Source: Dehalococcoidia bacterium (GTDB lineage: Bacteria; Chloroflexota; Dehalococcoidia; Dehalococcoidales; W498). Taken from it: a stretch of DNA of 64,000 nt. Below the pieces are notes generated by a model. That model worked only from the letters and a program-made list of their open reading frames with translations, made no database searches and was not told the origin of the DNA. Below, piece by piece: positions 1 to 64,000 of this stretch. The translations under genes and the position numbers were made by a program. Numbering within the stretch: position 1 is the stretch's first letter; each line of letters starts with the position of its first letter. The stretch is taken from assembly GCA_011170285.1 (NCBI GenBank), contig DUEE01000014.1, positions 79,062-143,061 of the forward strand, written 5' to 3'.

Positions 1-291
1 ATAATGAAGATAGATATAGTTACACCCGGTGGATTTCTGGGTGACATAATAGATGACCTCACTTCAAGGCGGGGGCATATCAATAGCATTGAAACCGAGG
101 GTGAGATGTTAAGCATTTGCTCTCTGATACCCTTGGCTGAGACCTTTGGCTATGCCACCAGTCTCAGGTCATTAACCCAGGGCAGAGCCACGCATTCTAT
201 GGAGTTTCATCGGTATCAGGAGCTACCGGCTGAATTAGCCGACGAGCTTAAGGATAAAGCAATAGGTAGAATAGGTAGAAGATATGCCTAA
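1..291 (+). CDS. fusA: Elongation factor G, C-terminal fragment (truncated by window start)
   Basis: Translation [30 protein letters not shown]...[24 protein letters not shown] matches EF-G domain V; sits directly before rpsJ. Confidence 0.93.
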
Positions 292-592
292 ACAGAAGAT
301 TCGTATCAAAATAAAGGGATATGACCACAAGATAGTTGACCGCTCTGCTCAGCAGATTGTAGAAGCGGTGGAGAGTACCGGGGCAGTTGTTTCCGGACCG
401 GTGCCCCTGCCTACCCGTATTCGGAAATTCACTGTTATCCGTTCCCCGTTCATAGATAAGGACTCACGGGAACAGTTTGAAATTCGGACTCATAAGCGCC
501 TTATTGATATTATAGATACAACTTCTAAAACAATAGACATCTTATCTAGGCTGAATCTACCATCAGGGGTTGAGATAGATATTAAGTTATAG
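284..592 (+). CDS. rpsJ: 30S ribosomal protein S10
   Basis: [30 protein letters not shown]...[39 protein letters not shown]. Confidence 0.97.
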
Positions 593-604
593 AAGGCTAA
601 AGAT

Positions 605-1252
605 ATGATTGAAGGTATTATTGGCAGAAAGCTGGGTATGACCCAGAAATTTAGAGACAATGGTAAGGCTGAGGCGGTAACCGCTATTGAAGCTGGTCCA
701 TGCATTGTAATACAGGTTAAGACTAAGGATAAAGAAGGCTATAGTGCAGTCCAGCTTGGATTTGGTGAAGCAAAACGGCTTAATTCTCCTCGGAAGGGGC
801 ATCTTAAGGGGCTGGGACAGTTTAAGTATCTTCGGGAGTTCAGGGTAAGTGCTAGTGAAGCTATTGAGGTAGGGGAGACGGTTGATATTAGCCTTTTTAA
901 GATGGGCGACCGAGTGGATATTACCGGGGTGTCAAAAGGTAAGGGCTTTACTGGTGTAGTAAAACGTCATCGTTTTGCCGGCGGTCCCAAAACACATGGG
1001 CAGTCAGACCGACACCGTGCTCCAGGTTCTATAGGGGCTACTACCTCTCCGGGTAGAGTTTTCAAAGGGATGCGTATGGCAGGACATATGGGGGATAGCC
1101 GGGTGACGATACGCCATCTGGAGGTGTTTGAAGCGGATCTTGCCCGTAATCTATTGCTGGTTAGGGGAGCCGTACCTGGGGGCAGGAATGGGCTATTACT
1201 AATAAGGAAATCAGGTGGAGGTAAACAAGAAAGTGCAAGTTCCAGTTTATAA
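605..1252 (+). CDS. rplC: 50S ribosomal protein L3
   Basis: IIGRKLGMTQKF... KGFTGVVKRHRFAGGPKTHGQSDRHRAPGSIGA. Confidence 0.97.
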   Translation: MIEGIIGRKLGMTQKFRDNGKAEAVTAIEAGPCIVIQVKTKDKEGYSAVQLGFGEAKRLNSPRKGHLKGLGQFKYLREFRVSASEAIEVGETVDISLFKMGDRVDITGVSKGKGFTGVVKRHRFAGGPKTHGQSDRHRAPGSIGATTSPGRVFKGMRMAGHMGDSRVTIRHLEVFEADLARNLLLVRGAVPGGRNGLLLIRKSGGGKQESASSSL

Positions 1253-1916
1253 CCTTGTCGGAGAGGTGGCGACACATATTGAAATAAGTGATGAAGTGTT
1301 TGGCGTGTCATTTAATGAGGCGGTAGTGCACCAGGCAATGGTAAGGCAGCGGGCGAATGCTCGTCAGGGAACGGCTGATACAAAAACTCGGGGCGAGGTC
1401 TCTGGTAGTAAGGGGAAGTTGTTTCGGCAAAAACACACCGGGCTAGCTCGGGCTGGCAGCAAGAGGTCACCACTGCGCCGGGGAGGGGGTATCACCTTTG
1501 GTCCTCACCCCAGAAGTTACCGGCAAGCCATGCCTAAAAGGATGCGCCAACTAGCTCTAAGGTGTGTCCTATCGGCGAAAGCTAGGGATGATGAGCTAAA
1601 GGTCTTGGAGAAGTTGGAACTTGAGACGACCAAAACTAAAGAAATGGTTCGGATTTTGACGGCATTGGGGGTGGATTCTTCGGCTCTTATCGTTACCGAT
1701 GAGCCGGATGACAGTGTAGTTAAATCAAGCCGTAACCTAGTAGGGATTAAAACCTTGCCTGCCAGCTTACTCAATGTGCTTGACATCCTTTCCTATAAGG
1801 TGTTATTGATGACCGTGGATGCAGTGTGTAAAGCAGAACAGTTGTGGGGGAAGAAGTTATCAGAGGAGGGAAACAGTGCATCTCTACCAGGTGTTGCGCC
1901 GTCCATTACTAACTGA
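1233..1916 (+). CDS. rplD: 50S ribosomal protein L4 (GTG start at 1233 preferred over the ORF-track start 1215)
   Basis: VQVPVYNLVGE...RQGTADTKTRGEVSGSKGKLFRQKHTGLARAGSKRSPLRRGGGITFGPHPRSY; GGTGGAGG Shine-Dalgarno upstream. Confidence 0.94.
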   Translation: MQVPVYNLVGEVATHIEISDEVFGVSFNEAVVHQAMVRQRANARQGTADTKTRGEVSGSKGKLFRQKHTGLARAGSKRSPLRRGGGITFGPHPRSYRQAMPKRMRQLALRCVLSAKARDDELKVLEKLELETTKTKEMVRILTALGVDSSALIVTDEPDDSVVKSSRNLVGIKTLPASLLNVLDILSYKVLLMTVDAVCKAEQLWGKKLSEEGNSASLPGVAPSITN

Positions 1917-2160
1917 GAAGAATACAGAGCTTCAAGCTCAAGGCAAGTATGCCTTTGAGGTAGCCAGGGAAGCTAATAAGCATCAGGTTAAACAGGCTGT
2001 GGAAAAGGTATTTAAGGTCGAGGTGGTCGCAGTTAATGTAATGACAGTGCCTGGTAAAACGCGGAGGATAGGTAGACGGCAGGTGTTGACCCAGTCCTGG
2101 AAAAAGGCAATTGTCACACTCAAGCCAGGAGATAGCATTAGACTTGTTGAGGGTGTTTAA
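1876..2160 (+). CDS. rplW: 50S ribosomal protein L23 (GTG start, overlaps the rplD end)
   Basis: VHLYQVLRRPLLTEKNTELQAQGKYAFEVAREANKHQVKQAVEKVFKVEVVAVN. Confidence 0.95.
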   Translation: MHLYQVLRRPLLTEKNTELQAQGKYAFEVAREANKHQVKQAVEKVFKVEVVAVNVMTVPGKTRRIGRRQVLTQSWKKAIVTLKPGDSIRLVEGV

Positions 2161-2193
2161 TAATAAAAGGGGAAGCTTGAAGAAGGAGTCTGA

Positions 2194-3021
2194 ATGGCAC
2201 TAAAGGTGTATCGTCCCACTTCTCCCGGTAGGCGGGGGATGATCGGCTCTACCTTTGAAGAAATAACTAAAAGCGAGCCAGAGAAATCCCTACTCTTACC
2301 TCTTAAAAAGAAGGCAGGGCGTAATAGTCAAGGGAGAATAACAGTCCGCCACCGAGGTGGTGGGGCGAAGCGGATGCTCCGCGTACTAGATTTTAAGCGG
2401 GATAAAGTCGGCGTCCCTGGTAGGGTAGCGGCTGTTGAGTATGACCCTAACCGTTCGGCAAATATTGCCCTTATATACTATGCTGATGGGGAAAAGCGCT
2501 ATATCCTCGCCCCCTTAGGACTTAGTGTTGGAGATAGCATAAAGTCGGGTGAGGATGTTGAGGTAAAAGCAGGGAACACCTTACCCTTAAAGCTAATCCC
2601 GAGTGGCACCTTAATACATAATATTGAGTTAAACAGGGGTAGAGGTGGGCAGTTGGTACGTAGTGCCGGAGTCGCGGCTCAATTAGTGGTAAAGGAAGGC
2701 GAATATGCCCTGGTTCGGTTGCCTTCCGGTGAGGTGCGGCGTATTCGTAGTGAATGTTTGGCTACTATTGGTCAAGTAGGAAATGTGGACCATCAGAGTA
2801 TGAAATTGGGCAAGGCAGGTCGTACACGGTGGCTAGGCTGGCGACCTACGGTAAGAGGTTCAGCTATGAATCCGCGTGATCACCCTCATGGGGGGGGAGA
2901 GGGCAGGAGCCCGATAGGTAAACCTGGGCCTAAAACGCCATGGGGTAAGCCAGCTTTGGGCTATAGAACTCGCAAGGTAAAGGCTTCGGATAAAATGATT
3001 GTTAAACGCCGAGGCAAGTAA
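2194..3021 (+). CDS. rplB: 50S ribosomal protein L2
   Basis: [19 protein letters not shown]...[41 protein letters not shown]. Confidence 0.98.
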
Positions 3022-3040
3022 GCAGATGAAGGGGAGCTAA

Positions 3041-3334
3041 ATGTCAAGGTCAACCAAGAAAGGTCCAGCCATTGATGCTAAACTACTGAAGAAGGTAGAG
3101 GCGCTTAATCGCTCTGGTCAAAAGGCGGTAATAAAAACTTGGTCACGCTGGTCTACCATCGTGCCCGATATGGTAGGGCTTACTATTGGGGTGCATGATG
3201 GCAGAAGGCATGTGCCTATCTTTGTCACCGAAAATATGGTGGGGCATAAGCTAGGTGAGTTTGCTTTAACTCGAACCTTTAGGGGGCACGTCTCTAGGGC
3301 GGAAAGAACTACTCAGATAAAAAAGGGGAAGTAG
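3041..3334 (+). CDS. rpsS: 30S ribosomal protein S19
   Basis: [12 protein letters not shown]...[52 protein letters not shown]. Confidence 0.98.
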
Positions 3335-3352
3335 ATTTAGGCAGGGAATAAA

Positions 3353-3691
3353 ATGCAGGTAAGGGCAGTAGACAAAGACATTGGTATATCACCTCGCAAA
3401 GTACGCCCACTAGTAGATATGGTTCGGGGCAAGAAGGTGGACGAGGCGCTAACCATACTTAGGTTGACACCGACACCAATAGCTCGGGTTGTAGCCAAGG
3501 TGGTGAAATCAGCAGCGGCTAATGCCGAGAACAACTTTCAGATGTCATCTTCGGATTTGAAGGTTGTTAGAATTTTTGCTGATGAGGCACGAACCTTGAA
3601 GAGATTTCGCCCGCGGGCTCGAGGACGTGTAAGCCCTATCCTTAAACGTTCTAGCCATATTACAGTTATTGTTGCTGAGCAGGAGAGTTAA
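3353..3691 (+). CDS. rplV: 50S ribosomal protein L22
   Basis: ISPRKVRPLVDMVRGKKVDEALTIL...RFRPRARGRVSPILKRSSHITVIV. Confidence 0.97.
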   Translation: MQVRAVDKDIGISPRKVRPLVDMVRGKKVDEALTILRLTPTPIARVVAKVVKSAAANAENNFQMSSSDLKVVRIFADEARTLKRFRPRARGRVSPILKRSSHITVIVAEQES

Positions 3692-4428
3692 TGGGACATA
3701 AAGTTCATCCTATAGGATTTAGAATTGGTTACATACGTGATTGGCAAGCAAAATGGTATGCCGATAAGCAGTATGTGGAGTTTTTGCACGAAGACATAAA
3801 GCTGCGGCAGGCTATCGGGTCTAGGTATACTGAAGCCGGTATCTCTCTGGTGGAGATTGAGCGTCAGGCAAATAAGGTCTCGGTAACCATCAATACTTCC
3901 CGCCCTGGAGTTGTTATTGGGCGAGGAGGACAGCGAGTTGATGAAATGAGGGTTTATCTTGAGGGACTTATTGGGAAGCCGGTTCAATTAAACATCCAGG
4001 AAATTCAACAGCCTGAGCTTGATGCTTGTTTAGTAGCAGGGTCAGTAGCCGAGCAGATTGGGCGCCGGGTCTCTTACCGCAGGGTAATGAAACAGACAAT
4101 CTTTCGCACCATTCAGGCTGGGGCTAAGGGTGTAAAGCTCAGTTGTGCTGGTAGATTAGCTGGTGCCCAAATAGCTCGACGCCAGACTATGCATCAAGGG
4201 CAAGTCCCCTTGCATACCTTGCGGGCTGATATTGATTATGGATTTGCTGAAGCGTATACCGCCTTAGGTCGAATTGGGGTAAAGGTCTGGATATATAAGG
4301 GTGATATTCTTCCTGAACCTAAGGAGGTGGAAGTTGAGGAGAAGCAGGCTGAACCAGTAGTCGGTGAGGTGGTGGAGTCGGAGACCTCTACTGCTACGGA
4401 AGAAGGGGAAAAGGATGCTACAACCTAA
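3691..4428 (+). CDS. rpsC: 30S ribosomal protein S3
   Basis: [28 protein letters not shown]...[16 protein letters not shown]; acidic C-terminal extension. Confidence 0.98.
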
Positions 4429-4867
4429 GCGGGTGAAATACCGCAAAACCCATAAGGGACACCGACGGGGTAGAGCCCAGGCGGGGCAGACAGTTGTTTT
4501 TGGAGATTTTGCTTTGCAGGCGCTAGAGTCTGCTTGGATCAATAATCGACAAATTGAAGCGGCACGGCGGGCTATGACTCGCTATGTTCGTCGTGGTGGT
4601 AAGGTGTGGATACGTATTTTCCCTAGCAAGCCGGTCACTAAAAAGCCAGCTGAGACCCGTATGGGTGGAGGTAAGGGTTCTCCAGACCATTGGGTAGCTG
4701 TGGTCAAACCAGGGAGAATTCTATTTGAAATGGCTGGAGTTGAGGAGGGAGTGGCTAAAGGAGCGATGCGGCTTGCTTCATACAAGCTACCGATAGAAAC
4801 TAAATTTGTGGTAAGGGAAGCTGGCGTAGGTACTGGCAGTGATTCTGGAAATGAGGAGTCGGCTTAA
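4415..4867 (+). CDS. rplP: 50S ribosomal protein L16
   Basis: [24 protein letters not shown]...[39 protein letters not shown]. Confidence 0.97.
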
Positions 4868-5066
4868 GTTGAAGGTTGAGGAAATTCGGGCTCTGAGCCT
4901 CAAAGAATTAGCAAAACAACTAGAGGAAGCTTATCAAGAGCTTTCTGACATTCGCTTTCGTTTGGCTACCAGGCAGTTGGTAAACCATCGCCAATTTAGA
5001 ATGGTTAAAAAGAAGATTGCCAGGTTAAAAACCCTAATGAGAGAGAATGATCTAGGTATAAGGTAG
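4851..5066 (+). CDS. rpmC: 50S ribosomal protein L29
   Basis: [56 protein letters not shown]. Confidence 0.94.
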
Positions 5067-5073
5067 GTTTTTT

Positions 5074-5355
5074 ATGCAGGGGAAGCGTAAAACCAGGTTT
5101 GGTAGAGTAGTAAGTAACAGGATGGATAAGACGGTGGTTGTGGCGGTGGAAACGCCCAAGCGCCACCCACTATATAAGAAGACTGTCAAGAGAGTAGTTA
5201 AATATAAAGCTCATGATAAAAACAACGAGTGTAGACTGGAAGATATGGTCAGGATTGTAGAAACCCGTCCTCTATCAAAAGATAAGCGATGGCGAGTAGC
5301 CGAGATAATAACCAAGGGAGACGCTGTAGAGGTTCAACCTAAGGAAATAACCTGA
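5074..5355 (+). CDS. rpsQ: 30S ribosomal protein S17
   Basis: [70 protein letters not shown]. Confidence 0.97.
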
Positions 5356-5374
5356 TTGGTTTCAGGATGGTGAT

Positions 5375-5743
5375 ATGATTCAACCCTATACTAGACTTAA
5401 GGCAGCCGATAATACTGGGGCTAAACAGCTTATGTGCATCGGTGTATTGGGTGGCACCAGGCGGAGATACGCCCGGGTCGGTGATATCATTGTTGCCTCA
5501 GTTAAACGGGCAAACCCGGGGGCAATGGTGAAGAAGGGAGACGTGGTCAGGGCGGTTATCATTCGCTGCGCTCAGCCCCATCGGCGTCCTGATGGCTCTT
5601 ATATTAGATTTGATGAAAATGCAGCGGTGATTCTTACTGATAAGAATAATCCTAGAGGAACGCGAATATTTGGACCAGTAGCCAGGGAGCTGAGGGAGAA
5701 AAATTTTACTAAGATTCTATCGCTAGCACCTGAAGTTTTGTGA
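5375..5743 (+). CDS. rplN: 50S ribosomal protein L14
   Basis: [27 protein letters not shown]...[11 protein letters not shown]...[17 protein letters not shown]. Confidence 0.98.
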
Positions 5744-5750
5744 GAAAGTT

Positions 5751-6062
5751 ATGAAGATTAGAAAGAACGATACCGTGCTGGTTATCACCGGTAAGGATAA
5801 AGGTAAAAAGGGTAAGGTGCGCTTTGCTTACCCCAAGGATGAACGGCTGATAGTTGAAGGCATTAGCTTTATTAAACGGCATACTAAAGCACGGGGAGCA
5901 GTTAGGCAGGCGGGTATGATAGAGATGGAAGCACCAATTCATGTGTCAGATGTTATGCTACTGTGTAGCAGGTGTAATCATCCTACCCGGGTTGGTTTCC
6001 GCTTTTTAGCCGATGGCAAGAGGGTTCGGTTCTGTCGCTCTTGTGGCGAGGTGATTGATTAA
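5751..6062 (+). CDS. rplX: 50S ribosomal protein L24
   Basis: MKIRKNDTVLVITGKDKGKKGKV...HVSDVMLLCSRCNHPTRVGFRF. Confidence 0.97.
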   Translation: MKIRKNDTVLVITGKDKGKKGKVRFAYPKDERLIVEGISFIKRHTKARGAVRQAGMIEMEAPIHVSDVMLLCSRCNHPTRVGFRFLADGKRVRFCRSCGEVID

Positions 6063-6605
6063 ATGTCTCGACTAAAGGAAAGGTATAGGAATGAGATTAT
6101 TCCCAAGCTGATGGAGCTTTATGGGTATGAAAATGTAATGCAGGTACCACGTCTAGACAAGATAGTGCTTAATATTGGATTAGGCGAGGCAATTGCCAAT
6201 GCCAAGGCTCTCGAGGCAGCAGAGAGAGACCTGACCGTTATTTCAGGGCAGCACCCGGTGATCACCCGTGCCAAGAAGCCTATTGCTACCTTTAGGTTGA
6301 GAACCGGGATGCCTATTGGGTTAAAGGTAACCCTGCGGGGAGAACGAATGTATGACTTTTTTGATAAATTACTAAACATTGTCTTACCCCGTATGCGTGA
6401 GTTTTATGGGCTTCCCAGAACTTCCTTTGATGGGCGAGGCAATTATACCTTAGGGCTTAAGGAGCAAATCGTCTTTCCTGAGGTAAATTATGATGAAATA
6501 GACAGGGTGCGGGGACTAGAGGTGTCAATTATCACTACGGCTAAAACGGATGAAGAGTGCAGGTATTTGCTGGAATTATTGGGTATACTTTTCATTAAGG
6601 ATTGA
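6063..6605 (+). CDS. rplE: 50S ribosomal protein L5
   Basis: [41 protein letters not shown]...[19 protein letters not shown]. Confidence 0.98.
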
Positions 6606-6619
6606 AATGAGGGATAGAG

Positions 6620-6805
6620 ATGGCTAAAAAGTCAGCAATTGTAAAGTCGCAACTTCCTGCCAAATATAGAGTGCAGCAGCATAATAGATGCTACTTATGT
6701 GGTCGACCGAGGGCTTATATGCGTAAGTTTGGCTTATGTCGTATTTGCTTTCGTAAGCTAGCTCTGGCTAGTCAAATTCCTGGGGTGAGGAAATCAAGCT
6801 GGTGA
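6620..6805 (+). CDS. rpsN: 30S ribosomal protein S14, zinc-binding short form
   Basis: 61 aa with [25 protein letters not shown] zinc motif. Confidence 0.97.
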
Positions 6806-6811
6806 TTAGAT

Positions 6812-7210
6812 ATGCCTAATTCTGATCCAATAGCAGATATGCTAACGCGAATACGTAACGCCATAATGGCAAGGCATGATTTCGTGCTGGTGCCAGCCTC
6901 AAAGATGGCGCTGTCTATTGCTAGAACCCTGAAAGAGGAAGGTTTTATTAGTGATTATGAGGTGCTCAGGGGTAAACCACACCGGGTAATCAAAATTTAC
7001 CTCAAATTTGATGAGAATAATCTGACAGTTCTTTCTGGGTTAGAGCGAGTAAGTAAGCCTGGACTAAGGATATATGTCCAGCGCAAAGAGATTCCTCGTG
7101 TTTTTGGCGGTTTGGGCATTGCTATTATGTCTACACCTAAAGGGGTGATGACAGGTCAGCAAGCCTGGCGCCAGGAGGTTGGTGGCGAACTTTTATGCTA
7201 TATATGGTAA
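6812..7210 (+). CDS. rpsH: 30S ribosomal protein S8
   Basis: [42 protein letters not shown]...[15 protein letters not shown]. Confidence 0.97.
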
Positions 7211-7231
7211 ACCAGTGTTGAGGGGATAATT

Positions 7232-7786
7232 ATGTCTAGAGTAGGGCGAATGCCTATACCGGTGCCAAAGGGTGTGGCAGTGGTTATTAACGAGGATGAG
7301 GTTATTGTAACCGGAACTAAAGGGGAACTTCGTCGTCGTTTCAACCCTGATATGTCTATTACCCTACAAAACAGTAGCTTGGTTGTGTCGCGTCCTAGTG
7401 ATAGTAAGGTGCATCGCTCCTTGCACGGATTGACACGAAGCCTTTTGGCTAACATGGTGGACGGGGTAACAAGCGGCTTTGAGAAGGTTCTTGAAATTGT
7501 AGGTGTGGGCTATCGTGTTGAAAAAGAAGGTGATAAGCTGGTAATCCGTGTCGGGTATTCACATCTGGTGGAGGTATTACCGCTACCGGGTGTGGCCCTA
7601 GCTGTAGAAGGAGCCAACCGCATTAAGGTTACCGGTATTAACAAAGAAGTAGTTGGTGAGATGGCAGCCCAAATTCGGGCTATTCGCCCCCCCGATGCCT
7701 ATAAGGGTAAGGGGATTAGGTACGCTGGGGAATTAGTTCGCCTTAAAGCGGGTAAGGCGGGTAAAGCTATAGGCAAGAGGAAATAA
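7232..7786 (+). CDS. rplF: 50S ribosomal protein L6
   Basis: [15 protein letters not shown]...[16 protein letters not shown]...[20 protein letters not shown]. Confidence 0.97.
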
Positions 7787-8151
7787 TGGGAAAAGGTGGA
7801 CCAAGGATAGCTCGTTACCGGAGACACGCTCGGGTCAGAGCCAAGGTAAAGGGCACAGCCCCCAGACCCCGGCTGTGTGTTTTCCGTAGCTTGAACCATA
7901 TTTACGCTCAGGTTATTGATGACTTAAAAGGGCACACCCTGATCTCGGTATCAACCCTTGACCCTGAAATAAAGGGCGAGGTAGCAGGCAAAGTAAAGAC
8001 GGTTAAGGCTGGACTTATCGGTTCTCTGTTAGCTAAACGAGCCCAAAGCAAAGGGATAAATCAGGTAGTTTTTGACCGTGGTGGCTACAAATATCATGGC
8101 AGGGTTAAAGCTCTGGCTGAGGCAGCCCGTCAAGCCGGATTAAAATTTTAA
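7786..8151 (+). CDS. rplR: 50S ribosomal protein L18
   Basis: [41 protein letters not shown]...[28 protein letters not shown]. Confidence 0.97.
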
Positions 8152-8159
8152 AGCAGGAG

Positions 8160-8687
8160 TTGAGGTTGATAAACAAGCTTAAGATAGACCCAACAGAATT
8201 GGTGCTGAACGACAAGCTGATCTATATAAACCGTGTGGCTAAGGTAGTGAAGGGAGGCAAACGCCTTAGTTTTAGCGCCTTGGTGGTAACTGGGGACGGT
8301 AATGGGCATGTAGGTATTGGGGTTGGTAAGGCTAATGAGGTGCCAGGAGCGATTAATAAGGCTGGAGTTATCGCTAAAAAGGATTTGATTGAAGTAGCGT
8401 TAGCTGGTACTACTATTCCCTATAAAATAAGAGCTAGGTTTAGTGCTGCCGAGGTCTTGCTAAAACCAGCAGCACCAGGTACTGGTGTTGTTGCTGGTGG
8501 TAGCATCCGAGCTGTGCTTGAGGCAGCCGGAATTAAAGATATTTTAACTAAATCGCTGGGTAGCTCTAATCGCGTTAATATGGCTAAGGCAGCGATGCTT
8601 GCCCTTAGCCAGCTTAAGGACCCGAAACAGGAGTTAGCCAGACGCAAATCAGATTTTAAGGTTAAGACTGAAGTGGAAGAGGGGTAG
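8160..8687 (+). CDS. rpsE: 30S ribosomal protein S5 (TTG start)
   Basis: [43 protein letters not shown]. Confidence 0.96.
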
Positions 8688-8712
8688 CCCTGTTTTAAGG
8701 AGGCGCTAACCA

Positions 8713-8895
8713 GTGGCTAATCTACATATTATCTTGGTGAAAAGTGGCATTGGCTATGCTGATGACCAGAGGAAAACTTTAAAGGCTCTTGGGCTTCGTC
8801 GGCTAAACCAGAGTGTCAGCCATGAAGATACCGCCTCAATTCGGGGTATGATTAATAAGGTGAGGCATTTAGTTGAAGTGGAGGAGGAAAGCTAG
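8713..8895 (+). CDS. rpmD: 50S ribosomal protein L30
   Basis: [55 protein letters not shown]. Confidence 0.95.
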
Positions 8896-9359
8896 TGCGA
8901 CAGAATGAACTTTCCCCCGCCTCTGGCTCCAGGAAGAGTCGGAAGCGGGTAGGTCGGGGGGATGGCAGTGGACGCGGTACCTATTCTGGGCGTGGCAGTA
9001 AGGGGCAAAAGTCCCGTTCTGGTTATAGGATGCGCCCGGGATTTGAAGGTGGGCAATTACCCTTAATTAAGCGCTTGCCCCGAAAGCGTGGATTTGTCAA
9101 CATCTTTAGGGTAGAGTATAGCGTTGTTAATTTAAATAAGCTTAATATCTTTGAGCCCGGAAGTGAGGTAACGCCAGAAGGATTGGTAGCGGCTGGGCTG
9201 GTAAAATCTCTACGGCATCCGATTAAGATTCTAGCTGAGGGGGATATTAATCATCCCCTTATTGTAAGGGCAAACAAATTCTCGGCGGTGGCTAAAGCCA
9301 AGATTGAGGCTGCCGGGGGCAAGGTGGAGGAGATTGACTATGCGACCAAGGCAAGCTAG
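8895..9359 (+). CDS. rplO: 50S ribosomal protein L15
   Basis: [62 protein letters not shown]. Confidence 0.97.
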
Positions 9360-10659
9360 GCCACGACTCCTTCAGGCTATGCTTGACGCCTTCAGCTTAC
9401 CCGACCTGAGGCGTCGGATTCTCCTTACCCTGGGTATCCTGGTGGTCTTCCGTTTCGTGGCTCATGTGCCTCTCCCCGGGGTAGATCCTGAGGCCCTGCA
9501 ACAGGTATTTGAGAAGGTCCCTATGCTGGGTATGCTTGACATGTTTAGTGGTGGTGCCTTAAGGCGGCTTAGTGTAGCCGCTATGGGGGTTTATCCCTAC
9601 ATAACATCTTCAATTATTATGCAGCTACTGGTGCCTATTGTGCCGCGGTTAAGAGCTCTTTCCCAGGAGGGAGAGGCTGGGAGGAATACCATTAATCGGA
9701 TTACCCATTGGGCGGTGGTTCCCTTGGCTGGTCTTCAGGGTTATGGTCAGTTAATCTGGCTCCAGCGTGAGGGTGTGGTTGGTGGTGCTGCCGCGCTACC
9801 GATGGCAACTATGGTCATATCAATGATAGCTGGTACCATGTTCTGTATCTGGCTAGGTGAGCTTATTACTGAATACGGAATTGGCAATGGTATATCTATA
9901 ATAATCTTTGGTGGTATTGTGGCCGGTTTCTGGGAAACGGCTGGTCAGGGCGGCATTGAGGCGGCAACAAATCTTGGCGGCTTGATGATATATCTCCTCA
10001 TAGCCTTAGCCACCGTTGTCTTCATAGTTATTTTTACGGAGGCTCACCGCCGTATCCCGGTTCAATATGCCCGTAGCGTGGTTCGCGGTGGTCGTATGTA
10101 TAAACAATCAGGCTCAACCCACATCCCACTGCGAGTAAACACAGCGGGAATGATACCTCTCATCTTTGCTATGTCGCTGATGCTGTTTCCTGGTATTATA
10201 GCTAGTTATTTTGCCAATCCCGCCGGAGCTGACCCCAATTTGGCTAATCATATTATGAGCCTGTTTAATCCTAATGCGATGTTACCTATGGGCTTATTTT
10301 ACTGGGGAATGTTTTTTGTGATGGTGATTGCCTTTGCCTTCTTTTATACTATGGTGATTTTTGAGCAGCAGGATTTACCCGGTGTTTTACAGCGGCAGGG
10401 GGGATTTGTCCCTGGGATTCAACCAGGGAAACACACCGCTAATTACCTTAATCAGGTCATTAGCCGTATTACCTGGGGAGGTGCTCTTTTCTTAGCCTTG
10501 GTGGCGATAATGCCATTCGCCGCTCGAGAGATTGGCAATGTTCAGGTAATCCAGCTATCTAGCATGGGTTTGCTTATTGTGGTTGGTGTTGCTTTGGATA
10601 CTATGAAGCAGGTGGAGTCGCAACTGGTAATGCGGCGCTATGAGGGCTTTATTAAATAA
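9340..10659 (+). CDS. secY: Preprotein translocase subunit SecY
   Basis: [30 protein letters not shown]...[33 protein letters not shown]; multiple TM helices. Confidence 0.97.
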
Positions 10660-10667
10660 GGTGAAAG

Positions 10668-11330
10668 GTGTATATTGTTTTTCTAGGTGCCCCTGGTGCG
10701 GGTAAAGGAACTCAGGCAGCTACTGTAGCTCAGGAGCTGAAATTAGTACATATCGCTTCTGGAGACCTGTTTAGGCAGGCAATAGAGCAAGGCACTGAGT
10801 TAGGATTGAGAGCCAAGTCTTATATGGAAAGGGGAATACTGGTACCTGACTCAATTTCGATAGGAATGGTTTTGGGGCGTATATCGGCTCCGGATTGTGA
10901 AGGTGGGGTAATCCTTGATGGTTTTCCCCGCAATCTCAAGCAGGCTGAGGCACTGGATGAAATCCTAGCCAAACAGGCTAAAACTATAGATAGGGCGGTA
11001 TATATTCTGGTCTCTGAACGGGAGCTGCTAATGCGACTTAGCCGGCGCTGGATTTGTCGTAATTGTCAGACACCGTATCATACCATAAACTCCCCGCCTA
11101 AGGTTTGGGGTAAGTGTGACCGGTGCGGCGGTGAGCTATATCAGCGCCCTGATGATACCGTTGACAAAGCTAAAAAGCGGCTTGAGGTTTACTTGAATGA
11201 GACGGCTCCTCTCATTGATTATTATGCTGGGGCAGGTAAGCTATTGGAGGTAGATGGGGAGGGAAGTATAGATGAGGTGAGTTGGAGAATCATCACCGCC
11301 CTTGGTAAAGGCGAGTTTATTGCTAGGTGA
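10668..11330 (+). CDS. adk: Adenylate kinase (zinc lid form)
   Basis: FLGAPGAGKGTQAATVAQEL...LDGFPRNLKQAEAL; lid CRNCQTPYHTINSPPKVWGKCDRCGGELYQRPDD. Confidence 0.97.
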   Translation: MYIVFLGAPGAGKGTQAATVAQELKLVHIASGDLFRQAIEQGTELGLRAKSYMERGILVPDSISIGMVLGRISAPDCEGGVILDGFPRNLKQAEALDEILAKQAKTIDRAVYILVSERELLMRLSRRWICRNCQTPYHTINSPPKVWGKCDRCGGELYQRPDDTVDKAKKRLEVYLNETAPLIDYYAGAGKLLEVDGEGSIDEVSWRIITALGKGEFIAR

Positions 11331-11334
11331 GTAT

Positions 11335-12084
11335 ATGAGTATAATTATCAAATCTGATAGAGAGATTGCTGTTATGCGGCAGGCAGGTAGAATTGTGGCC
11401 ACTGTACTGGAACTGCTTAAGGGGCAACTGAGACCAGGGATGAAAACTAAGGAGTTAGATGTTATTGCGGTTAGAGAGCTAGAAAAGCTGGGAGCCAAGT
11501 CTTCATCTAAAGGATACCATGGCTTCCCAGCTAATATCTGCATATCTGTGAATGATGAGATAGTACACGGAATTCCAGGGGAACGGATATTATATGAGGG
11601 TGACATTGTATCTCTTGACCTAGTAGCAAATATCAATGGTTTTCATGGTGACGCTGCGATAACAGTAGGTATCGGTGAGGTTAGCCCACAGGCTAAAGAG
11701 CTTATGGAAACTACTGAAGGTGCCCTAAAGGTTGGCATTGCTGCTGCTTATCCCGGTGCCAGATTAGGTGATATTTCGGCTACCATTCAGAATTATGCTG
11801 AGTCAAGGGGCTACTCAGTAGTCCGTGAGTATACCGGGCACGGTATTGGTCGAGAGATGCATGAGGAACCTTCAATACCTAATTTTGGCCTACCAGGCTC
11901 GGGACCAGTGCTAAGAAAGGGTATGACCCTTGCCCTTGAACCTATGGTGAATATTGGTGACTGGCATACTAGGCTTGGAGATGACCGCTGGACGGTGTTT
12001 ACCGCTGATGGGGGTCTCTCGGCTCACTTTGAAAATACCATTGCCATTACTAATGCTGGACCAGAGGTACTTACCACTGTGTAA
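11335..12084 (+). CDS. map: Type I methionine aminopeptidase
   Basis: IIKSDREIAVMRQAGRIVA...VVREYTGHGIGREMHEEPSIPNFG. Confidence 0.97.
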   Translation: MSIIIKSDREIAVMRQAGRIVATVLELLKGQLRPGMKTKELDVIAVRELEKLGAKSSSKGYHGFPANICISVNDEIVHGIPGERILYEGDIVSLDLVANINGFHGDAAITVGIGEVSPQAKELMETTEGALKVGIAAAYPGARLGDISATIQNYAESRGYSVVREYTGHGIGREMHEEPSIPNFGLPGSGPVLRKGMTLALEPMVNIGDWHTRLGDDRWTVFTADGGLSAHFENTIAITNAGPEVLTTV

Positions 12085-12096
12085 AGAAGAAGGTTT

Positions 12097-12315
12097 ATGA
12101 CTAAGAAGGAAACCATTGAAGTAGAGGGGACAGTAGTTGAACCTTTGCCTAATGCCATGTTTCGTGTTGAGTTACCCACTGGGCATAAGGTATTAGCTCA
12201 CATTTCGGGGAAGATAAGATTGCATTATATTAAAATTTTATCCGGTGACAAGGTGCTGATAGAGCTTTCCCCCTATGACCTGAGTCGAGGGAGGATTACA
12301 TATCGGTTTAAATAG
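12097..12315 (+). CDS. infA: Translation initiation factor IF-1
   Basis: [70 protein letters not shown]. Confidence 0.98.
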
Positions 12316-12327
12316 AGAGGGCTAATT

Positions 12328-12441
12328 ATGAAGGTGAAAGCTTCGGTTAAGGTTAGATGCGAAAAATGCAAGGTGGTAAGGCGGCACGGGGTGATTAGGA
12401 TTATTTGTTCCAACCCTAGGCACAAGCAGCGACAAGGCTAA
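12328..12441 (+). CDS. rpmJ: 50S ribosomal protein L36 (not in the ORF track)
   Basis: Translated by eye: [37 protein letters not shown], 37 aa, CxxC...C...H zinc motif, between infA and rpsM. Confidence 0.97.
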
Positions 12442-12468
12442 ATTTTTCTTATTAGTAAGGAGGACTAG

Positions 12469-12858
12469 ATGGCGCGTATAGCCGGGGTAGATATACCTAA
12501 AAATAAGCGAATCTTGATAGCTCTCCAGTATATCTATGGCATTGGTGCCACTCGGAGCCAGAGGATTCTAGCTCAGACTGGTATCAATTCTTCTACTAAG
12601 ACGAGCGATCTGATTGAAGAAGAGGTTAATCGTCTACGAGAAGTGATTGACCGAGAGTATAGGGTTGAGGGTGAACTTAGAAAAGAGGTTAATCTTAATA
12701 TTAGGCGTCTGGTTGAGATTGGTAGCTATCGGGGTACCAGGTATCGTCGTAGCTTACCGCTTAGGGGGCAGCGAACGCGAACCAATGCTCGCACCAAGCG
12801 TGGTCCTCGTAAGACTATAGCCGGTAGAGGGCAGAGGCGTGGCGTGACTAAGAAATAA
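12469..12858 (+). CDS. rpsM: 30S ribosomal protein S13
   Basis: [26 protein letters not shown]...[32 protein letters not shown]. Confidence 0.98.
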
Positions 12859-12891
12859 CTTAACATAATATATAGTATTTAGGAGATTACA

Positions 12892-13278
12892 ATGCCACAA
12901 AAAAAACGAGCCAGAAAACGGGAACGCAAGTCTATCCCTGTAGGCAGAGCCTATATCCAATCCACTTTTAATAATACCATAGTGACTCTTACCGATCCTC
13001 AAGGAAATGTTATCGCCTGGGGAAGCTCAGGGACAGCTGGGTTCAAAGGCTCGCGTAAAGGCACTCCCTATGCTGCTCAATTAGCAGCTCGTGATGCGGC
13101 ACACAAAGCTATGGAGCATGGCTTACGCCAGGTAGAGGTTTATGTTAGAGGTCCAGGCAGTGGGCGTGAAGCAGCTATTCGTTCCCTACAAAGCTCAGGA
13201 CTCTATATTACCCGCATTAGGGATGTGACTCCCATTCCCCATAATGGTTGTCGTCCGCCAAAAAGAAGACGCGTGTAG
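12892..13278 (+). CDS. rpsK: 30S ribosomal protein S11
   Basis: [49 protein letters not shown]...[17 protein letters not shown]. Confidence 0.98.
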
Positions 13279-13287
13279 GAGAGAAAA

Positions 13288-13914
13288 ATGGCAAGGTACA
13301 CAGGAGCAGTTTGTCGATTATGCCGGCGTAGTGGCGAGAAGTTGATGCTTAAAGGTGGCCGGTGTTTTACCTCTAAATGTGCGATGGACAAGCGAGGGAA
13401 ACCGCCGGGACAGCAGCCTACTCAGCGCCGTCGGATTTCCGACCGTGCAGTACAGCTTCGGGAGAAGCAAAAAGCCCGCTATACTTATGGAATTCTGGAG
13501 CGGCAGTTTAAGCGTTTCTTTGCTAAAGCCGAAAAGCAGTCAGGCATCACCGGCGAAAACCTGCTGGTATTGTTGGAGATGCGGCTTGATAATGTTGTAT
13601 ACCGTTTAGGCTTTGCTGACTCCCGGGCTCAAGCTCGTCAGCTAGTTCGACATGGACATATTATACTAAATGGGCACAAGACTGATATACCCTCTTGTTT
13701 AGTTAAGGAAGGTGATACCATTAATTGGAAACCAGAAAATACCAAAAGCGAGTATTATCAACAACTGGTTCAAACTATAGAGGCTAAGTCGGTATCGGGT
13801 TGGTTGAGCCTGGATAGGCAGAATATTATTGGTCGGGTTTTATCTCTGCCTACCCCTGATGACATTGATGCTAAATTTGATGGCAAGAGCATAGTTGAGT
13901 TCTATTCCAGATAA
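13288..13914 (+). CDS. rpsD: 30S ribosomal protein S4
   Basis: [28 protein letters not shown] zinc knuckle; [36 protein letters not shown]4 domain. Confidence 0.97.
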
Positions 13915-13937
13915 GGTAATTAAAAGGAGGTAGTCTT

Positions 13938-14894
13938 TTGTCTGGTTTGGCAATACCTGAGATTGAGTGTGTCGAAGACAAGGGTAACTTTGGGAGCTTT
14001 GTGGCTAAGCCTCTGAGAAGGGGCTTTGGTGTTACCCTTGGTAATGCTTTACGTCGAGTTTTGCTTAGTTATCTTCCAGGGGCAGCTGTGACTCAGGTTA
14101 AGATTGAGGGGATTCAGCATGAATTCTCTGCTATCCCTTATATAAAGGAAGATACCACGGATTTTTTACTCAATGTTAAAGCATTAAGGTTAAAGTCCCT
14201 TTCAGGTCAACCAGGTAAGTTAACTCTGGATGTGAAAGGGGAGGGGCAAGTTTGCGCTGCTGACATTAAGCCCTCAACTGATTTTGAGGTGGTGAACCCT
14301 GAGCTTTATTTAGCCACCTTAGATTCAGATGAAGCTAGCCTTTCTGTAGAGTTTGATGTGGAATTGGGTGAAGGCTATAGGCGGGCTGAGCCTGGTGATA
14401 ATCTACCCATAGGAGTGATTCCAATGGATGCCGTTTTTACCCCAATACGCAAGGTTGACTTTACCGTTGAGCCAATTCATATTGGTCGTGAGACTAGTCG
14501 TGAGCGGTTGTGCCTAGAAGTATGGACAGACGGCACTATATCACCGGTAGATGCAATCAGCGGCAGTGCCAGCATTCTAGTGGAGCAATTATCAGCTTTT
14601 GTTGATTATGCTAGTATATCGCGGATGGAGGCAGATAAGCTTATTCGCTTACCTATTTCTAACGAGCAGTATAATATACCCGTGGACCAATTAAAGCTAT
14701 CAATGCGTACCATGAATTGCTTGCGGCGTGGTGGTATCACTACCGTGGGCGAAGTCATAAGCAGGGGGGATAAGGGGTTGCTTTCACTACGGAACTTTGG
14801 GCAGAAGTCTAAACGAGAGATAGAAGATTGCCTCAACGCATTGGGACTATCTCTTACCCCTCAGGTTGAGGAAAGGACAGAGGATGAGGCATAA
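13938..14894 (+). CDS. rpoA: DNA-directed RNA polymerase subunit alpha (TTG start)
   Basis: [38 protein letters not shown]...alpha-[24 protein letters not shown]. Confidence 0.97.
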
Positions 14895-15237
14895 AGTAGC
14901 TGGTAGAAAGTTAGGTAGGGATTCAGGTCACCGGAGGGCGTTGTATCGTAACTTGGTGACTGACCTTCTTAACTATGAGAAAATAACTACCACCGAGGCC
15001 AAGGCCAAGGAAGTGCGTGGCTTGGCTGAGCGAATGATCACATTTGGTAAGGAGGGTGGACTTCCTTCCCGTCACAGGGCGCTGTCATTTATTTTAGATA
15101 AAAAAGTGACCGCCAAAGTATTTAGTGATCTCGCCTCAAGGTATGCTGAGCGTCCTGGTGGGTATACCCGCATTATTAAATTGGGACCCAGATTGGGTGA
15201 TGGGGCTCCTATGGTTCGGCTTGAGTTGGTAGAGTGA
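14884..15237 (+). CDS. rplQ: 50S ribosomal protein L17
   Basis: [53 protein letters not shown]. Confidence 0.97.
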
Positions 15238-15250
15238 CGGGGATACAGGG

Positions 15251-16027
15251 TTGATAAACAGACTTAGCAAAATTGTATTAATTATGGAATATGATGGTAC
15301 TCATTACCACGGCTTCCAGTTGCAGGCTGATCTGCCTACTATTCAAGGGGAGACTGAGAAAGCCCTGTGCAAGCTTACAGGAGAGAGAATTCGGGTGATG
15401 GCAGCTAGCCGAACCGATGCCGGGGTTCATGCTAGAGGACAGGTGATTAGTTTCAAGGCTATGCCGTCCCTGTCCCTATCGGTATTTATTACCGGTTTAA
15501 ACTACTATTTACCTGGGGATATTGTGGTTAAGGCGGCGCATAGAGGAGATGATTCTTTTAATGTTAGGCGTGATGCTCTTAGCCGGGAATATAATTACTA
15601 TATATTAAATAGCTTGACCCGGTCACCAATAAGGAATGGTTTTTCTTACCGTGTTGCTGGTCATCTGAATATTGGGGCTATGAATCAGGCGTGTCAATCT
15701 CTTATTGGTGAGCATGACTTTGCCTCTTTTATAACTTGCCTTGGAGTTGATATAAGGAGCACGGTGCGGAGTGTGTATAGAGCAGAAATAGAGAAGGATG
15801 GGGAATTGGTTGTTTTTAATATAGCCGCTAACTCCTTTTTACCTCATCAAGTGCGCAATACAGCAGGTGCCCTAATCAAAGTGGGCAGGGAAAAGATGAC
15901 TGTTGACGAATTTTATAGTATGGTTGAAGATAAGAAACCAGGCTTGGCTGGTCCAACGGCTCCTGCCTGTGGGCTATGCCTTATGGGGGTTAATTATCCA
16001 CGATCTTTTGGAGAAGAGGTGCAATGA
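15251..16027 (+). CDS. truA: tRNA pseudouridine(38-40) synthase TruA
   Basis: [29 protein letters not shown]...[18 protein letters not shown]. Confidence 0.97.
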
Positions 16028-16479
16028 AAACCTATAGCACTAAGGCGTCTGATATTAAGCATGAGTGGCATGTTATTGATGCTTCGGGTGAGGTCTTAGG
16101 CAAGCTAGCCACTCGAGTAGCTACCTTACTTATGGGTAAGCACAAACCAATATTCAGTCGTAATCTGGATACGGGCGACTTTGTCATCGTTATCAATGCT
16201 GATAAGGTGTGTGTGACCGGCAATAAAGCTAAGCAGAAGGTCTATTATAGACATTCTGGGTATCCTGGCGGGTTAAAAAGTATTAGTTTAGACAAAATGA
16301 TGGAGGCTAATCCTGAGCAAGTTGTTAAACATGCTGTCAAGGGTATGTTGCCTCACAATCGGCTGGGTGCCAAGATGATGAAAAAAGTCAGGGTCTATGT
16401 CGGTGATACCCATCCCCACTTGGCTCAAGTGAATGCTAGTCCCAGGAGGGCAGTTTTAGAGGATGAGGGAAGGGGATAG
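16024..16479 (+). CDS. rplM: 50S ribosomal protein L13
   Basis: [50 protein letters not shown]. Confidence 0.97.
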
Positions 16480-16480
16480 G

Positions 16481-16882
16481 ATGCAAATGGAAAAGCAAGC
16501 TTATTTCTATGGAACAGGCAGACGCAAAACGGCTGTGGCTCGAGTAAGGCTCTTACCAGGTAATGGTGATATTATCATAAATGGTGTTCCCTATGAGGAG
16601 CTGTTCCCCCGCTTTGAGCACCGCCGGACAATACTGCAACCTCTTTTGGTTACTGATTGCGTCACCAAGTATAATGCTGTAGTCAAGGTAACAGGGAGTG
16701 GTATATCGGGGCAGAGTGGCGCTGTTTCTCACGGTATCGCTCGAGCCCTGATAAGAGCTGATGAAAGCCTTAGGTCTATACTGCGGCGTTACGGATTGCT
16801 TACTCGGGACGCTCGGGCAAAAGAGAGGAAAAAGTACGGTCTCAAGCGAGCTCGCAAGGCACCTCAATATACTAAACGGTAA
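16481..16882 (+). CDS. rpsI: 30S ribosomal protein S9
   Basis: AYFYGTGRRKTAVARVRLLPG...LLTRDARAKERKKYGLKRARKAPQYTKR. Confidence 0.97.
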   Translation: MQMEKQAYFYGTGRRKTAVARVRLLPGNGDIIINGVPYEELFPRFEHRRTILQPLLVTDCVTKYNAVVKVTGSGISGQSGAVSHGIARALIRADESLRSILRRYGLLTRDARAKERKKYGLKRARKAPQYTKR

Positions 16883-17042
16883 AGTGCTTGGCGTGGGCAA
16901 AAAGAATCCAAATAAACTACCACCGAACCGGTATTGCCTTAATCTATTTTGTGTACTCCCTGTAGTCACCGGTTACTCTTTGGGTAACATATTTTATAAG
17001 TCAATTCCTTCCTGACTCTAGTAGCAAACAGGGAGAAAGCTT

Positions 17043-17834
17043 GTGGAGAAACCTGCGTTAGACAGCCTTATTGATAGAGTGGCTGACCTAATCATTAACG
17101 CTGGGAGAATAGTGGTCTTCACCGGTGCCGGGGTGAGTACCGAATCCGGGATTCCCGATTTTCGCAGCCCTGGTGGAATCTGGGACAGGTTTGACCCGGA
17201 TGATTTTACCTATCACAAGTTCGTTAGCCACCCTGAAACCAGGCGAAAGCAATGGCAGATGCTTGGGCAGGGGGTTCTAACCACCAAGGCTGAGCCAAAT
17301 CCTGCCCACTACGCCATTGCTGAGCTGGATAGATTAGGTAAGCTGGATTGTGTTATTACCCAAAATGTCGACAGTCTTCACCAAAAGGCAGGGGTTCCTC
17401 AGGACAAGGTATTTGAGCTACACGGTAATATGCAGTGGGCGAAATGCCTGAGATGTGGTAGGAGTTATCCTTTTGAATATATTAAAGCCAGGCTGGACGA
17501 AGGCGAGGAAATCCCTGACTGTGAAGCTTGCCACGGTATCCTGAAACCGGCTGCTGTTTTTTTCGGTGAGCCATTACCAGCCAAGGTGTTAGAGGAGGCT
17601 ACCTCACGCTCATACAATTCTGACCTATTTATCGTAATTGGCTCGACCCTGGTTATTTATCCTGCTGCCTATATGCCAATATATGCTGTTCGTTCCGGTG
17701 CTAAGTTAGTCATTATTAACCTTAGTTCCACCCCTATGGATATGGAAGCTACAGTTTTGATTAGGGCTAAGGCTGGGGAAGTAATGCTAAAAGTAATACA
17801 ACGGGTGAGACAGGAAATCAGCAACCACTTCTAA
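17043..17834 (+). CDS. cobB: Sir2-family NAD-dependent protein deacylase (GTG start)
   Basis: VVFTGAGVSTESGIPDFRSPGGIWDRF, TQNVDSLHQKAG, HGNMQWAKC..C..C..C zinc ribbon. Confidence 0.93.
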   Translation: MEKPALDSLIDRVADLIINAGRIVVFTGAGVSTESGIPDFRSPGGIWDRFDPDDFTYHKFVSHPETRRKQWQMLGQGVLTTKAEPNPAHYAIAELDRLGKLDCVITQNVDSLHQKAGVPQDKVFELHGNMQWAKCLRCGRSYPFEYIKARLDEGEEIPDCEACHGILKPAAVFFGEPLPAKVLEEATSRSYNSDLFIVIGSTLVIYPAAYMPIYAVRSGAKLVIINLSSTPMDMEATVLIRAKAGEVMLKVIQRVRQEISNHF

Positions 17835-17856
17835 AAAATTGGGTAAGGAGTTAAGT

Positions 17857-18639
17857 ATGGGAAAATTAGACGGTAAGGTAGCCGTAATTACTGGGTCGGC
17901 TAGAGGGATAGGCAAAGCTGACGCCTTGCTGTTTGCTCAGGAGGGGGCATGTGTGGTAGTCAGTGATGTTGACCGGGAGCCTCTGGTGGCTACAGCAAAA
18001 GAGATAGAGGCTGCCGGGGGCAAGGTTGCCTGGTGTATTGCTGATGTAACCAAGCCAGAGGATACTGATAAGCTGATGGATACCGCCGTGGATATATTTG
18101 GGGACTTGAATATTTTGGTTAATAATGCCGGGATAGCCAGAGATGCGCTATTACATAAAATGACTGATACCCAATGGGATATGTGCCTGGACATTATTCT
18201 CAAGGGAACCTTTAATTGTGTTCGCTCCGCCGCCAAATATATGATGAAAAAGGGGCATGGCGGTAAGATTATCAATACCGCTTCGGTAATGGGTTTGATG
18301 GGTAATGTGGGACAGGTCAATTATACGGCGGCTAAGGCGGGTGTCATTGGACTTACCAAAACAGTAGCCAGAGAGTGGGCGAGATTTGGCGTAAACTGTA
18401 ACGCCATTGCCTATGGCTTCGTCCATACCAGATTTACTGCTGAGAAAGAGACCGGGGAGGAGGTTGCCGGTGAAAAAATGGGCATACCAAGGAAGGTTAG
18501 AGACAGGATGCTTCAAGAGATTGGTGGTAAGGCAATAACACCAGAGGATGCAGCCAAGCCAGCATTGTTTCTGGCCTCGGTTGATTCAGATTTTATCACC
18601 GGACATGTATTAAATGTGAGCGCCGGAATGTATATGTAA
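17857..18639 (+). CDS. SDR-family NAD(P) oxidoreductase, FabG-like 3-oxoacyl-ACP/CoA reductase
   Basis: VAVITGSARGIGKADALLFAQEGA, ILVNNAGIARD, YTAAKAGVIGLTKTVAREWARFG; ORF track start 17839, ATG at 17857 is better placed. Confidence 0.9.
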   Translation: MGKLDGKVAVITGSARGIGKADALLFAQEGACVVVSDVDREPLVATAKEIEAAGGKVAWCIADVTKPEDTDKLMDTAVDIFGDLNILVNNAGIARDALLHKMTDTQWDMCLDIILKGTFNCVRSAAKYMMKKGHGGKIINTASVMGLMGNVGQVNYTAAKAGVIGLTKTVAREWARFGVNCNAIAYGFVHTRFTAEKETGEEVAGEKMGIPRKVRDRMLQEIGGKAITPEDAAKPALFLASVDSDFITGHVLNVSAGMYM

Positions 18640-18665
18640 CCAATTGAAGGCTTGGTTCAATATTC

Positions 18666-20726
18666 CTAGGTAGAATAAGGGCGATAGATGGCTGATTCGG
18701 CTACCAACTCAGCGATATCGGTAACCTTAAGCCATTCTTCAGCCTCCTTTGCCTTTATTGCGTCATCGAACATCTGCAAACAGAAAGGACAGGCAGTAAC
18801 TACTGTCTGGGCTTTAGTGGTAATTATCTGCTCTATGCGCAGCTCACTGATTCTCTTGCCAATGTGTTCTTCCAGCCACATACGACCACCCCCGCCGCCA
18901 CAGCAGAAACTCCTTTCCCGATTCTGCCCCGCCTCAACAAGGGTAATATCGGGCATACTATTTAATACCTGCCTCGGTGGCTCGTAAATGTCATTGTATC
19001 TCCCCAAATAGCAGGGGTCGTGGTAAACCACTACCCCACCACCCCCCTTGATAATTCTTAACTTGCCTTCTTTCAGCAAGTTGGCAATGAACTCGGTGTG
19101 GTGAATAACCTCAAAATTACCCCCAAACTGAGGATATTCATTCTTTAGCGTATTAAAGCAGTGGGGACAGGCAGTAACTATCTTCTTTACATTATACCCT
19201 TTCAATAGCTCAATATTTTTCTCAGCCTGCATCTGGAATATATACTCATTACCCAAGCGACGAGCTGGCTCACCGCAGCAGCTTTCAGCAGAACCCAGGA
19301 TACCAAATTTAACCCCGGCTGACTTCAACAGCTTAGCCATAGCCTGAGCTATCATCATACTTCTCTCTTCCAGGGCATCGGTGCAACCTACCCAGTACAG
19401 AATGTCTATCTCACTATCTTCAGCAAGAGTCTTAATAGCAAGCCCTTGAGCCCAATCGGTTCTGGTAAATGTAGTTCCCCGCCACGGGTGCCCTCTGTCT
19501 TCAATGCTTCTCAATGCTCCCTCAGCCGTCTCAGGAATAGATGCCTGCTCCAGCACCAAGTTTCGTCTCAGGCCAATAATTCTGTCAACATGCTCACTAT
19601 AAACAGGGCATACCTCTTGGCAAGCACGACAGGTGGTGCATGCCCAGATTTCATCTTCGGTTACCACTTCGCCAATTAATACTTTTTCGGGGTTAGAGGA
19701 GGAGGATTCTGCTTTGCCTTTGACTCTAAGCAAATCGGGACCTACCTCCAGCAAATGTTTTTTGAGGTTTAAGACCAGTTCCCTAGGGGAGAGGAGCTTA
19801 CCGCTAAGTTGAGCCGGGCAAACAACATGACACCTGCCGCATACTGTACAGGCATAGAGGTCAAGTAATTGCTTCCAGGAAAAGTCTTGGATTTTCGATA
19901 CCCCAAAGGTCTCAACCTCTTCCAGCTCGATGGGCTTAAGTGCTCCCTTGGGATGTAGGTCTTTGAAAGCCACATTGGGGAAGGATGCAAGTGGGTGCAG
20001 GTGCTTTGAGTGAGGGGCGTAGATTAAAGCGCCAAGGAGTATAACATAATTAAGCCACCAAACACCCTTGTATACCGCTATCAATGTAGCTTGCGATATA
20101 CCTGTGTTAATTAAGAAGTTAGACAAAGCAATCCCTATAGGTGGCCAAGAAGCTGAAGTGTTGTAAGCGGCAAATCTAAAGCCCTCCATACAATAATGAA
20201 GAACCATAAGGCTAACTATGACGGTAAAAAGCAGGGGTCGGAGAATCTTTTCTTCAGCAGTTGCCTCCCTCTTTAGCCTGTCAGGTTTTATGATATAATA
20301 CCTAATTGCAGCCCAAATTACAGCTAGGGTGATAAGTAATGCAGCTATATCCATAATTGAAGAATAGACTGTCTTAAATGTGGTGCCCTCAAGCAGTTTG
20401 TAGAGACCAAAGCCGTCTCCCAAACCGATAAAGATAATATAGTAGATAAGCAACAGGCTGAGACCCCAGAACATGAATGTATGCCCGATTCCAGCTCGGT
20501 CTTGACGGGTAACGCTCTTTAAGCTACACCATTGGGACAAGGTCACCACTAACATATATATGATTCTGCGAATTATGCTATTGAAGCGGTTTTCCTTCTG
20601 TCCGAGGAGTATGAGACGGAAAAGCAGGTAGACCCTTTGAGCGAATAAGACGAGGGCAATAGCAAATAAAAGCCAAAAAATCACATATCCTGGGATATTC
20701 CAATATATTGCACCAACTGGTGACAT
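18666..20726 (-). CDS. Membrane-bound (Fe-S) oxidoreductase: N-terminal NarI-like TM region, two 4Fe-4S clusters, C-terminal CCG (HdrD/GlpC-type) domains
   Basis: N-terminal TM segments; CTVCGRCHVVCPAQ and CTTCRACQEVCPV; CCGEPAR and CCGGGGGRMWLEE. Confidence 0.88.
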   Translation of the reverse strand: MSPVGAIYWNIPGYVIFWLLFAIALVLFAQRVYLLFRLILLGQKENRFNSIIRRIIYMLVVTLSQWCSLKSVTRQDRAGIGHTFMFWGLSLLLIYYIIFIGLGDGFGLYKLLEGTTFKTVYSSIMDIAALLITLAVIWAAIRYYIIKPDRLKREATAEEKILRPLLFTVIVSLMVLHYCMEGFRFAAYNTSASWPPIGIALSNFLINTGISQATLIAVYKGVWWLNYVILLGALIYAPHSKHLHPLASFPNVAFKDLHPKGALKPIELEEVETFGVSKIQDFSWKQLLDLYACTVCGRCHVVCPAQLSGKLLSPRELVLNLKKHLLEVGPDLLRVKGKAESSSSNPEKVLIGEVVTEDEIWACTTCRACQEVCPVYSEHVDRIIGLRRNLVLEQASIPETAEGALRSIEDRGHPWRGTTFTRTDWAQGLAIKTLAEDSEIDILYWVGCTDALEERSMMIAQAMAKLLKSAGVKFGILGSAESCCGEPARRLGNEYIFQMQAEKNIELLKGYNVKKIVTACPHCFNTLKNEYPQFGGNFEVIHHTEFIANLLKEGKLRIIKGGGGVVVYHDPCYLGRYNDIYEPPRQVLNSMPDITLVEAGQNRERSFCCGGGGGRMWLEEHIGKRISELRIEQIITTKAQTVVTACPFCLQMFDDAIKAKEAEEWLKVTDIAELVAESAIYRPYST

Positions 20727-20764
20727 ATTAACCTTTCCATAGTGGGGTTCATTGCCAGAATGCT

Positions 20765-21262
20765 TTAGCGCAAACGGGTAACAGCTACAAAAATACCTAG
20801 GGCTAGGGCTACCAGGGCAAGAATTATATTAAATAGACCGAAGGAAAGACCCCAATGAAAAAGAATATTAAACAAAAGGCTAACCAAGTAGCTTATTACC
20901 ACAGCTATACCAGCGATAACGGCTAACCCTGTGCTGCGCTTACGATTGACCGAAAGGTTAATTACCTCCCCAATGGCATAGCCAATCCCAGGAGCTAATA
21001 ACAGACTAAGGTAAAAGAAAGGCACCAACGACTCTATCAGTCCCCAGACAACACCACAAGCCATCGCCATGCCGAACCCAGTTCCTATAGCTATCAAATA
21101 ATATTTAGTGGAAACACGATAGATAGGTAGCTTATATAGCTTGGCACAATCCGGGCATCTGGCTCCCACCAGAGTCTGCACCAGGCACTTAGGGCATATC
21201 GGTTTACCACACTTACCACACCTAAGGTTAGTTTCGACCTCAGGGTGAGTGGCACATTTCAT
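20765..21262 (-). CDS. B-box-type zinc finger plus TM helices, membrane protein of unknown function
   Basis: MKCATHPEVETNLRCGKCGKPICPKCLVQTLVGARCPDCAKL followed by about 4 hydrophobic segments. Confidence 0.75.
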   Translation of the reverse strand: MKCATHPEVETNLRCGKCGKPICPKCLVQTLVGARCPDCAKLYKLPIYRVSTKYYLIAIGTGFGMAMACGVVWGLIESLVPFFYLSLLLAPGIGYAIGEVINLSVNRKRSTGLAVIAGIAVVISYLVSLLFNILFHWGLSFGLFNIILALVALALGIFVAVTRLR

Positions 21263-21290
21263 CTCACTATAGTTAACCTTTCCCCTGTTT

Positions 21291-21980
21291 TTATTGTTGC
21301 TTAAAAGGTTTCCGTTTTATCCAGGCTTCCCTGTCCCTTATATCTCGGTCGAAAAGCAAGCGATTAATAATTAGCTGCCCCGGGGTTACCGAAGCAGAGA
21401 GTGAAGTCCGCGGTGCCGTTAATCGTCTAACCAGCAATATTATAAATATAGCTAAGAAACCTAGAGTAAGTGGTAGTGGTTCTTCAATACCAAACGGCTT
21501 ACTGAGATGCCAGCTACATAGGGGCAGAGCTGCCATTGCCACGGTCGTTCCCAAAGATAGCTGTCGGAATGGAAAGAAAAGGAAAGCAACAGCTACCAAT
21601 ATCAGCGCCAACCATGGTGTTAAAATAAGAAGCACGCCTATGGTAGTCAAAGCACCTCTGCCACCGTTGAAACGAAGGAAAACTGGCCAGTTATGCCCAA
21701 TAATTGCTGCTAAACCTACCGTTACCTGTTGAGCTACTGCCTCTGGACCTATCAGTTGAGTAGTAGCCCAAACCATCAATGCCCCCTTACCCACATCAAA
21801 AATGATTACCGGAATAGCTATCCACTTGGAGGTTATCGTCAGTAGGTTGCTTGCTCCCACATTGCCACTACCATATTGTCTAAGGTCTATTCCCCGGGAC
21901 CACTTAGCCACTAGGTGATCGGCTGGCACCGAACCCACAAGATAGGCAGCTAATATTAGTAATCCAAACTCAATAGTCAT
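21291..21980 (-). CDS. plsY: Glycerol-3-phosphate acyltransferase PlsY
   Basis: YLVGSVPADHLVAKWSRGIDLRQYGSGNVGASN...GHNWPVFLRFNGGRGALTTIGVLL. Confidence 0.93.
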   Translation of the reverse strand: MTIEFGLLILAAYLVGSVPADHLVAKWSRGIDLRQYGSGNVGASNLLTITSKWIAIPVIIFDVGKGALMVWATTQLIGPEAVAQQVTVGLAAIIGHNWPVFLRFNGGRGALTTIGVLLILTPWLALILVAVAFLFFPFRQLSLGTTVAMAALPLCSWHLSKPFGIEEPLPLTLGFLAIFIILLVRRLTAPRTSLSASVTPGQLIINRLLFDRDIRDREAWIKRKPFKQQ

Positions 21981-22081
21981 AAGCTCTCCACATTAAGGTT
22001 GCTTATCAGCTCCACAGTATCAGGGGCTGGCTAATCTTATTTCTCGCTGCTCAGCTAAAGCTATAAGTTACTCCGCTGACT

Positions 22082-22849
22082 TTATTCCACCTCACGATAG
22101 ATTCGCTCAATACTTATTGCTCGGCCACTATTATCATCTACCCTAACCATTACTGCGTTAAGCATTGTTTTTCCCTTGCCTACAGATAAACGATGGGGCA
22201 TTGCGGTCAGGAAGCGGCGAATTACGGCTTCGGAATCATCACCAATAATTGAATCCATAGGTCCGGTCATACCAATATCAGTAACATAAGCAGTACCTTG
22301 AGGAAGCAACTGAGCATCAATAGTTCCCACATGGGTATGTGTGCCGAGCACAGCGCTAACCCGACCGTCTAGATATCGCCCCATTGCCATCTTCTCCGAT
22401 GTAGCCTCAGCATGGAAATCAACAATAACAATTGGGGGCTTGTGCTTGAGCTCAGCCAGTAGTTTATCCATAGCTCTAAATGGGCAATCAATATCACTCA
22501 TGAATATTCTCCCCATCAAATTTACCACTATAACCTGACCATTGATTATATAGCCCCTACCCGGTACTCCTGGGGGATAATTTAATGGGCGCAGGATAGG
22601 CATTTCACCGTCAAGGTGTGGAATGATCTCCTTCTGTGCAAATATGTGGTTACCTGAGGTTAGCATATCGACACCAGCATCCAGCAATTCCTTAGCTGTG
22701 GCTGAAGTTACCCCTATACCGCCAGCAATATTCTCAGCATTGGCAATAACCATATCGAAACTATATTGTTGTCGCAGGTATGGTAAAAGTTTATTCATTG
22801 CCTGCCTGCCAGGTTTGCCAATTATATCACCAATCGCCAATATTAACAT
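22082..22849 (-). CDS. YmdB-family (TIGR00282-type) metallophosphoesterase
   Basis: ILAIGDIIGKPGRQAMNKLLP...ANAENIAGGIGVT...TSGNHIFAQ...DFHAEATSEKMAMG...LGTHTHVGT; adjacent to rny. Confidence 0.93.
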   Translation of the reverse strand: MLILAIGDIIGKPGRQAMNKLLPYLRQQYSFDMVIANAENIAGGIGVTSATAKELLDAGVDMLTSGNHIFAQKEIIPHLDGEMPILRPLNYPPGVPGRGYIINGQVIVVNLMGRIFMSDIDCPFRAMDKLLAELKHKPPIVIVDFHAEATSEKMAMGRYLDGRVSAVLGTHTHVGTIDAQLLPQGTAYVTDIGMTGPMDSIIGDDSEAVIRRFLTAMPHRLSVGKGKTMLNAVMVRVDDNSGRAISIERIYREVE

Positions 22850-22869
22850 TAGCTCCTCGATTAAACCTC

Positions 22870-24408
22870 CTACTTAGCATAATCTATAGCTCTTGTCTCT
22901 CTGAGCACAGTAACCCTTATTTGCCCTGGATATTGTAGCCCTTCCTCTATCTTCTTAACAATGTCTCGAGCCAGCCTCATTGCTCCCATATCATCAATCT
23001 CTTGTGGGTTAACTAAGATGCGGATTTCGCGACCGGCTTGAATAGCAAATGACTTCTCCACCCCTTTAAAACCATTAGCTATATCTTCCAATGCCTTTAG
23101 CCGTTTTAAGTAACCCTCCAATGACTCACGCCTTGCACCTGGTCTGGCACCACTGATAGCATCCGCCGCTGAAATGATGAAGCCCCAGATGCTGGTAGTT
23201 TCCGTCTCAAAGTGGTGCTCAGCGATACCCTTGACCACTTCAGGGGATTTCTCCCATTGCTTAACCAAGTCAGCTCCGATGGCAGCGTGATTTCCCTCCA
23301 CCTCACGGTCTACCGCCTTACCAATGTCATGAAGCAGACCAGCCTTCCTGGCTATGGCAACATTGACTCCCAATTCCCCGGCAATCATGGCCGCTAAATG
23401 AGCTACCTCAATACTGTGGGCGAGGACATTCTGCCCGTAGCTAGTGCGATACTTAAGGCGACCAAGCAACCTGATTAACTCGGGACATAAGCCATGTACC
23501 CCCGCTTGATAAGCTGCTTCTTCCCCAGCACTGTAGATAGTTTTATCTACTTCCTCCTTAGCCTTGGCTACTATCTCTTCAATGCGAGCTGGATGGATAC
23601 GACCGTCAAGGATAAGCTTGGTTAAAGCAATTCGAGCTACCTCTCGCCGCACTGTGTCGAAGCTGGACAGCGTCACCGCCTCGGGAGTATCATCAATAAT
23701 TAGGTCGACACCGGTAGCCTGTTCCAAAGCTCTAATGTTACGACCCTCTCGTCCAATAAGTCGACCCTTCATGTCATCACTGGGAAGGGGAACAGTAGAC
23801 ACTGTTGTTTCAGATACAACCTCGGAAGCACAACGCTGAATAGCTTGAGACAGAATCTCCTGAGCTTTCTCATGTGCTTCTTCCCTTACCTTAGCCTCCC
23901 ATTCCCGAAGGCGCCGTGAGGCTTCCTCTTGCATCTCGACCTCCATAGCCTCAATCAGTGTTTGCTTTGCCATATCACTGGACATACCCGAAATCAACTC
24001 TAGCTGTTTTAACTGCTTCTCTCTAACCTCCTCGAGATGGGTGCGAGTGGACTCGATTTCCTTCTCTTTGTTAGATAGGTTGCGACTGCGGTTCTCCAAA
24101 TCTTCTAACTTGTGATCTAGGCTCTCTGCCCGCTGAGATACATAGCTCTCCTGCCGCTGTAGTTCAGTACGGCGTTCACGATACTCGGCTTCCACTCCTG
24201 ACTTAATCTTTTCAGTCTCCTGCCTTGCCTCACGGAGTATATCATTAGACTCGGCTCTGGCTTCAGCTAGCATTTTGTTGGCTTTCCTCTCGGCAATACG
24301 CATTTGTCGGTTAATCATCACTCGCCTAAAGAGAAAGGCAGCCATACCTCCAAATACCACACCTATAATAAAACTAAAGGCAATAGCTAGAACAACATCT
24401 ATTCCCAT
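22870..24408 (-). CDS. rny: Ribonuclease Y
   Basis: N-terminal TM, long coiled coil, [70 protein letters not shown]. Confidence 0.97.
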
Positions 24409-24449
24409 TTTTCCACCCCCTTCATTGTAGCTTGAGTGTCAGCTTCATG

Positions 24450-25091
24450 CTATTTAGGCTTAGTCTCCTTTTCCTGCCATAATTGTTGTGTAGTATGATT
24501 TATGACCCCGTAACTGAAGCCACGCCGCTTGAGGTATGCACCTAATCGGCGACGGAAACCCTGATAGTCAGCTAGGGATAAGCTACGAGCTTTACTTAGA
24601 GCTGCCCGATAGGCACTATGGTCATCGTCAACCGTATCAACCACTTGGTCTATGATGTCATTGGCTACACCTTTTCGCCTCAGCTCGAGCTTGGTTAGCC
24701 ATCGGCTGCGTGGACTAAATGATTCCCGATTATCCTTCCAGAATTGGGCAAAGGTAACATCATCCACCAACCCCTGTTCCTTTAGTTTGGCCATCACCGC
24801 CTCTATGCTGTCATCATCAAAACCCCGCCAGTAAAGTCGCTCCCTTAGCTCAGACTCGCTTCGAGGTCGGTAGCTGAGGTAATGGGCAGCAGCACTGAAG
24901 CAACGGTGGAAGTGGTCAGACCTAGCTAGTGCCGCAATCTGACCCAAAGATAGCTCCTGCTCAACATGTAGACCCTCTCTTATTACCACCTCAGCTTCTA
25001 GACTGAAAGCGAACCTGCCATCGAGGAATATATTTATCCGCTTTCCCCCAATCCTCCCGACGCGAATTGCAGTAATCTTGCTCATTAGCAT
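24450..25091 (-). CDS. recX: Regulatory protein RecX
   Basis: LSYRPRSESELRERLYWRGFDDDSIEAVMAKLKEQGLVDDVTFAQFWKDNR; downstream of recA. Confidence 0.9.
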   Translation of the reverse strand: MLMSKITAIRVGRIGGKRINIFLDGRFAFSLEAEVVIREGLHVEQELSLGQIAALARSDHFHRCFSAAAHYLSYRPRSESELRERLYWRGFDDDSIEAVMAKLKEQGLVDDVTFAQFWKDNRESFSPRSRWLTKLELRRKGVANDIIDQVVDTVDDDHSAYRAALSKARSLSLADYQGFRRRLGAYLKRRGFSYGVINHTTQQLWQEKETKPK

Positions 25092-25104
25092 GCCCTTTCT
25101 AAGA

Positions 25105-25130
25105 CAAAAAGCCGGAGCTTGCGCCCCAGC
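25105..25130 (-). terminator. Rho-independent terminator between recA and recX
   Basis: Minus strand GCTGGGGC-GCAA-GCTCCGGC followed by TTTTTG; 8-bp stem with two GU pairs. Confidence 0.75.
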
Positions 25131-25182
25131 CTTACTTACTGTTACTACTTAACTAGTTGTTTAAAGTGCCATTAATTGCTGG

Positions 25183-26187
25183 CTAAGATTTAGTGCTGGT
25201 GACGGCTGAAGCTCTGATTTGTCGCTCAATTTCTTGAGCAAGCTCGGGATTCTGCCCCAGGTATTGCTTGGTATTCTCCCTACCTTGCCCCAGGCGAATG
25301 TCACCATAGGAAAAAAAAGCGCCAGCCTTGCTTATTAGCCCCAACTCTACACCCACGTCTATAAGATTACCCTCCATGCTTATTCCATGGTCAAACATGA
25401 TATCAAACTCGGCACTTCTAAATGGCGGGGCAGTCTTATTTTTGACTACCTTAGCTCTAACATGGCTGCCTACTGCCTCATTTCCCTGCTTGATAGTTTC
25501 AACTCGTCTTAAGTCTATCCTTATTGAGCTATAGAACTTCAAAGCCCTGCCCCCCGGTGTCACCTCAGGGTTGCCGAAGATAATACCAACCTTTTCCCTT
25601 AACTGGTTGATGAATATTACCGCTGTCTGTGACTTACCAATAACGGCAGCTAGCTTTCTCAATGCTTGTGACATTAGTCGAGCTTGTAAACCAACATGGG
25701 TATCCCCCATCTCTCCCTCAATTTCAGCCCTGGGGACTAAGGCAGCAACACTATCAATGACTATGACATCAATAGCTCCGCTCCTGACTAGTGCTTCGGT
25801 AATCTCCAAAGCTTGCTCTCCAGTATCTGGCTGAGAGATGAGCAGGTCGTCAACATTAACACCGCAGCGAGTGGCATAGACTGGGTCTAGGGCATGCTCA
25901 ACATCAATATAGGCAGCCACTCCTCCTAGCTTTTGCGCTTCAGCAAGTACATGCTGACCTAAGGTAGTTTTCCCTGATGACTCGGGACCAAAAACTTCCG
26001 TAATCCGTCCTCTGGGGATACCTCCCACACCTAAGGCCAGGTCCAACGACAATGAGCCACTGGGTATAGCCTCCACTGGTGACTTAGCAGTCTCACCCAG
26101 CTTCATCACTGAGCCTTTACCAAATCGCTTTTCAATTTGGCTAATAGCCAGCTCCAGCGCCTTTTCTTTTTCTGTGGTTACATTCAC
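25183..26187 (-). CDS. recA: Recombinase RecA
   Basis: [30 protein letters not shown]...[17 protein letters not shown]. Confidence 0.98.
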
Positions 26188-26263
26188 CTGCTTATATCAT
26201 AGCACAGATACCCAGGCAAAACAAGACAGAAAGTGAAATTACATATAAAGGGAGTAGCTAAGC

Positions 26264-26992
26264 CTAAAAGCTAGCCACTGGGGGGGGCAAGCGCTTGTGG
26301 TTACTGGCGGCTATCATAGACTCAATCCTCTCTCTCAATTCATTACTGGCTTCGCCGGTAATCAAATAGCGATCGAGTTCATTATAACTGAGCCTCAGTT
26401 CACCCTCATCAGTTTGTCCTTGCCATAAACCAGCTGAGGGAGACTTGTCAATAATTTCCTGCGGAATACCTAGGAAGCGACCCAGTTCCTTTACCTGTCC
26501 TTTCACCAGACTGCCTAATGGCAGAATATCCACTCCGCCATCTCCATACTTAGTGAAGTAGCCGATGGACAGCTCACTCCTGTTACTTGAGCCCGCCACC
26601 ATATATTTAAGCTGATTGGCAAAGTAGTAAAGGGTGAGCATTCTTAATCTAGGCTTGAGGTTGCCTTCAACTAACCGACTTATACCAGGGTCTACTCTAT
26701 CACCAGTCAACGCTTTGAGCAAGGTATCAAAAACAGTATCAAGAACCACTGTTTTAATAGGGATAGAAAACTTGCTAACCACAGTCCGGGCATGCTCCGC
26801 ATCCTGCTGGCTGCTGTAGCAGGGTATTAGCACCCCCAATGTGCTTTGAGTAAAAGCGCATTGACATAATACCGCCAATACTGAGGAATCAAGTCCGCCA
26901 CTTATGCCTACAACTACTCCTTTAGACCCGGCAGTTAGTACCTTATCCCTTATCCATGAAATCAGATTCTCAGCTAACTGTTCTGTACTCAT
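26264..26992 (-). CDS. nadE: NAD synthetase (no glutaminase domain)
   Basis: GVVVGISGGLDSSVLAVLC...VAGSSNRSELSIGYFTKYGDGGVDILPLGSLVKGQV...KSPSAGLWQGQTDE. Confidence 0.94.
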   Translation of the reverse strand: MSTEQLAENLISWIRDKVLTAGSKGVVVGISGGLDSSVLAVLCQCAFTQSTLGVLIPCYSSQQDAEHARTVVSKFSIPIKTVVLDTVFDTLLKALTGDRVDPGISRLVEGNLKPRLRMLTLYYFANQLKYMVAGSSNRSELSIGYFTKYGDGGVDILPLGSLVKGQVKELGRFLGIPQEIIDKSPSAGLWQGQTDEGELRLSYNELDRYLITGEASNELRERIESMIAASNHKRLPPPVASF

Positions 26993-27007
26993 ATAAAATT
27001 CAGTTGT

Positions 27008-27036
27008 AGTATACTACCCTATAGCTGATTGGTCAA
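27008..27036 (-). promoter_or_regulatory. Sigma70-type promoter for nadE
   Basis: Minus strand TTGACC-N17-TATACT; the -10 lies 15 nt before the ATG. Confidence 0.65.
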
Positions 27037-27213
27037 AAACTGGGGATAAGCTGGCTGATATTATAGTATTAAGCAATGCCCTTCTAAATTACTCATCCGA
27101 AAGTAATAACCGGTTGCATTTTAGATAATTCAGCTCTTTTAACTTCATGACAATTAAGGGGTTTTTATCACCCTATTGTTTCCCGCACAATTCGTTATAC
27201 AGCCGACTAAATC

Positions 27214-27243
27214 TTGATGTTGCCTTATTCTCTGTGATAGAAT
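27214..27243 (+). promoter_or_regulatory. Sigma70-type promoter for the flxD-like operon
   Basis: TTGATG-N18-TAGAAT, about 30 nt before the start codon. Confidence 0.55.
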
Positions 27244-27271
27244 CGTTTCACTTTGCTTCGGTGAGGTGCAG

Positions 27272-27700
27272 ATGAAACAAGACTCACAATGGGAACCAAG
27301 GATAGTTGGTTTCCTGTGCCGATGGTGTAGCTATGCCGGTGCCGATTTGGCCGGAACCAGCCGAAAAAAATACCCAGCCAATATAAGGATTATAAAGGTT
27401 CCATGTTCGGGGAGAATAGACCCCCTCTTCATCCTTAAGGCACTGCGATTAGGTTTTGATGGCGTGCTGGTCTCAGGCTGTCACCCAGGTGAGTGCCATT
27501 ATCAAACAGGAAACTACTACGCCCGAAGGAGAATAGCTATAACTAAGAAGCTTCTGGAATACATAGGCATTGAGCCACAGCGAATTCAGGCTAGTTGGGT
27601 TTCAGCTTCAGAAGGCGGAAAATTCGCTCAAGTAGTCACCGAGGTAACAAGAGAGCTAAAAGAAATCGGGCCCAATGAACTATTTGCCGACAAAAAATAG
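27272..27700 (+). CDS. MvhD/FlxD-like hydrogenase/heterodisulfide reductase delta subunit
   Basis: GFLCRWCSYAGADLAGTSRKKYPANIRIIKVPCSGRIDPLFILKALRLGFDGVLVSGCHPGECHYQTGNYYARRR. Confidence 0.93.
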   Translation: MKQDSQWEPRIVGFLCRWCSYAGADLAGTSRKKYPANIRIIKVPCSGRIDPLFILKALRLGFDGVLVSGCHPGECHYQTGNYYARRRIAITKKLLEYIGIEPQRIQASWVSASEGGKFAQVVTEVTRELKEIGPNELFADKK

Positions 27701-27704
27701 AGAT

Positions 27705-28655
27705 ATGGAACAAAGGCTACGGGATGAGGCTAAGACACTGCTCGAGCAAGGGAGGGTTGACTATGTTATTGGCTTTGAACCGGGAAGCCTGAAATTAACT
27801 ACTACCCCTTTAATAACCAATAACAAGGATGATGTTAATCGCCTGGTAATTAACCCCTTTATAGTGAACAATCTTAGTGTATACCTAACCGAGGTTAAGG
27901 GACGGGTCGGTATTGTAGCTAAGGGATGTGACAGCCGCTCTATCGTTAGTCTGATACAGGATAAGCAGGTTGCTAGAGAGGATATAATAATTATAGGCAT
28001 TCCCTGTCCTGGGTTGATTGACCTAAAGAAGGTAGAGCGCTTGCTGGGTAAGGATAGGGATGAACTGGATGATATTACCAGGGATGGGGATAGGGTAGTA
28101 ATAACGGTTGACGGGCAGAGAAAGGAGTTTCCCATTACTGAAGTCCTTTACGATAACTGTCTCGGCTGTGAGTTTCCCACCCCTCAAGAGTATGATATCC
28201 TTCTTGGTGAATCCACTCCCTTAGTTACTGATTTGGCGGCTAGCCGACAAAAGATAGAAATGCTGGAAAGGATGTCTCGGCAGCAGAGGTGGGAGTTCTG
28301 GGAAGAGGAATTTAGCCGTTGTATCAGGTGTTATGCTTGCCGAAATGTATGCCCGGCTTGTTTTTGTGAGCGGTGTTTTGTTGAGGAGTCTGAGCCACAG
28401 TGGGTGCTGCCAGTGCCACGATGGCAGGATAACCTTATCTTTCAGGTGGTCAGAAATGTTCATGTAGCTGGGAGGTGCACTGACTGTGGTGAATGTGAAC
28501 GCGCTTGCCCAGTGAATATCCCATTAAGAAGCCTATCTAAAAAGACATATGACCTGGTGGACGAGCTGTTTCACTATACATCAGGAATAGACAAAAACGC
28601 ACCACCGCTTATGACTGCTTATGAGTATACAGATACCCAAGATTTTATCAGGTAA
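27705..28655 (+). CDS. FlxC-like 4Fe-4S protein (FrhB/formate-dehydrogenase-beta-like)
   Basis: KGCDSRSIVSLIQ, CIRCYACRNVCPACFCERCF, CTDCGECERACPVNIPL. Confidence 0.8.
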   Translation: MEQRLRDEAKTLLEQGRVDYVIGFEPGSLKLTTTPLITNNKDDVNRLVINPFIVNNLSVYLTEVKGRVGIVAKGCDSRSIVSLIQDKQVAREDIIIIGIPCPGLIDLKKVERLLGKDRDELDDITRDGDRVVITVDGQRKEFPITEVLYDNCLGCEFPTPQEYDILLGESTPLVTDLAASRQKIEMLERMSRQQRWEFWEEEFSRCIRCYACRNVCPACFCERCFVEESEPQWVLPVPRWQDNLIFQVVRNVHVAGRCTDCGECERACPVNIPLRSLSKKTYDLVDELFHYTSGIDKNAPPLMTAYEYTDTQDFIR

Positions 28656-28667
28656 TGGGGAAGTTTG

Positions 28668-28760
28668 AAGGAGAGGGAGCAGACTCGCCTTGCGTAGCTC
28701 GACAGAGTCGCAGTCGGGTGACCTTTGGCTCGACTCGGAGAGGGGATAAAGGGGGTGAGG
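28668..28760. repeat. Intergenic hairpin-type repeat between flxC-like and flxB-like genes (copy A)
   Basis: Reverse complement ACCTCACCCCCTTTATCCCCTCTCC matches the edge of the copy at 56594; internal GAGTCG...CGACTC arms. Confidence 0.55.
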
Positions 28761-28763
28761 TAG

Positions 28764-29804
28764 ATAAACAAGCCCAAGAAAATAAACAAAGGGGAGATAG
28801 AGGGACTCCTCAATAAGTGGAGCCAAGAGTTTACTGTATTTGTCCCATCGCAAGAAAATGGGGTGGCAATGCTGGCTAAGTGGGGTGGCAAGGATACCAG
28901 CTTTTTGGATTGGTACCGGAATACAATCACGCCAGCCAAGGCTAACTTCTTCCCACCTATGGAGGAAATGTTTAGCTTCCGAAAAGATAGGGAAGGCTAC
29001 CGTATAGAATTACCACCCTCAGACGAAGGCAAGCAATTGATTTTTGGCATTCGCCCCTGTGATGCCAGAGCCCTAGCTATACTGGATATGACCTTTAAGG
29101 ATGCCTATGAAGACCCTTATTACCTTTCTAAGAGGAATAACGCAGTACTGATCGGGCTTGGGTGCATTAAACCCTATGATAGCTGCTTTTGTACTTCACT
29201 AGGCATCAGTCCAGCCGAATCAACCGATGTTGACTTGATGCTTACTGATATTGGTGACCAGTTCTTGATTGAAGAGATTACTCAGAAAGGTAAAGAACTA
29301 ATTGCCAGAGCCAGCGGAGTAGAAGATGCAACTGAAGCCGATGAAGCTAGAGCTAAAGAAGCAAAAGAATCATCCTATAATAAGGTAGCCAGAAAAATAG
29401 AAACCGAGGACATCAAGGAGAAGCTGTTGCCCAACTTTGACAATCAAGACTACTGGGAGAGAGTAGCGGCTAAGTGCCTGAGTTGTGGTATTTGCACCTT
29501 CCTTTGTCCCACTTGTTTTTGCTTTGATATTAGTGATGAGCTGGTTAAAAATCAGGGCGAAAGATTTAGGTGCTGGGATAGCTGTGCCTTTCCCATCTAT
29601 ACCAAGATGCCGATGGAAAACCCCAGGGTGGAGAAGTGGCGGCGGGTGAGACAGAGGGTATATCATAAATATCAATTCTACCCTATGAATTTTGGCGTTA
29701 TAGCTTGCACCGGCTGTGGGAGATGTATTCGCCAATGCCCGGTGAACTGGGATATTACCCAGGCGCTAAATAGCCTGCCAGCCAAGGTAAAAGCGGAAAA
29801 CTAA
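28764..29804 (+). CDS. FlxB/AsrA-like 4Fe-4S dicluster subunit; first canonical start is GTG 28863, but the open frame and plausible N-terminus extend to 28764 (ATA)
   Basis: DSCFCTSLGISPAESTDVDLML; CLSCGICTFLCPTCFCFDIS; CTGCGRCIRQCPVNWDI. Upstream in-frame residues NKPKKINKGEIEGLLNKWSQEFTVFVPSQENG look like the family N-terminus. Confidence 0.8.
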   Translation: MNKPKKINKGEIEGLLNKWSQEFTVFVPSQENGVAMLAKWGGKDTSFLDWYRNTITPAKANFFPPMEEMFSFRKDREGYRIELPPSDEGKQLIFGIRPCDARALAILDMTFKDAYEDPYYLSKRNNAVLIGLGCIKPYDSCFCTSLGISPAESTDVDLMLTDIGDQFLIEEITQKGKELIARASGVEDATEADEARAKEAKESSYNKVARKIETEDIKEKLLPNFDNQDYWERVAAKCLSCGICTFLCPTCFCFDISDELVKNQGERFRCWDSCAFPIYTKMPMENPRVEKWRRVRQRVYHKYQFYPMNFGVIACTGCGRCIRQCPVNWDITQALNSLPAKVKAEN

Positions 29805-29805
29805 A

Positions 29806-30687
29806 ATGACAATTACCGATATCAGCCATAGAAGAAGATATCTTAATAGGGGTAATATCTATCTGCCCCATATAGCGATAATCGAGAAGATAATAGATGA
29901 AACCCCCGGTGAGAGGGCTATCAGAACCTTTCATTTCAATTTTAAGGATGAGAAGCTGAGGGAAGAGTTCACCTTTGAATCAGGCCAATTTGCCGAATAT
30001 TCTATTTTTGGTATAGGTGAAGCCCCCTTTTGTATTTCCTCCAGCCCGACTAGAAGCGACCACCTAGAGTTCGCTGTACTACGGTTAGGCAAGGTAACCA
30101 ATGCCCTGCACCGGCTCAGTGTTGGTGCTGAAATAGGCTTCAGGGGACCTTATGGCAACAGCTTTCCCCTGGATTTGTTACAGGAGAAGAACCTGATATT
30201 TGTTGCCGGTGGCATCGGCTTAGCTCCACTGAGGTCTCTAATCTGGAATGTCATAGACAACAGAGATAAATACGAAAACATAGATATTATCTATGGGGCT
30301 CGCAGCCCATCTGACCTGTGTTTCAAATATGACCTGGATGACTGGGACAAGAATAAAACGGTAAATATGGTAACTACTGTTGATAGAGGAGATGAGACTT
30401 GGATGGGGAGAGTTGGTTTTGTTCCTGCGGTATTAGAGCAAGTGGCTCCTTCAGCCAGCAATACTGTAGCTATCGTTTGTGGACCACCGATTATGATAAG
30501 GTTTACCTTCCCTGTACTGGAAAAATTGGGTTTCACCCCGGAACAAATGATAACTACCTTAGAAAAGAGAATGAAGTGCGGTATCGGCAAGTGCGGGCGG
30601 TGCAATATTGGTAATCTATATGTCTGCCGTGATGGTCCGGTGTTCTCCTATGCCCAGATTAAGAGCTTCATCTCTAGCGAATATTAG
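29806..30687 (+). CDS. FlxA/AsrB-like FAD/NAD(P)-binding subunit
   Basis: FESGQFAEYSIFGIGEAPFCISSSP; LIFVAGGIGLAPLRSLIWNVI; CGPPIMIRFT; KMKCGIGKCGRCNIGNLYVCRDGPVF. Confidence 0.9.
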   Translation: MTITDISHRRRYLNRGNIYLPHIAIIEKIIDETPGERAIRTFHFNFKDEKLREEFTFESGQFAEYSIFGIGEAPFCISSSPTRSDHLEFAVLRLGKVTNALHRLSVGAEIGFRGPYGNSFPLDLLQEKNLIFVAGGIGLAPLRSLIWNVIDNRDKYENIDIIYGARSPSDLCFKYDLDDWDKNKTVNMVTTVDRGDETWMGRVGFVPAVLEQVAPSASNTVAIVCGPPIMIRFTFPVLEKLGFTPEQMITTLEKRMKCGIGKCGRCNIGNLYVCRDGPVFSYAQIKSFISSEY

Positions 30688-30703
30688 AGTACAGCCGTAC
30701 TCT
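30686..30703. terminator. Short hairpin between convergent flxA-like and hdrA
   Basis: AGAGTAC-AGCC-GTACTCT perfect 7-bp stem then TATTCTC; weak U tract. Confidence 0.35.
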
Positions 30704-30713
30704 TATTCTCCAA

Positions 30714-32678
30714 CTATACCAGCATGCCTTCCATTTGAGCAACAATTTGCTCATTAGTAAAGTGATTAAGGGTTATAGCGTCACTGGGACAACCGCTGAC
30801 ACAGGCGCCACAGCCCTTACATAGAGCCTCGTTAACCCGACACACTTCCTTCTCCTCCTCAAAAGAAATAGCCCCAAAGGGACAAACGAGTTTACAGGTC
30901 TGGCATCCAGAGCAGATACTTTCATTAATAACGGCAGTAGCTGCCTCAATCTCTACCCTTCCTTTGCTTATCATAGCCAGAGCCTCAGCCGCCGCTGCTG
31001 ATGCCTGAGCCACAGTATCAGGAATATCCTTGGGACTCTGACAGCAGCCAGCCACAAATATTCCGTCAGTCATGGTAGCTACCGGATCCAGCTTGGGATG
31101 TCTCTCGAGGAAAAAGCCATCGGCACTGCGACTGATATTAAATAGTCGGGCAACAGCCTCAGCATCTGGTTGCGGCTCAAGAGCAACACTTAGAATAATC
31201 ATGTCCACCGGCAGGCGGCGCTGCCTGCCGATTAAGGTATCCTCAAATTGAATAATGAGATTACCTTCTTCTTCAGGCTTTTCGGCTATGTTGGTTATTT
31301 CTGCTGGGCGACCTCGGATAAAAATAGCCCCTTCATTAAGAACCCGATTGTAGAATTCCTCATAGCCTTTACCAAAGCTCCTAATATCAATATAGAATTC
31401 ATAGACCTCAGCCGCGGTATGCTCCTTTATCAGGTGGGCAAGCTTCATAGAATACATACAGCAGACTCGGGAGCAATACTCGTGATACTTCTCATCTCTA
31501 CTGCCGACACAGTGGATAATACCAATACTCTCCGGATGTGAGCCGTCTTTAAGCACGATTTCGCCATCGGTCGGTCCGGCTGAATTAACCATTCTTTCAA
31601 ACTCAAGGCTGGTGATAACATTATCAAATCGCTTGTAGCCATATTGATAGATAGGAGTAGGGTCAAAGACATTAAAACCAGTGGCTAAAATTATGGCGCC
31701 AACCTCTACCTCAATAATCTGGTCTTCCTGCTCGAAATCAATAGCCTTTGCCTCACAAATCTTCTCGCAGAGACGACATTTACCCTTTAGGAAGTAGATA
31801 CAGTGCTCTTTATCAATGACCGGTATATTGGGCACTGCCTGGGGGAAGGGAGTGTAAATAGCCTTTCTCTTGCCTATACCGGCATCAAACTCACTGTCAA
31901 CCTTCGACGGGCACTTGGTTTGGCATAAGCCACAGCCAGTGCACTTATCCTCATCAACATACCTTGCTCTCTTCTTGATTTTAACCTTGAAATTCCCGAT
32001 ATAGCCTGAAACCTCCTCGACCTCACTATAGGTCATTAGCTCAATATAGGGATGAGAGCCGACCATGGTCATCTTCGGAGTGAGAATACAGGCTGAGCAA
32101 TCCAGGGTAGGGAATGTCTTATCCAACTGAGCCATGTGCCCTCCGATACTGGGCTCCTTCTCCACTAAATAGACCTTGTGCTCAGAATCAGCAATTTTTA
32201 ACGCTGCCTGAATACCAGCAATACCTCCACCTACCACCAGAGTATCCGCATTAACCGTAACTTCCCTACTCTGCAAAGGCTGGTGATAATAAACTCGCCT
32301 TACCGCAGCGCTGACTAATGCCTTAGCCTTCTCAGTAGCTTCCTGTTTATCCTCGGTTACCCATGAGCAGTGCTCGCGAATATTTGCCATCTCAAATAGA
32401 TACTGGTTTACCCCTACCTCATGACAGGCACGGCGAAAGGTAGTCTCGTGCATCGTTGGTGAGCAGGAGGCAACAACTACACGATTAAGCCCCAATTCTC
32501 TAATATCCTTCTTAATTAACTCCTGCCCCGGGTCAGAACACATAAACTTATAATCACGAGACACCACTACCGAATCCAAATCCTGGGCAAATCGGGCTAC
32601 CTCTTCTACATTAACGGTGCTAGCAATGTTGCTCCCACAGTGACAGACATATACCCCAATTCTAGGCTCCACTCTCAA
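30714..32678 (-). CDS. hdrA: Heterodisulfide reductase subunit A-like (FAD, multiple 4Fe-4S)
   Basis: IGVYVCHCGSNI; VVGGGIAGIQAALKIAD; SIGGHMAQLDKTFPTLDCSACILTPKM; CSGCQTCKLVCPFGAI; CKGCGACVSGCPSDAI. Confidence 0.95.
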   Translation of the reverse strand: MRVEPRIGVYVCHCGSNIASTVNVEEVARFAQDLDSVVVSRDYKFMCSDPGQELIKKDIRELGLNRVVVASCSPTMHETTFRRACHEVGVNQYLFEMANIREHCSWVTEDKQEATEKAKALVSAAVRRVYYHQPLQSREVTVNADTLVVGGGIAGIQAALKIADSEHKVYLVEKEPSIGGHMAQLDKTFPTLDCSACILTPKMTMVGSHPYIELMTYSEVEEVSGYIGNFKVKIKKRARYVDEDKCTGCGLCQTKCPSKVDSEFDAGIGKRKAIYTPFPQAVPNIPVIDKEHCIYFLKGKCRLCEKICEAKAIDFEQEDQIIEVEVGAIILATGFNVFDPTPIYQYGYKRFDNVITSLEFERMVNSAGPTDGEIVLKDGSHPESIGIIHCVGSRDEKYHEYCSRVCCMYSMKLAHLIKEHTAAEVYEFYIDIRSFGKGYEEFYNRVLNEGAIFIRGRPAEITNIAEKPEEEGNLIIQFEDTLIGRQRRLPVDMIILSVALEPQPDAEAVARLFNISRSADGFFLERHPKLDPVATMTDGIFVAGCCQSPKDIPDTVAQASAAAAEALAMISKGRVEIEAATAVINESICSGCQTCKLVCPFGAISFEEEKEVCRVNEALCKGCGACVSGCPSDAITLNHFTNEQIVAQMEGMLV

Positions 32679-33561
32679 CTCCCTGCTTTACCTTGTATAT
32701 ATAATCCAGCATTTTGCTTGGTGAGACTATATTTGTGTTTAATCCCAGTGATATGGGGTCAATCCCCAAAGCAATGCCAATTAATTGACTGGTGAATAAA
32801 ACGGGCAAGTTATAATGAGCCTTGAATTTACTATTTACCCTACTCTGATAGGCGTCAAGGTTTGTCTGGCACAGCGGACAGGGTGTAATGATGCACTGAG
32901 CACCATTCTCCACAGCATTCTCTAGTAATTTACGGATTAGGCCTAGAGCCAGCCCCTCTTCAGAGATGATTAAAGAGCCACCACAGCAGCGATTCTTTAA
33001 TGGGTAGGGCACAGCCTCGCCGCCAAGGCTATTCACCAGAATATCTAGGGACTGAGGAAACTCAGGGTCATCAAAGCCATAATCAGGGCGAACCATCTGG
33101 CAGCCGTAGTAGGGGGCTACCTTAAGTCCGTTGAGTGATCGCTTAACTTTGGAGGTAATAACCTCAGGGGTAACTTCATTAAATACAACTTCTATTAAGT
33201 GCCTTACTCGAACCTCACCGTGATACTCCAAATTAATAATAGCCAAAGCTTCATTTACCTCTCCCATTAGCTGAGGGTGCTGTTTTAAGCGTAAATTCGC
33301 CCCATATAAGGTCACAAAGCAGGAACTGCAAGGCGTTACCATGTCCAGCCCGGTTTTCTCAGCCAGAGCCAGGTTGCGAGCTGCTACCAAAATAGCCTCT
33401 CGTTCGCTTAGTGAGCCATATGGAGTTGAGCCACAGCATGTCCAGTTCTCCAACTCAATTAACTCCATATCCAAAGTTTTGGCTATAGCCTGAACCGAGA
33501 GACCGAGACCTTTGGCTGTAGCCTCAGATGAACAACCAGGGAAATATGAATAGTTTTTCAC
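32662..33561 (-). CDS. hdrB: Heterodisulfide reductase subunit B-like
   Basis: YFPGCSSEATAKGL, WTCCGSTPYG, TPCSSCFVTLYGANLRLK, YYGCQMVRP, CCGGSLII, TPCPLCQTNLDAYQ. Confidence 0.95.
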   Translation of the reverse strand: MKNYSYFPGCSSEATAKGLGLSVQAIAKTLDMELIELENWTCCGSTPYGSLSEREAILVAARNLALAEKTGLDMVTPCSSCFVTLYGANLRLKQHPQLMGEVNEALAIINLEYHGEVRVRHLIEVVFNEVTPEVITSKVKRSLNGLKVAPYYGCQMVRPDYGFDDPEFPQSLDILVNSLGGEAVPYPLKNRCCGGSLIISEEGLALGLIRKLLENAVENGAQCIITPCPLCQTNLDAYQSRVNSKFKAHYNLPVLFTSQLIGIALGIDPISLGLNTNIVSPSKMLDYIYKVKQGVESGA

Positions 33562-34103
33562 TCACTACCTCTAATCTCTGCGAACTTTTGTATGAGCTTG
33601 GATAAATCCTCTTTACCTTTAACCCTCTTTGGTATTAACGGCATACGATGGCGCAGGAATAGCTTCAAGCCTACAGGTAGCATCTTGAGTGCCGCTAAGG
33701 GGTTAGTTGTCATATAGTACCTGAACATCATGCCAAGCTCATGGACTCGCCCATTACCCTTGATGGAGCTAACAAAACTCCGATACATAGCCGGAGTGCG
33801 GGTTCCTTTAACTCTAAAGCCTTGCTGATTTGCCAAGCATTCTAAAGTATGAGCTATCTCAGTTGGTTTGATTCCTCGTGGACAGCGCACTGTGCACATA
33901 TAGCAAGAGAGGCAATACCACATAGAGTTACTGGATAATACCTCATTTCGCATCCCGGCTCGAATCATAGCGATAATCTCACGTGGTGGGTATTCCATTT
34001 CATTAGCTACAGGACAAGAGCCGGTGCATACACCACATTGAATGCAAGCTCGAATATTCTCACCACCAGGGGTAGCCACAACCTCATCTACAAAGCTCTT
34101 CAT
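33558..34103 (-). CDS. hdrC: Heterodisulfide reductase subunit C-like
   Basis: CIQCGVCTGSCPVANEMEYPPREIIAMIRAGM...SNSMWYCLSCYMCTVRCPRGIKPTEIAHTLE. Confidence 0.95.
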   Translation of the reverse strand: MKSFVDEVVATPGGENIRACIQCGVCTGSCPVANEMEYPPREIIAMIRAGMRNEVLSSNSMWYCLSCYMCTVRCPRGIKPTEIAHTLECLANQQGFRVKGTRTPAMYRSFVSSIKGNGRVHELGMMFRYYMTTNPLAALKMLPVGLKLFLRHRMPLIPKRVKGKEDLSKLIQKFAEIRGSE

Positions 34104-34211
34104 ATCAACCCAAATGTTATCACAAACCTATGTGCTCGGCAAGGTTCCCCCTTATTTGCCTTTACTATCTCTGCCGTGATAAACTGTAAGGTTGAAATCA
34201 AAGGATTTTAT

Positions 34212-34991
34212 ATGAGAATACTAGTAACTAATGATGATGGTATATTTGCCCAAGGGCTATGGATTCTGGTCAAGGAGCTAAAGAACATTGCCCAGGTGAT
34301 AGTTGTAGCCCCAGATAGAGAGCAGAGTGCCATAGGCACCGCAGTTACCCTAAATCGACCGCTAAGAGCACAAAGAGTGATGCCTATGGTGCCAGAAATA
34401 GAAACCTACTCAGTAGAGGGCACCCCGGCTGATAGTGTTATCATGGCTTTAGGTGAGCTGGCTGGAAACAAGATAGACCTGGTTATTTCAGGTATTAACC
34501 ATGGAGTAAATCTGGGTGACGATGTATTTATCTCAGGAACGGTGGGGGCTGCTCTACAGGGTTATCTGCGTGGTTTTCCCTCCCTTGCCATATCAGTAGA
34601 TGCCGGGGACAACCTCCACTTGGATAATGCGGCTAAATTAGTCTCACTGGTAGCTAAAAAGATTGACTCTGGTGCGCTGCCTGTGAATATTCTCCTTAAT
34701 ATAAATTTGCCCAGTTTGTCTCTAGCCGAAATCAGAGGGGCAAAGATTACCCGCTTAGCCGGCGAAAGTCATATTAACTCAGTTGAGGAAAGGCATGATG
34801 GCAGACGTAGATACTACTGGCTAATCCGTGACAGAATAAACAAAAATACGAGTAAGAAAACAGATATATGGGCAATCGAGCAAGGTAATATCTCTATCAC
34901 TCCCCTGCATACTAATTTGTCTAGTAAGTCTTCATCCCCTATCAGGGCTAGCGTATGCTCTGACCTCCTTCACCAGTTACGCAAATGCTAG
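34212..34991 (+). CDS. surE: 5'-nucleotidase SurE
   Basis: MRILVTNDDGIFAQGLWILVKEL...APDREQSAIGTAVTLNRPL; ORF track start 34038 is too long. Confidence 0.96.
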   Translation: MRILVTNDDGIFAQGLWILVKELKNIAQVIVVAPDREQSAIGTAVTLNRPLRAQRVMPMVPEIETYSVEGTPADSVIMALGELAGNKIDLVISGINHGVNLGDDVFISGTVGAALQGYLRGFPSLAISVDAGDNLHLDNAAKLVSLVAKKIDSGALPVNILLNINLPSLSLAEIRGAKITRLAGESHINSVEERHDGRRRYYWLIRDRINKNTSKKTDIWAIEQGNISITPLHTNLSSKSSSPIRASVCSDLLHQLRKC

Positions 34992-35065
34992 ATGGTTAGA
35001 AAAAAGTGAAATAGCACTAAATAGGCTAGGTGAGTGCCATAGATTGACATTGGAAAGGGGTTAGA

Positions 35066-35206
35066 ATGCCAAAAAGGACTTATCAGCCGAAGAGAATTCC
35101 AAGAAAGCGAGAGCATGGCTTTCTGGCGAGAATGAGCACCCGGAGTGGACGGAATGTGTTAAAAGCAAGGCGACTCAAGGGACGCAAGAGATTGACCGTA
35201 GTATGA
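35066..35206 (+). CDS. rpmH: 50S ribosomal protein L34 (not in the ORF track)
   Basis: [46 protein letters not shown], directly before rnpA. Confidence 0.97.
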
Positions 35207-35388
35207 AACAAGAAGCACCGTGGTGAGGTTATTTGTTAACCCCGAAATAGCTTGTCCCGTAAAAACGATTTACGGGGCTTGGTTATGGGTTCAACCTCAT
35301 TCCTCTGTATAATTCGTCTTTTCAATTTTGCCTTGATAAATAGCCACTTTATTAGTTATTATTAGTAAACCGGTTAAGAGTAAGAATA

Positions 35389-35751
35389 ATGCGCCGAGAA
35401 GAATATATTACCAAGTCACAACAGTATGCATTGGTTTATAATGAAGGTAGCTCATGGGCGAATAGCTTAATAGTGATGAAGGCTTTACCTAACTGGCTTG
35501 CCTTAACCAAGTACGGCTTCTCGGTAGGCAAACGAGTGGGTAAGGCAGTAACCAGAAATAGGGTAAAGCGTTTGCTCCGTGAAATCTTGCGACTAATACC
35601 ACTTAAGCCGGGATGGGATATTATATTTATTGTTCGTACTGGGGCAGCTAACGCCAATTATACTACCCTTAAGAAATCGGTTGAGGCTTTGTTATTTCGA
35701 GCTCAATTATTGGCAGAGGAATATGAAGGAATTTGTCTTAAAGTTAATTAG
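35389..35751 (+). CDS. rnpA: Ribonuclease P protein component
   Basis: YGFSVGKRVGKAVTRNRVKRLLREILRLIPLKPGWDIIFIVRTGA. Confidence 0.95.
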   Translation: MRREEYITKSQQYALVYNEGSSWANSLIVMKALPNWLALTKYGFSVGKRVGKAVTRNRVKRLLREILRLIPLKPGWDIIFIVRTGAANANYTTLKKSVEALLFRAQLLAEEYEGICLKVN

Positions 35752-35932
35752 ACTTTATCAGTTGACACTATCGCAGGTTACGCCACCGTCCTGTCGCTTC
35801 ACCCCAACTTGCTCTCAATATACCTATGAAGCTATCTCAAGGTATGGTTTCTCCAAAGGGGTGTGGATGGGGATAAAGCGACTAGCTTGTTGCCATCCCT
35901 TACATCCCGGTGGTTATGACCCTGTGCCATAA
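35723..35932 (+). CDS. yidD: Membrane protein insertion efficiency factor YidD
   Basis: LIRLYQLTLSQVTPPSCRFTPTCSQYTYEAISRYGFSKGVWMGIKRLACCHPLHPGGYDPVP. Confidence 0.96.
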   Translation: MKEFVLKLIRLYQLTLSQVTPPSCRFTPTCSQYTYEAISRYGFSKGVWMGIKRLACCHPLHPGGYDPVP

Positions 35933-35944
35933 TAGGGGGAGTAA

Positions 35945-37084
35945 ATGGAGTTTAGGAGTAATAAAGTATTGTTGGTCAAGGTGCTGCTCTTTCTGGTAAT
36001 ACTTATGGTAAGTGGGCTAGGCGTTTTCGGCTGTGTTGGAAGAGGGTCTATACCTAAGGGATGGTCAGGGGGAGTAGTAGCTGAAGACACTCTATTTTTG
36101 GGCTCTATGAAGGGTAAGCTTGTAGCCATAGATATATTAAGTCATACTCGTTTATGGGAAGTCCCTCTGGAGACTTCGGAACAAGCCGGTGGATTCGGCT
36201 GTGCGCCGGCATCTACGGCAGTAGCTATATATGGTTCTCCGGCAGTGGCGGAAGAATTGGTTTATGTTAGCGGATATAATGGTAAGATATACGCCTTTAG
36301 CGTTGGTAAGGATGAGCCGAGGTGGGTATATCCTCGTGAGGATAATCTTCAGCCTATTGTGGGTGGGGCTATTGTTGCCCAAGGCAAAGTCTATATGGGT
36401 TGTTCTGACGGGAAAGTCTATGCTCTGGACGCTGCCGATGGTTATAAGCAATGGGAGTTTCAAACCGGAGATAAAATTTGGTCAACACCAGTAATAGATG
36501 GTGACACCCTATTTATAGCTTCCTTTGATAAGAAACTCTATGCTCTAGATGCTACCAATGGCAGTAAGAAATGGGAGTTTGAGACCGGAGGGGCTATTGC
36601 CTCTACTCCTTTCGTCTATAATAATACCATTTATATTGGTTCCTTTGATAGGCATCTTTATGCGGTAAATGCTACCGATGGTAGCCTGGTGTGGAAGTTA
36701 GAGGTTAAAGCTGATAAATGGTTCTGGACGAAACCGGTAATTTGTAATAATACCATATATGCCGGAAATCTTGACGGCAAGGTTTATATACTGAATGCTG
36801 AAACTGGTGATGAGGTAGTAGACGCCATTGACCTTGTAAGCCCAATTTCCTCATCGCCGGTTCTAGTTGATGATTCAGTTATTATTGCTTCGGAAGAAGG
36901 TAGGGTGTGGACTATAGATACTAGTAATAACCAGGAGAGTGAGTTAATAAATCTGGGACAAAAGATATATGCTCCTCTTTATGCTAGCGATGGGGTCGTT
37001 TATATTCATACGAGTGAAGGGAGTCTTCACGCTCTGAATGCACAATCAGGGTCTAAACTGTGGAGTCTTTCGTTAAGTAGTTAG
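35945..37084 (+). CDS. PQQ-like beta-propeller repeat lipoprotein
   Basis: N-terminal hydrophobic segment with LGVFGC lipobox; repeated GKVYALDAADGYKQWEFQTG, KKLYALDATNGSKKWEFETG, RHLYAVNATDGSLVWKLE blades. Confidence 0.85.
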   Translation: MEFRSNKVLLVKVLLFLVILMVSGLGVFGCVGRGSIPKGWSGGVVAEDTLFLGSMKGKLVAIDILSHTRLWEVPLETSEQAGGFGCAPASTAVAIYGSPAVAEELVYVSGYNGKIYAFSVGKDEPRWVYPREDNLQPIVGGAIVAQGKVYMGCSDGKVYALDAADGYKQWEFQTGDKIWSTPVIDGDTLFIASFDKKLYALDATNGSKKWEFETGGAIASTPFVYNNTIYIGSFDRHLYAVNATDGSLVWKLEVKADKWFWTKPVICNNTIYAGNLDGKVYILNAETGDEVVDAIDLVSPISSSPVLVDDSVIIASEEGRVWTIDTSNNQESELINLGQKIYAPLYASDGVVYIHTSEGSLHALNAQSGSKLWSLSLSS

Positions 37085-37098
37085 TGAGGTAGATTTCG

Positions 37099-38073
37099 TT
37101 GGAAGTAATTGGTCAGGCGTGGAATCTAATTATCTTGGAGCCAATAGTAAATGTGCTCATTGTGCTGGCTCATTCTCTATTCAGTAGCTTTGGACTGGCA
37201 ATTATTGCCCTAACTATTGTGGTTAATGGTTGTATGTATCCTCTTACCCTGAAGCAAATTCGTGCCTCTAAGGCAATGCAAACACTGCAACCAAAGCTGG
37301 CTGAACTTCAGAAGAAGCATGCTAAGGATAAGGAAAAACTGGCTAAAGAGCAAATGCAGCTGTATAAGGAATCGGGCGTAAGTCCTGCCGGTTGCATAGT
37401 GCCGATGCTAATTCAGATGCCCATCTGGATAGCTCTCTATCAGTCTATTATGAGGCTTTTAGCGGTAACCCCTGAGGATTTTCTGGGTCTATCTCAGTAT
37501 CTTTATTCTTGGCCGGTAGTATATTCTGCGCTGCCCTTAGGGGATAAATTCCTATGGTTGAATCTAGCTATACCTGATAGCTATCTCGTGTTACCACTCT
37601 TGGTTGGTGGAACAATGTGGCTTCAGCAAAAGATGATAACGCCGACCACTGCTGACCCCAAGCAGCAGACGCAGAGCAAGATGATGCTGTGGATAATGCC
37701 GCTGATGTTTGCCTTCATCACTTTATCATTTCCTAGTGGTCTGGCTCTGTTCTGGGTGACCTCAAGTGCTATCAGGATTGTTATCCAATATTTCGTTACC
37801 GGGTGGGGTGGCTTAGTAAAAGGAACCACTCCCAAGCCAGTTGGCAGGGATAAAAAGTATATGAAACGCATTGCCCAGGTGGAGGAAAGACCTTCAGAGT
37901 ATGCCGATACTGGTGCTGATATTGTTGAACCTAGTTCTGGGCAGGAAGAAGGGAAAGACTATGGGGAGTCTGGAGATAAGCGCCAAGACCGTGGACGAGG
38001 CGATTCAGAGCGCCTTAAAGGAATTAGGCGTCAGCCGGGAAGAGATAGAAGTCACCGTCCTAAAAGAAGGTAG
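37099..38073 (+). CDS. yidC: Membrane protein insertase YidC
   Basis: LFSSFGLAIIALTIVVNGCMYPLTLKQIRASKAMQTLQPKLAELQKKH...GCIVPMLIQMPIWIALYQSI; long charged tail. Confidence 0.95.
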   Translation: MEVIGQAWNLIILEPIVNVLIVLAHSLFSSFGLAIIALTIVVNGCMYPLTLKQIRASKAMQTLQPKLAELQKKHAKDKEKLAKEQMQLYKESGVSPAGCIVPMLIQMPIWIALYQSIMRLLAVTPEDFLGLSQYLYSWPVVYSALPLGDKFLWLNLAIPDSYLVLPLLVGGTMWLQQKMITPTTADPKQQTQSKMMLWIMPLMFAFITLSFPSGLALFWVTSSAIRIVIQYFVTGWGGLVKGTTPKPVGRDKKYMKRIAQVEERPSEYADTGADIVEPSSGQEEGKDYGESGDKRQDRGRGDSERLKGIRRQPGRDRSHRPKRR

Positions 38074-38608
38074 ACCTGGAATCTGGGGTTTGGGGAGTGA
38101 AGAGGCAAGGATTAAGGTGACGCCCAGGAAAGGGGATAATATCGCTGAGGCAACTAGGAGCGTGTTGGAAAAGTTACTAACTATGATGGGGGTAAATGCT
38201 GATGTGCATCAGGATATACCTTCTGGCGAGGGAATGGAGGAGACTGCTCCCATTGCCTTTGATATAAAGGGTGAGGACCTCGGTATTTTGATTGGACGGC
38301 GGGGACTAACCCTTTCTTGCCTGCAATATATTGTTAGGCTTATTGTAGCTCATCAGATCAAGTCTCGAGTACCTATAACTATTGATGTGGAGGGGTATAA
38401 ACAACGCCGTGATGAAGCGTTGCAAACTTTAGCTTGGCGTGTAGCAGAACAGGTAAAGGCTAAGGGTACGCCATTTAGATTAGAACCTATGTCGGCTTAT
38501 GAGAGGCGTATTATCCATCTTACTTTGGCTAACCATCCAGATGTTACCACTGAAGGTGTGGGCGAGGGTGAGGGGCGGCGGGTTGTTATTCTGCCCAGGC
38601 AAGACTAG
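37961..38608 (+). CDS. jag: Jag/KhpB-like RNA-binding protein (Jag-N, KH, R3H)
   Basis: EISAKTVDEAIQSALKELGVSREEIEVTVLKEGRPGIWGLG; DLGILIGRRGLTLSCLQYIVRLI; MSAYERRIIHLTLANHPDVTTEGVGEGEGRRVVILPR. Confidence 0.93.
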   Translation: MGSLEISAKTVDEAIQSALKELGVSREEIEVTVLKEGRPGIWGLGSEEARIKVTPRKGDNIAEATRSVLEKLLTMMGVNADVHQDIPSGEGMEETAPIAFDIKGEDLGILIGRRGLTLSCLQYIVRLIVAHQIKSRVPITIDVEGYKQRRDEALQTLAWRVAEQVKAKGTPFRLEPMSAYERRIIHLTLANHPDVTTEGVGEGEGRRVVILPRQD

Positions 38609-38673
38609 CCTCAATTAGTTGATTGGGGAGTCTATCCCTGCCGAGTGGAATTTCTATAAGAAGGGTTTTTGTT

Positions 38674-41600
38674 ATGTTCCATCCAGCGAGTAGTAAGGTG
38701 AATTTTCCACAGATTGAGTCAACCATACTCAGCTTGTGGAAAGACAGAAATGTCTTTGAGCGTAGTGTAGACAGTCGCCAGGGTTGTCCTCGTTTTGTAT
38801 TATACGAGGGACCGCCTACGGCTAATGGTAGTCCCGGTATTCATCATATACTGTCTCGTGTCTTCAAGGATGTTATCCCTCGCTATAAGGTAATGAAGGG
38901 CCATTATAGTCCACGCATTGCCGGTTGGGATACGCATGGATTGCCGGTAGAATTGGAGGTGGAGAAGGAACTGGGATTTTCCAGCAAAACAGAAATTGAG
39001 GAATATGGTATTGATCAATTTAATGCCCGTTGTCGGGAGAGCGTCTTTGGTTACCTTAAGGAATGGGAGGCGATGACCGAGCGGATTGGCTTCTGGATTG
39101 ACTTAAAGCATCCTTATATTACTATGGATAATAATTACATTGAAACTTGCTGGTGGGCAATAAAGCAGATGTGGGACAAGGGTTTAATCTACCAAGGCTA
39201 CAAGGTTACCCCCCACTGTCCCCGCTGCGGCACCTCCTTAAGCTCCCACGAGGTAGCCTTGGGCTATCAGGATGATGTTGAAGACCCATCAGTTTACATA
39301 AAGTTTAAGCTGGCTGAATCATTATATTCAGAACCAGGCTTTCTCGATAAGTTGCGAGGCGGTTATGGTGAAAAGGTAGCCGATTTTGCTAAGTGGCTTC
39401 TTAACCTTGCTGGGGGCAAGGGTGTGTACTTGCTTGCCTGGACTACTACCCCGTGGACATTGCCTGGTAACAGTGCCTTGGCCGTGGCTAGTGATGCTGA
39501 ATATGCGATTATGGAAGTTGATAATGAGTATCTCATTTTGGCTTCTGTCTGTCTTGAAGCGGTTGGATTGAGTGATGACTCCATAATCGCTAAGGTTAAG
39601 GGTAGCGATTTGGTGGACTTGAGGTATGAGCCACTGTTTAATCCGAAAGAGTTCAAAGTGCCTGTAGCTACAATGGGTATATTAAGAGAAACAGGAGGAC
39701 CTTCCTCAGATATCATATGGAAAAAGGGAGGAATTTTAAATTACCCAGTGATAGCTACCGATTTTGTTTCTATGGAAGATGGGACTGGTATTGTGCATAT
39801 GGCTCCAGCTTATGGCGAAGTTGATTATGAGGCTGGTATAAAAAATGTGCTGGACTTTGTTCATACCGTAGATTTACAGGGGAGAGTTATCGGGACTTAT
39901 CCTTTTGCTGGTAAGTTCGTTAAAGACGCTGACCCTCTTATTCTAGATGACCTTAGGTCAAGAGGACTTCTCTTTCGTAGTGAGAAAGTTCGTCATACCT
40001 ATCCCTTCTGCTGGCGTTGTGAGGCGCCCCTCCTCTATTATGCTAAGCAAACTTGGTATATCAGGACAACGGCGGTCAAAGAAAGCCTCATTGCTGGAAA
40101 TAATGAGATAAACTGGTATCCGGAGCATATCAAGTATGGGCGCTTTGGCGATTGGCTGGAGAATAATATTGACTGGGCATTCTCTCGGGAGAGGTATTGG
40201 GGGACACCATTAAATATATGGCGTTGTGAATCATGTGGTACATATGAGTGCGTTGGCAGTGTAAATGATTTGAAGGAGAAGGTTGGGTTTACTGGACTAA
40301 AAGAGCCTTTGGATTTGCACCGCCCCTATATTGATGAAATAACTTTTACTTGCCCTTCGTGTGGTCGGGAAATGAAGCGTGTTCTTGAGGTTATTGACTG
40401 CTGGTTTGATTCAGGGGCTATGCCCATATCCCAGTGTCACTATCCTTTTGAGAATGAGAGCTTATTTGACGATGGGCGGTTTCCCGCCGATTATATTTGT
40501 GAGGCGGTTGACCAGACTCGTGGCTGGTTCTATAGCTTGCATGCCATATCTACCTTGCTCTTTAATCGTCCCTGTTTCAAGAATGTTATCTGCCTGGGAC
40601 ATATCCTTGATGCTAAAGGGGAGAAGATGAGTAAGGTTAGGGGGAATGTGGTTGAGCCGTGGGCGATAATTAATAAATATGGGGCTGATGCTCTACGTTG
40701 GTATTGTTTTACGGCGTCACCACCGGGCAATGTGCGCCGCTTCTCCGAGGATATGGTGGCTGAGGTAACCCGACGGTTCTTACTCACCTTGTGGAATGTC
40801 TATTCCTTTTTTATAACCTATGCCAATATAGACCATTTTACTCCTGATAATGAAGCGACCTTATCAGAGCAATCGGAGCTTGATAGGTGGATTATCTCGG
40901 AACTTAATCAGCTTATAGTTGATGTTGACTCAGCGCTGGATGGTTATAACCCCACTGAGGCGGGGAGGAGGATAGAGAGCTTTGTCAATGACCTGTCTAA
41001 CTGGTATGTGCGGCGGAGTCGTCGCCGTTTCTGGAAGAGTGAGAATGACGCTGATAAGCTGTCGGCATACACTACACTTTACAAATGTCTGGTTACGCTA
41101 TCAAAGCTGCTGGCTCCATTTATCCCCTTCTTAGCTGATGAGCTGTATCAAAACCTGGTGTTAACAGTATTATCTGATGCTCCAGATAGTGTGCACCTAG
41201 CTGATTTTCCGGTAGCTGATAAGGGCAAGATTGATAAGCAGTTGGATGCTGATACCAGATTAGTAATGAAAATATCAAGTCTGGGACGGGCTGCCCGGAG
41301 CCAGGCAGGTATTAAAGTGCGCCAGCCTTTGGCTCACGTTGTGGTTAGTGTGGCAGGTAGTAATGAACAGAGAAGTTTAGAGCGACTAAAGCCTCAAATT
41401 TTGGAAGAACTTAATGTAAAAGAGTTAAAATTTGATAGCCTTCAAGAAGTAACGAAACTTGATGGGCATGGTTATATAGTCAGTGGGATGGAGCTTGGCA
41501 AGGGACAGGAGTTAAAAGTTCCCGCGAGTGGGGGTGTCTATCAGGTGGCAGTACCCACTAACATTCCCTCCAAACTTCAGGCTGAGGGGATGGCGCGGGA

Positions 41601-41841
41601 GGTAGTGCATCGATTACAAATAATGCGCCGCTCGGCTGGATTTGATATTGCTGACTATATTAATACCTATTATCAAGGGGGAGATTATGTGAGGCAGGTG
41701 ATGGAAACTTTTACTGACTATATTAAACAAGAAACACTATCCCGCCAGCTTGGTGAAGGGATTCCTGAAGAGGGTGTATTTACTGAAAGCTATAAGCTGG
41801 GTGGCTATCACATATTACTGGGAGTAAAGAGATTTGGCTGA
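38674..41841 (+). CDS. ileS: Isoleucyl-tRNA synthetase
   Basis: FVLYEGPPTANGSPGIHHILSRVFKDVIPRYKVMKGH; DAKGEKMSKVRGN; WDTHGLPVELEVEKELG. Confidence 0.96.
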   Translation: MFHPASSKVNFPQIESTILSLWKDRNVFERSVDSRQGCPRFVLYEGPPTANGSPGIHHILSRVFKDVIPRYKVMKGHYSPRIAGWDTHGLPVELEVEKELGFSSKTEIEEYGIDQFNARCRESVFGYLKEWEAMTERIGFWIDLKHPYITMDNNYIETCWWAIKQMWDKGLIYQGYKVTPHCPRCGTSLSSHEVALGYQDDVEDPSVYIKFKLAESLYSEPGFLDKLRGGYGEKVADFAKWLLNLAGGKGVYLLAWTTTPWTLPGNSALAVASDAEYAIMEVDNEYLILASVCLEAVGLSDDSIIAKVKGSDLVDLRYEPLFNPKEFKVPVATMGILRETGGPSSDIIWKKGGILNYPVIATDFVSMEDGTGIVHMAPAYGEVDYEAGIKNVLDFVHTVDLQGRVIGTYPFAGKFVKDADPLILDDLRSRGLLFRSEKVRHTYPFCWRCEAPLLYYAKQTWYIRTTAVKESLIAGNNEINWYPEHIKYGRFGDWLENNIDWAFSRERYWGTPLNIWRCESCGTYECVGSVNDLKEKVGFTGLKEPLDLHRPYIDEITFTCPSCGREMKRVLEVIDCWFDSGAMPISQCHYPFENESLFDDGRFPADYICEAVDQTRGWFYSLHAISTLLFNRPCFKNVICLGHILDAKGEKMSKVRGNVVEPWAIINKYGADALRWYCFTASPPGNVRRFSEDMVAEVTRRFLLTLWNVYSFFITYANIDHFTPDNEATLSEQSELDRWIISELNQLIVDVDSALDGYNPTEAGRRIESFVNDLSNWYVRRSRRRFWKSENDADKLSAYTTLYKCLVTLSKLLAPFIPFLADELYQNLVLTVLSDAPDSVHLADFPVADKGKIDKQLDADTRLVMKISSLGRAARSQAGIKVRQPLAHVVVSVAGSNEQRSLERLKPQILEELNVKELKFDSLQEVTKLDGHGYIVSGMELGKGQELKVPASGGVYQVAVPTNIPSKLQAEGMAREVVHRLQIMRRSAGFDIADYINTYYQGGDYVRQVMETFTDYIKQETLSRQLGEGIPEEGVFTESYKLGGYHILLGVKRFG

Positions 41842-41842
41842 A

Positions 41843-42949
41843 TTAGGGTGGTGGGCTTTCAATAAGTATAGCATAAGTAGTGTTCTTAGTACTGCCCCGC
41901 CAATAGGTTATTTTTATCCTTTGCCCAATTTGATAGGAGTGTAGAGCTTGAACTAATTCTCCGGCGGTAGTAATTTCTCTATCTTGCAAGCTAACAATAG
42001 CATCACCCTCCTCTAATCCGGCTTCATCGGCTGGGCTGTCCGCAATTACTTCGCGGAGAAATGCCCCTTCATCTATTGCCAAGTCATACTTTCGTTTTAG
42101 ATATTGATTTACAGTAGAGACCGCCACCCCAAGCCATGGGCGAATTACATAGCCATTTTGAACTAACTCCTCAATAATCGGCATTGCTACCTTGCCACTT
42201 ATAGCCCAGCCCATACCCTCTACACCAACCATAGCAATCTTGACGCTGGTAATGCCGACCACCTCTCCCCTCATATTTACTAGCGGCCCTCCACTATTGC
42301 CTGGATTGATAGCAGCATCAGTTTGAATAAGGTCATATAGAGTTTGTCCCGAGGATACCGGTAAAGAAACCCCTAAGCAACTAACAATCCCTTTAGTAGC
42401 GCTTATCCCCAGCCCCAATGAATTGCCTATAGCTACTACCCAGTCACCGACCCTTAGTTCACAAGAATCTCCTATATTGGCTGGCGGTAGATTTTGAGCA
42501 TTAATCTTGACTACGGCTAGGTCAGTAAGAGAGTCAACACAGACTGCTTCAGCAGGGAAGGTTTCGCCATTAGCTAGAGTCACGGTGACACTCTCGGCGC
42601 CTTCGACCACATGATTATTGGTTATGATAATTCCATCTTCGTCTATAATCCACCCTGAACCAGCGTGCTCCTCAGGTCGGTTGAAAATGTCGTAGATTAT
42701 GGTATTGATAGCTACCACCGAAGGCTTAACTTTAGCCACTACATCGGTAATGTTTGGTAATACTAGGGCATCACTTTCTATAGGGGGTAATGTCCAGTCG
42801 GGATCGATTGGGGTAGCTGTATGGGAGGATGGTGGGTTTGGCGGCGGTAGTAAGTCTATATCGGGCAGCAGGTGGCAACCAGCGCCTAGTGTAAGCGATA
42901 AGATTAGGATAAGGGAACAGACTAAATATTTTATATTTACCCTTTTCAT
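41843..42949 (-). CDS. S1C-family trypsin-like protease with PDZ domain (HtrA/DegP-like), putative lipoprotein
   Basis: Lipobox LGAGC; GSGWIIDEDGIIITNNHVVEGA; DLAVVKI; TDAAINPGNSGGPLVN. Confidence 0.93.
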   Translation of the reverse strand: MKRVNIKYLVCSLILILSLTLGAGCHLLPDIDLLPPPNPPSSHTATPIDPDWTLPPIESDALVLPNITDVVAKVKPSVVAINTIIYDIFNRPEEHAGSGWIIDEDGIIITNNHVVEGAESVTVTLANGETFPAEAVCVDSLTDLAVVKINAQNLPPANIGDSCELRVGDWVVAIGNSLGLGISATKGIVSCLGVSLPVSSGQTLYDLIQTDAAINPGNSGGPLVNMRGEVVGITSVKIAMVGVEGMGWAISGKVAMPIIEELVQNGYVIRPWLGVAVSTVNQYLKRKYDLAIDEGAFLREVIADSPADEAGLEEGDAIVSLQDREITTAGELVQALHSYQIGQRIKITYWRGSTKNTTYAILIESPPP

Positions 42950-42986
42950 AACTGGCTATATTGTAGCACGAGGGTAAAATTAGGGC

Positions 42987-43023
42987 AAAAATAAGGGGCC
43001 AGGTATAAACCCAGCCCCCTTAT
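42987..43023 (-). terminator. Rho-independent terminator downstream of trpB2
   Basis: Minus strand ATAAGGGGGC...GCCCCTTAT followed by TTTT. Confidence 0.75.
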
Positions 43024-43047
43024 CTCGCTACTTGGTTAAGGGATTAT

Positions 43048-44418
43048 TTATGCCGTTGGTACCTGGGGCAATTCGAGTTGTGCCTTCCTTACTTCTTCCT
43101 CAGGATAGGCGTAGTCCTCAAGCTGCCCCGATAGGTAACGGTCGTAGGCAGCCAGGTCAAAATGTCCGTGCCCGCTGTGACATATCAGGATGGTTTTTGA
43201 TTCGCCGGACTCTTTACACTTGAGGGCTTCATCAATACCTACCTTGACATTATGGCAGGGCTCAGGACCGCTGATAATGCCTTCAGTGCGGGCAAACTTT
43301 ACCCCTCCCTCAAAGGCGGCAGTTTGCGGTACAGCTACGGCTTCAACCAGGCCCATTTTATGCAGGTGGCATATAGTGGGTGCCATCCCGTGATAGCGTA
43401 GTCCACCGGCATGAATCGGTGGCGGGATAAAGCCGTGCCCCAGAGTATACATTTTAATCAGGGGAGTCATCCCGACCATGTCACCAAAATCATAGGCATA
43501 AAGCCCCTTGGTCACACTAGGACAGCTTTCCGGCTCACAACAGATAACACGCATGTCTGGCTTGGCTCCGCTAATCTTATCACGAATCCAGGGAAAGAAT
43601 TGCCCGGCAAAGTTTGAGCCACCACCAATGTTGCCGACGATAATATCGGGATAGGCGTCTGCCATCTCCATTTGCTTCCGGCACTCCTCGCCAATGATAG
43701 TCTGATGAAGCAGGACATGGTTAAGCACGCTGCCAATCGAATATTTATATTCTGGATGGTCTACCATATACTCTATTGCCTCGCTAATAGCCAGCCCTAA
43801 ACTACCAGGACAATCAGGCCATTTTTCCAGCATAGCTCGCCCTGACTTGGTCTCGGTGCTGGGGCTGGGGACACAGTTCCCCCCCCAGGTTTCCATGGCG
43901 ATGCGGCGATATGGCTTCTGGTCATAGCTAATCCTGACCATAAACACCTTGATATCTAGACCGAAGAATGCCCCAGCCAGACTTAGAGCACTGCCCCACT
44001 GCCCGGCACCGGTCTCAGTACTTAAGCCCTTGAGCCCTTGTTTCTTGGCATAGTATGCCTGAGCCGTTGCGGTATTGGGCTTGTGGCTCCCCGCCTGGTT
44101 TGTACCTTCATATTTATAGAAAATCTTGGCTGGCGTATCCAGGGCTTTCTCCAGCCGATACGCCCTATGTAAAACCGTTGGTCTCCAGGTACGGTAAACC
44201 GCCTGCAGTTCCTCAGGGATATCAATCCAGCGGTCTGTCCTGTTAAGTTCTTGCTCAGCACATGCTCTGGAAAATAGACCTTCTGCGTCATCTACGGTTG
44301 CCGGCTTTCCCGTTCCTGGATGCAGTACTTGTGGCATATCCCCGGGCATATCCGCCATAATGTTGTACCAATGAGTCGGCATGTCCTTTTGGTCAAGAAA
44401 ATACATTCCTTTTTCCAT
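43048..44418 (-). CDS. trpB2: TrpB2-type tryptophan synthase beta-like (TIGR01415-type)
   Basis: WYNIMADMP; FYKYEGTNQAGSHKPNTATAQAYYAKKQGLKGLSTETGAGQWGSALSLA; GGGSNFAGQFFPW. Confidence 0.92.
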   Translation of the reverse strand: MEKGMYFLDQKDMPTHWYNIMADMPGDMPQVLHPGTGKPATVDDAEGLFSRACAEQELNRTDRWIDIPEELQAVYRTWRPTVLHRAYRLEKALDTPAKIFYKYEGTNQAGSHKPNTATAQAYYAKKQGLKGLSTETGAGQWGSALSLAGAFFGLDIKVFMVRISYDQKPYRRIAMETWGGNCVPSPSTETKSGRAMLEKWPDCPGSLGLAISEAIEYMVDHPEYKYSIGSVLNHVLLHQTIIGEECRKQMEMADAYPDIIVGNIGGGSNFAGQFFPWIRDKISGAKPDMRVICCEPESCPSVTKGLYAYDFGDMVGMTPLIKMYTLGHGFIPPPIHAGGLRYHGMAPTICHLHKMGLVEAVAVPQTAAFEGGVKFARTEGIISGPEPCHNVKVGIDEALKCKESGESKTILICHSGHGHFDLAAYDRYLSGQLEDYAYPEEEVRKAQLELPQVPTA

Positions 44419-44515
44419 TTTGTACTCCTTTTATTTTTAGTTCGTAAGTATAAGTCAACTTAGGTAAATATATCTAGTCCATATTCCCTCCCAATCTTTT
44501 TATTTCCACTTTGCT

Positions 44516-45286
44516 TTAACTCAAAGCCTCTCGTAAGCTTGAAACAAAGGCTTTAAGCGAGGAAAGGGTGGCATCCTCTTCCATTAACTGAATGAGGCGA
44601 CTACCCACAATGACACCATCAGCTACTTTAGCTACCCGCCTGGCTTGCTCTGGTGTAGAGATGCCGAAGCCAACGCAGAGAGGTTGCTGTGCCTTTTGCC
44701 TGACTCTTTTGACGAAACCCTCTAACTCTGGAGGCAGAGCTTCTCTGGCTCCGGTAACGCCGGTGAGGGAAACCAGGTAAATAAACCCTTGAGACCTGTT
44801 GGCTACCATAGCTATTCTTTTCTCAGTGCTGGTGGGAGCTAACAGATATATGAGGTCGAGATAATGCTTCCGGGTTATGGCTTCTAGCTCTGTACTCTCT
44901 TCTAGCGGTAAATCAGGGATTATTAGCCCATCAATTCCAGCTGTAGCCGCAGCCTGACAAAAGGCTTCCACTCCGAAGTTAAATACTGGATTATAATAAG
45001 TCATAAATACCAGGGGCGTAGCCAGCTTCCGGTGTAACTGGTAAGCTACCTCTAGGCAGAGTTGAGGGGTGATACCTTGCTCAAGCGCGCGATAGCTTGC
45101 CTTTTGAATGGTGACGCCGTCAGCTAGAGGATCAGAAAAGGGGATGCCTAGCTCGATAATATCACATCCATTATTTGATAACACGGATGCTACCTCAAGG
45201 GTGGTGCTCATATTGGGGTAACCCACGGTAATATAGGCAATTAACGCCTTGTAATCTGGCCTAAAGATAGATGCAATACGGCTCAT
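44516..45286 (-). CDS. trpA: Tryptophan synthase alpha chain
   Basis: [62 protein letters not shown]. Confidence 0.96.
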
Positions 45287-46488
45287 GATTCCATTCCTAT
45301 TGCTTGGCAGGCAATCTCTAAGTCCTTATCGCCTCGACCTGAAAGATTGATGACTATAAGCTGCTCCTGCGGTAAATCGGTAGCTAGTTTGGCAGTATAA
45401 TAAATAGCATGAGCTGGTTCCAGTGCTGGAATTATACCCTCGGTGCTACACAACAGTCTGAAGCCTTCTAATGCTTGGGTATCAGTAACGGCGACATAGG
45501 TGGCGCGACCTATATCTGTATAATAGCTATGTTCAGGTCCTACCCCTGGATAGTCAAGCCCAGGGGCAATGCTATGGGTGGTCAATATCTGACCATTTCT
45601 ATCCTGCAGCAGATATGACTTAGCTCCATGTAATACTCCGACCTTGCCGGCAATTAGCGATGCCGCGTGTTGGTTGCTCTCCAGACCTTGTCCGGCTGCC
45701 TCAACGCCAATGAATTTGACACTTTTCTCGTTGAAGAAGGGATGGAATAAACCTATGGCATTACTGCCACCTCCGACGCAGGCAATCAGGTAGTCAGGCA
45801 GGCGGTGATACATAGCCCTGACCTGCTCCTTTGTTTCCTGTCCAATTACCGATTGAAAGTTGCGCACAATCATGGGATAGGGGTGCGGCCCTACAACTGA
45901 ACCAAGAAGGTAGTAGGTATTGTGGACATTACTTACCCAGTCACGAATAGTTTCATTGATGGCGTCCTTTAAAGTACGACTGCCTGAGGATACAGGACGC
46001 ACTTCGGCACCTAATAGTTTCATTTTGAGGACATTGGATGACTGGCGTTTAATATCATCTTCTCCCATATATACGATGCAGTTGAGATTCAGCATGGCAC
46101 ACACGGTGGCCACAGCTACCCCGTGTTGTCCGGCACCGGTTTCAGCAATAATTCGTGTTTTACCCATATACTTGGCCAGTAGCCCTTGTCCTAAGGCATT
46201 GTTAATCTTGTGAGCTCCGGTGTGAGTTAGGTCTTCACGCTTAAGTAAGATAGTAGCCCCACCTATTTTTGCTGAGAGCTGTTGAGCCGGGTACAGGGGC
46301 GTAGGGCGACCAATATACCTTCGACATAACTGGAGGAATTGTTGCTGGAAATCTGAATCAGTGATGGTTTCAGCGTAAGCCTGCTTAAGCTCGTTAAGGG
46401 CTGGTATTAATGTCTCAGGCACAAACTTCCCCCCAAACTGCCCGAAGTAACCACCAAGGTTAGGTAGCTGTCTATCCTTTGTTGTCAT
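45283..46488 (-). CDS. trpB: Tryptophan synthase beta chain
   Basis: [69 protein letters not shown]. Confidence 0.97.
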
Positions 46489-47131
46489 CAGCCCTCCTTA
46501 CTGCTTCAATGAAAGCCCTGATTTTAGCTATATCCTTAGCTCCTCCTACTTCCACACCCGAGGAGACATCTACTCCCCATGGTGCCACTATCTCAATTGC
46601 CTGGGCTACATTCTCCTGCGTAAGACCGCCAGCTATAATCACTGGGAACTGCTCCGCTGCCTGCTGAGCCAGGCTCCAGTCGAAGGTCATTCCTGTACCG
46701 CCATACTTGTCTCTGACCTGGGAATCAAGGAGGCAGACACACCTTTGGCTGGATAGTATTCCTACCCCTCTAGCCAAATCCTCACTGATTTCCTCAGGGC
46801 GCTGCCCCGGCTTTATCCGAATTGCCTTAATTAGCGGCTTAGTAATCTGGTGGCAATATTCCCAGGATTCATCACCACTTAACTGAACCCAGTCCAGATT
46901 GCAGGAACTGGCAATCCTATTTACCTCATCGGCTGGCATATTGACAAAAACGCCAACTACTGCTGTAGCCTCAGTGTATTTTTTGACAGCACTGACTATC
47001 TCGTCTGCTTGGGCAGTAGTAACCTGCCGCTGACTGGGAGCAAAGACTAGCCCGATAAAGTTGCTCCCGGCTTCAATGGCGGCTAAGGCGTGAGCCTTAT
47101 CTCTAATTCCACAAATCTTGACTTGGGTCAT
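46472..47131 (-). CDS. trpF: Phosphoribosylanthranilate isomerase
   Basis: [55 protein letters not shown]. Confidence 0.96.
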
Positions 47132-47895
47132 AATATTAGCTCCCTCACCTTGGTCTGGATATCACTAGCCGTGACCAGCGCCTCACCCACCAGCACAGCA
47201 TTAACCCCCCACCCCTTCAGCTTTTCTACATCACTCCGGCTGCTGATGCCGCTCTCACTAACCACAATTTGCTGTTGCGGAATAAGAGGTCGCAAGCGGT
47301 GGGTTGTGTTAATGTCAATAGTAAAGGTATTAAGGTCTCGGTTATTGATGCCAATGATTTTTGCCTGGCTAAGCAGTGCCCTTTCTACCTCGTCTTCAGT
47401 GTGAACCTCAACCAGACAGCTTAAACCGAGGCTACGGCTAAGGGAGAGGAGTTCCACAAGCTGTTCCTGGCTCAGAATAGCCACTATCAGCAGCAGGGCA
47501 TCGGTACCATAAGCCTTGGATTCATATACCTGATACGGGTCAAATACGAAGTCCTTCCTCAGCAGGGGAAGAGGAACCTCATCTCTAATTGCTGCCAGAT
47601 AATCAAGGCTGCCTTCAAAGTAGTTTGCCTCGGTTAACACCGAGATAGCCGCCGCACCCCCTTGAGCATAGCTTTTTGCCAGCTTAACAGGGTTAAAATC
47701 GGGGCAGAGAACACCTCGTGACGGGGATGAACGCTTTACTTCGGCAATCAACCGGGTGTGGTTGCCATCAAGAGTAAAGGCAAAATCAAGCGACGCCTTA
47801 CGTTGGGCAATGCTTTCCTGCAAAGCGGATAGGGGCATGCTTCTCTTCCTTTGCTCAACCTCTTCCTTTTTTTGGGCGATAATTTTATTCAGCAT
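47128..47895 (-). CDS. trpC: Indole-3-glycerol phosphate synthase
   Basis: LIAEVKRSSPSRGVLCPDFNPVKLAKSYAQGGAAAISVLTEANYFEGS; IIGINNRDLNTFTID. Confidence 0.96.
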   Translation of the reverse strand: MLNKIIAQKKEEVEQRKRSMPLSALQESIAQRKASLDFAFTLDGNHTRLIAEVKRSSPSRGVLCPDFNPVKLAKSYAQGGAAAISVLTEANYFEGSLDYLAAIRDEVPLPLLRKDFVFDPYQVYESKAYGTDALLLIVAILSQEQLVELLSLSRSLGLSCLVEVHTEDEVERALLSQAKIIGINNRDLNTFTIDINTTHRLRPLIPQQQIVVSESGISSRSDVEKLKGWGVNAVLVGEALVTASDIQTKVRELIL

Positions 47896-47902
47896 CTTCT
47901 TT

Positions 47903-48919
47903 CTAACCCAGGCTCTGACTGAGTCTGACCAGTCTGTCAAGTTTTTTTAGAGCTTGTCCACTGTCAATAACCTCTTCGGCAAGGCGAGTACCCTCTCTGA
48001 GGTCTAATGCTCGGTTACCGGCAACCAGTGCGGCAGCGGCGTTCATCACTACCACATCCCGCCTGGGACTTCTCTCTCCACCCAGAATACGGTGCAGCAT
48101 CTCGGCGTTCTCCTCAGGTGTCCCACCTTTAATTTCTGCCAAGCTTGCCTCATTGAATCCAAGATCCTGGGGGGAAATCTGGTAAGGCGATAATGTCCCA
48201 GATTGATTGACATTCCATATCAGCGATTTCCCACTGATTGAGATTTCATCCATACCGTCTATGCCATGCACCACCAGGGAATGCTTTGTTCCTAAGCGGT
48301 GGAGGACCGAGGCAATCTTACTCCCTAGCTCCTGGCTAGGAACGCCGATAACCTGAGACTCAGCTCGAGCAGGATTGGTCAGGGGTCCGAGGATATTGAA
48401 TACGGTGCGAATTCCAATCTCACGACGGGGGGCAGTAGCATACTTCATCGCTGGGTGGAAGACGGGGGCAAACATAAAGCCAATACCTACCCTCTCCACA
48501 CACTCAGCCACTGCCTCAGCCCCGAGGTCAATCTTAACTCCTAGTGCCTCAAGGACATCGGCACTACCGCAATGGCTGCTCATTGCCCGGTTGCCATGCT
48601 TGGCTACCTTGAGACCAGCGCCAGCAGCAACGAAAGCGACGGCTGTGGAGATATTAAAGGTGGCTGAGTTATCACCACCGGTGCCGCAGGTATCCAACAC
48701 CGGTGGGGTTACCACCACCGGGATTGCCCTAGTCCTCATAACGCTTGCCAGACCAGCAATCTCATCCACTGTCTCCCCTTTAATTCGCAGCCCAGTAACC
48801 AAGGAAGCAAACTGAGCCGGGCTCGCATCGCCACTCATTATCTCCTCCATCACCCCGGCTGCCTGCTCAAAACTAAGCGAACGACCGCTGACGATAATTT
48901 CAATAGCTTCACGAATCAT
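47903..48919 (-). CDS. trpD: Anthranilate phosphoribosyltransferase
   Basis: DTCGTGGDNSATFNISTAVAFVAAGAGLKVAKHGNRAMSSHCGSADVLEALGV. Confidence 0.97.
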   Translation of the reverse strand: MIREAIEIIVSGRSLSFEQAAGVMEEIMSGDASPAQFASLVTGLRIKGETVDEIAGLASVMRTRAIPVVVTPPVLDTCGTGGDNSATFNISTAVAFVAAGAGLKVAKHGNRAMSSHCGSADVLEALGVKIDLGAEAVAECVERVGIGFMFAPVFHPAMKYATAPRREIGIRTVFNILGPLTNPARAESQVIGVPSQELGSKIASVLHRLGTKHSLVVHGIDGMDEISISGKSLIWNVNQSGTLSPYQISPQDLGFNEASLAEIKGGTPEENAEMLHRILGGERSPRRDVVVMNAAAALVAGNRALDLREGTRLAEEVIDSGQALKKLDRLVRLSQSLG

Positions 48920-49490
48920 TGCTGTCTCCCCGATTTAGGAAGTTCCTGAGTAAATCTTTACCTACCTCGGTCATTATTGATTCGGGGTGGAACTGGACTC
49001 CTTCCACTGGAAACTGGCGGTGGCGCAGTCCCATAATTATGCCGTTTTCTGTCCGGGCGCTAACCTCAAGGCAATCAGGTAAATCATCACCCATCACTGA
49101 TAAGGAATGATAGCGGATGGCAGAGAAGGGGTTGGGTAATCTAGCAAAGAGACCCCTGCCATCATGGTAAATAAGTGATGACTTGCCGTGTTTAATTTCA
49201 CTGGCGCGGTCAACCCTGGCTCCGTAGCTGTAGCCGACACACTGGTGACCGAGGCAGACGCCGAGAATAGACAGCCGACTGCCAAAGTGACGGATAACAT
49301 CATTGGAAATGCCAGCTTGCTCCGGGGTGCCTGGACCAGGTGAGATGACAATATGCTGGGGCGACCTCGCCTCGATTTCATCCAGGCTTACCTGGTCATT
49401 GCGAGCTACCAATATCTCCTCCCCCAGCTCGCTGAGATACTGAAAGAGATTGTAGGTAAAGCTATCATAGTTATCTATTAGCAGGAGCAT
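48909..49490 (-). CDS. trpG: Anthranilate synthase component II (glutamine amidotransferase)
   Basis: LLIDNYDSFTYNLFQYLSELGEEILVARNDQVSL; ISPGPGTPEQAG; LGVCLGHQC; VEGVQFHPESI. Confidence 0.96.
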   Translation of the reverse strand: MLLLIDNYDSFTYNLFQYLSELGEEILVARNDQVSLDEIEARSPQHIVISPGPGTPEQAGISNDVIRHFGSRLSILGVCLGHQCVGYSYGARVDRASEIKHGKSSLIYHDGRGLFARLPNPFSAIRYHSLSVMGDDLPDCLEVSARTENGIIMGLRHRQFPVEGVQFHPESIMTEVGKDLLRNFLNRGDSNDS

Positions 49491-50916
49491 AACTAGCCTC
49501 CACCTGCTCAATGGCAGTAAGCAATGCCTTTGCCTTGCTCAAGCTTTCTTGGTATTCACGCTCAGGAATACTATCGGCGACAATCCCACCTCCCGCCTGG
49601 ATATAGGCAGTACCATTAGTGATAACGATGGTGCGAATAGTGATAGCCGTATCTAGGTTCCCCGAGAAGCCAAAGTAGCCTACTGCTCCGGCATAAGGTC
49701 CCCTTTTATCTGGCTCTAGCTCAGCGATAATCTCCATAGCCCGAATCTTGGGCGCACCGGAAACTGTTCCGGCAGGAAAACAGGCACGTAGGGCGTCAAA
49801 CTGGGAAAGCCCTACTCTCAGCCTGCCCTGAACATGGGATACCAAGTGCATAACATGGGAGTAACGCTCCACATCCATAAGCTGGGTTACCATAACTGTG
49901 CCTGGTTCGCTGATTCTGCCGATATCATTACGCCCCAGGTCAACGAGCATAATGTGTTCGGCACGCTCCTTCTCATCACTCCTGAGTTCCTCCTCTAGAG
50001 ACAGGTCGTGAGCCATATCCTTTCCCCGAGGACGGGTGCCGGCAATGGGGTGGTTGGATACCACGCCATCCTCCACCCGCACCAGAAGCTCAGGGGAGGC
50101 TCCCACAATATGGAAGTCGTCCAGATGGAGATAGAACATATAAGGGGAGGGGTTGATAGAGCGTAATGCTCGATATATGGCAAAGGGGCTGGCATTTGTC
50201 GGCTTGGCTAGCCGCTGGGATAACACAACTTGGATTATATCGCCAGCATAGATATAATCCTTGGCTCGAGATACCTTGGACTCGAACTCCACCTGAGAAA
50301 GGTTTGATGATACTGGAGACCGAGGGGATGAGCCTATCTGTGGGACCTCAGCCGGGACAGGTTGCTTCAGCCTGTTAACTAGACTATCAATCTTGCTGGT
50401 TGCCTGAAGATATGCCGGCTCAATATCACCATCAAGGTAAGCATGAGAAACAACCTTGATTTTGTGAGTGAGGTGGTCGAAAACAAGGAGAGTATCAGCC
50501 AGCATCAGTACCGACTCAGGAAGACCTAGTGGGTCATGGTCAGGAGAGGGTAATCTCTCAAAGTTGCGGGCAGCCTCATAGCTCAGATAGCCGACCATCC
50601 CACCGTGAAATCTGGGTAAGCCGGCAATTGGCACCAGTCGGAACTGGCTAAACTTCTGCTCTACCAGTAGTAAGGGGTCAACAGGATTCTCACCCTTTGT
50701 CTTGAGGACGAGAGAAGGCTCAGTACCGATGAAACTATAGCGGGCCAGCCGCTCCCCTCCCTCAACACTCTCCAAGAGAAAGGAGTAATTACCTGCAGCT
50801 ATCTTGAGATAAGCTGACACCGGTGTTTCTAGGTCAGCTATAATCTCACGGTAAACTGGTACCAGATTGCCGTATTTCCTTAACCGGCGAACCTCGTCTA
50901 GGCTTGGATAATACAT
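49471..50916 (-). CDS. trpE: Anthranilate synthase component I
   Basis: VPVYREIIADLETPVSAYLKI; NPSPYMFYLHLDDFHIVGASPELLVRVEDG; HPIAGTRPRGKD; FPAGTVSGAPKIRAMEII. The ORF track N-terminal extension to 50997 is leader RNA. Confidence 0.96.
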   Translation of the reverse strand: MYYPSLDEVRRLRKYGNLVPVYREIIADLETPVSAYLKIAAGNYSFLLESVEGGERLARYSFIGTEPSLVLKTKGENPVDPLLLVEQKFSQFRLVPIAGLPRFHGGMVGYLSYEAARNFERLPSPDHDPLGLPESVLMLADTLLVFDHLTHKIKVVSHAYLDGDIEPAYLQATSKIDSLVNRLKQPVPAEVPQIGSSPRSPVSSNLSQVEFESKVSRAKDYIYAGDIIQVVLSQRLAKPTNASPFAIYRALRSINPSPYMFYLHLDDFHIVGASPELLVRVEDGVVSNHPIAGTRPRGKDMAHDLSLEEELRSDEKERAEHIMLVDLGRNDIGRISEPGTVMVTQLMDVERYSHVMHLVSHVQGRLRVGLSQFDALRACFPAGTVSGAPKIRAMEIIAELEPDKRGPYAGAVGYFGFSGNLDTAITIRTIVITNGTAYIQAGGGIVADSIPEREYQESLSKAKALLTAIEQVEASYAPANR

Positions 50917-50933
50917 GTCATCTCCTCGGTAAT

Positions 50934-51240
50934 AAAAAAAACCCCTCGCCCAAAGGGGCGAGGGGTAATCCTTCGCGGTACCACCCTTCTTAGTCACCCT
51001 GGTATTTCAGAGTGACTATCTCTATCGGATACGGAGTTAAGCATTATGGTGATGCTTAATCGATACCCTGGGATTTGTTAACGCTTCCCTAGCGACAAAG
51101 CCTACTCATCTAACGATTTTTGGTTTGCAGCTCCCAAGCCCATTCAACTCCTGCGCCAGCATCGGCTCACACCTTACCCGACTCTCTGAGCTTCGCTTGA
51201 AGCCTACTAGTCTTGTTCACAGCCTTTACTCTATTCTATT
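50934..51240 (-). ncRNA. T-box leader (tRNA-sensing riboswitch) of the trp operon, predicted UGG (Trp) specifier
   Basis: Minus strand: AGAGAGTCGGGTAAGGTGTGAGCCGATG stem I; GAA-TGG-GCTTGGGAGCTGC specifier region (TGG = 51140..51142); T-box AAGAAGGGTGGTACCGCG (core 50974..50986); terminator CCCCTCGCCCCTTTGGGCGAGGGG + U tract (50934..50965). Confidence 0.95.
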
Positions 51241-51247
51241 AGACATA

Positions 51248-51276
51248 GATATAGCATAGTATTGCTTATTTGTCAA
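51248..51276 (-). promoter_or_regulatory. Promoter of the T-box/trp operon
   Basis: Minus strand TTGACA-N17-TATATC just upstream of the T-box leader. Confidence 0.7.
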
Positions 51277-51437
51277 TAGTTTTTTAATTCAGTACCTTAG
51301 TGACCCATTACCTCCTTTGCTTACTTTTCTTCTCATTGCGCTGTTACCTGGTGGAGTCTACCATAGTTTGCTTGGGGAAAATAGTAGGACTCTCATAACA
51401 AAGAAAGAGTAAAGATTGGTGAATAATATGTGTGGTG

Positions 51438-51466
51438 TTGTCGGTTGGGCGTATATCTGCTATACT
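51438..51466 (+). promoter_or_regulatory. Promoter of tRNA-Glu
   Basis: TTGTCG-N17-TATACT ending 10 nt before the tRNA. Confidence 0.7.
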
Positions 51467-51476
51467 TTTATACTCT

Positions 51477-51549
51477 GCCCCCATCGTCTAGAGGCCTAGG
51501 ACACTGGCCTTTCAAGCCGGCAACATGGATTCGAATTCCATTGGGGGCA
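51477..51549 (+). tRNA. tRNA-Glu (anticodon TTC), no encoded CCA
   Basis: GCCCCCA/TGGGGGC acceptor stem; CTGGC-CTTTCAA-GCCGG anticodon arm; ATGGA-TTCGAAT-TCCAT T arm. Confidence 0.95.
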
Positions 51550-51560
51550 CTTACCCTCAC

Positions 51561-51992
51561 TCAGAATTTGCCCTCTAGTTTTTTATAGGTTTCAGCCAGG
51601 GCTTCAGGGACTACCCTTATATCAGATACTACCGGCATAAAGTTGGTATCTCCTTGCCATCGGGGCACAATATGAGTGTGAACATGCTCATCTATACCGG
51701 CTCCAGCTACCTTTCCTATATTCATGCCTATGTTGAAGCCGCCAGAGTTGAATGCTCGCTTCAGAACCTTGATACTTTGGCGAATTGTTTCAAAGTGCTC
51801 GTGGAGCTCTTCATCAGTTAGCTCTTCCAGGTTAGCTACATGGCGATAGGGGGCTACCATCAGATGACCCGGGTTATAGGGATAGCTATTCATAATAACG
51901 AAGTTTTTATCTCCTCTATACAGAATGTAGTTTAGGGCATCATTACTTTGCCCAGGTTTTTCACATAAAATACACCCCTCCGGTTTTTCCAT
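51561..51992 (-). CDS. HIT-family hydrolase
   Basis: CILCEKPGQ; NPGHLMVAPYRHVANLEELTDEE; GAGIDEHVHTHIVPRWQGD (HxHxH). Confidence 0.93.
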   Translation of the reverse strand: MEKPEGCILCEKPGQSNDALNYILYRGDKNFVIMNSYPYNPGHLMVAPYRHVANLEELTDEELHEHFETIRQSIKVLKRAFNSGGFNIGMNIGKVAGAGIDEHVHTHIVPRWQGDTNFMPVVSDIRVVPEALAETYKKLEGKF

Positions 51993-52143
51993 CAGGATGT
52001 ATTCTATTCGCCACGGTGCCCAAATTTGCTCTATTTCATTCTCCTTTCTGGGTTATAATGCTATTTTAGTCTCCCAACCTTCAGCAGTCAAAGGATATGA
52101 AGAAATTGTAAAAAATAAAGCTATAGTCTATAGTTAATTAGCC

Positions 52144-52932
52144 ATGGAGGATAAGAGCCAATCAGGCGATACCATAACATTTCTGGGGACGGCTGGTGCC
52201 AGAATAATGGTGGCAAACCAGATTCTAGCCTCGGGTGGCTTGTGGCTGAGTTTAAGTGGTACTGAAATTCTCCTCGACCCTGGTCCGGGTTGTATAGTTC
52301 AGTCAACTAAAAGGAAGCTTAGAGCCAGTAAGCTAAGCGCTATTATTCTATCGCACCGCCACCTGGATCATTCGGCAGATGTTAATATTATGGTTGAGGC
52401 AATGACTCAAGGCGGATTGAAGCGGCATGGCTGGTTCTTTGCTCCGGCTGATGCCCTAGGCAATGAGCCGGTTATTTTCTCTTACCTGAAAGACTATATA
52501 GAGGGTATTGAGATTTTGCAGGAGGGTAAGTCCTACTCTGTAGGCAATATTTCCTTTACCACTCCAATCCGGCACATACACGGAGTAGAAACCTATGGTA
52601 TGGTCTTCACAACTACTAATCATACTTTATCCTACATTACTGATGGACGCTACTTTGATGGATTGTGTCATAGCTATAGCGGCGAGCTGTTAATTATAAA
52701 TGTAGTCTTTCTGGAGGCTGACCATCCCTTTGACCATCTGTCTGTGCCTGACGCTGAGCATATTATTAAGGAACTAAAGCCCAAGGTAGCCATTTTGACC
52801 CATTTTGGTATGACTATGTGGCAGGCAAAACCGTGGGAGATAGCCCAGAGGTTGTCTCAGCAGACTGGAGTCAGGGTGCTTGCTGCCAGAGATGGCATGA
52901 AGTTTGACCTATCGCAGTTGGATAATATATAA
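52144..52932 (+). CDS. MBL-fold metallohydrolase (RNase Z-like superfamily)
   Basis: FLGTAGARIM; LLDPGPGCIVQS; IILSHRHLDHSADVNIM; AILTHFGMTMW. Confidence 0.88.
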   Translation: MEDKSQSGDTITFLGTAGARIMVANQILASGGLWLSLSGTEILLDPGPGCIVQSTKRKLRASKLSAIILSHRHLDHSADVNIMVEAMTQGGLKRHGWFFAPADALGNEPVIFSYLKDYIEGIEILQEGKSYSVGNISFTTPIRHIHGVETYGMVFTTTNHTLSYITDGRYFDGLCHSYSGELLIINVVFLEADHPFDHLSVPDAEHIIKELKPKVAILTHFGMTMWQAKPWEIAQRLSQQTGVRVLAARDGMKFDLSQLDNI

Positions 52933-53050
52933 AAAGAGAGCATCTATTGCAAACAAAAAATATTAAGCTAGTCCAACCGCCTTTGGTTATCACCTGAGTA
53001 TAACCGCTAGGTGTAACCTAATGGGGTAACCCTGAAGTTTATTACCTCCT

Positions 53051-53440
53051 GTGAGGACTTACGCTATGGATAGGGAAAAGTTTGAGTGGCTGGTGGCAAG
53101 GGCAGTTGATAGTCTACCTGAAGAGTTTAGCTCTAAGCTGGAAAATATTGATGTGGTGGTGGAGGATTGGCCGTCTGAATATCAACTGTCTCAGGTAGGG
53201 TTGAAGGATAACGAGACTTTGCTAGGGCTTTATGAGGGCGTGCCGCTAACTAGGCGAAGTAGTTATTACGGATTGGTGCCACCGGATAAAATAAGTATAT
53301 TTCGGAAGCCGATTGAGGCTAAGTGCAGGTATGTTGCCCAGATTACTGCTGAGATACAGAAGGTAGTAAGGCATGAGATAGCCCATCACTTTGGCATTGG
53401 GGATGCTAGATTGGAGCAGATTGAACGGGGTGAAGACTAG
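53051..53440 (+). CDS. Zincin-like metallopeptidase family (PF06262-type)
   Basis: DREKFEWLVARAVDSLPEEFSSKLENIDVVVEDWPS; VRHEIAHHFGIGDARLEQI. Confidence 0.88.
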   Translation: MRTYAMDREKFEWLVARAVDSLPEEFSSKLENIDVVVEDWPSEYQLSQVGLKDNETLLGLYEGVPLTRRSSYYGLVPPDKISIFRKPIEAKCRYVAQITAEIQKVVRHEIAHHFGIGDARLEQIERGED

Positions 53441-53456
53441 CCCTCGAAATATAAAG

Positions 53457-54836
53457 CTACATATTCTTGACCATATACTCTCCCTGCGAGCCATAGCCAA
53501 GCTCAGAGCGATAGTATTCCTTGGCTCCAACCCCGCTCAAAACTACCATTTGTTGTGCTTGGAATTCATCGCCAGCAATTCGCTCAGCCTCCCTCACTAA
53601 TGCCTTGCCTAAACCCTTATGCTGGGCTGCTTCTGGTTTCTGCTCAGTGAGGGAAACTTCGGGACCGTATATATGCAGCTCCCTTATAAGCGCTAAACTT
53701 TCCTCAACCTGCTTTCCTAGCGAGATTATGGGCTTAGATTGAATCCTCATCCGCAACAAGCCAAATAGTGTTTCATTTGCATCCTCAAAGGATAGGAAAA
53801 TCTCCTTACCTCCTGAAGCTTCATAGTCCATCCTCACCAGGTGAGGAGAACCTATTTCCCAACCATTGCGTGCTCGGTGACCATACTCCCGACACCTGAT
53901 GCACTTACATTCCATGGCTTGCCGCTCCATTCGCTGCTTAATCACATCCCGCAGTGAATCCTTTAAACCACCCACAATAAACTTGGCTGGAATGTCACGC
54001 AATACCCTTGAGATTCTAACGTATTTAGGCACAATGGACTTAATATCAATAAGTAAACTAATCATTTCGTCAGGCGGGTATGGGTGGTAGCGCCCATCCC
54101 GATACCATTTCTCCAACTCAGTGCCCTCCACTACCATAGTGGGATATAGCTTTAAGCCATCTGGTTTGAAGCTGTTATCATTAAATAACCTTGCCGATAG
54201 CTCTAAATCCTTGTCCTGGGTTGAGTCTGGTAACCCTGGCATCCAGTGGTAATGCACCTTAAAGCCATGCTCTTTGAGCAATCTGGTAGCTTTAACCACA
54301 TCTTCCACCTTGTGCCCTCTTCTTACCAGTCGGTAAATTTCGTCATCTAAGGTCTGAACCCCAAGCTCTACCCTGGTAGTGCCAAACTCAAGCATCCTAT
54401 CTATCTCTTCTTGCTGACACCAATCAGGTCTGGTTTCTATGCACAGCCCGGTACAGCGATGGTTAGCCATTTCGTTAAGCCGTTTTGCCCCTTCCAGGGT
54501 AGAAGATTCCTCACTATTTAAGGCATCAAAGCAATCCTTAATAAACTGGTATTGATAATCCTCAGGGTAAGCGAGGAAGGTGCCACCCATTACTATCAGC
54601 TCAACCTTATCTGTGGGGTGTCCCATTTCAGATAGAACCTTAAGCCTGAGCTCAATCTGCTTCTTGGCATCATAGCCGCACCTCTTAGCCCGTAGTACTG
54701 CTGGCGACTCTGGGGTATAACTCTGGGGTATAGATGGGTAAGTGGGACAATATATGCATTGTCCCGGGCACTTCATAGGCAAGGTCATAACCGCTACTGG
54801 GGTAACTCCAGATATAGTTCTTGCAAATTTCTTCAT
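53457..54836 (-). CDS. elp3: Elp3-family tRNA U34 carboxymethyltransferase (radical SAM + GNAT)
   Basis: MTLPMKCPGQCIYCPTYPSIPQSYTPESPAVLRAKRCGYDAKKQI; RPDWCQQEEIDRMLEFGTTRVELGVQTLDDEIYRLVRRGH; C-terminal acetyltransferase GLGKALVREAERIA...YYRSELGYGSQGEYMVK. Confidence 0.95.
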   Translation of the reverse strand: MKKFARTISGVTPVAVMTLPMKCPGQCIYCPTYPSIPQSYTPESPAVLRAKRCGYDAKKQIELRLKVLSEMGHPTDKVELIVMGGTFLAYPEDYQYQFIKDCFDALNSEESSTLEGAKRLNEMANHRCTGLCIETRPDWCQQEEIDRMLEFGTTRVELGVQTLDDEIYRLVRRGHKVEDVVKATRLLKEHGFKVHYHWMPGLPDSTQDKDLELSARLFNDNSFKPDGLKLYPTMVVEGTELEKWYRDGRYHPYPPDEMISLLIDIKSIVPKYVRISRVLRDIPAKFIVGGLKDSLRDVIKQRMERQAMECKCIRCREYGHRARNGWEIGSPHLVRMDYEASGGKEIFLSFEDANETLFGLLRMRIQSKPIISLGKQVEESLALIRELHIYGPEVSLTEQKPEAAQHKGLGKALVREAERIAGDEFQAQQMVVLSGVGAKEYYRSELGYGSQGEYMVKNM

Positions 54837-54917
54837 GTTATGCCATAAACAGTCTAGCAGATTAAAGCAACAAACAGAAATTCACCTGAAGGGCTCAAGC
54901 AACTAAATTAACTAATT

Positions 54918-54966
54918 CCCCTTCCCCTCAGAGGGGAAGGGGATAAATCCTTCACAGGTGAAGGAT
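54918..54966. repeat. Double-hairpin intergenic repeat (copy C) upstream of the methyltransferase
   Basis: CCCCTTCCCCT-CAG-AGGGGAAGGGG (11-bp perfect arms) then ATCCTTCAC-AG-GTGAAGGAT (9-bp perfect arms). Confidence 0.75.
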
Positions 54967-55626
54967 AAAGGGGATAGGGTGACTAGAGAAGTCTTTAACC
55001 AGATAGCCCCGGGTTGGTATAACTTCAGGCACTGGTCTATCTTCCGTGCCGAGCTAGAAGCACTGGCGCATAAGTGGCAGAAGGGCAAGCTACTAAACAT
55101 TGGCTGTGCCCATGGTCCCGACTTTTTGCCGTTTAAAGATGGTTTTGATTTATATGGCCTGGACTTTTCACCCGAGATGCTGAGATTTGCCCAAAAATAC
55201 TCCCAAAAATTCATTTTTACGGTAAAGCTGTCACTGGCAGAAGTTAGTTACCTTCCCTATCGTGATGCAACCTTTGACTGGGCAATCTCAGTAGCCACCT
55301 ATCACCATATAAGAGGTAAGGAGGAAGGGCAAGCAGCACTAAATGAACTGAGGCGGGTATTGAAGCCGGGCGGTGAAGCCTTTATCACGGTGTGGAATCG
55401 GTGGCAACCCAGGTTCTGGCTTAGCCGCCGTGAGGTAGCTGTGCCCTGGCGAAAACGGGATAAAACCCTGTATCGCTACTACTACCTGTTCTCCTACCAT
55501 GAATTAGAGCGGATGGTAAAGAAGGCTGGCTTTGAGGTAGTTAAATCCTTCCCCGAAAGCTCCTATCACTTTCCAATAAAGCTCTTCTCCAGGAATATAT
55601 GTCTTCTGGTGAAGAAGGGGGATTAA
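54958..55626 (+). CDS. Class I SAM methyltransferase, Trm9/ALKBH8-MTase-like (start could be GTG 54979)
   Basis: VFNQIAPGWYNFRHW; LLNIGCAHGPDFLPF; TFDWAISVATYHHIRGKEEGQAALNELRRVLKPGGEAFITVWNRW; VPWRKRDKTLYRYYYLFSYHELERMVKKAGFEVV; terminal SRNICLLVKK. Confidence 0.85.
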   Translation: MKDKGDRVTREVFNQIAPGWYNFRHWSIFRAELEALAHKWQKGKLLNIGCAHGPDFLPFKDGFDLYGLDFSPEMLRFAQKYSQKFIFTVKLSLAEVSYLPYRDATFDWAISVATYHHIRGKEEGQAALNELRRVLKPGGEAFITVWNRWQPRFWLSRREVAVPWRKRDKTLYRYYYLFSYHELERMVKKAGFEVVKSFPESSYHFPIKLFSRNICLLVKKGD

Positions 55627-55696
55627 TTAAAATAACTAGTTTGTTTCTTTGTGGCTATATTGACAAACGGAGGGTAACTAAAATATTGTTAGCCAT

Positions 55697-56515
55697 ATGA
55701 ATGGAACCGAATTAAGCATATGGTTCTCAACACCTCTAGTAATTATCTACTCAGTAGTTGGCAGTGTTATATTAATATTGTTACTAAGTCTATGGACTCA
55801 TCACCTTGACCAAAAAGCGAAGCTAAAGTTTGATGTTAACCGAGAAATCCGAGATACTTACATCAATAATGGGATAAGCCTAATAATGTCTAGTCTGTCA
55901 TATTACGGCAAATTGAGCTTTCTAACTATAGACAAGATAAATAGAGAAATCTTACTACTAAAGAAACGAGGACAGTTGGAGCAACTACCTCTCAAACTAA
56001 AAGAGATTCGTGAGATAGAGCCAATTCATGACTTGATATCATTTGACTACAAGCTAGCCTACGCTTCATTTCCAAAACTGCTGCCCTTTGGTATTCAAGT
56101 TTATAATGCTATATTATATGCCTTCTATATGTTTAGTTCGTATGTAGTCGAACTTACTGACTCTGACCGTCTTAGCCCTATCCTTGAAGAAAAGGAAGAT
56201 CATAATTGGATAATAGCTAGTGCAAACCAGATTCAGTTTGTAGCAATGTATCTTGAGGAGAAGCTTCTATATTTAGAAAATTATGTAAGAAAAAAGCAAT
56301 TCAAAAATTTTGATAATTTCAATAGAATTACCAATGATAAAGAAGTTATAGAAATATGCAAAGAGCTAAAAGAACTACATTCTATCCTTAGAGACCATAT
56401 TTCCGCATCACCAGAGCAAAAGAAAGAGAAGAGAACTAACGAGAGATTACAGGACTTTATTCAGAATCATCCAACAAAATTTGACAAGGTGTTACAGAAA
56501 GTAAACGAATCTTGA
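55697..56515 (+). CDS. Hypothetical membrane-anchored protein (one N-terminal TM, helical cytoplasmic region)
   Basis: Open frame with N-terminal hydrophobic stretch VIIYSVVGSVILILLLSLW; no family recognised. Confidence 0.65.
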   Translation: MNGTELSIWFSTPLVIIYSVVGSVILILLLSLWTHHLDQKAKLKFDVNREIRDTYINNGISLIMSSLSYYGKLSFLTIDKINREILLLKKRGQLEQLPLKLKEIREIEPIHDLISFDYKLAYASFPKLLPFGIQVYNAILYAFYMFSSYVVELTDSDRLSPILEEKEDHNWIIASANQIQFVAMYLEEKLLYLENYVRKKQFKNFDNFNRITNDKEVIEICKELKELHSILRDHISASPEQKKEKRTNERLQDFIQNHPTKFDKVLQKVNES

Positions 56516-56593
56516 CCACCTAACTAATCAAAACAAAAAATACAGTTTATCCAGTTTACACTGATAAGAGAAAGTCCTCTAGCTTCTCTATAA

Positions 56594-56667
56594 ACCTCAC
56601 CCCCTTAATCCCCCCTCCTTCCCAAGGAGAGGGGGAATTGGTATGTAAGAGAGGCGAAGCCTCTCTT
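56594..56667. repeat. Intergenic hairpin-type repeat (copy B)
   Basis: ACCTCACCCCCTTAATCCCCCCTCCTTCCCAAGGAGAGGGGG then AAGAGAGGC-GAA-GCCTCTCTT; edge shared with copy A. Confidence 0.6.
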
Positions 56668-56789
56668 TAACTCTCTTTTATTACCTGCTACTTCGTGGGG
56701 GGGATAGGTTTCCAAACAACCTCCTTACAGCTAAATTGACAATATTACCCACCACAACTATGATGAGCCAGACAGCGGGGAGAAGTAAG

Positions 56790-57320
56790 ATGAGTAAGAG
56801 CAGGAGGTTCCGGCAAATGCTTATCCCAACAATAATAATGGGCGTAATTGCCATTGTCCTTCTCATTATTGCCTATCAAAGAGGAGGCGGGGAGCATATC
56901 TTGGGGTTAAAATCAGCCGGGAACATACTACTACAGATTACCCCTCTACTAATTTTCGCATTTATTATAGCTGGTATGATTCAAATTCTTATTCCGGCTG
57001 AAATGATATCCAGGTGGATAGGCGTCGAATCTGGTCTCCGAGGTATCTTAATTGGCACAGTAGTTGGTAGTATTATGCCAGGTGGTCCCTATGTTGTCCT
57101 ACCAATCGCTGCCGGACTATTACGCACTGGAGCCAGTATCGGCACTATGGTAGCCTTCCTAACTGGCTGGTCATTGTGGGCAATTACTCAGTTGCCTCTG
57201 GGAATAGGCATAATGGGATGGAAATTCTGGCTGATTCGTCTGGCATGCACCTTTTTATTCCCACCAATAGCTGGAATAATAGCTAATAGATTCTTTTCGG
57301 GTGTTGTGCTATTTGAGTAA
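56790..57320 (+). CDS. Half-size permease (DUF318/PF03773-like)
   Basis: LLIFAFIIAGMIQILIPAEMISRWIGVESGLRGILIGTVVGSIMPGGPYVVLPIAAGLLRTGASIGTMVAFLTGWSLWAI. Confidence 0.78.
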   Translation: MSKSRRFRQMLIPTIIMGVIAIVLLIIAYQRGGGEHILGLKSAGNILLQITPLLIFAFIIAGMIQILIPAEMISRWIGVESGLRGILIGTVVGSIMPGGPYVVLPIAAGLLRTGASIGTMVAFLTGWSLWAITQLPLGIGIMGWKFWLIRLACTFLFPPIAGIIANRFFSGVVLFE

Positions 57321-57353
57321 TGGCTAAATAAATGAAAGGAGTGAGGTCAAGTT

Positions 57354-57572
57354 ATGATGGTCAAAATCAAATGCCCTAAGTGTGGCACCGAGGGTAGTTT
57401 TTCCCTAGCTGACTCAAGTTATGAGGGTCCGTACCGATGCTGGAAATGCAGGGAGCTATTCACTATTAAAATGGAGAATAACGAGCTTAAGTCTTGCCAA
57501 CCTCTTAGCCAGGAGGAATTTGACCGACAGCAAGAAATAGAAGCCCTGAAAGCCAAATTCAAACAATGTTAG
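57354..57572 (+). CDS. Small zinc-ribbon protein
   Basis: VKIKCPKCGTEGSFSLADSSYEGPYRCWKCRELFTIK: two CxxC. Confidence 0.7.
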   Translation: MMVKIKCPKCGTEGSFSLADSSYEGPYRCWKCRELFTIKMENNELKSCQPLSQEEFDRQQEIEALKAKFKQC

Positions 57573-57588
57573 CTGATAAGGGAAATGC

Positions 57589-57648
57589 CGCTTCCCGATA
57601 GACTTCTTCTCCCGAAATATATGCCTGCTGGTGAGGAAGAACGATTGA
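57589..57648 (+). pseudogene. Remnant of the C-terminus of a second Trm9-like methyltransferase
   Basis: In-frame RFPIDFFSRNICLLVRKND* versus HFPIKLFSRNICLLVKKGD* of the gene at 54958 (55567..55626); no homologous upstream coding remains. Confidence 0.75.
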
Positions 57649-57723
57649 ATTTACCCAGCTTGTTGCTTAATTCAAAACAAATTTTATACTAAATTGTTAG
57701 AGGAGGAATCTGGCAACCGAATA

Positions 57724-58539
57724 ATGAATGGAATAAAAATGCTCGTAGTTGGGATGATCCTTACCATATTAGTTTCGTCTAGCGGGTGCGCAACATCGCC
57801 TGGAATTACGGGTGAAGAAATTAGCATTAAGGAATTTACATTAATTACTGAAGACGGCATAACTATAAGCGTGAGCCAATTTCTATGTAATCAACCAAAT
57901 GTTTGCATACTGGCTCATGGTTTTATGGGGAGTAAACACCGACCTTATATCAAAAAACTTGCGCAAAGACTGTCTAAATGTTGGGATATAATAACCTTTG
58001 ATTTTCGTGGACACGGAGATAGTCTTGGTGTTTTCAATGGCTTGGATGAATTTTACGATATAAAAGCAGTTGTAGATTATGCAAAAAACAGCAAATACGA
58101 AAAAGTCGTCGTAGTAGGATTTTCTTTGGGCGGCATTGAGGGCATTTATGAAGCGGCAAAGTTTCATGATATTGATGCATTGGTCACTGTTAGTGTTCCC
58201 GCCAATACTGAACTAACCAAGCCCACGGCCAAATGGTTATTTTGGCTAGTTACCAATCGGTTCGGCAGAATGGTACTTCAACCATGGGTCAGATTAGACA
58301 ATACTCCGGAATTTCCCCAACCGGTAGCAGTAATAGAGCAAGTTTCACCAATCCCATTACTTATAATGCAAGGTACAAAAGACTCCTTGGTTGATATTGA
58401 ACAGGCAGAAATGCTTTATGAGAAAGCGAAAGAGCCGAAAGAGTTAGTAATTATAGAAGGAATGAAGCATCCACCAAAACTAACCGAGGAATTTTACGAT
58501 ACAGTAGAAAAATGGCTAGAAAAATTATTGAAGCAGTAG
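57724..58539 (+). CDS. Alpha/beta hydrolase, putative lipoprotein
   Basis: Lipobox VSSSGC; CILAHGFMGSKHRPYIKKLAQRL; FDFRGHGDSLG; VVVGFSLGGIEGI; MKHPPKL. Confidence 0.85.
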   Translation: MNGIKMLVVGMILTILVSSSGCATSPGITGEEISIKEFTLITEDGITISVSQFLCNQPNVCILAHGFMGSKHRPYIKKLAQRLSKCWDIITFDFRGHGDSLGVFNGLDEFYDIKAVVDYAKNSKYEKVVVVGFSLGGIEGIYEAAKFHDIDALVTVSVPANTELTKPTAKWLFWLVTNRFGRMVLQPWVRLDNTPEFPQPVAVIEQVSPIPLLIMQGTKDSLVDIEQAEMLYEKAKEPKELVIIEGMKHPPKLTEEFYDTVEKWLEKLLKQ

Positions 58540-58686
58540 AAAGGTAGTACTTTTCCCTCCTCTTTGCTTTATTCTAACACTAAATTATAACTCTGATTGT
58601 CAAGATATTTGTCTATCACGCCTATAGACATAGCGTATAATACTATGGTTAAATTTAACCTTAGACCTGAGATAAGGGAGTAACCT

Positions 58687-59160
58687 ATGGACTTTGACTG
58701 GAGTGAAATAGGTAAAGTTTTAGGCTATCTGGTACCAATAATTATTCTTATTTTGGTTAATGTGTTCTTTAGGAAGCAGCAGGAACAAAAAAGAAGGCTA
58801 ACAGTGGTTCGTAGTCTGCTGTCCGAGATAGAGACTAATCAGAAGTATATAGAAGCCTTTGCCTTACAGTGGCAAACCAAGAAGTTTAAGACAGGAAACT
58901 GGAAGAGGAATAAGGATAAAATGGATTACATAGGCCAGAGTCTGCACGCTACCCTGGCTGGTGCTTATGAAATTGCTGAGGAGTTTAACCGGGAGATAGA
59001 TGTAGCTAAGCAGCATAAATCGGTAAGTTACCTAGCTAGTATCCGGGTGGATAGATTAAAAGACCCGCTGGCTAAAAGCAAGCAGGGGCTTGAAGAGTGG
59101 CTACAGCTAAACAAAAGCAGGAAAGAGCCAGTCAGAGAGGGCGGTGGTTTTGCCTCCTAA
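58687..59160 (+). CDS. Hypothetical single-TM protein
   Basis: N-terminal VLGYLVPIIILILVNVFF then charged helical region; palindromes and a -10 box upstream. Confidence 0.6.
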   Translation: MDFDWSEIGKVLGYLVPIIILILVNVFFRKQQEQKRRLTVVRSLLSEIETNQKYIEAFALQWQTKKFKTGNWKRNKDKMDYIGQSLHATLAGAYEIAEEFNREIDVAKQHKSVSYLASIRVDRLKDPLAKSKQGLEEWLQLNKSRKEPVREGGGFAS

Positions 59161-59227
59161 CACCCTATTGCCAGCTTATTTAACTTTGTCAGGCTTTGTA
59201 ACCTATGTAGTGTAGCTATCGGGGAAT

Positions 59228-59890
59228 CTAATAGAGGGTTATACCCCATTTTCTAGAGTGAGCTTGCTTTAACTGTTGAAGGCGTGCCTGAAATGAGGCT
59301 GAGGTGATATTTTCGGCGGACATTAAGGTGGCATCTTCTTTGACATCTGAGTAGTAGCCACGGCGCAGACCTACCCGGGCAAAGCCATACTTGTAATAAA
59401 GGCTCTGGGCAGCGGTGTTAGAGGCACGCACCTCAAGGGTCATTAGTTGAGCATGTAGCTCGGTAGCCATGTCTATAATTGATATAAACAGTAACTCTCC
59501 TACTCCCTGGAGGCGGTAGACTTCCCGTACTGCAATATTGATTATGTGGGCTTCACCGGCCATAATCCAGAAGCCAGCAAAACCGATAATATATTGTTTA
59601 CCTGACGGGGGCACTTCAGGGGCAAAGAAACGGTTATGGTTAAATAACTGTCTCACCTTGGACAGCAGCCCAGAGCGGTGTTTCTCCGGTACAGCTTCTG
59701 TATTAGGCTCGTCAACCGTTTTCTCCTCATTGTAAGCTACGATATAGTGGGCTAACCGGTTTTGCAACTCATGCTGATAGTTAGCCGGTGCCCATAGGGT
59801 AGGGAAGGCTTCACGGTCAATCTCGGTAACCTGGGCAATGTCTTCTTTGCACATTAGGCGTACAGAGTAAGGCAAGTTTATATCCCCCAC
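59228..59890 (-). CDS. GNAT acetyltransferase, RimI-like, with an internal insertion
   Basis: DIAQVTEIDREAFPTLW; IINIAVREVYRLQGVGELLFISIIDMA; TLEVRASNTAAQSLYYKYGFARVGLRRGYYSD. Confidence 0.85.
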   Translation of the reverse strand: MGDINLPYSVRLMCKEDIAQVTEIDREAFPTLWAPANYQHELQNRLAHYIVAYNEEKTVDEPNTEAVPEKHRSGLLSKVRQLFNHNRFFAPEVPPSGKQYIIGFAGFWIMAGEAHIINIAVREVYRLQGVGELLFISIIDMATELHAQLMTLEVRASNTAAQSLYYKYGFARVGLRRGYYSDVKEDATLMSAENITSASFQARLQQLKQAHSRKWGITLY

Positions 59891-60028
59891 AAAGCTTTGC
59901 TTTGAAGATTATTGTAGCACAGTCTATTTCCTGAGGGTATTTAAAATCTATCTTTTCAAGGTTACCTTCGTTATACTATATGCACAGGATAACACCATAA
60001 TTGTGGTTAATGGCCAGGGGGTTGTCAG

Positions 60029-60562
60029 GTGCAAGATGAGGAGAGCCTAGTCCGGCGAGCACAACAGCGAGACCAAGGGGCTTTCGCCCAGTTGTATGAG
60101 GAGTATTTTGACAAGATTTATCGCTATGTGGTTCTCCGAATAGGGAATGAGACAGAGGCGGAGGATGTGACTCAGCAGGTCTTTCTCAATACACTGCAGT
60201 CCATTTCTTCCTTCAGATGGAAGGGAGCACCCTTCTCAGCCTGGTTATTTCGTATTGCTCATAACCAGGTGGTTGACTACCTGAGAAAGAAAACGAGGCA
60301 GGCTACTGAGTCACTGGATGAGTCGTTGATTATTAGTAAGAGTGACCCCCAGCTAGTAGTTGAGAAGAAGCTTGATATTGAACAGCTAATGTTAGCTACC
60401 AAGCGGTTGACCAAGGCACAGCAGGAAGTAATTGCCTTGCGTTTTGTTAGCGAGCTGTCCACTACCCAGGTGGCAAAGGCTATGGGTAAAAGCGAGGGAG
60501 CGGTAAAGGCACTACAGCATAGCGCAATAGTGGCTCTGCGTAAAGTACTATCGGTGGGATAG
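60029..60562 (+). CDS. ECF-type RNA polymerase sigma factor
   Basis: EEYFDKIYRYVVLRIGNETEAEDVTQQVFLNTLQSI; FSAWLFRIAHNQVVDYLRKK; VIALRFVSELSTTQVAKAMGKSEGAVKALQHSAIVALRK. Confidence 0.92.
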   Translation: MQDEESLVRRAQQRDQGAFAQLYEEYFDKIYRYVVLRIGNETEAEDVTQQVFLNTLQSISSFRWKGAPFSAWLFRIAHNQVVDYLRKKTRQATESLDESLIISKSDPQLVVEKKLDIEQLMLATKRLTKAQQEVIALRFVSELSTTQVAKAMGKSEGAVKALQHSAIVALRKVLSVG

Positions 60563-60566
60563 GATA

Positions 60567-61373
60567 ATGAAGAAGTCTAGAGATTTCAATGACATCCTGG
60601 ATGAATGCCTAGAGCGGCTGGTTAAGGGTGGTACCATAGAGGAGTGTCTGGCGAGTTACCCTGACTTAGCCGCCGAGCTTGAGCCACTACTCCAAACGGC
60701 TGTGGCAGTTAGGCAGGCGTCAGTTATTCAACCCCACCCGGACTTCAGAGCTAAAGCCAGATACCAATTCCATTCGGCACTTCAGGCAATGGAGTCTAAG
60801 AAAAGTCGCTCCTTCTTTGGCTGGCAACGACGGTGGGTAACAGCAGTAACTGTAGTCTTTGTTCTCCTGTTGGCTGGAGGTGGCACAGTAGCAGCGGCAA
60901 GTAATAGTATGCCCGATAATCCTCTCTACCCAGTAAAGCTGGCAACAGAGCAAGTACAGTTAATACTAACCCCCTCCGACATAGGGAAGGCAAGGCTATG
61001 TCTCAGGTTGGCCGATAGGAGAGTGGCAGAGATAGTTTATATAGCTAATAAAAACAAGCCAGAGCAAGTGGAGAATGTTATCCAGCGCTTGGACAATCAC
61101 CTTGTAATGATAGCAAGCTTGATTTCAGGTCAGAGGAAGGATGGTAGCATTCTAATGGTACCATCTGAGCAAGCTGGCGTTGACAATGATGTCCATATTC
61201 AAGCTAATGGTCGAGTTAATCTCAGGATAATGATAGCTAGTTATGCCATTAATCACCCGGCTGCTCTTCGAGCGGCGCTGGAGAAATCACCAGACTCGGT
61301 TAAGCCTGCCCTCCGTCGGGCAATTGCTATATCGGTAGCTGGCTATGAGAAAGCCCTCATGGCTTTGGATTAG
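60567..61373 (+). CDS. DUF5667-like membrane protein, probable partner of the ECF sigma
   Basis: CLERLVKGGTIEECLASYPDLAAELEPLLQTA; one TM VTAVTVVFVLLLAGGGTVAAAS; NSMPDNPLYPVKLATEQVQLILT. Confidence 0.8.
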   Translation: MKKSRDFNDILDECLERLVKGGTIEECLASYPDLAAELEPLLQTAVAVRQASVIQPHPDFRAKARYQFHSALQAMESKKSRSFFGWQRRWVTAVTVVFVLLLAGGGTVAAASNSMPDNPLYPVKLATEQVQLILTPSDIGKARLCLRLADRRVAEIVYIANKNKPEQVENVIQRLDNHLVMIASLISGQRKDGSILMVPSEQAGVDNDVHIQANGRVNLRIMIASYAINHPAALRAALEKSPDSVKPALRRAIAISVAGYEKALMALD

Positions 61374-61440
61374 CCACTAACCAATTGACGACTTCTTCGT
61401 TATATAGTAGTAGAAAAGAATTATAAACAGGAGGGTTAAG

Positions 61441-62172
61441 ATGAAAAAGAATTGGTTTCTGGGGATAAGTCTGGCATTAGTGTTAGCCATAGTTGGCTTG
61501 TGTGGCTGCGCCACCCCAGCACAGGTAAACTTGGTCAGCCAGCAGGAGGGCATCCAGGTCACCGGCGAAGGAGAGGCGATGGCGGTGCCTGACATCGCTA
61601 CCTTGAGGCTAGGCATTGCCGCTCAGGCAGCAACTGTAGCTGAGGCTCAAATGCAAGCGACTGAAGCGATGACTAAGGTAATGGACAGCTTGATTGATAA
61701 TGGCGTGGCTGAAAATGACATTCAGACGCAGTATTTTAATATTCGCCAAGTAACAAAGTGGAATAGAGAAAGAGAAGAAGAGGTGGTAATTGGCTACCGA
61801 GTAACTAATAAGGTAACTGCCAAGATAAGGGACATAGACAAGGCTGGCGCCATTATTGACGCCGTAGTTGAGGCAGGGGGAGACCTCACCCGTATAGATG
61901 GCATAAGCTTTTCTGTAGATGAATCCACTGCCTATTATGAGGAGGCGAGACAAAAGGCAATGGCTGATGCCAAAGTTAAAGCGGAGCAACTGGCTGAGCT
62001 AGCTGGGGTTACTTTGGGTAAACCGACCTATATCTCAGAGGGTATCCCATACCCTATCTACCCACGCGATTACATGTATGAGACAGCAGGAGCAGTACCT
62101 GAGACACCAATTAGCCCTGGAGAGATGGAGCTTAGACTTACTGTTCAGGTGTTTTATGCTATCCCAGGCTGA
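61441..62172 (+). CDS. SIMPL (DUF541) domain lipoprotein
   Basis: Lipobox LCGC; ITVTGEGEAMAVPDIATLRLGI-type start, VTNKVTAKIRDIDKAGAIIDAVVEAGGDLTRIDGISFSVDE; ARQKAMADAKVKAEQLAELAGVTLGKP. Confidence 0.88.
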   Translation: MKKNWFLGISLALVLAIVGLCGCATPAQVNLVSQQEGIQVTGEGEAMAVPDIATLRLGIAAQAATVAEAQMQATEAMTKVMDSLIDNGVAENDIQTQYFNIRQVTKWNREREEEVVIGYRVTNKVTAKIRDIDKAGAIIDAVVEAGGDLTRIDGISFSVDESTAYYEEARQKAMADAKVKAEQLAELAGVTLGKPTYISEGIPYPIYPRDYMYETAGAVPETPISPGEMELRLTVQVFYAIPG

Positions 62173-62207
62173 TGGATAATTATTAAACAGGAGGTAAGGG
62201 TAGAACT

Positions 62208-62972
62208 ATGAAGATATCAACGATAGCTGGAGTATCAATACTGGCTCTCGGTTTGGTATTAGGTATAGCGCTTCCCGGGCTAGCAGCCTCAGATTCGGCA
62301 CCGCTTCAGGCTAGTGATATACCAACTGAAGTATTGAGAGGTAAAGTAGTCAGCATTGATAAGGGCCAGGAATCCTTTATTATCCAGTCTGGCGAGCAGA
62401 ATCCTTCCATATCAGTAAATAACGATACCAGATACTTCAAGCTGTATGTCCCGGGGAGGCTGGTGGCTTTAGTTCGGCATCGAATGCAACTGAAGCAACC
62501 CGAAGTCCAAATAGACTCAGCGATAAACCAGATGTCTCAACTAAAGAAAAGGGCTATGGATATGCTTAAGCAACAACCGAACCTGAAGCAACTTCGTTTC
62601 CTTGGCGAAAAGGCTACCTTTGGTGACATTGCCGTCGGCACTCATGTAGCATTGAGAGCGGTGGGAGGAGAAAATAGCTATCTGGCAAAGACAGTAGTAA
62701 TTATGAAACCAACCACTTACGCTCGTGTCAGTGGTACTGTGTTTAATATAAATAAGGCCGCTATGCAAATTACTATTTCGCCGCTGTCAAGTCCAAGTGC
62801 CGAAGATGGCGACGTTACCCTCACCTATAATAGTCATACCATTTTTGTCCTGTGTGGCACTCCCGGTTTGCAAGAGGGCGAGAAGGTAGTGGCTATCTAT
62901 GTGGAAAGGGATGATGGCACTCTGTTAGCTAAGAGAGTGAGGTTAGGAGTGGAACCATTTGAGCTAGCCTAG
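62208..62972 (+). CDS. Secreted DUF5666-like protein
   Basis: Signal peptide; LRGKVVSIDKGQESFIIQSG and ARVSGTVFNINKAAMQITIS repeats. Confidence 0.65.
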   Translation: MKISTIAGVSILALGLVLGIALPGLAASDSAPLQASDIPTEVLRGKVVSIDKGQESFIIQSGEQNPSISVNNDTRYFKLYVPGRLVALVRHRMQLKQPEVQIDSAINQMSQLKKRAMDMLKQQPNLKQLRFLGEKATFGDIAVGTHVALRAVGGENSYLAKTVVIMKPTTYARVSGTVFNINKAAMQITISPLSSPSAEDGDVTLTYNSHTIFVLCGTPGLQEGEKVVAIYVERDDGTLLAKRVRLGVEPFELA

Positions 62973-63003
62973 TAAGGCAACCTATATATCTCAACTATCA
63001 AGC

Positions 63004-63029
63004 GGGGGATCTCAATTGGAGATTCCCCC
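63004..63029. terminator. Hairpin between convergent genes (likely bidirectional terminator)
   Basis: GGGGGATCTC-AATT-GGAGATTCCCCC. Confidence 0.5.
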
Positions 63030-63045
63030 TTACTTTGCCCATCAT

Positions 63046-63588
63046 TCACTCTATCTTTATATTGGCATAGCGTTCCCACTCACTATAAACGCAGCCGCAG
63101 TATTGTTGGCGGTAGAGATTTAGCCCCTTAGTCATGTGGCGGCTATCTGAGTAGCGTTTTCTGAGGTCAGCATACATGAAATCTACGCCCTTTTCCTCAA
63201 CCACCTTATTGCCAATTTCCCGGAGCAGGTCATGTTTCTGGTGGGGACTGATAAGTAAAGTGGAGGTGATGGCACCAAAACCCATCTGGTGAGCAATTTC
63301 AGCCGTTTTTGATAAGCGAAGCTCAAAGCAGTATTGGCAGCGCTGGGATTCATGCCCTACCACCTGGCGAAAGTAGCTAATCATATCATAACCCTCAGTT
63401 ATAACGAGTGGTAAATTCATTTCTTGAGCCAGAGACTGCATTGCTTCCAGACGGTGCTGGTGCTCCATGTAGGGGTGGATATTGGGGTTATACCAAAAGG
63501 CAGTAACCTCATATTCCTGCCGTCGAAAGTAGTCAACTGTATAGGCAGCGCAATGAGCACAACAGCTATGGATTAGCACTGACTTCAT
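63046..63588 (-). CDS. queH: Epoxyqueuosine reductase QueH
   Basis: IHSCCAHCAAYTVDYFRRQEYEVTAFWYNPNIHPYMEHQHRLEAM; RCQYCFELRLSKTAEIA; STLLISPHQKHDLLREIG; YRQQYCGCVYS. Confidence 0.92.
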   Translation of the reverse strand: MKSVLIHSCCAHCAAYTVDYFRRQEYEVTAFWYNPNIHPYMEHQHRLEAMQSLAQEMNLPLVITEGYDMISYFRQVVGHESQRCQYCFELRLSKTAEIAHQMGFGAITSTLLISPHQKHDLLREIGNKVVEEKGVDFMYADLRKRYSDSRHMTKGLNLYRQQYCGCVYSEWERYANIKIE

Positions 63589-63661
63589 ATTTATATCTTA
63601 ACTCTATCAACGGCCATTTATCAAGGAATTGTTTGAAACCTATCCCCCTCAATCACTGCTC

Positions 63662-63872
63662 TCAACCCTTCCTGACGATTTTCCCTATTACGCGCAATTG
63701 GCGAAATCCCGTAGGCAGACCACCTATACCAATAATTTCTGTCAATTGTTCCAAAGCCTTGTCCTTTTCATCCTTTGCCATCCCAACATGAACTGCACCT
63801 TGGACATGCGCTGCATGCAGTATCAATTCTTTGATGGTAGTGACATAATTTCTATATACTAGCACTGGACGA
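63662..63872 (-). pseudogene. C-terminal fragment of an unknown gene, apparently cut by the IS element
   Basis: Open minus frame ...VLVYRNYVTTIKELILHAAHVQGAVHVGMAKDEKDKALEQLTEIIGIGGL...RKG*, ends abruptly at the IS boundary. Confidence 0.45.
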
Positions 63873-63875
63873 GTG

Positions 63876-64000
63876 AGGTGGTCCCCGAAATTTGGACAGG
63901 TTGTTAAGAGCGGGTTCTGCTCCTAAAATAACAAAGGAAGGAGGAGCAGGACATGAAACAAAACCGAAGGAAACACAGCCCATCATTTAAAGCCAGGGTA
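63876..64000 (+). mobile_element. Left end of an IS3-family insertion sequence (truncated by window end)
   Basis: Terminal-repeat-like GGTCCCCGAAATTTGGACAGG, then SD GGAGGAG and ATG 63953 encoding MKQNRRKHSPSFKARV, typical of IS3-family OrfA. Confidence 0.8.

Follow-up and report, generated by a model that had tools for sequence, protein, structure and literature searches.

A gene for Elp3 and a divergently oriented gene for a class I SAM methyltransferase, which stand side by side in a Dehalococcoidia bacterium, are likely to form a two-enzyme wobble-uridine pathway in which cm5U34 would be converted to mcm5U34, a reading offered without any tRNA modification data. The basis of this proposal is shown below and consists of homology, active-site conservation, synteny, co-occurrence and the absence of alternative pathways. 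We consider it likely that the methyltransferase is a bacterial Trm9-like enzyme that is paired with Elp3 and is probably independent of Trm112; it passes the sequence and active-site tests, and its chemistry is inferred. The pair lies in a stretch of 64,000 nucleotides, the whole of which is called the window here, and has the following features:

53457..54836, minus strand: elp3, 459 aa, tRNA U34 carboxymethyl radical-SAM/acetyltransferase
54837..54957: intergenic region of the divergent elp3 and methyltransferase genes, an arrangement kept in relatives
54917..54943, plus strand: hairpin 1 of the methyltransferase leader, a 12-bp perfect inverted repeat
54947..54966, plus strand: hairpin 2 of the methyltransferase leader, which contains the first GTG
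54958..55626, plus strand: Trm9-like class I SAM methyltransferase, 222 aa, GTG start, predicted cm5U34 carboxyl methyltransferase

The locus and its Elp3

An earlier, sequence-only reading of this DNA had described elp3 and the methyltransferase gene as divergent and 122 nt apart. This description held: both ORFs were found at the coordinates above, with 122 nt from start to start and 121 nt between the ORFs. The Elp3 of the window scores 583 bits against the model TIGR01211 (curated cut-off, 350) and aligns end to end, over residues 1-458, with the Elp3 of D. mccartyi of known structure, 5L7J (E 9e-201). The residues K77, K193, E386 and Y441, named as important in the D. mccartyi protein, DmcElp3 (PMC6367351), are all present with identical numbering, and the N-terminal extension of archaeal and eukaryotic Elp3 is missing. 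The protein is a clear ortholog of D. mccartyi Elp3 and meets both criteria for membership of the Elp3 family, the cut-off and the catalytic residues. The presence of Elp3 in an organism that also has the methyltransferase is thus shown; that its product is cm5U is inferred.

The probable start of the methyltransferase is not 54958 but 54979, likewise an in-frame GTG, because the SD-like AAAGGGGATAG lies upstream, the orthologs begin there, and the first GTG falls inside a hairpin. The leader hairpins are strong (fold z -2.8) and also occur in the nearest relative (L033/L004). A promoter and terminator scan of the elp3/methyltransferase intergenic region gave no match.

Identity of the methyltransferase

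The Pfam domain of the methyltransferase is Methyltransf_11, an assignment that by itself says little about function, and Ubie_methyltran is also matched. The sequence-only reading had noted a Trm9/ALKBH8 motif string in this protein, and this claim held: VFNQIAP, TFDWAISVATYHH, VPWRKRD...RYYYLFSYHELERMVKKAG and SRNICLLVKK are all found, and these strings are the conserved blocks in the alignment of the orthologs (38 members). When the single sequence was searched against PDB sequences, fungal Trm9 came third, after two uncharacterised methyltransferases. When a profile of the 38 orthologs was searched against 177,635 PDB sequences, Yarrowia Trm9 (5cm2_Z, PDB entry 5cm2 being the source of the Yarrowia sequence used here) came first at E 4e-20. 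Its alignment extends into the C-terminal lid, and those of the next two matches break off about where the Rossmann core finishes. A profile restricted to the lid (the C-terminal 74 positions) had 5cm2_Z as its sole significant match in the PDB, at 7e-5, followed by a Brix protein at 0.19. In the reverse direction, Yarrowia Trm9 was searched against 20 genomes, and the elp3 neighbour was its best match in 18/18 carriers (E 3e-18 to 6e-10); the strongest match to any other protein was at approximately 1e-5.

The predicted structure is confident, with a pLDDT of 88.7, and Foldseek placed an uncharacterised Clostridium methyltransferase at the top and 5cm2_Z at rank 2, with a TM of 0.83 by target length. 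The fold is crowded, many unrelated methyltransferases score similarly, and the ranking alone cannot discriminate between identities. In a tree of 52 proteins, the methyltransferase family and Trm9 were grouped (support 96/92), apart from 24 other class I methyltransferases and from the second family described below; the weight of this tree is limited by long outgroup branches and by the inclusion of only two Trm9 sequences. The methyltransferase and fungal Trm9 are only about 27% identical. Among class I methyltransferases, the protein of the window is closest to Trm9 by sequence and profile, and it is no generic Methyltransf_11 protein. A profile comparison of Trm9 with Methyltransf_11 or UbiE-like families was the check proposed in the sequence-only reading; the best profile match was Trm9, and the reading was not refuted.

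Substrate-site residues

According to published work on yeast Trm9, the substitutions R29A, H115A, R241A, Y243A and N271A lower tRNA affinity and turnover (kcat) (PMC5372719). The five corresponding codons of the methyltransferase gene are as follows:

55027..55029, plus strand: R24, equivalent to yeast Trm9 R29, in 37/38 orthologs
55303..55305, plus strand: H116, equivalent to H115, in 38/38 orthologs
55474..55476, plus strand: R173, equivalent to R241, in the lid, in 38/38 orthologs
55480..55482, plus strand: Y175, equivalent to Y243, in the lid, in 37/38 orthologs
55594..55596, plus strand: N213, equivalent to N271, in 38/38 orthologs in two outgroup-free alignments

The column of N213 and N271 moves once 24 distant outgroup methyltransferases join the alignment. 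The numbering of the S. cerevisiae Trm9 sequence used here fits each of the five residues as published, and this sequence has a match to 5cm2_Z with an E of 7e-72. All five residues together occur in none of 24 other class I methyltransferases taken from three genomes. The substrate-site criterion for Trm9 or the ALKBH8 methyltransferase domain is met, as shown by residue conservation.

Linkage and co-occurrence with elp3

Eighty related loci from GTDB genomes were compared. An elp3 match is present in 74, divergent in 74/74, with a median gap of 116 nt and with 63 pairs within 300 nt. Six loci have no elp3; in three of them the methyltransferase gene sits at a contig edge, and in one only 641 nt are available upstream. 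Two methyltransferase loci with full flanks (L078 and L099) have no elp3 within 6 kb, and there is at least one case (G063, locus L194) of Elp3 without the methyltransferase on the same contig. Where the flanks are full (n = 28), elp3 is kept in 26/28 loci and the other window neighbours in 0 to 14. We reject a general synteny effect: the trp genes and the neighbouring HIT, zincin, permease and RimI genes lack the conservation that elp3 shows. Conserved synteny with elp3 had been another check proposed at the outset; it is very strong, and here too the reading was not refuted.

Across 156 genomes of the order, 122 have both genes, 18 have neither, seven have only the methyltransferase, and nine have only Elp3 (Fisher p 8e-12). 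This count is biased: several of the mismatches are genes truncated by the end of a contig, and incomplete assemblies lose neighbouring genes jointly, which inflates co-occurrence. Among the single-contig genomes of the order (n = 15), both genes are present in 14 and neither is present in one (G121). A survey of 399 genomes of the phylum found the methyltransferase in 27, with a clean score gap and all within one class, and Elp3 in 27/27.

Another neighbour had been cited as a likely substrate, namely, a tRNA-Glu(UUC) gene close to the pair. Its location held (51477-51550, about 3.4 kb away) and its relevance failed; a tRNA-Glu is nearby in 1/31 related loci, and we reject this neighbourhood as evidence and regard it as incidental. 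In a Dehalococcoides genome (L147:514-1062), a QueH-like gene, identified by eye, lies approximately 1.6 kb from the pair; QueH belongs to the queuosine pathway, which also concerns the anticodon wobble position.

A second Trm9-like family in other Chloroflexota

In other classes of Chloroflexota, 41 elp3 loci (L196-L201 and L205-L239) were inspected, and 35 of them carry a different, longer methyltransferase, called family 2 here, which is divergent from elp3 in 35/35, the two starts being 0.26 to 2.3 kb apart. Family 2 proteins have about 240 aa and the pattern FSATR..LHHIP..WQF..RYVH..LYQVW. The family 2 profile has 5cm2_Z as its top match in the PDB at 4e-12, barely ahead of the next at 5e-12; Trm9 alone is aligned from the N-terminal TR through the lid RYxH. 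Family 2 matches the family of the window (family 1) at 9.5e-26. R29, H115 and R241 are kept in 26/26 members, and the Y243 and N271 sites hold mostly V and W, respectively. Because two of the five Trm9 substrate-site residues are replaced, it is possible that the substrate of family 2 differs in detail from that of Trm9. Two diverged families of one superfamily are thus both tied to elp3 in the phylum, which is strong independent evidence of a functional link.

Alternative wobble-uridine pathways and Trm112

Neither enzyme of the MnmE-MnmG route was detected in the order. MnmG was found in 0/20 order genomes, single-contig genomes included, and MnmE above the cut-off in 0/20, with only GTPase-domain matches below it; the bacterial controls were positive. 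CmoB was above the cut-off in 0/24 genomes and in 1/14 control genomes. Because MnmE, MnmG and CmoB are absent, Elp3 is, of the routes tested, the only one to C5-modified U34 that the order has. Two relatives (G001 and G121, with assemblies 93% and 75% complete) have none of Elp3, the methyltransferase, MnmE and MnmG.

Known Trm9 and ALKBH8 enzymes require Trm112 (PMC5372719). A search of the genome for a Trm112 homolog, another check proposed in the sequence-only reading, found a 60-aa Trm112p ORF in the window's own genome (G000:C8), beside QueD- and FolK-like genes and not beside the methyltransferase gene; a role as required partner is not supported. In complete genomes of Dehalococcoidaceae in which the pair is retained, the search for Trm112 gave no match or only weak matches inside long ORFs, and one genome (G001) has Trm112 without the pair. 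Trm112 as an obligate partner of the methyltransferase is therefore rejected on distribution, since it is absent from complete genomes with the pair. The Trm112-heterodimer criterion is not met, a judgement that uses genomic distribution only and does not exclude a divergent partner. In our opinion, the methyltransferase probably works without Trm112, although this is inferred from distribution only. A bacterial Trm112-like zinc-ribbon protein of 60 aa, encoded at L151:4814-4996, adjoins QueD- and FolK-like genes, and its distribution is independent of the Elp3/methyltransferase pair.

Proposed pathway and rival explanations

In the proposed pathway, Elp3 would transfer a carboxymethyl group from acetyl-CoA onto C5 of U34 by radical SAM chemistry, giving cm5U, and the methyltransferase would bind the anticodon loop through its Trm9-type active site and esterify the carboxylate with SAM, giving mcm5U34. 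The targets would probably be tRNAs of two-codon boxes, e.g., Glu, Gln, Lys and Arg. This route would stand in for the absent MnmE-MnmG in Dehalococcoidales, probably without Trm112. The substrate, the product, the conversion of cm5U34 to mcm5U34, the tRNA set and the independence from Trm112 are all inferred. The sequence-only reading had claimed that the neighbour of elp3 completes the modification; this is supported computationally, and the presence of mcm5U in tRNA remains an inference. A bolder joint reading holds that the Elp3-to-Trm9 pathway is Chloroflexota-wide, with a divergent pair and two Trm9-like families, and that in Dehalococcoidales it replaces MnmE-MnmG and does not need Trm112. 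We lean towards this reading by a small margin.

Of the rival explanations, the one that survives best is that the enzyme is a Trm9 relative in an Elp3 pathway with another product, either because the Elp3-derived side chain is different or because mcm5U is an intermediate on the way to an amide, e.g., ncm5U. In its favour, the U34 derivatives of Elp3-bearing archaea are diverse, ncm5U in Thermoplasma being one of them (PMC5372719), and our evidence reaches no further than the association with Elp3 and the Trm9-like site. However, all five Trm9 substrate-site residues are retained, which argues for the identical substrate, cm5U, and we consider this rival unlikely. The second rival holds that chance has placed the enzyme beside elp3 and that it is a methyltransferase of the generic small-molecule kind, resembling UbiE/MenG or the like. 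The two Pfam matches and the Clostridium protein at the top of the Foldseek list speak for it. However, the UbiE/MenG models give at most 43.4 bits against curated cut-offs of 158-420 (216 for the best model, on which a UbiE/MenG identity is rejected), the lid matches Trm9 only, and the pairing with elp3 persists across the order as other neighbours change; this rival is very unlikely. The third rival is a CmoM-like enzyme that converts cmo5U34 to mcmo5U. CmoM is a class I methyltransferase that also methylates a carboxylate on a wobble uridine, but the identity is rejected and all but excluded, since CmoB, needed for cmo5U, is missing as described above, the 25 best NCBIfam matches include no CmoM model, and the genomic linkage is to elp3 and not to cmo genes.

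If the proposal is correct, a tRNA pathway so far described in eukaryotes and some archaea would operate throughout a bacterial phylum as well, and the picture of split-codon-box decoding in bacteria would change. The order, of which D. mccartyi is a cultured member with an Elp3 that serves as a structural model, has no MnmE-MnmG and has Elp3 beside a Trm9-like enzyme with a full active site. The product of bacterial Elp3 becomes directly testable in strains already cultivated, and the methyltransferase may offer enzymology a Trm9 that is usable without Trm112.

Comparison with known systems

Archaeal Elp3/Trm9 pairs have been proposed, with the genes clustered in S. solfataricus (PMC2584109), and PMC6367351 cites a report of (m)cm5U34 in H. 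volcanii. According to a 2017 review of Trm112 (PMC5372719), no bacterial genes resembling its eukaryotic methyltransferase partners were detectable. In the open-access literature, we found no paper on a bacterial Elp3/Trm9 pair or on Elp3 in Chloroflexi/Chloroflexota; most subscription journals were outside the scope of this search. Archaeal plasmids searched for the pair yielded only a Natrinema elp3 with no methyltransferase gene adjoining.

CmoM (SmtA) resembles the methyltransferase in that it also methylates the carboxylate on a modified wobble uridine in bacteria; however, its substrate is cmo5U from CmoA/CmoB, whereas CmoB is absent here. D. mccartyi Elp3 (5L7J; PMC6367351) is the direct ortholog of the Elp3 of the window, of equal length and likewise without the N-terminal extension; the published work found on it treats Elp3 alone, and the adjoining methyltransferase gene is unmentioned in the relevant sections (PMC6367351). 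The archaeal Trm9 candidates (H. volcanii HVO_0574/HVO_1032 and the Sulfolobus elp3-trm9 cluster; PMC2584109, PMC5372719) likewise combine Elp3 and a Trm9 homolog in a prokaryote in which the other Elongator subunits are absent. However, they are confined to a limited set of archaea, and the papers that we searched describe neither the bacterial family nor its divergent pairing throughout the phylum. Compared with eukaryotic Trm9-Trm112 (yeast YML014W; Y. lipolytica 5CM2) and the ALKBH8 methyltransferase domain, the enzyme described here is bacterial, is encoded next to elp3, shares only the low identity given above, has neither an AlkB nor an RRM domain, is without the long insertion that S. 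cerevisiae Trm9 has in its lid, and occurs in many genomes without Trm112. Nevertheless, it has in common with them the class I fold type, the five substrate-site residues and the motifs, that is, the N-terminal [VI][FY]NxIAP...R, HH, the VPW...YRYYxL lid and the terminal N, and Trm9/ALKBH8 acts downstream of Elp3, as is inferred for the bacterial methyltransferase.
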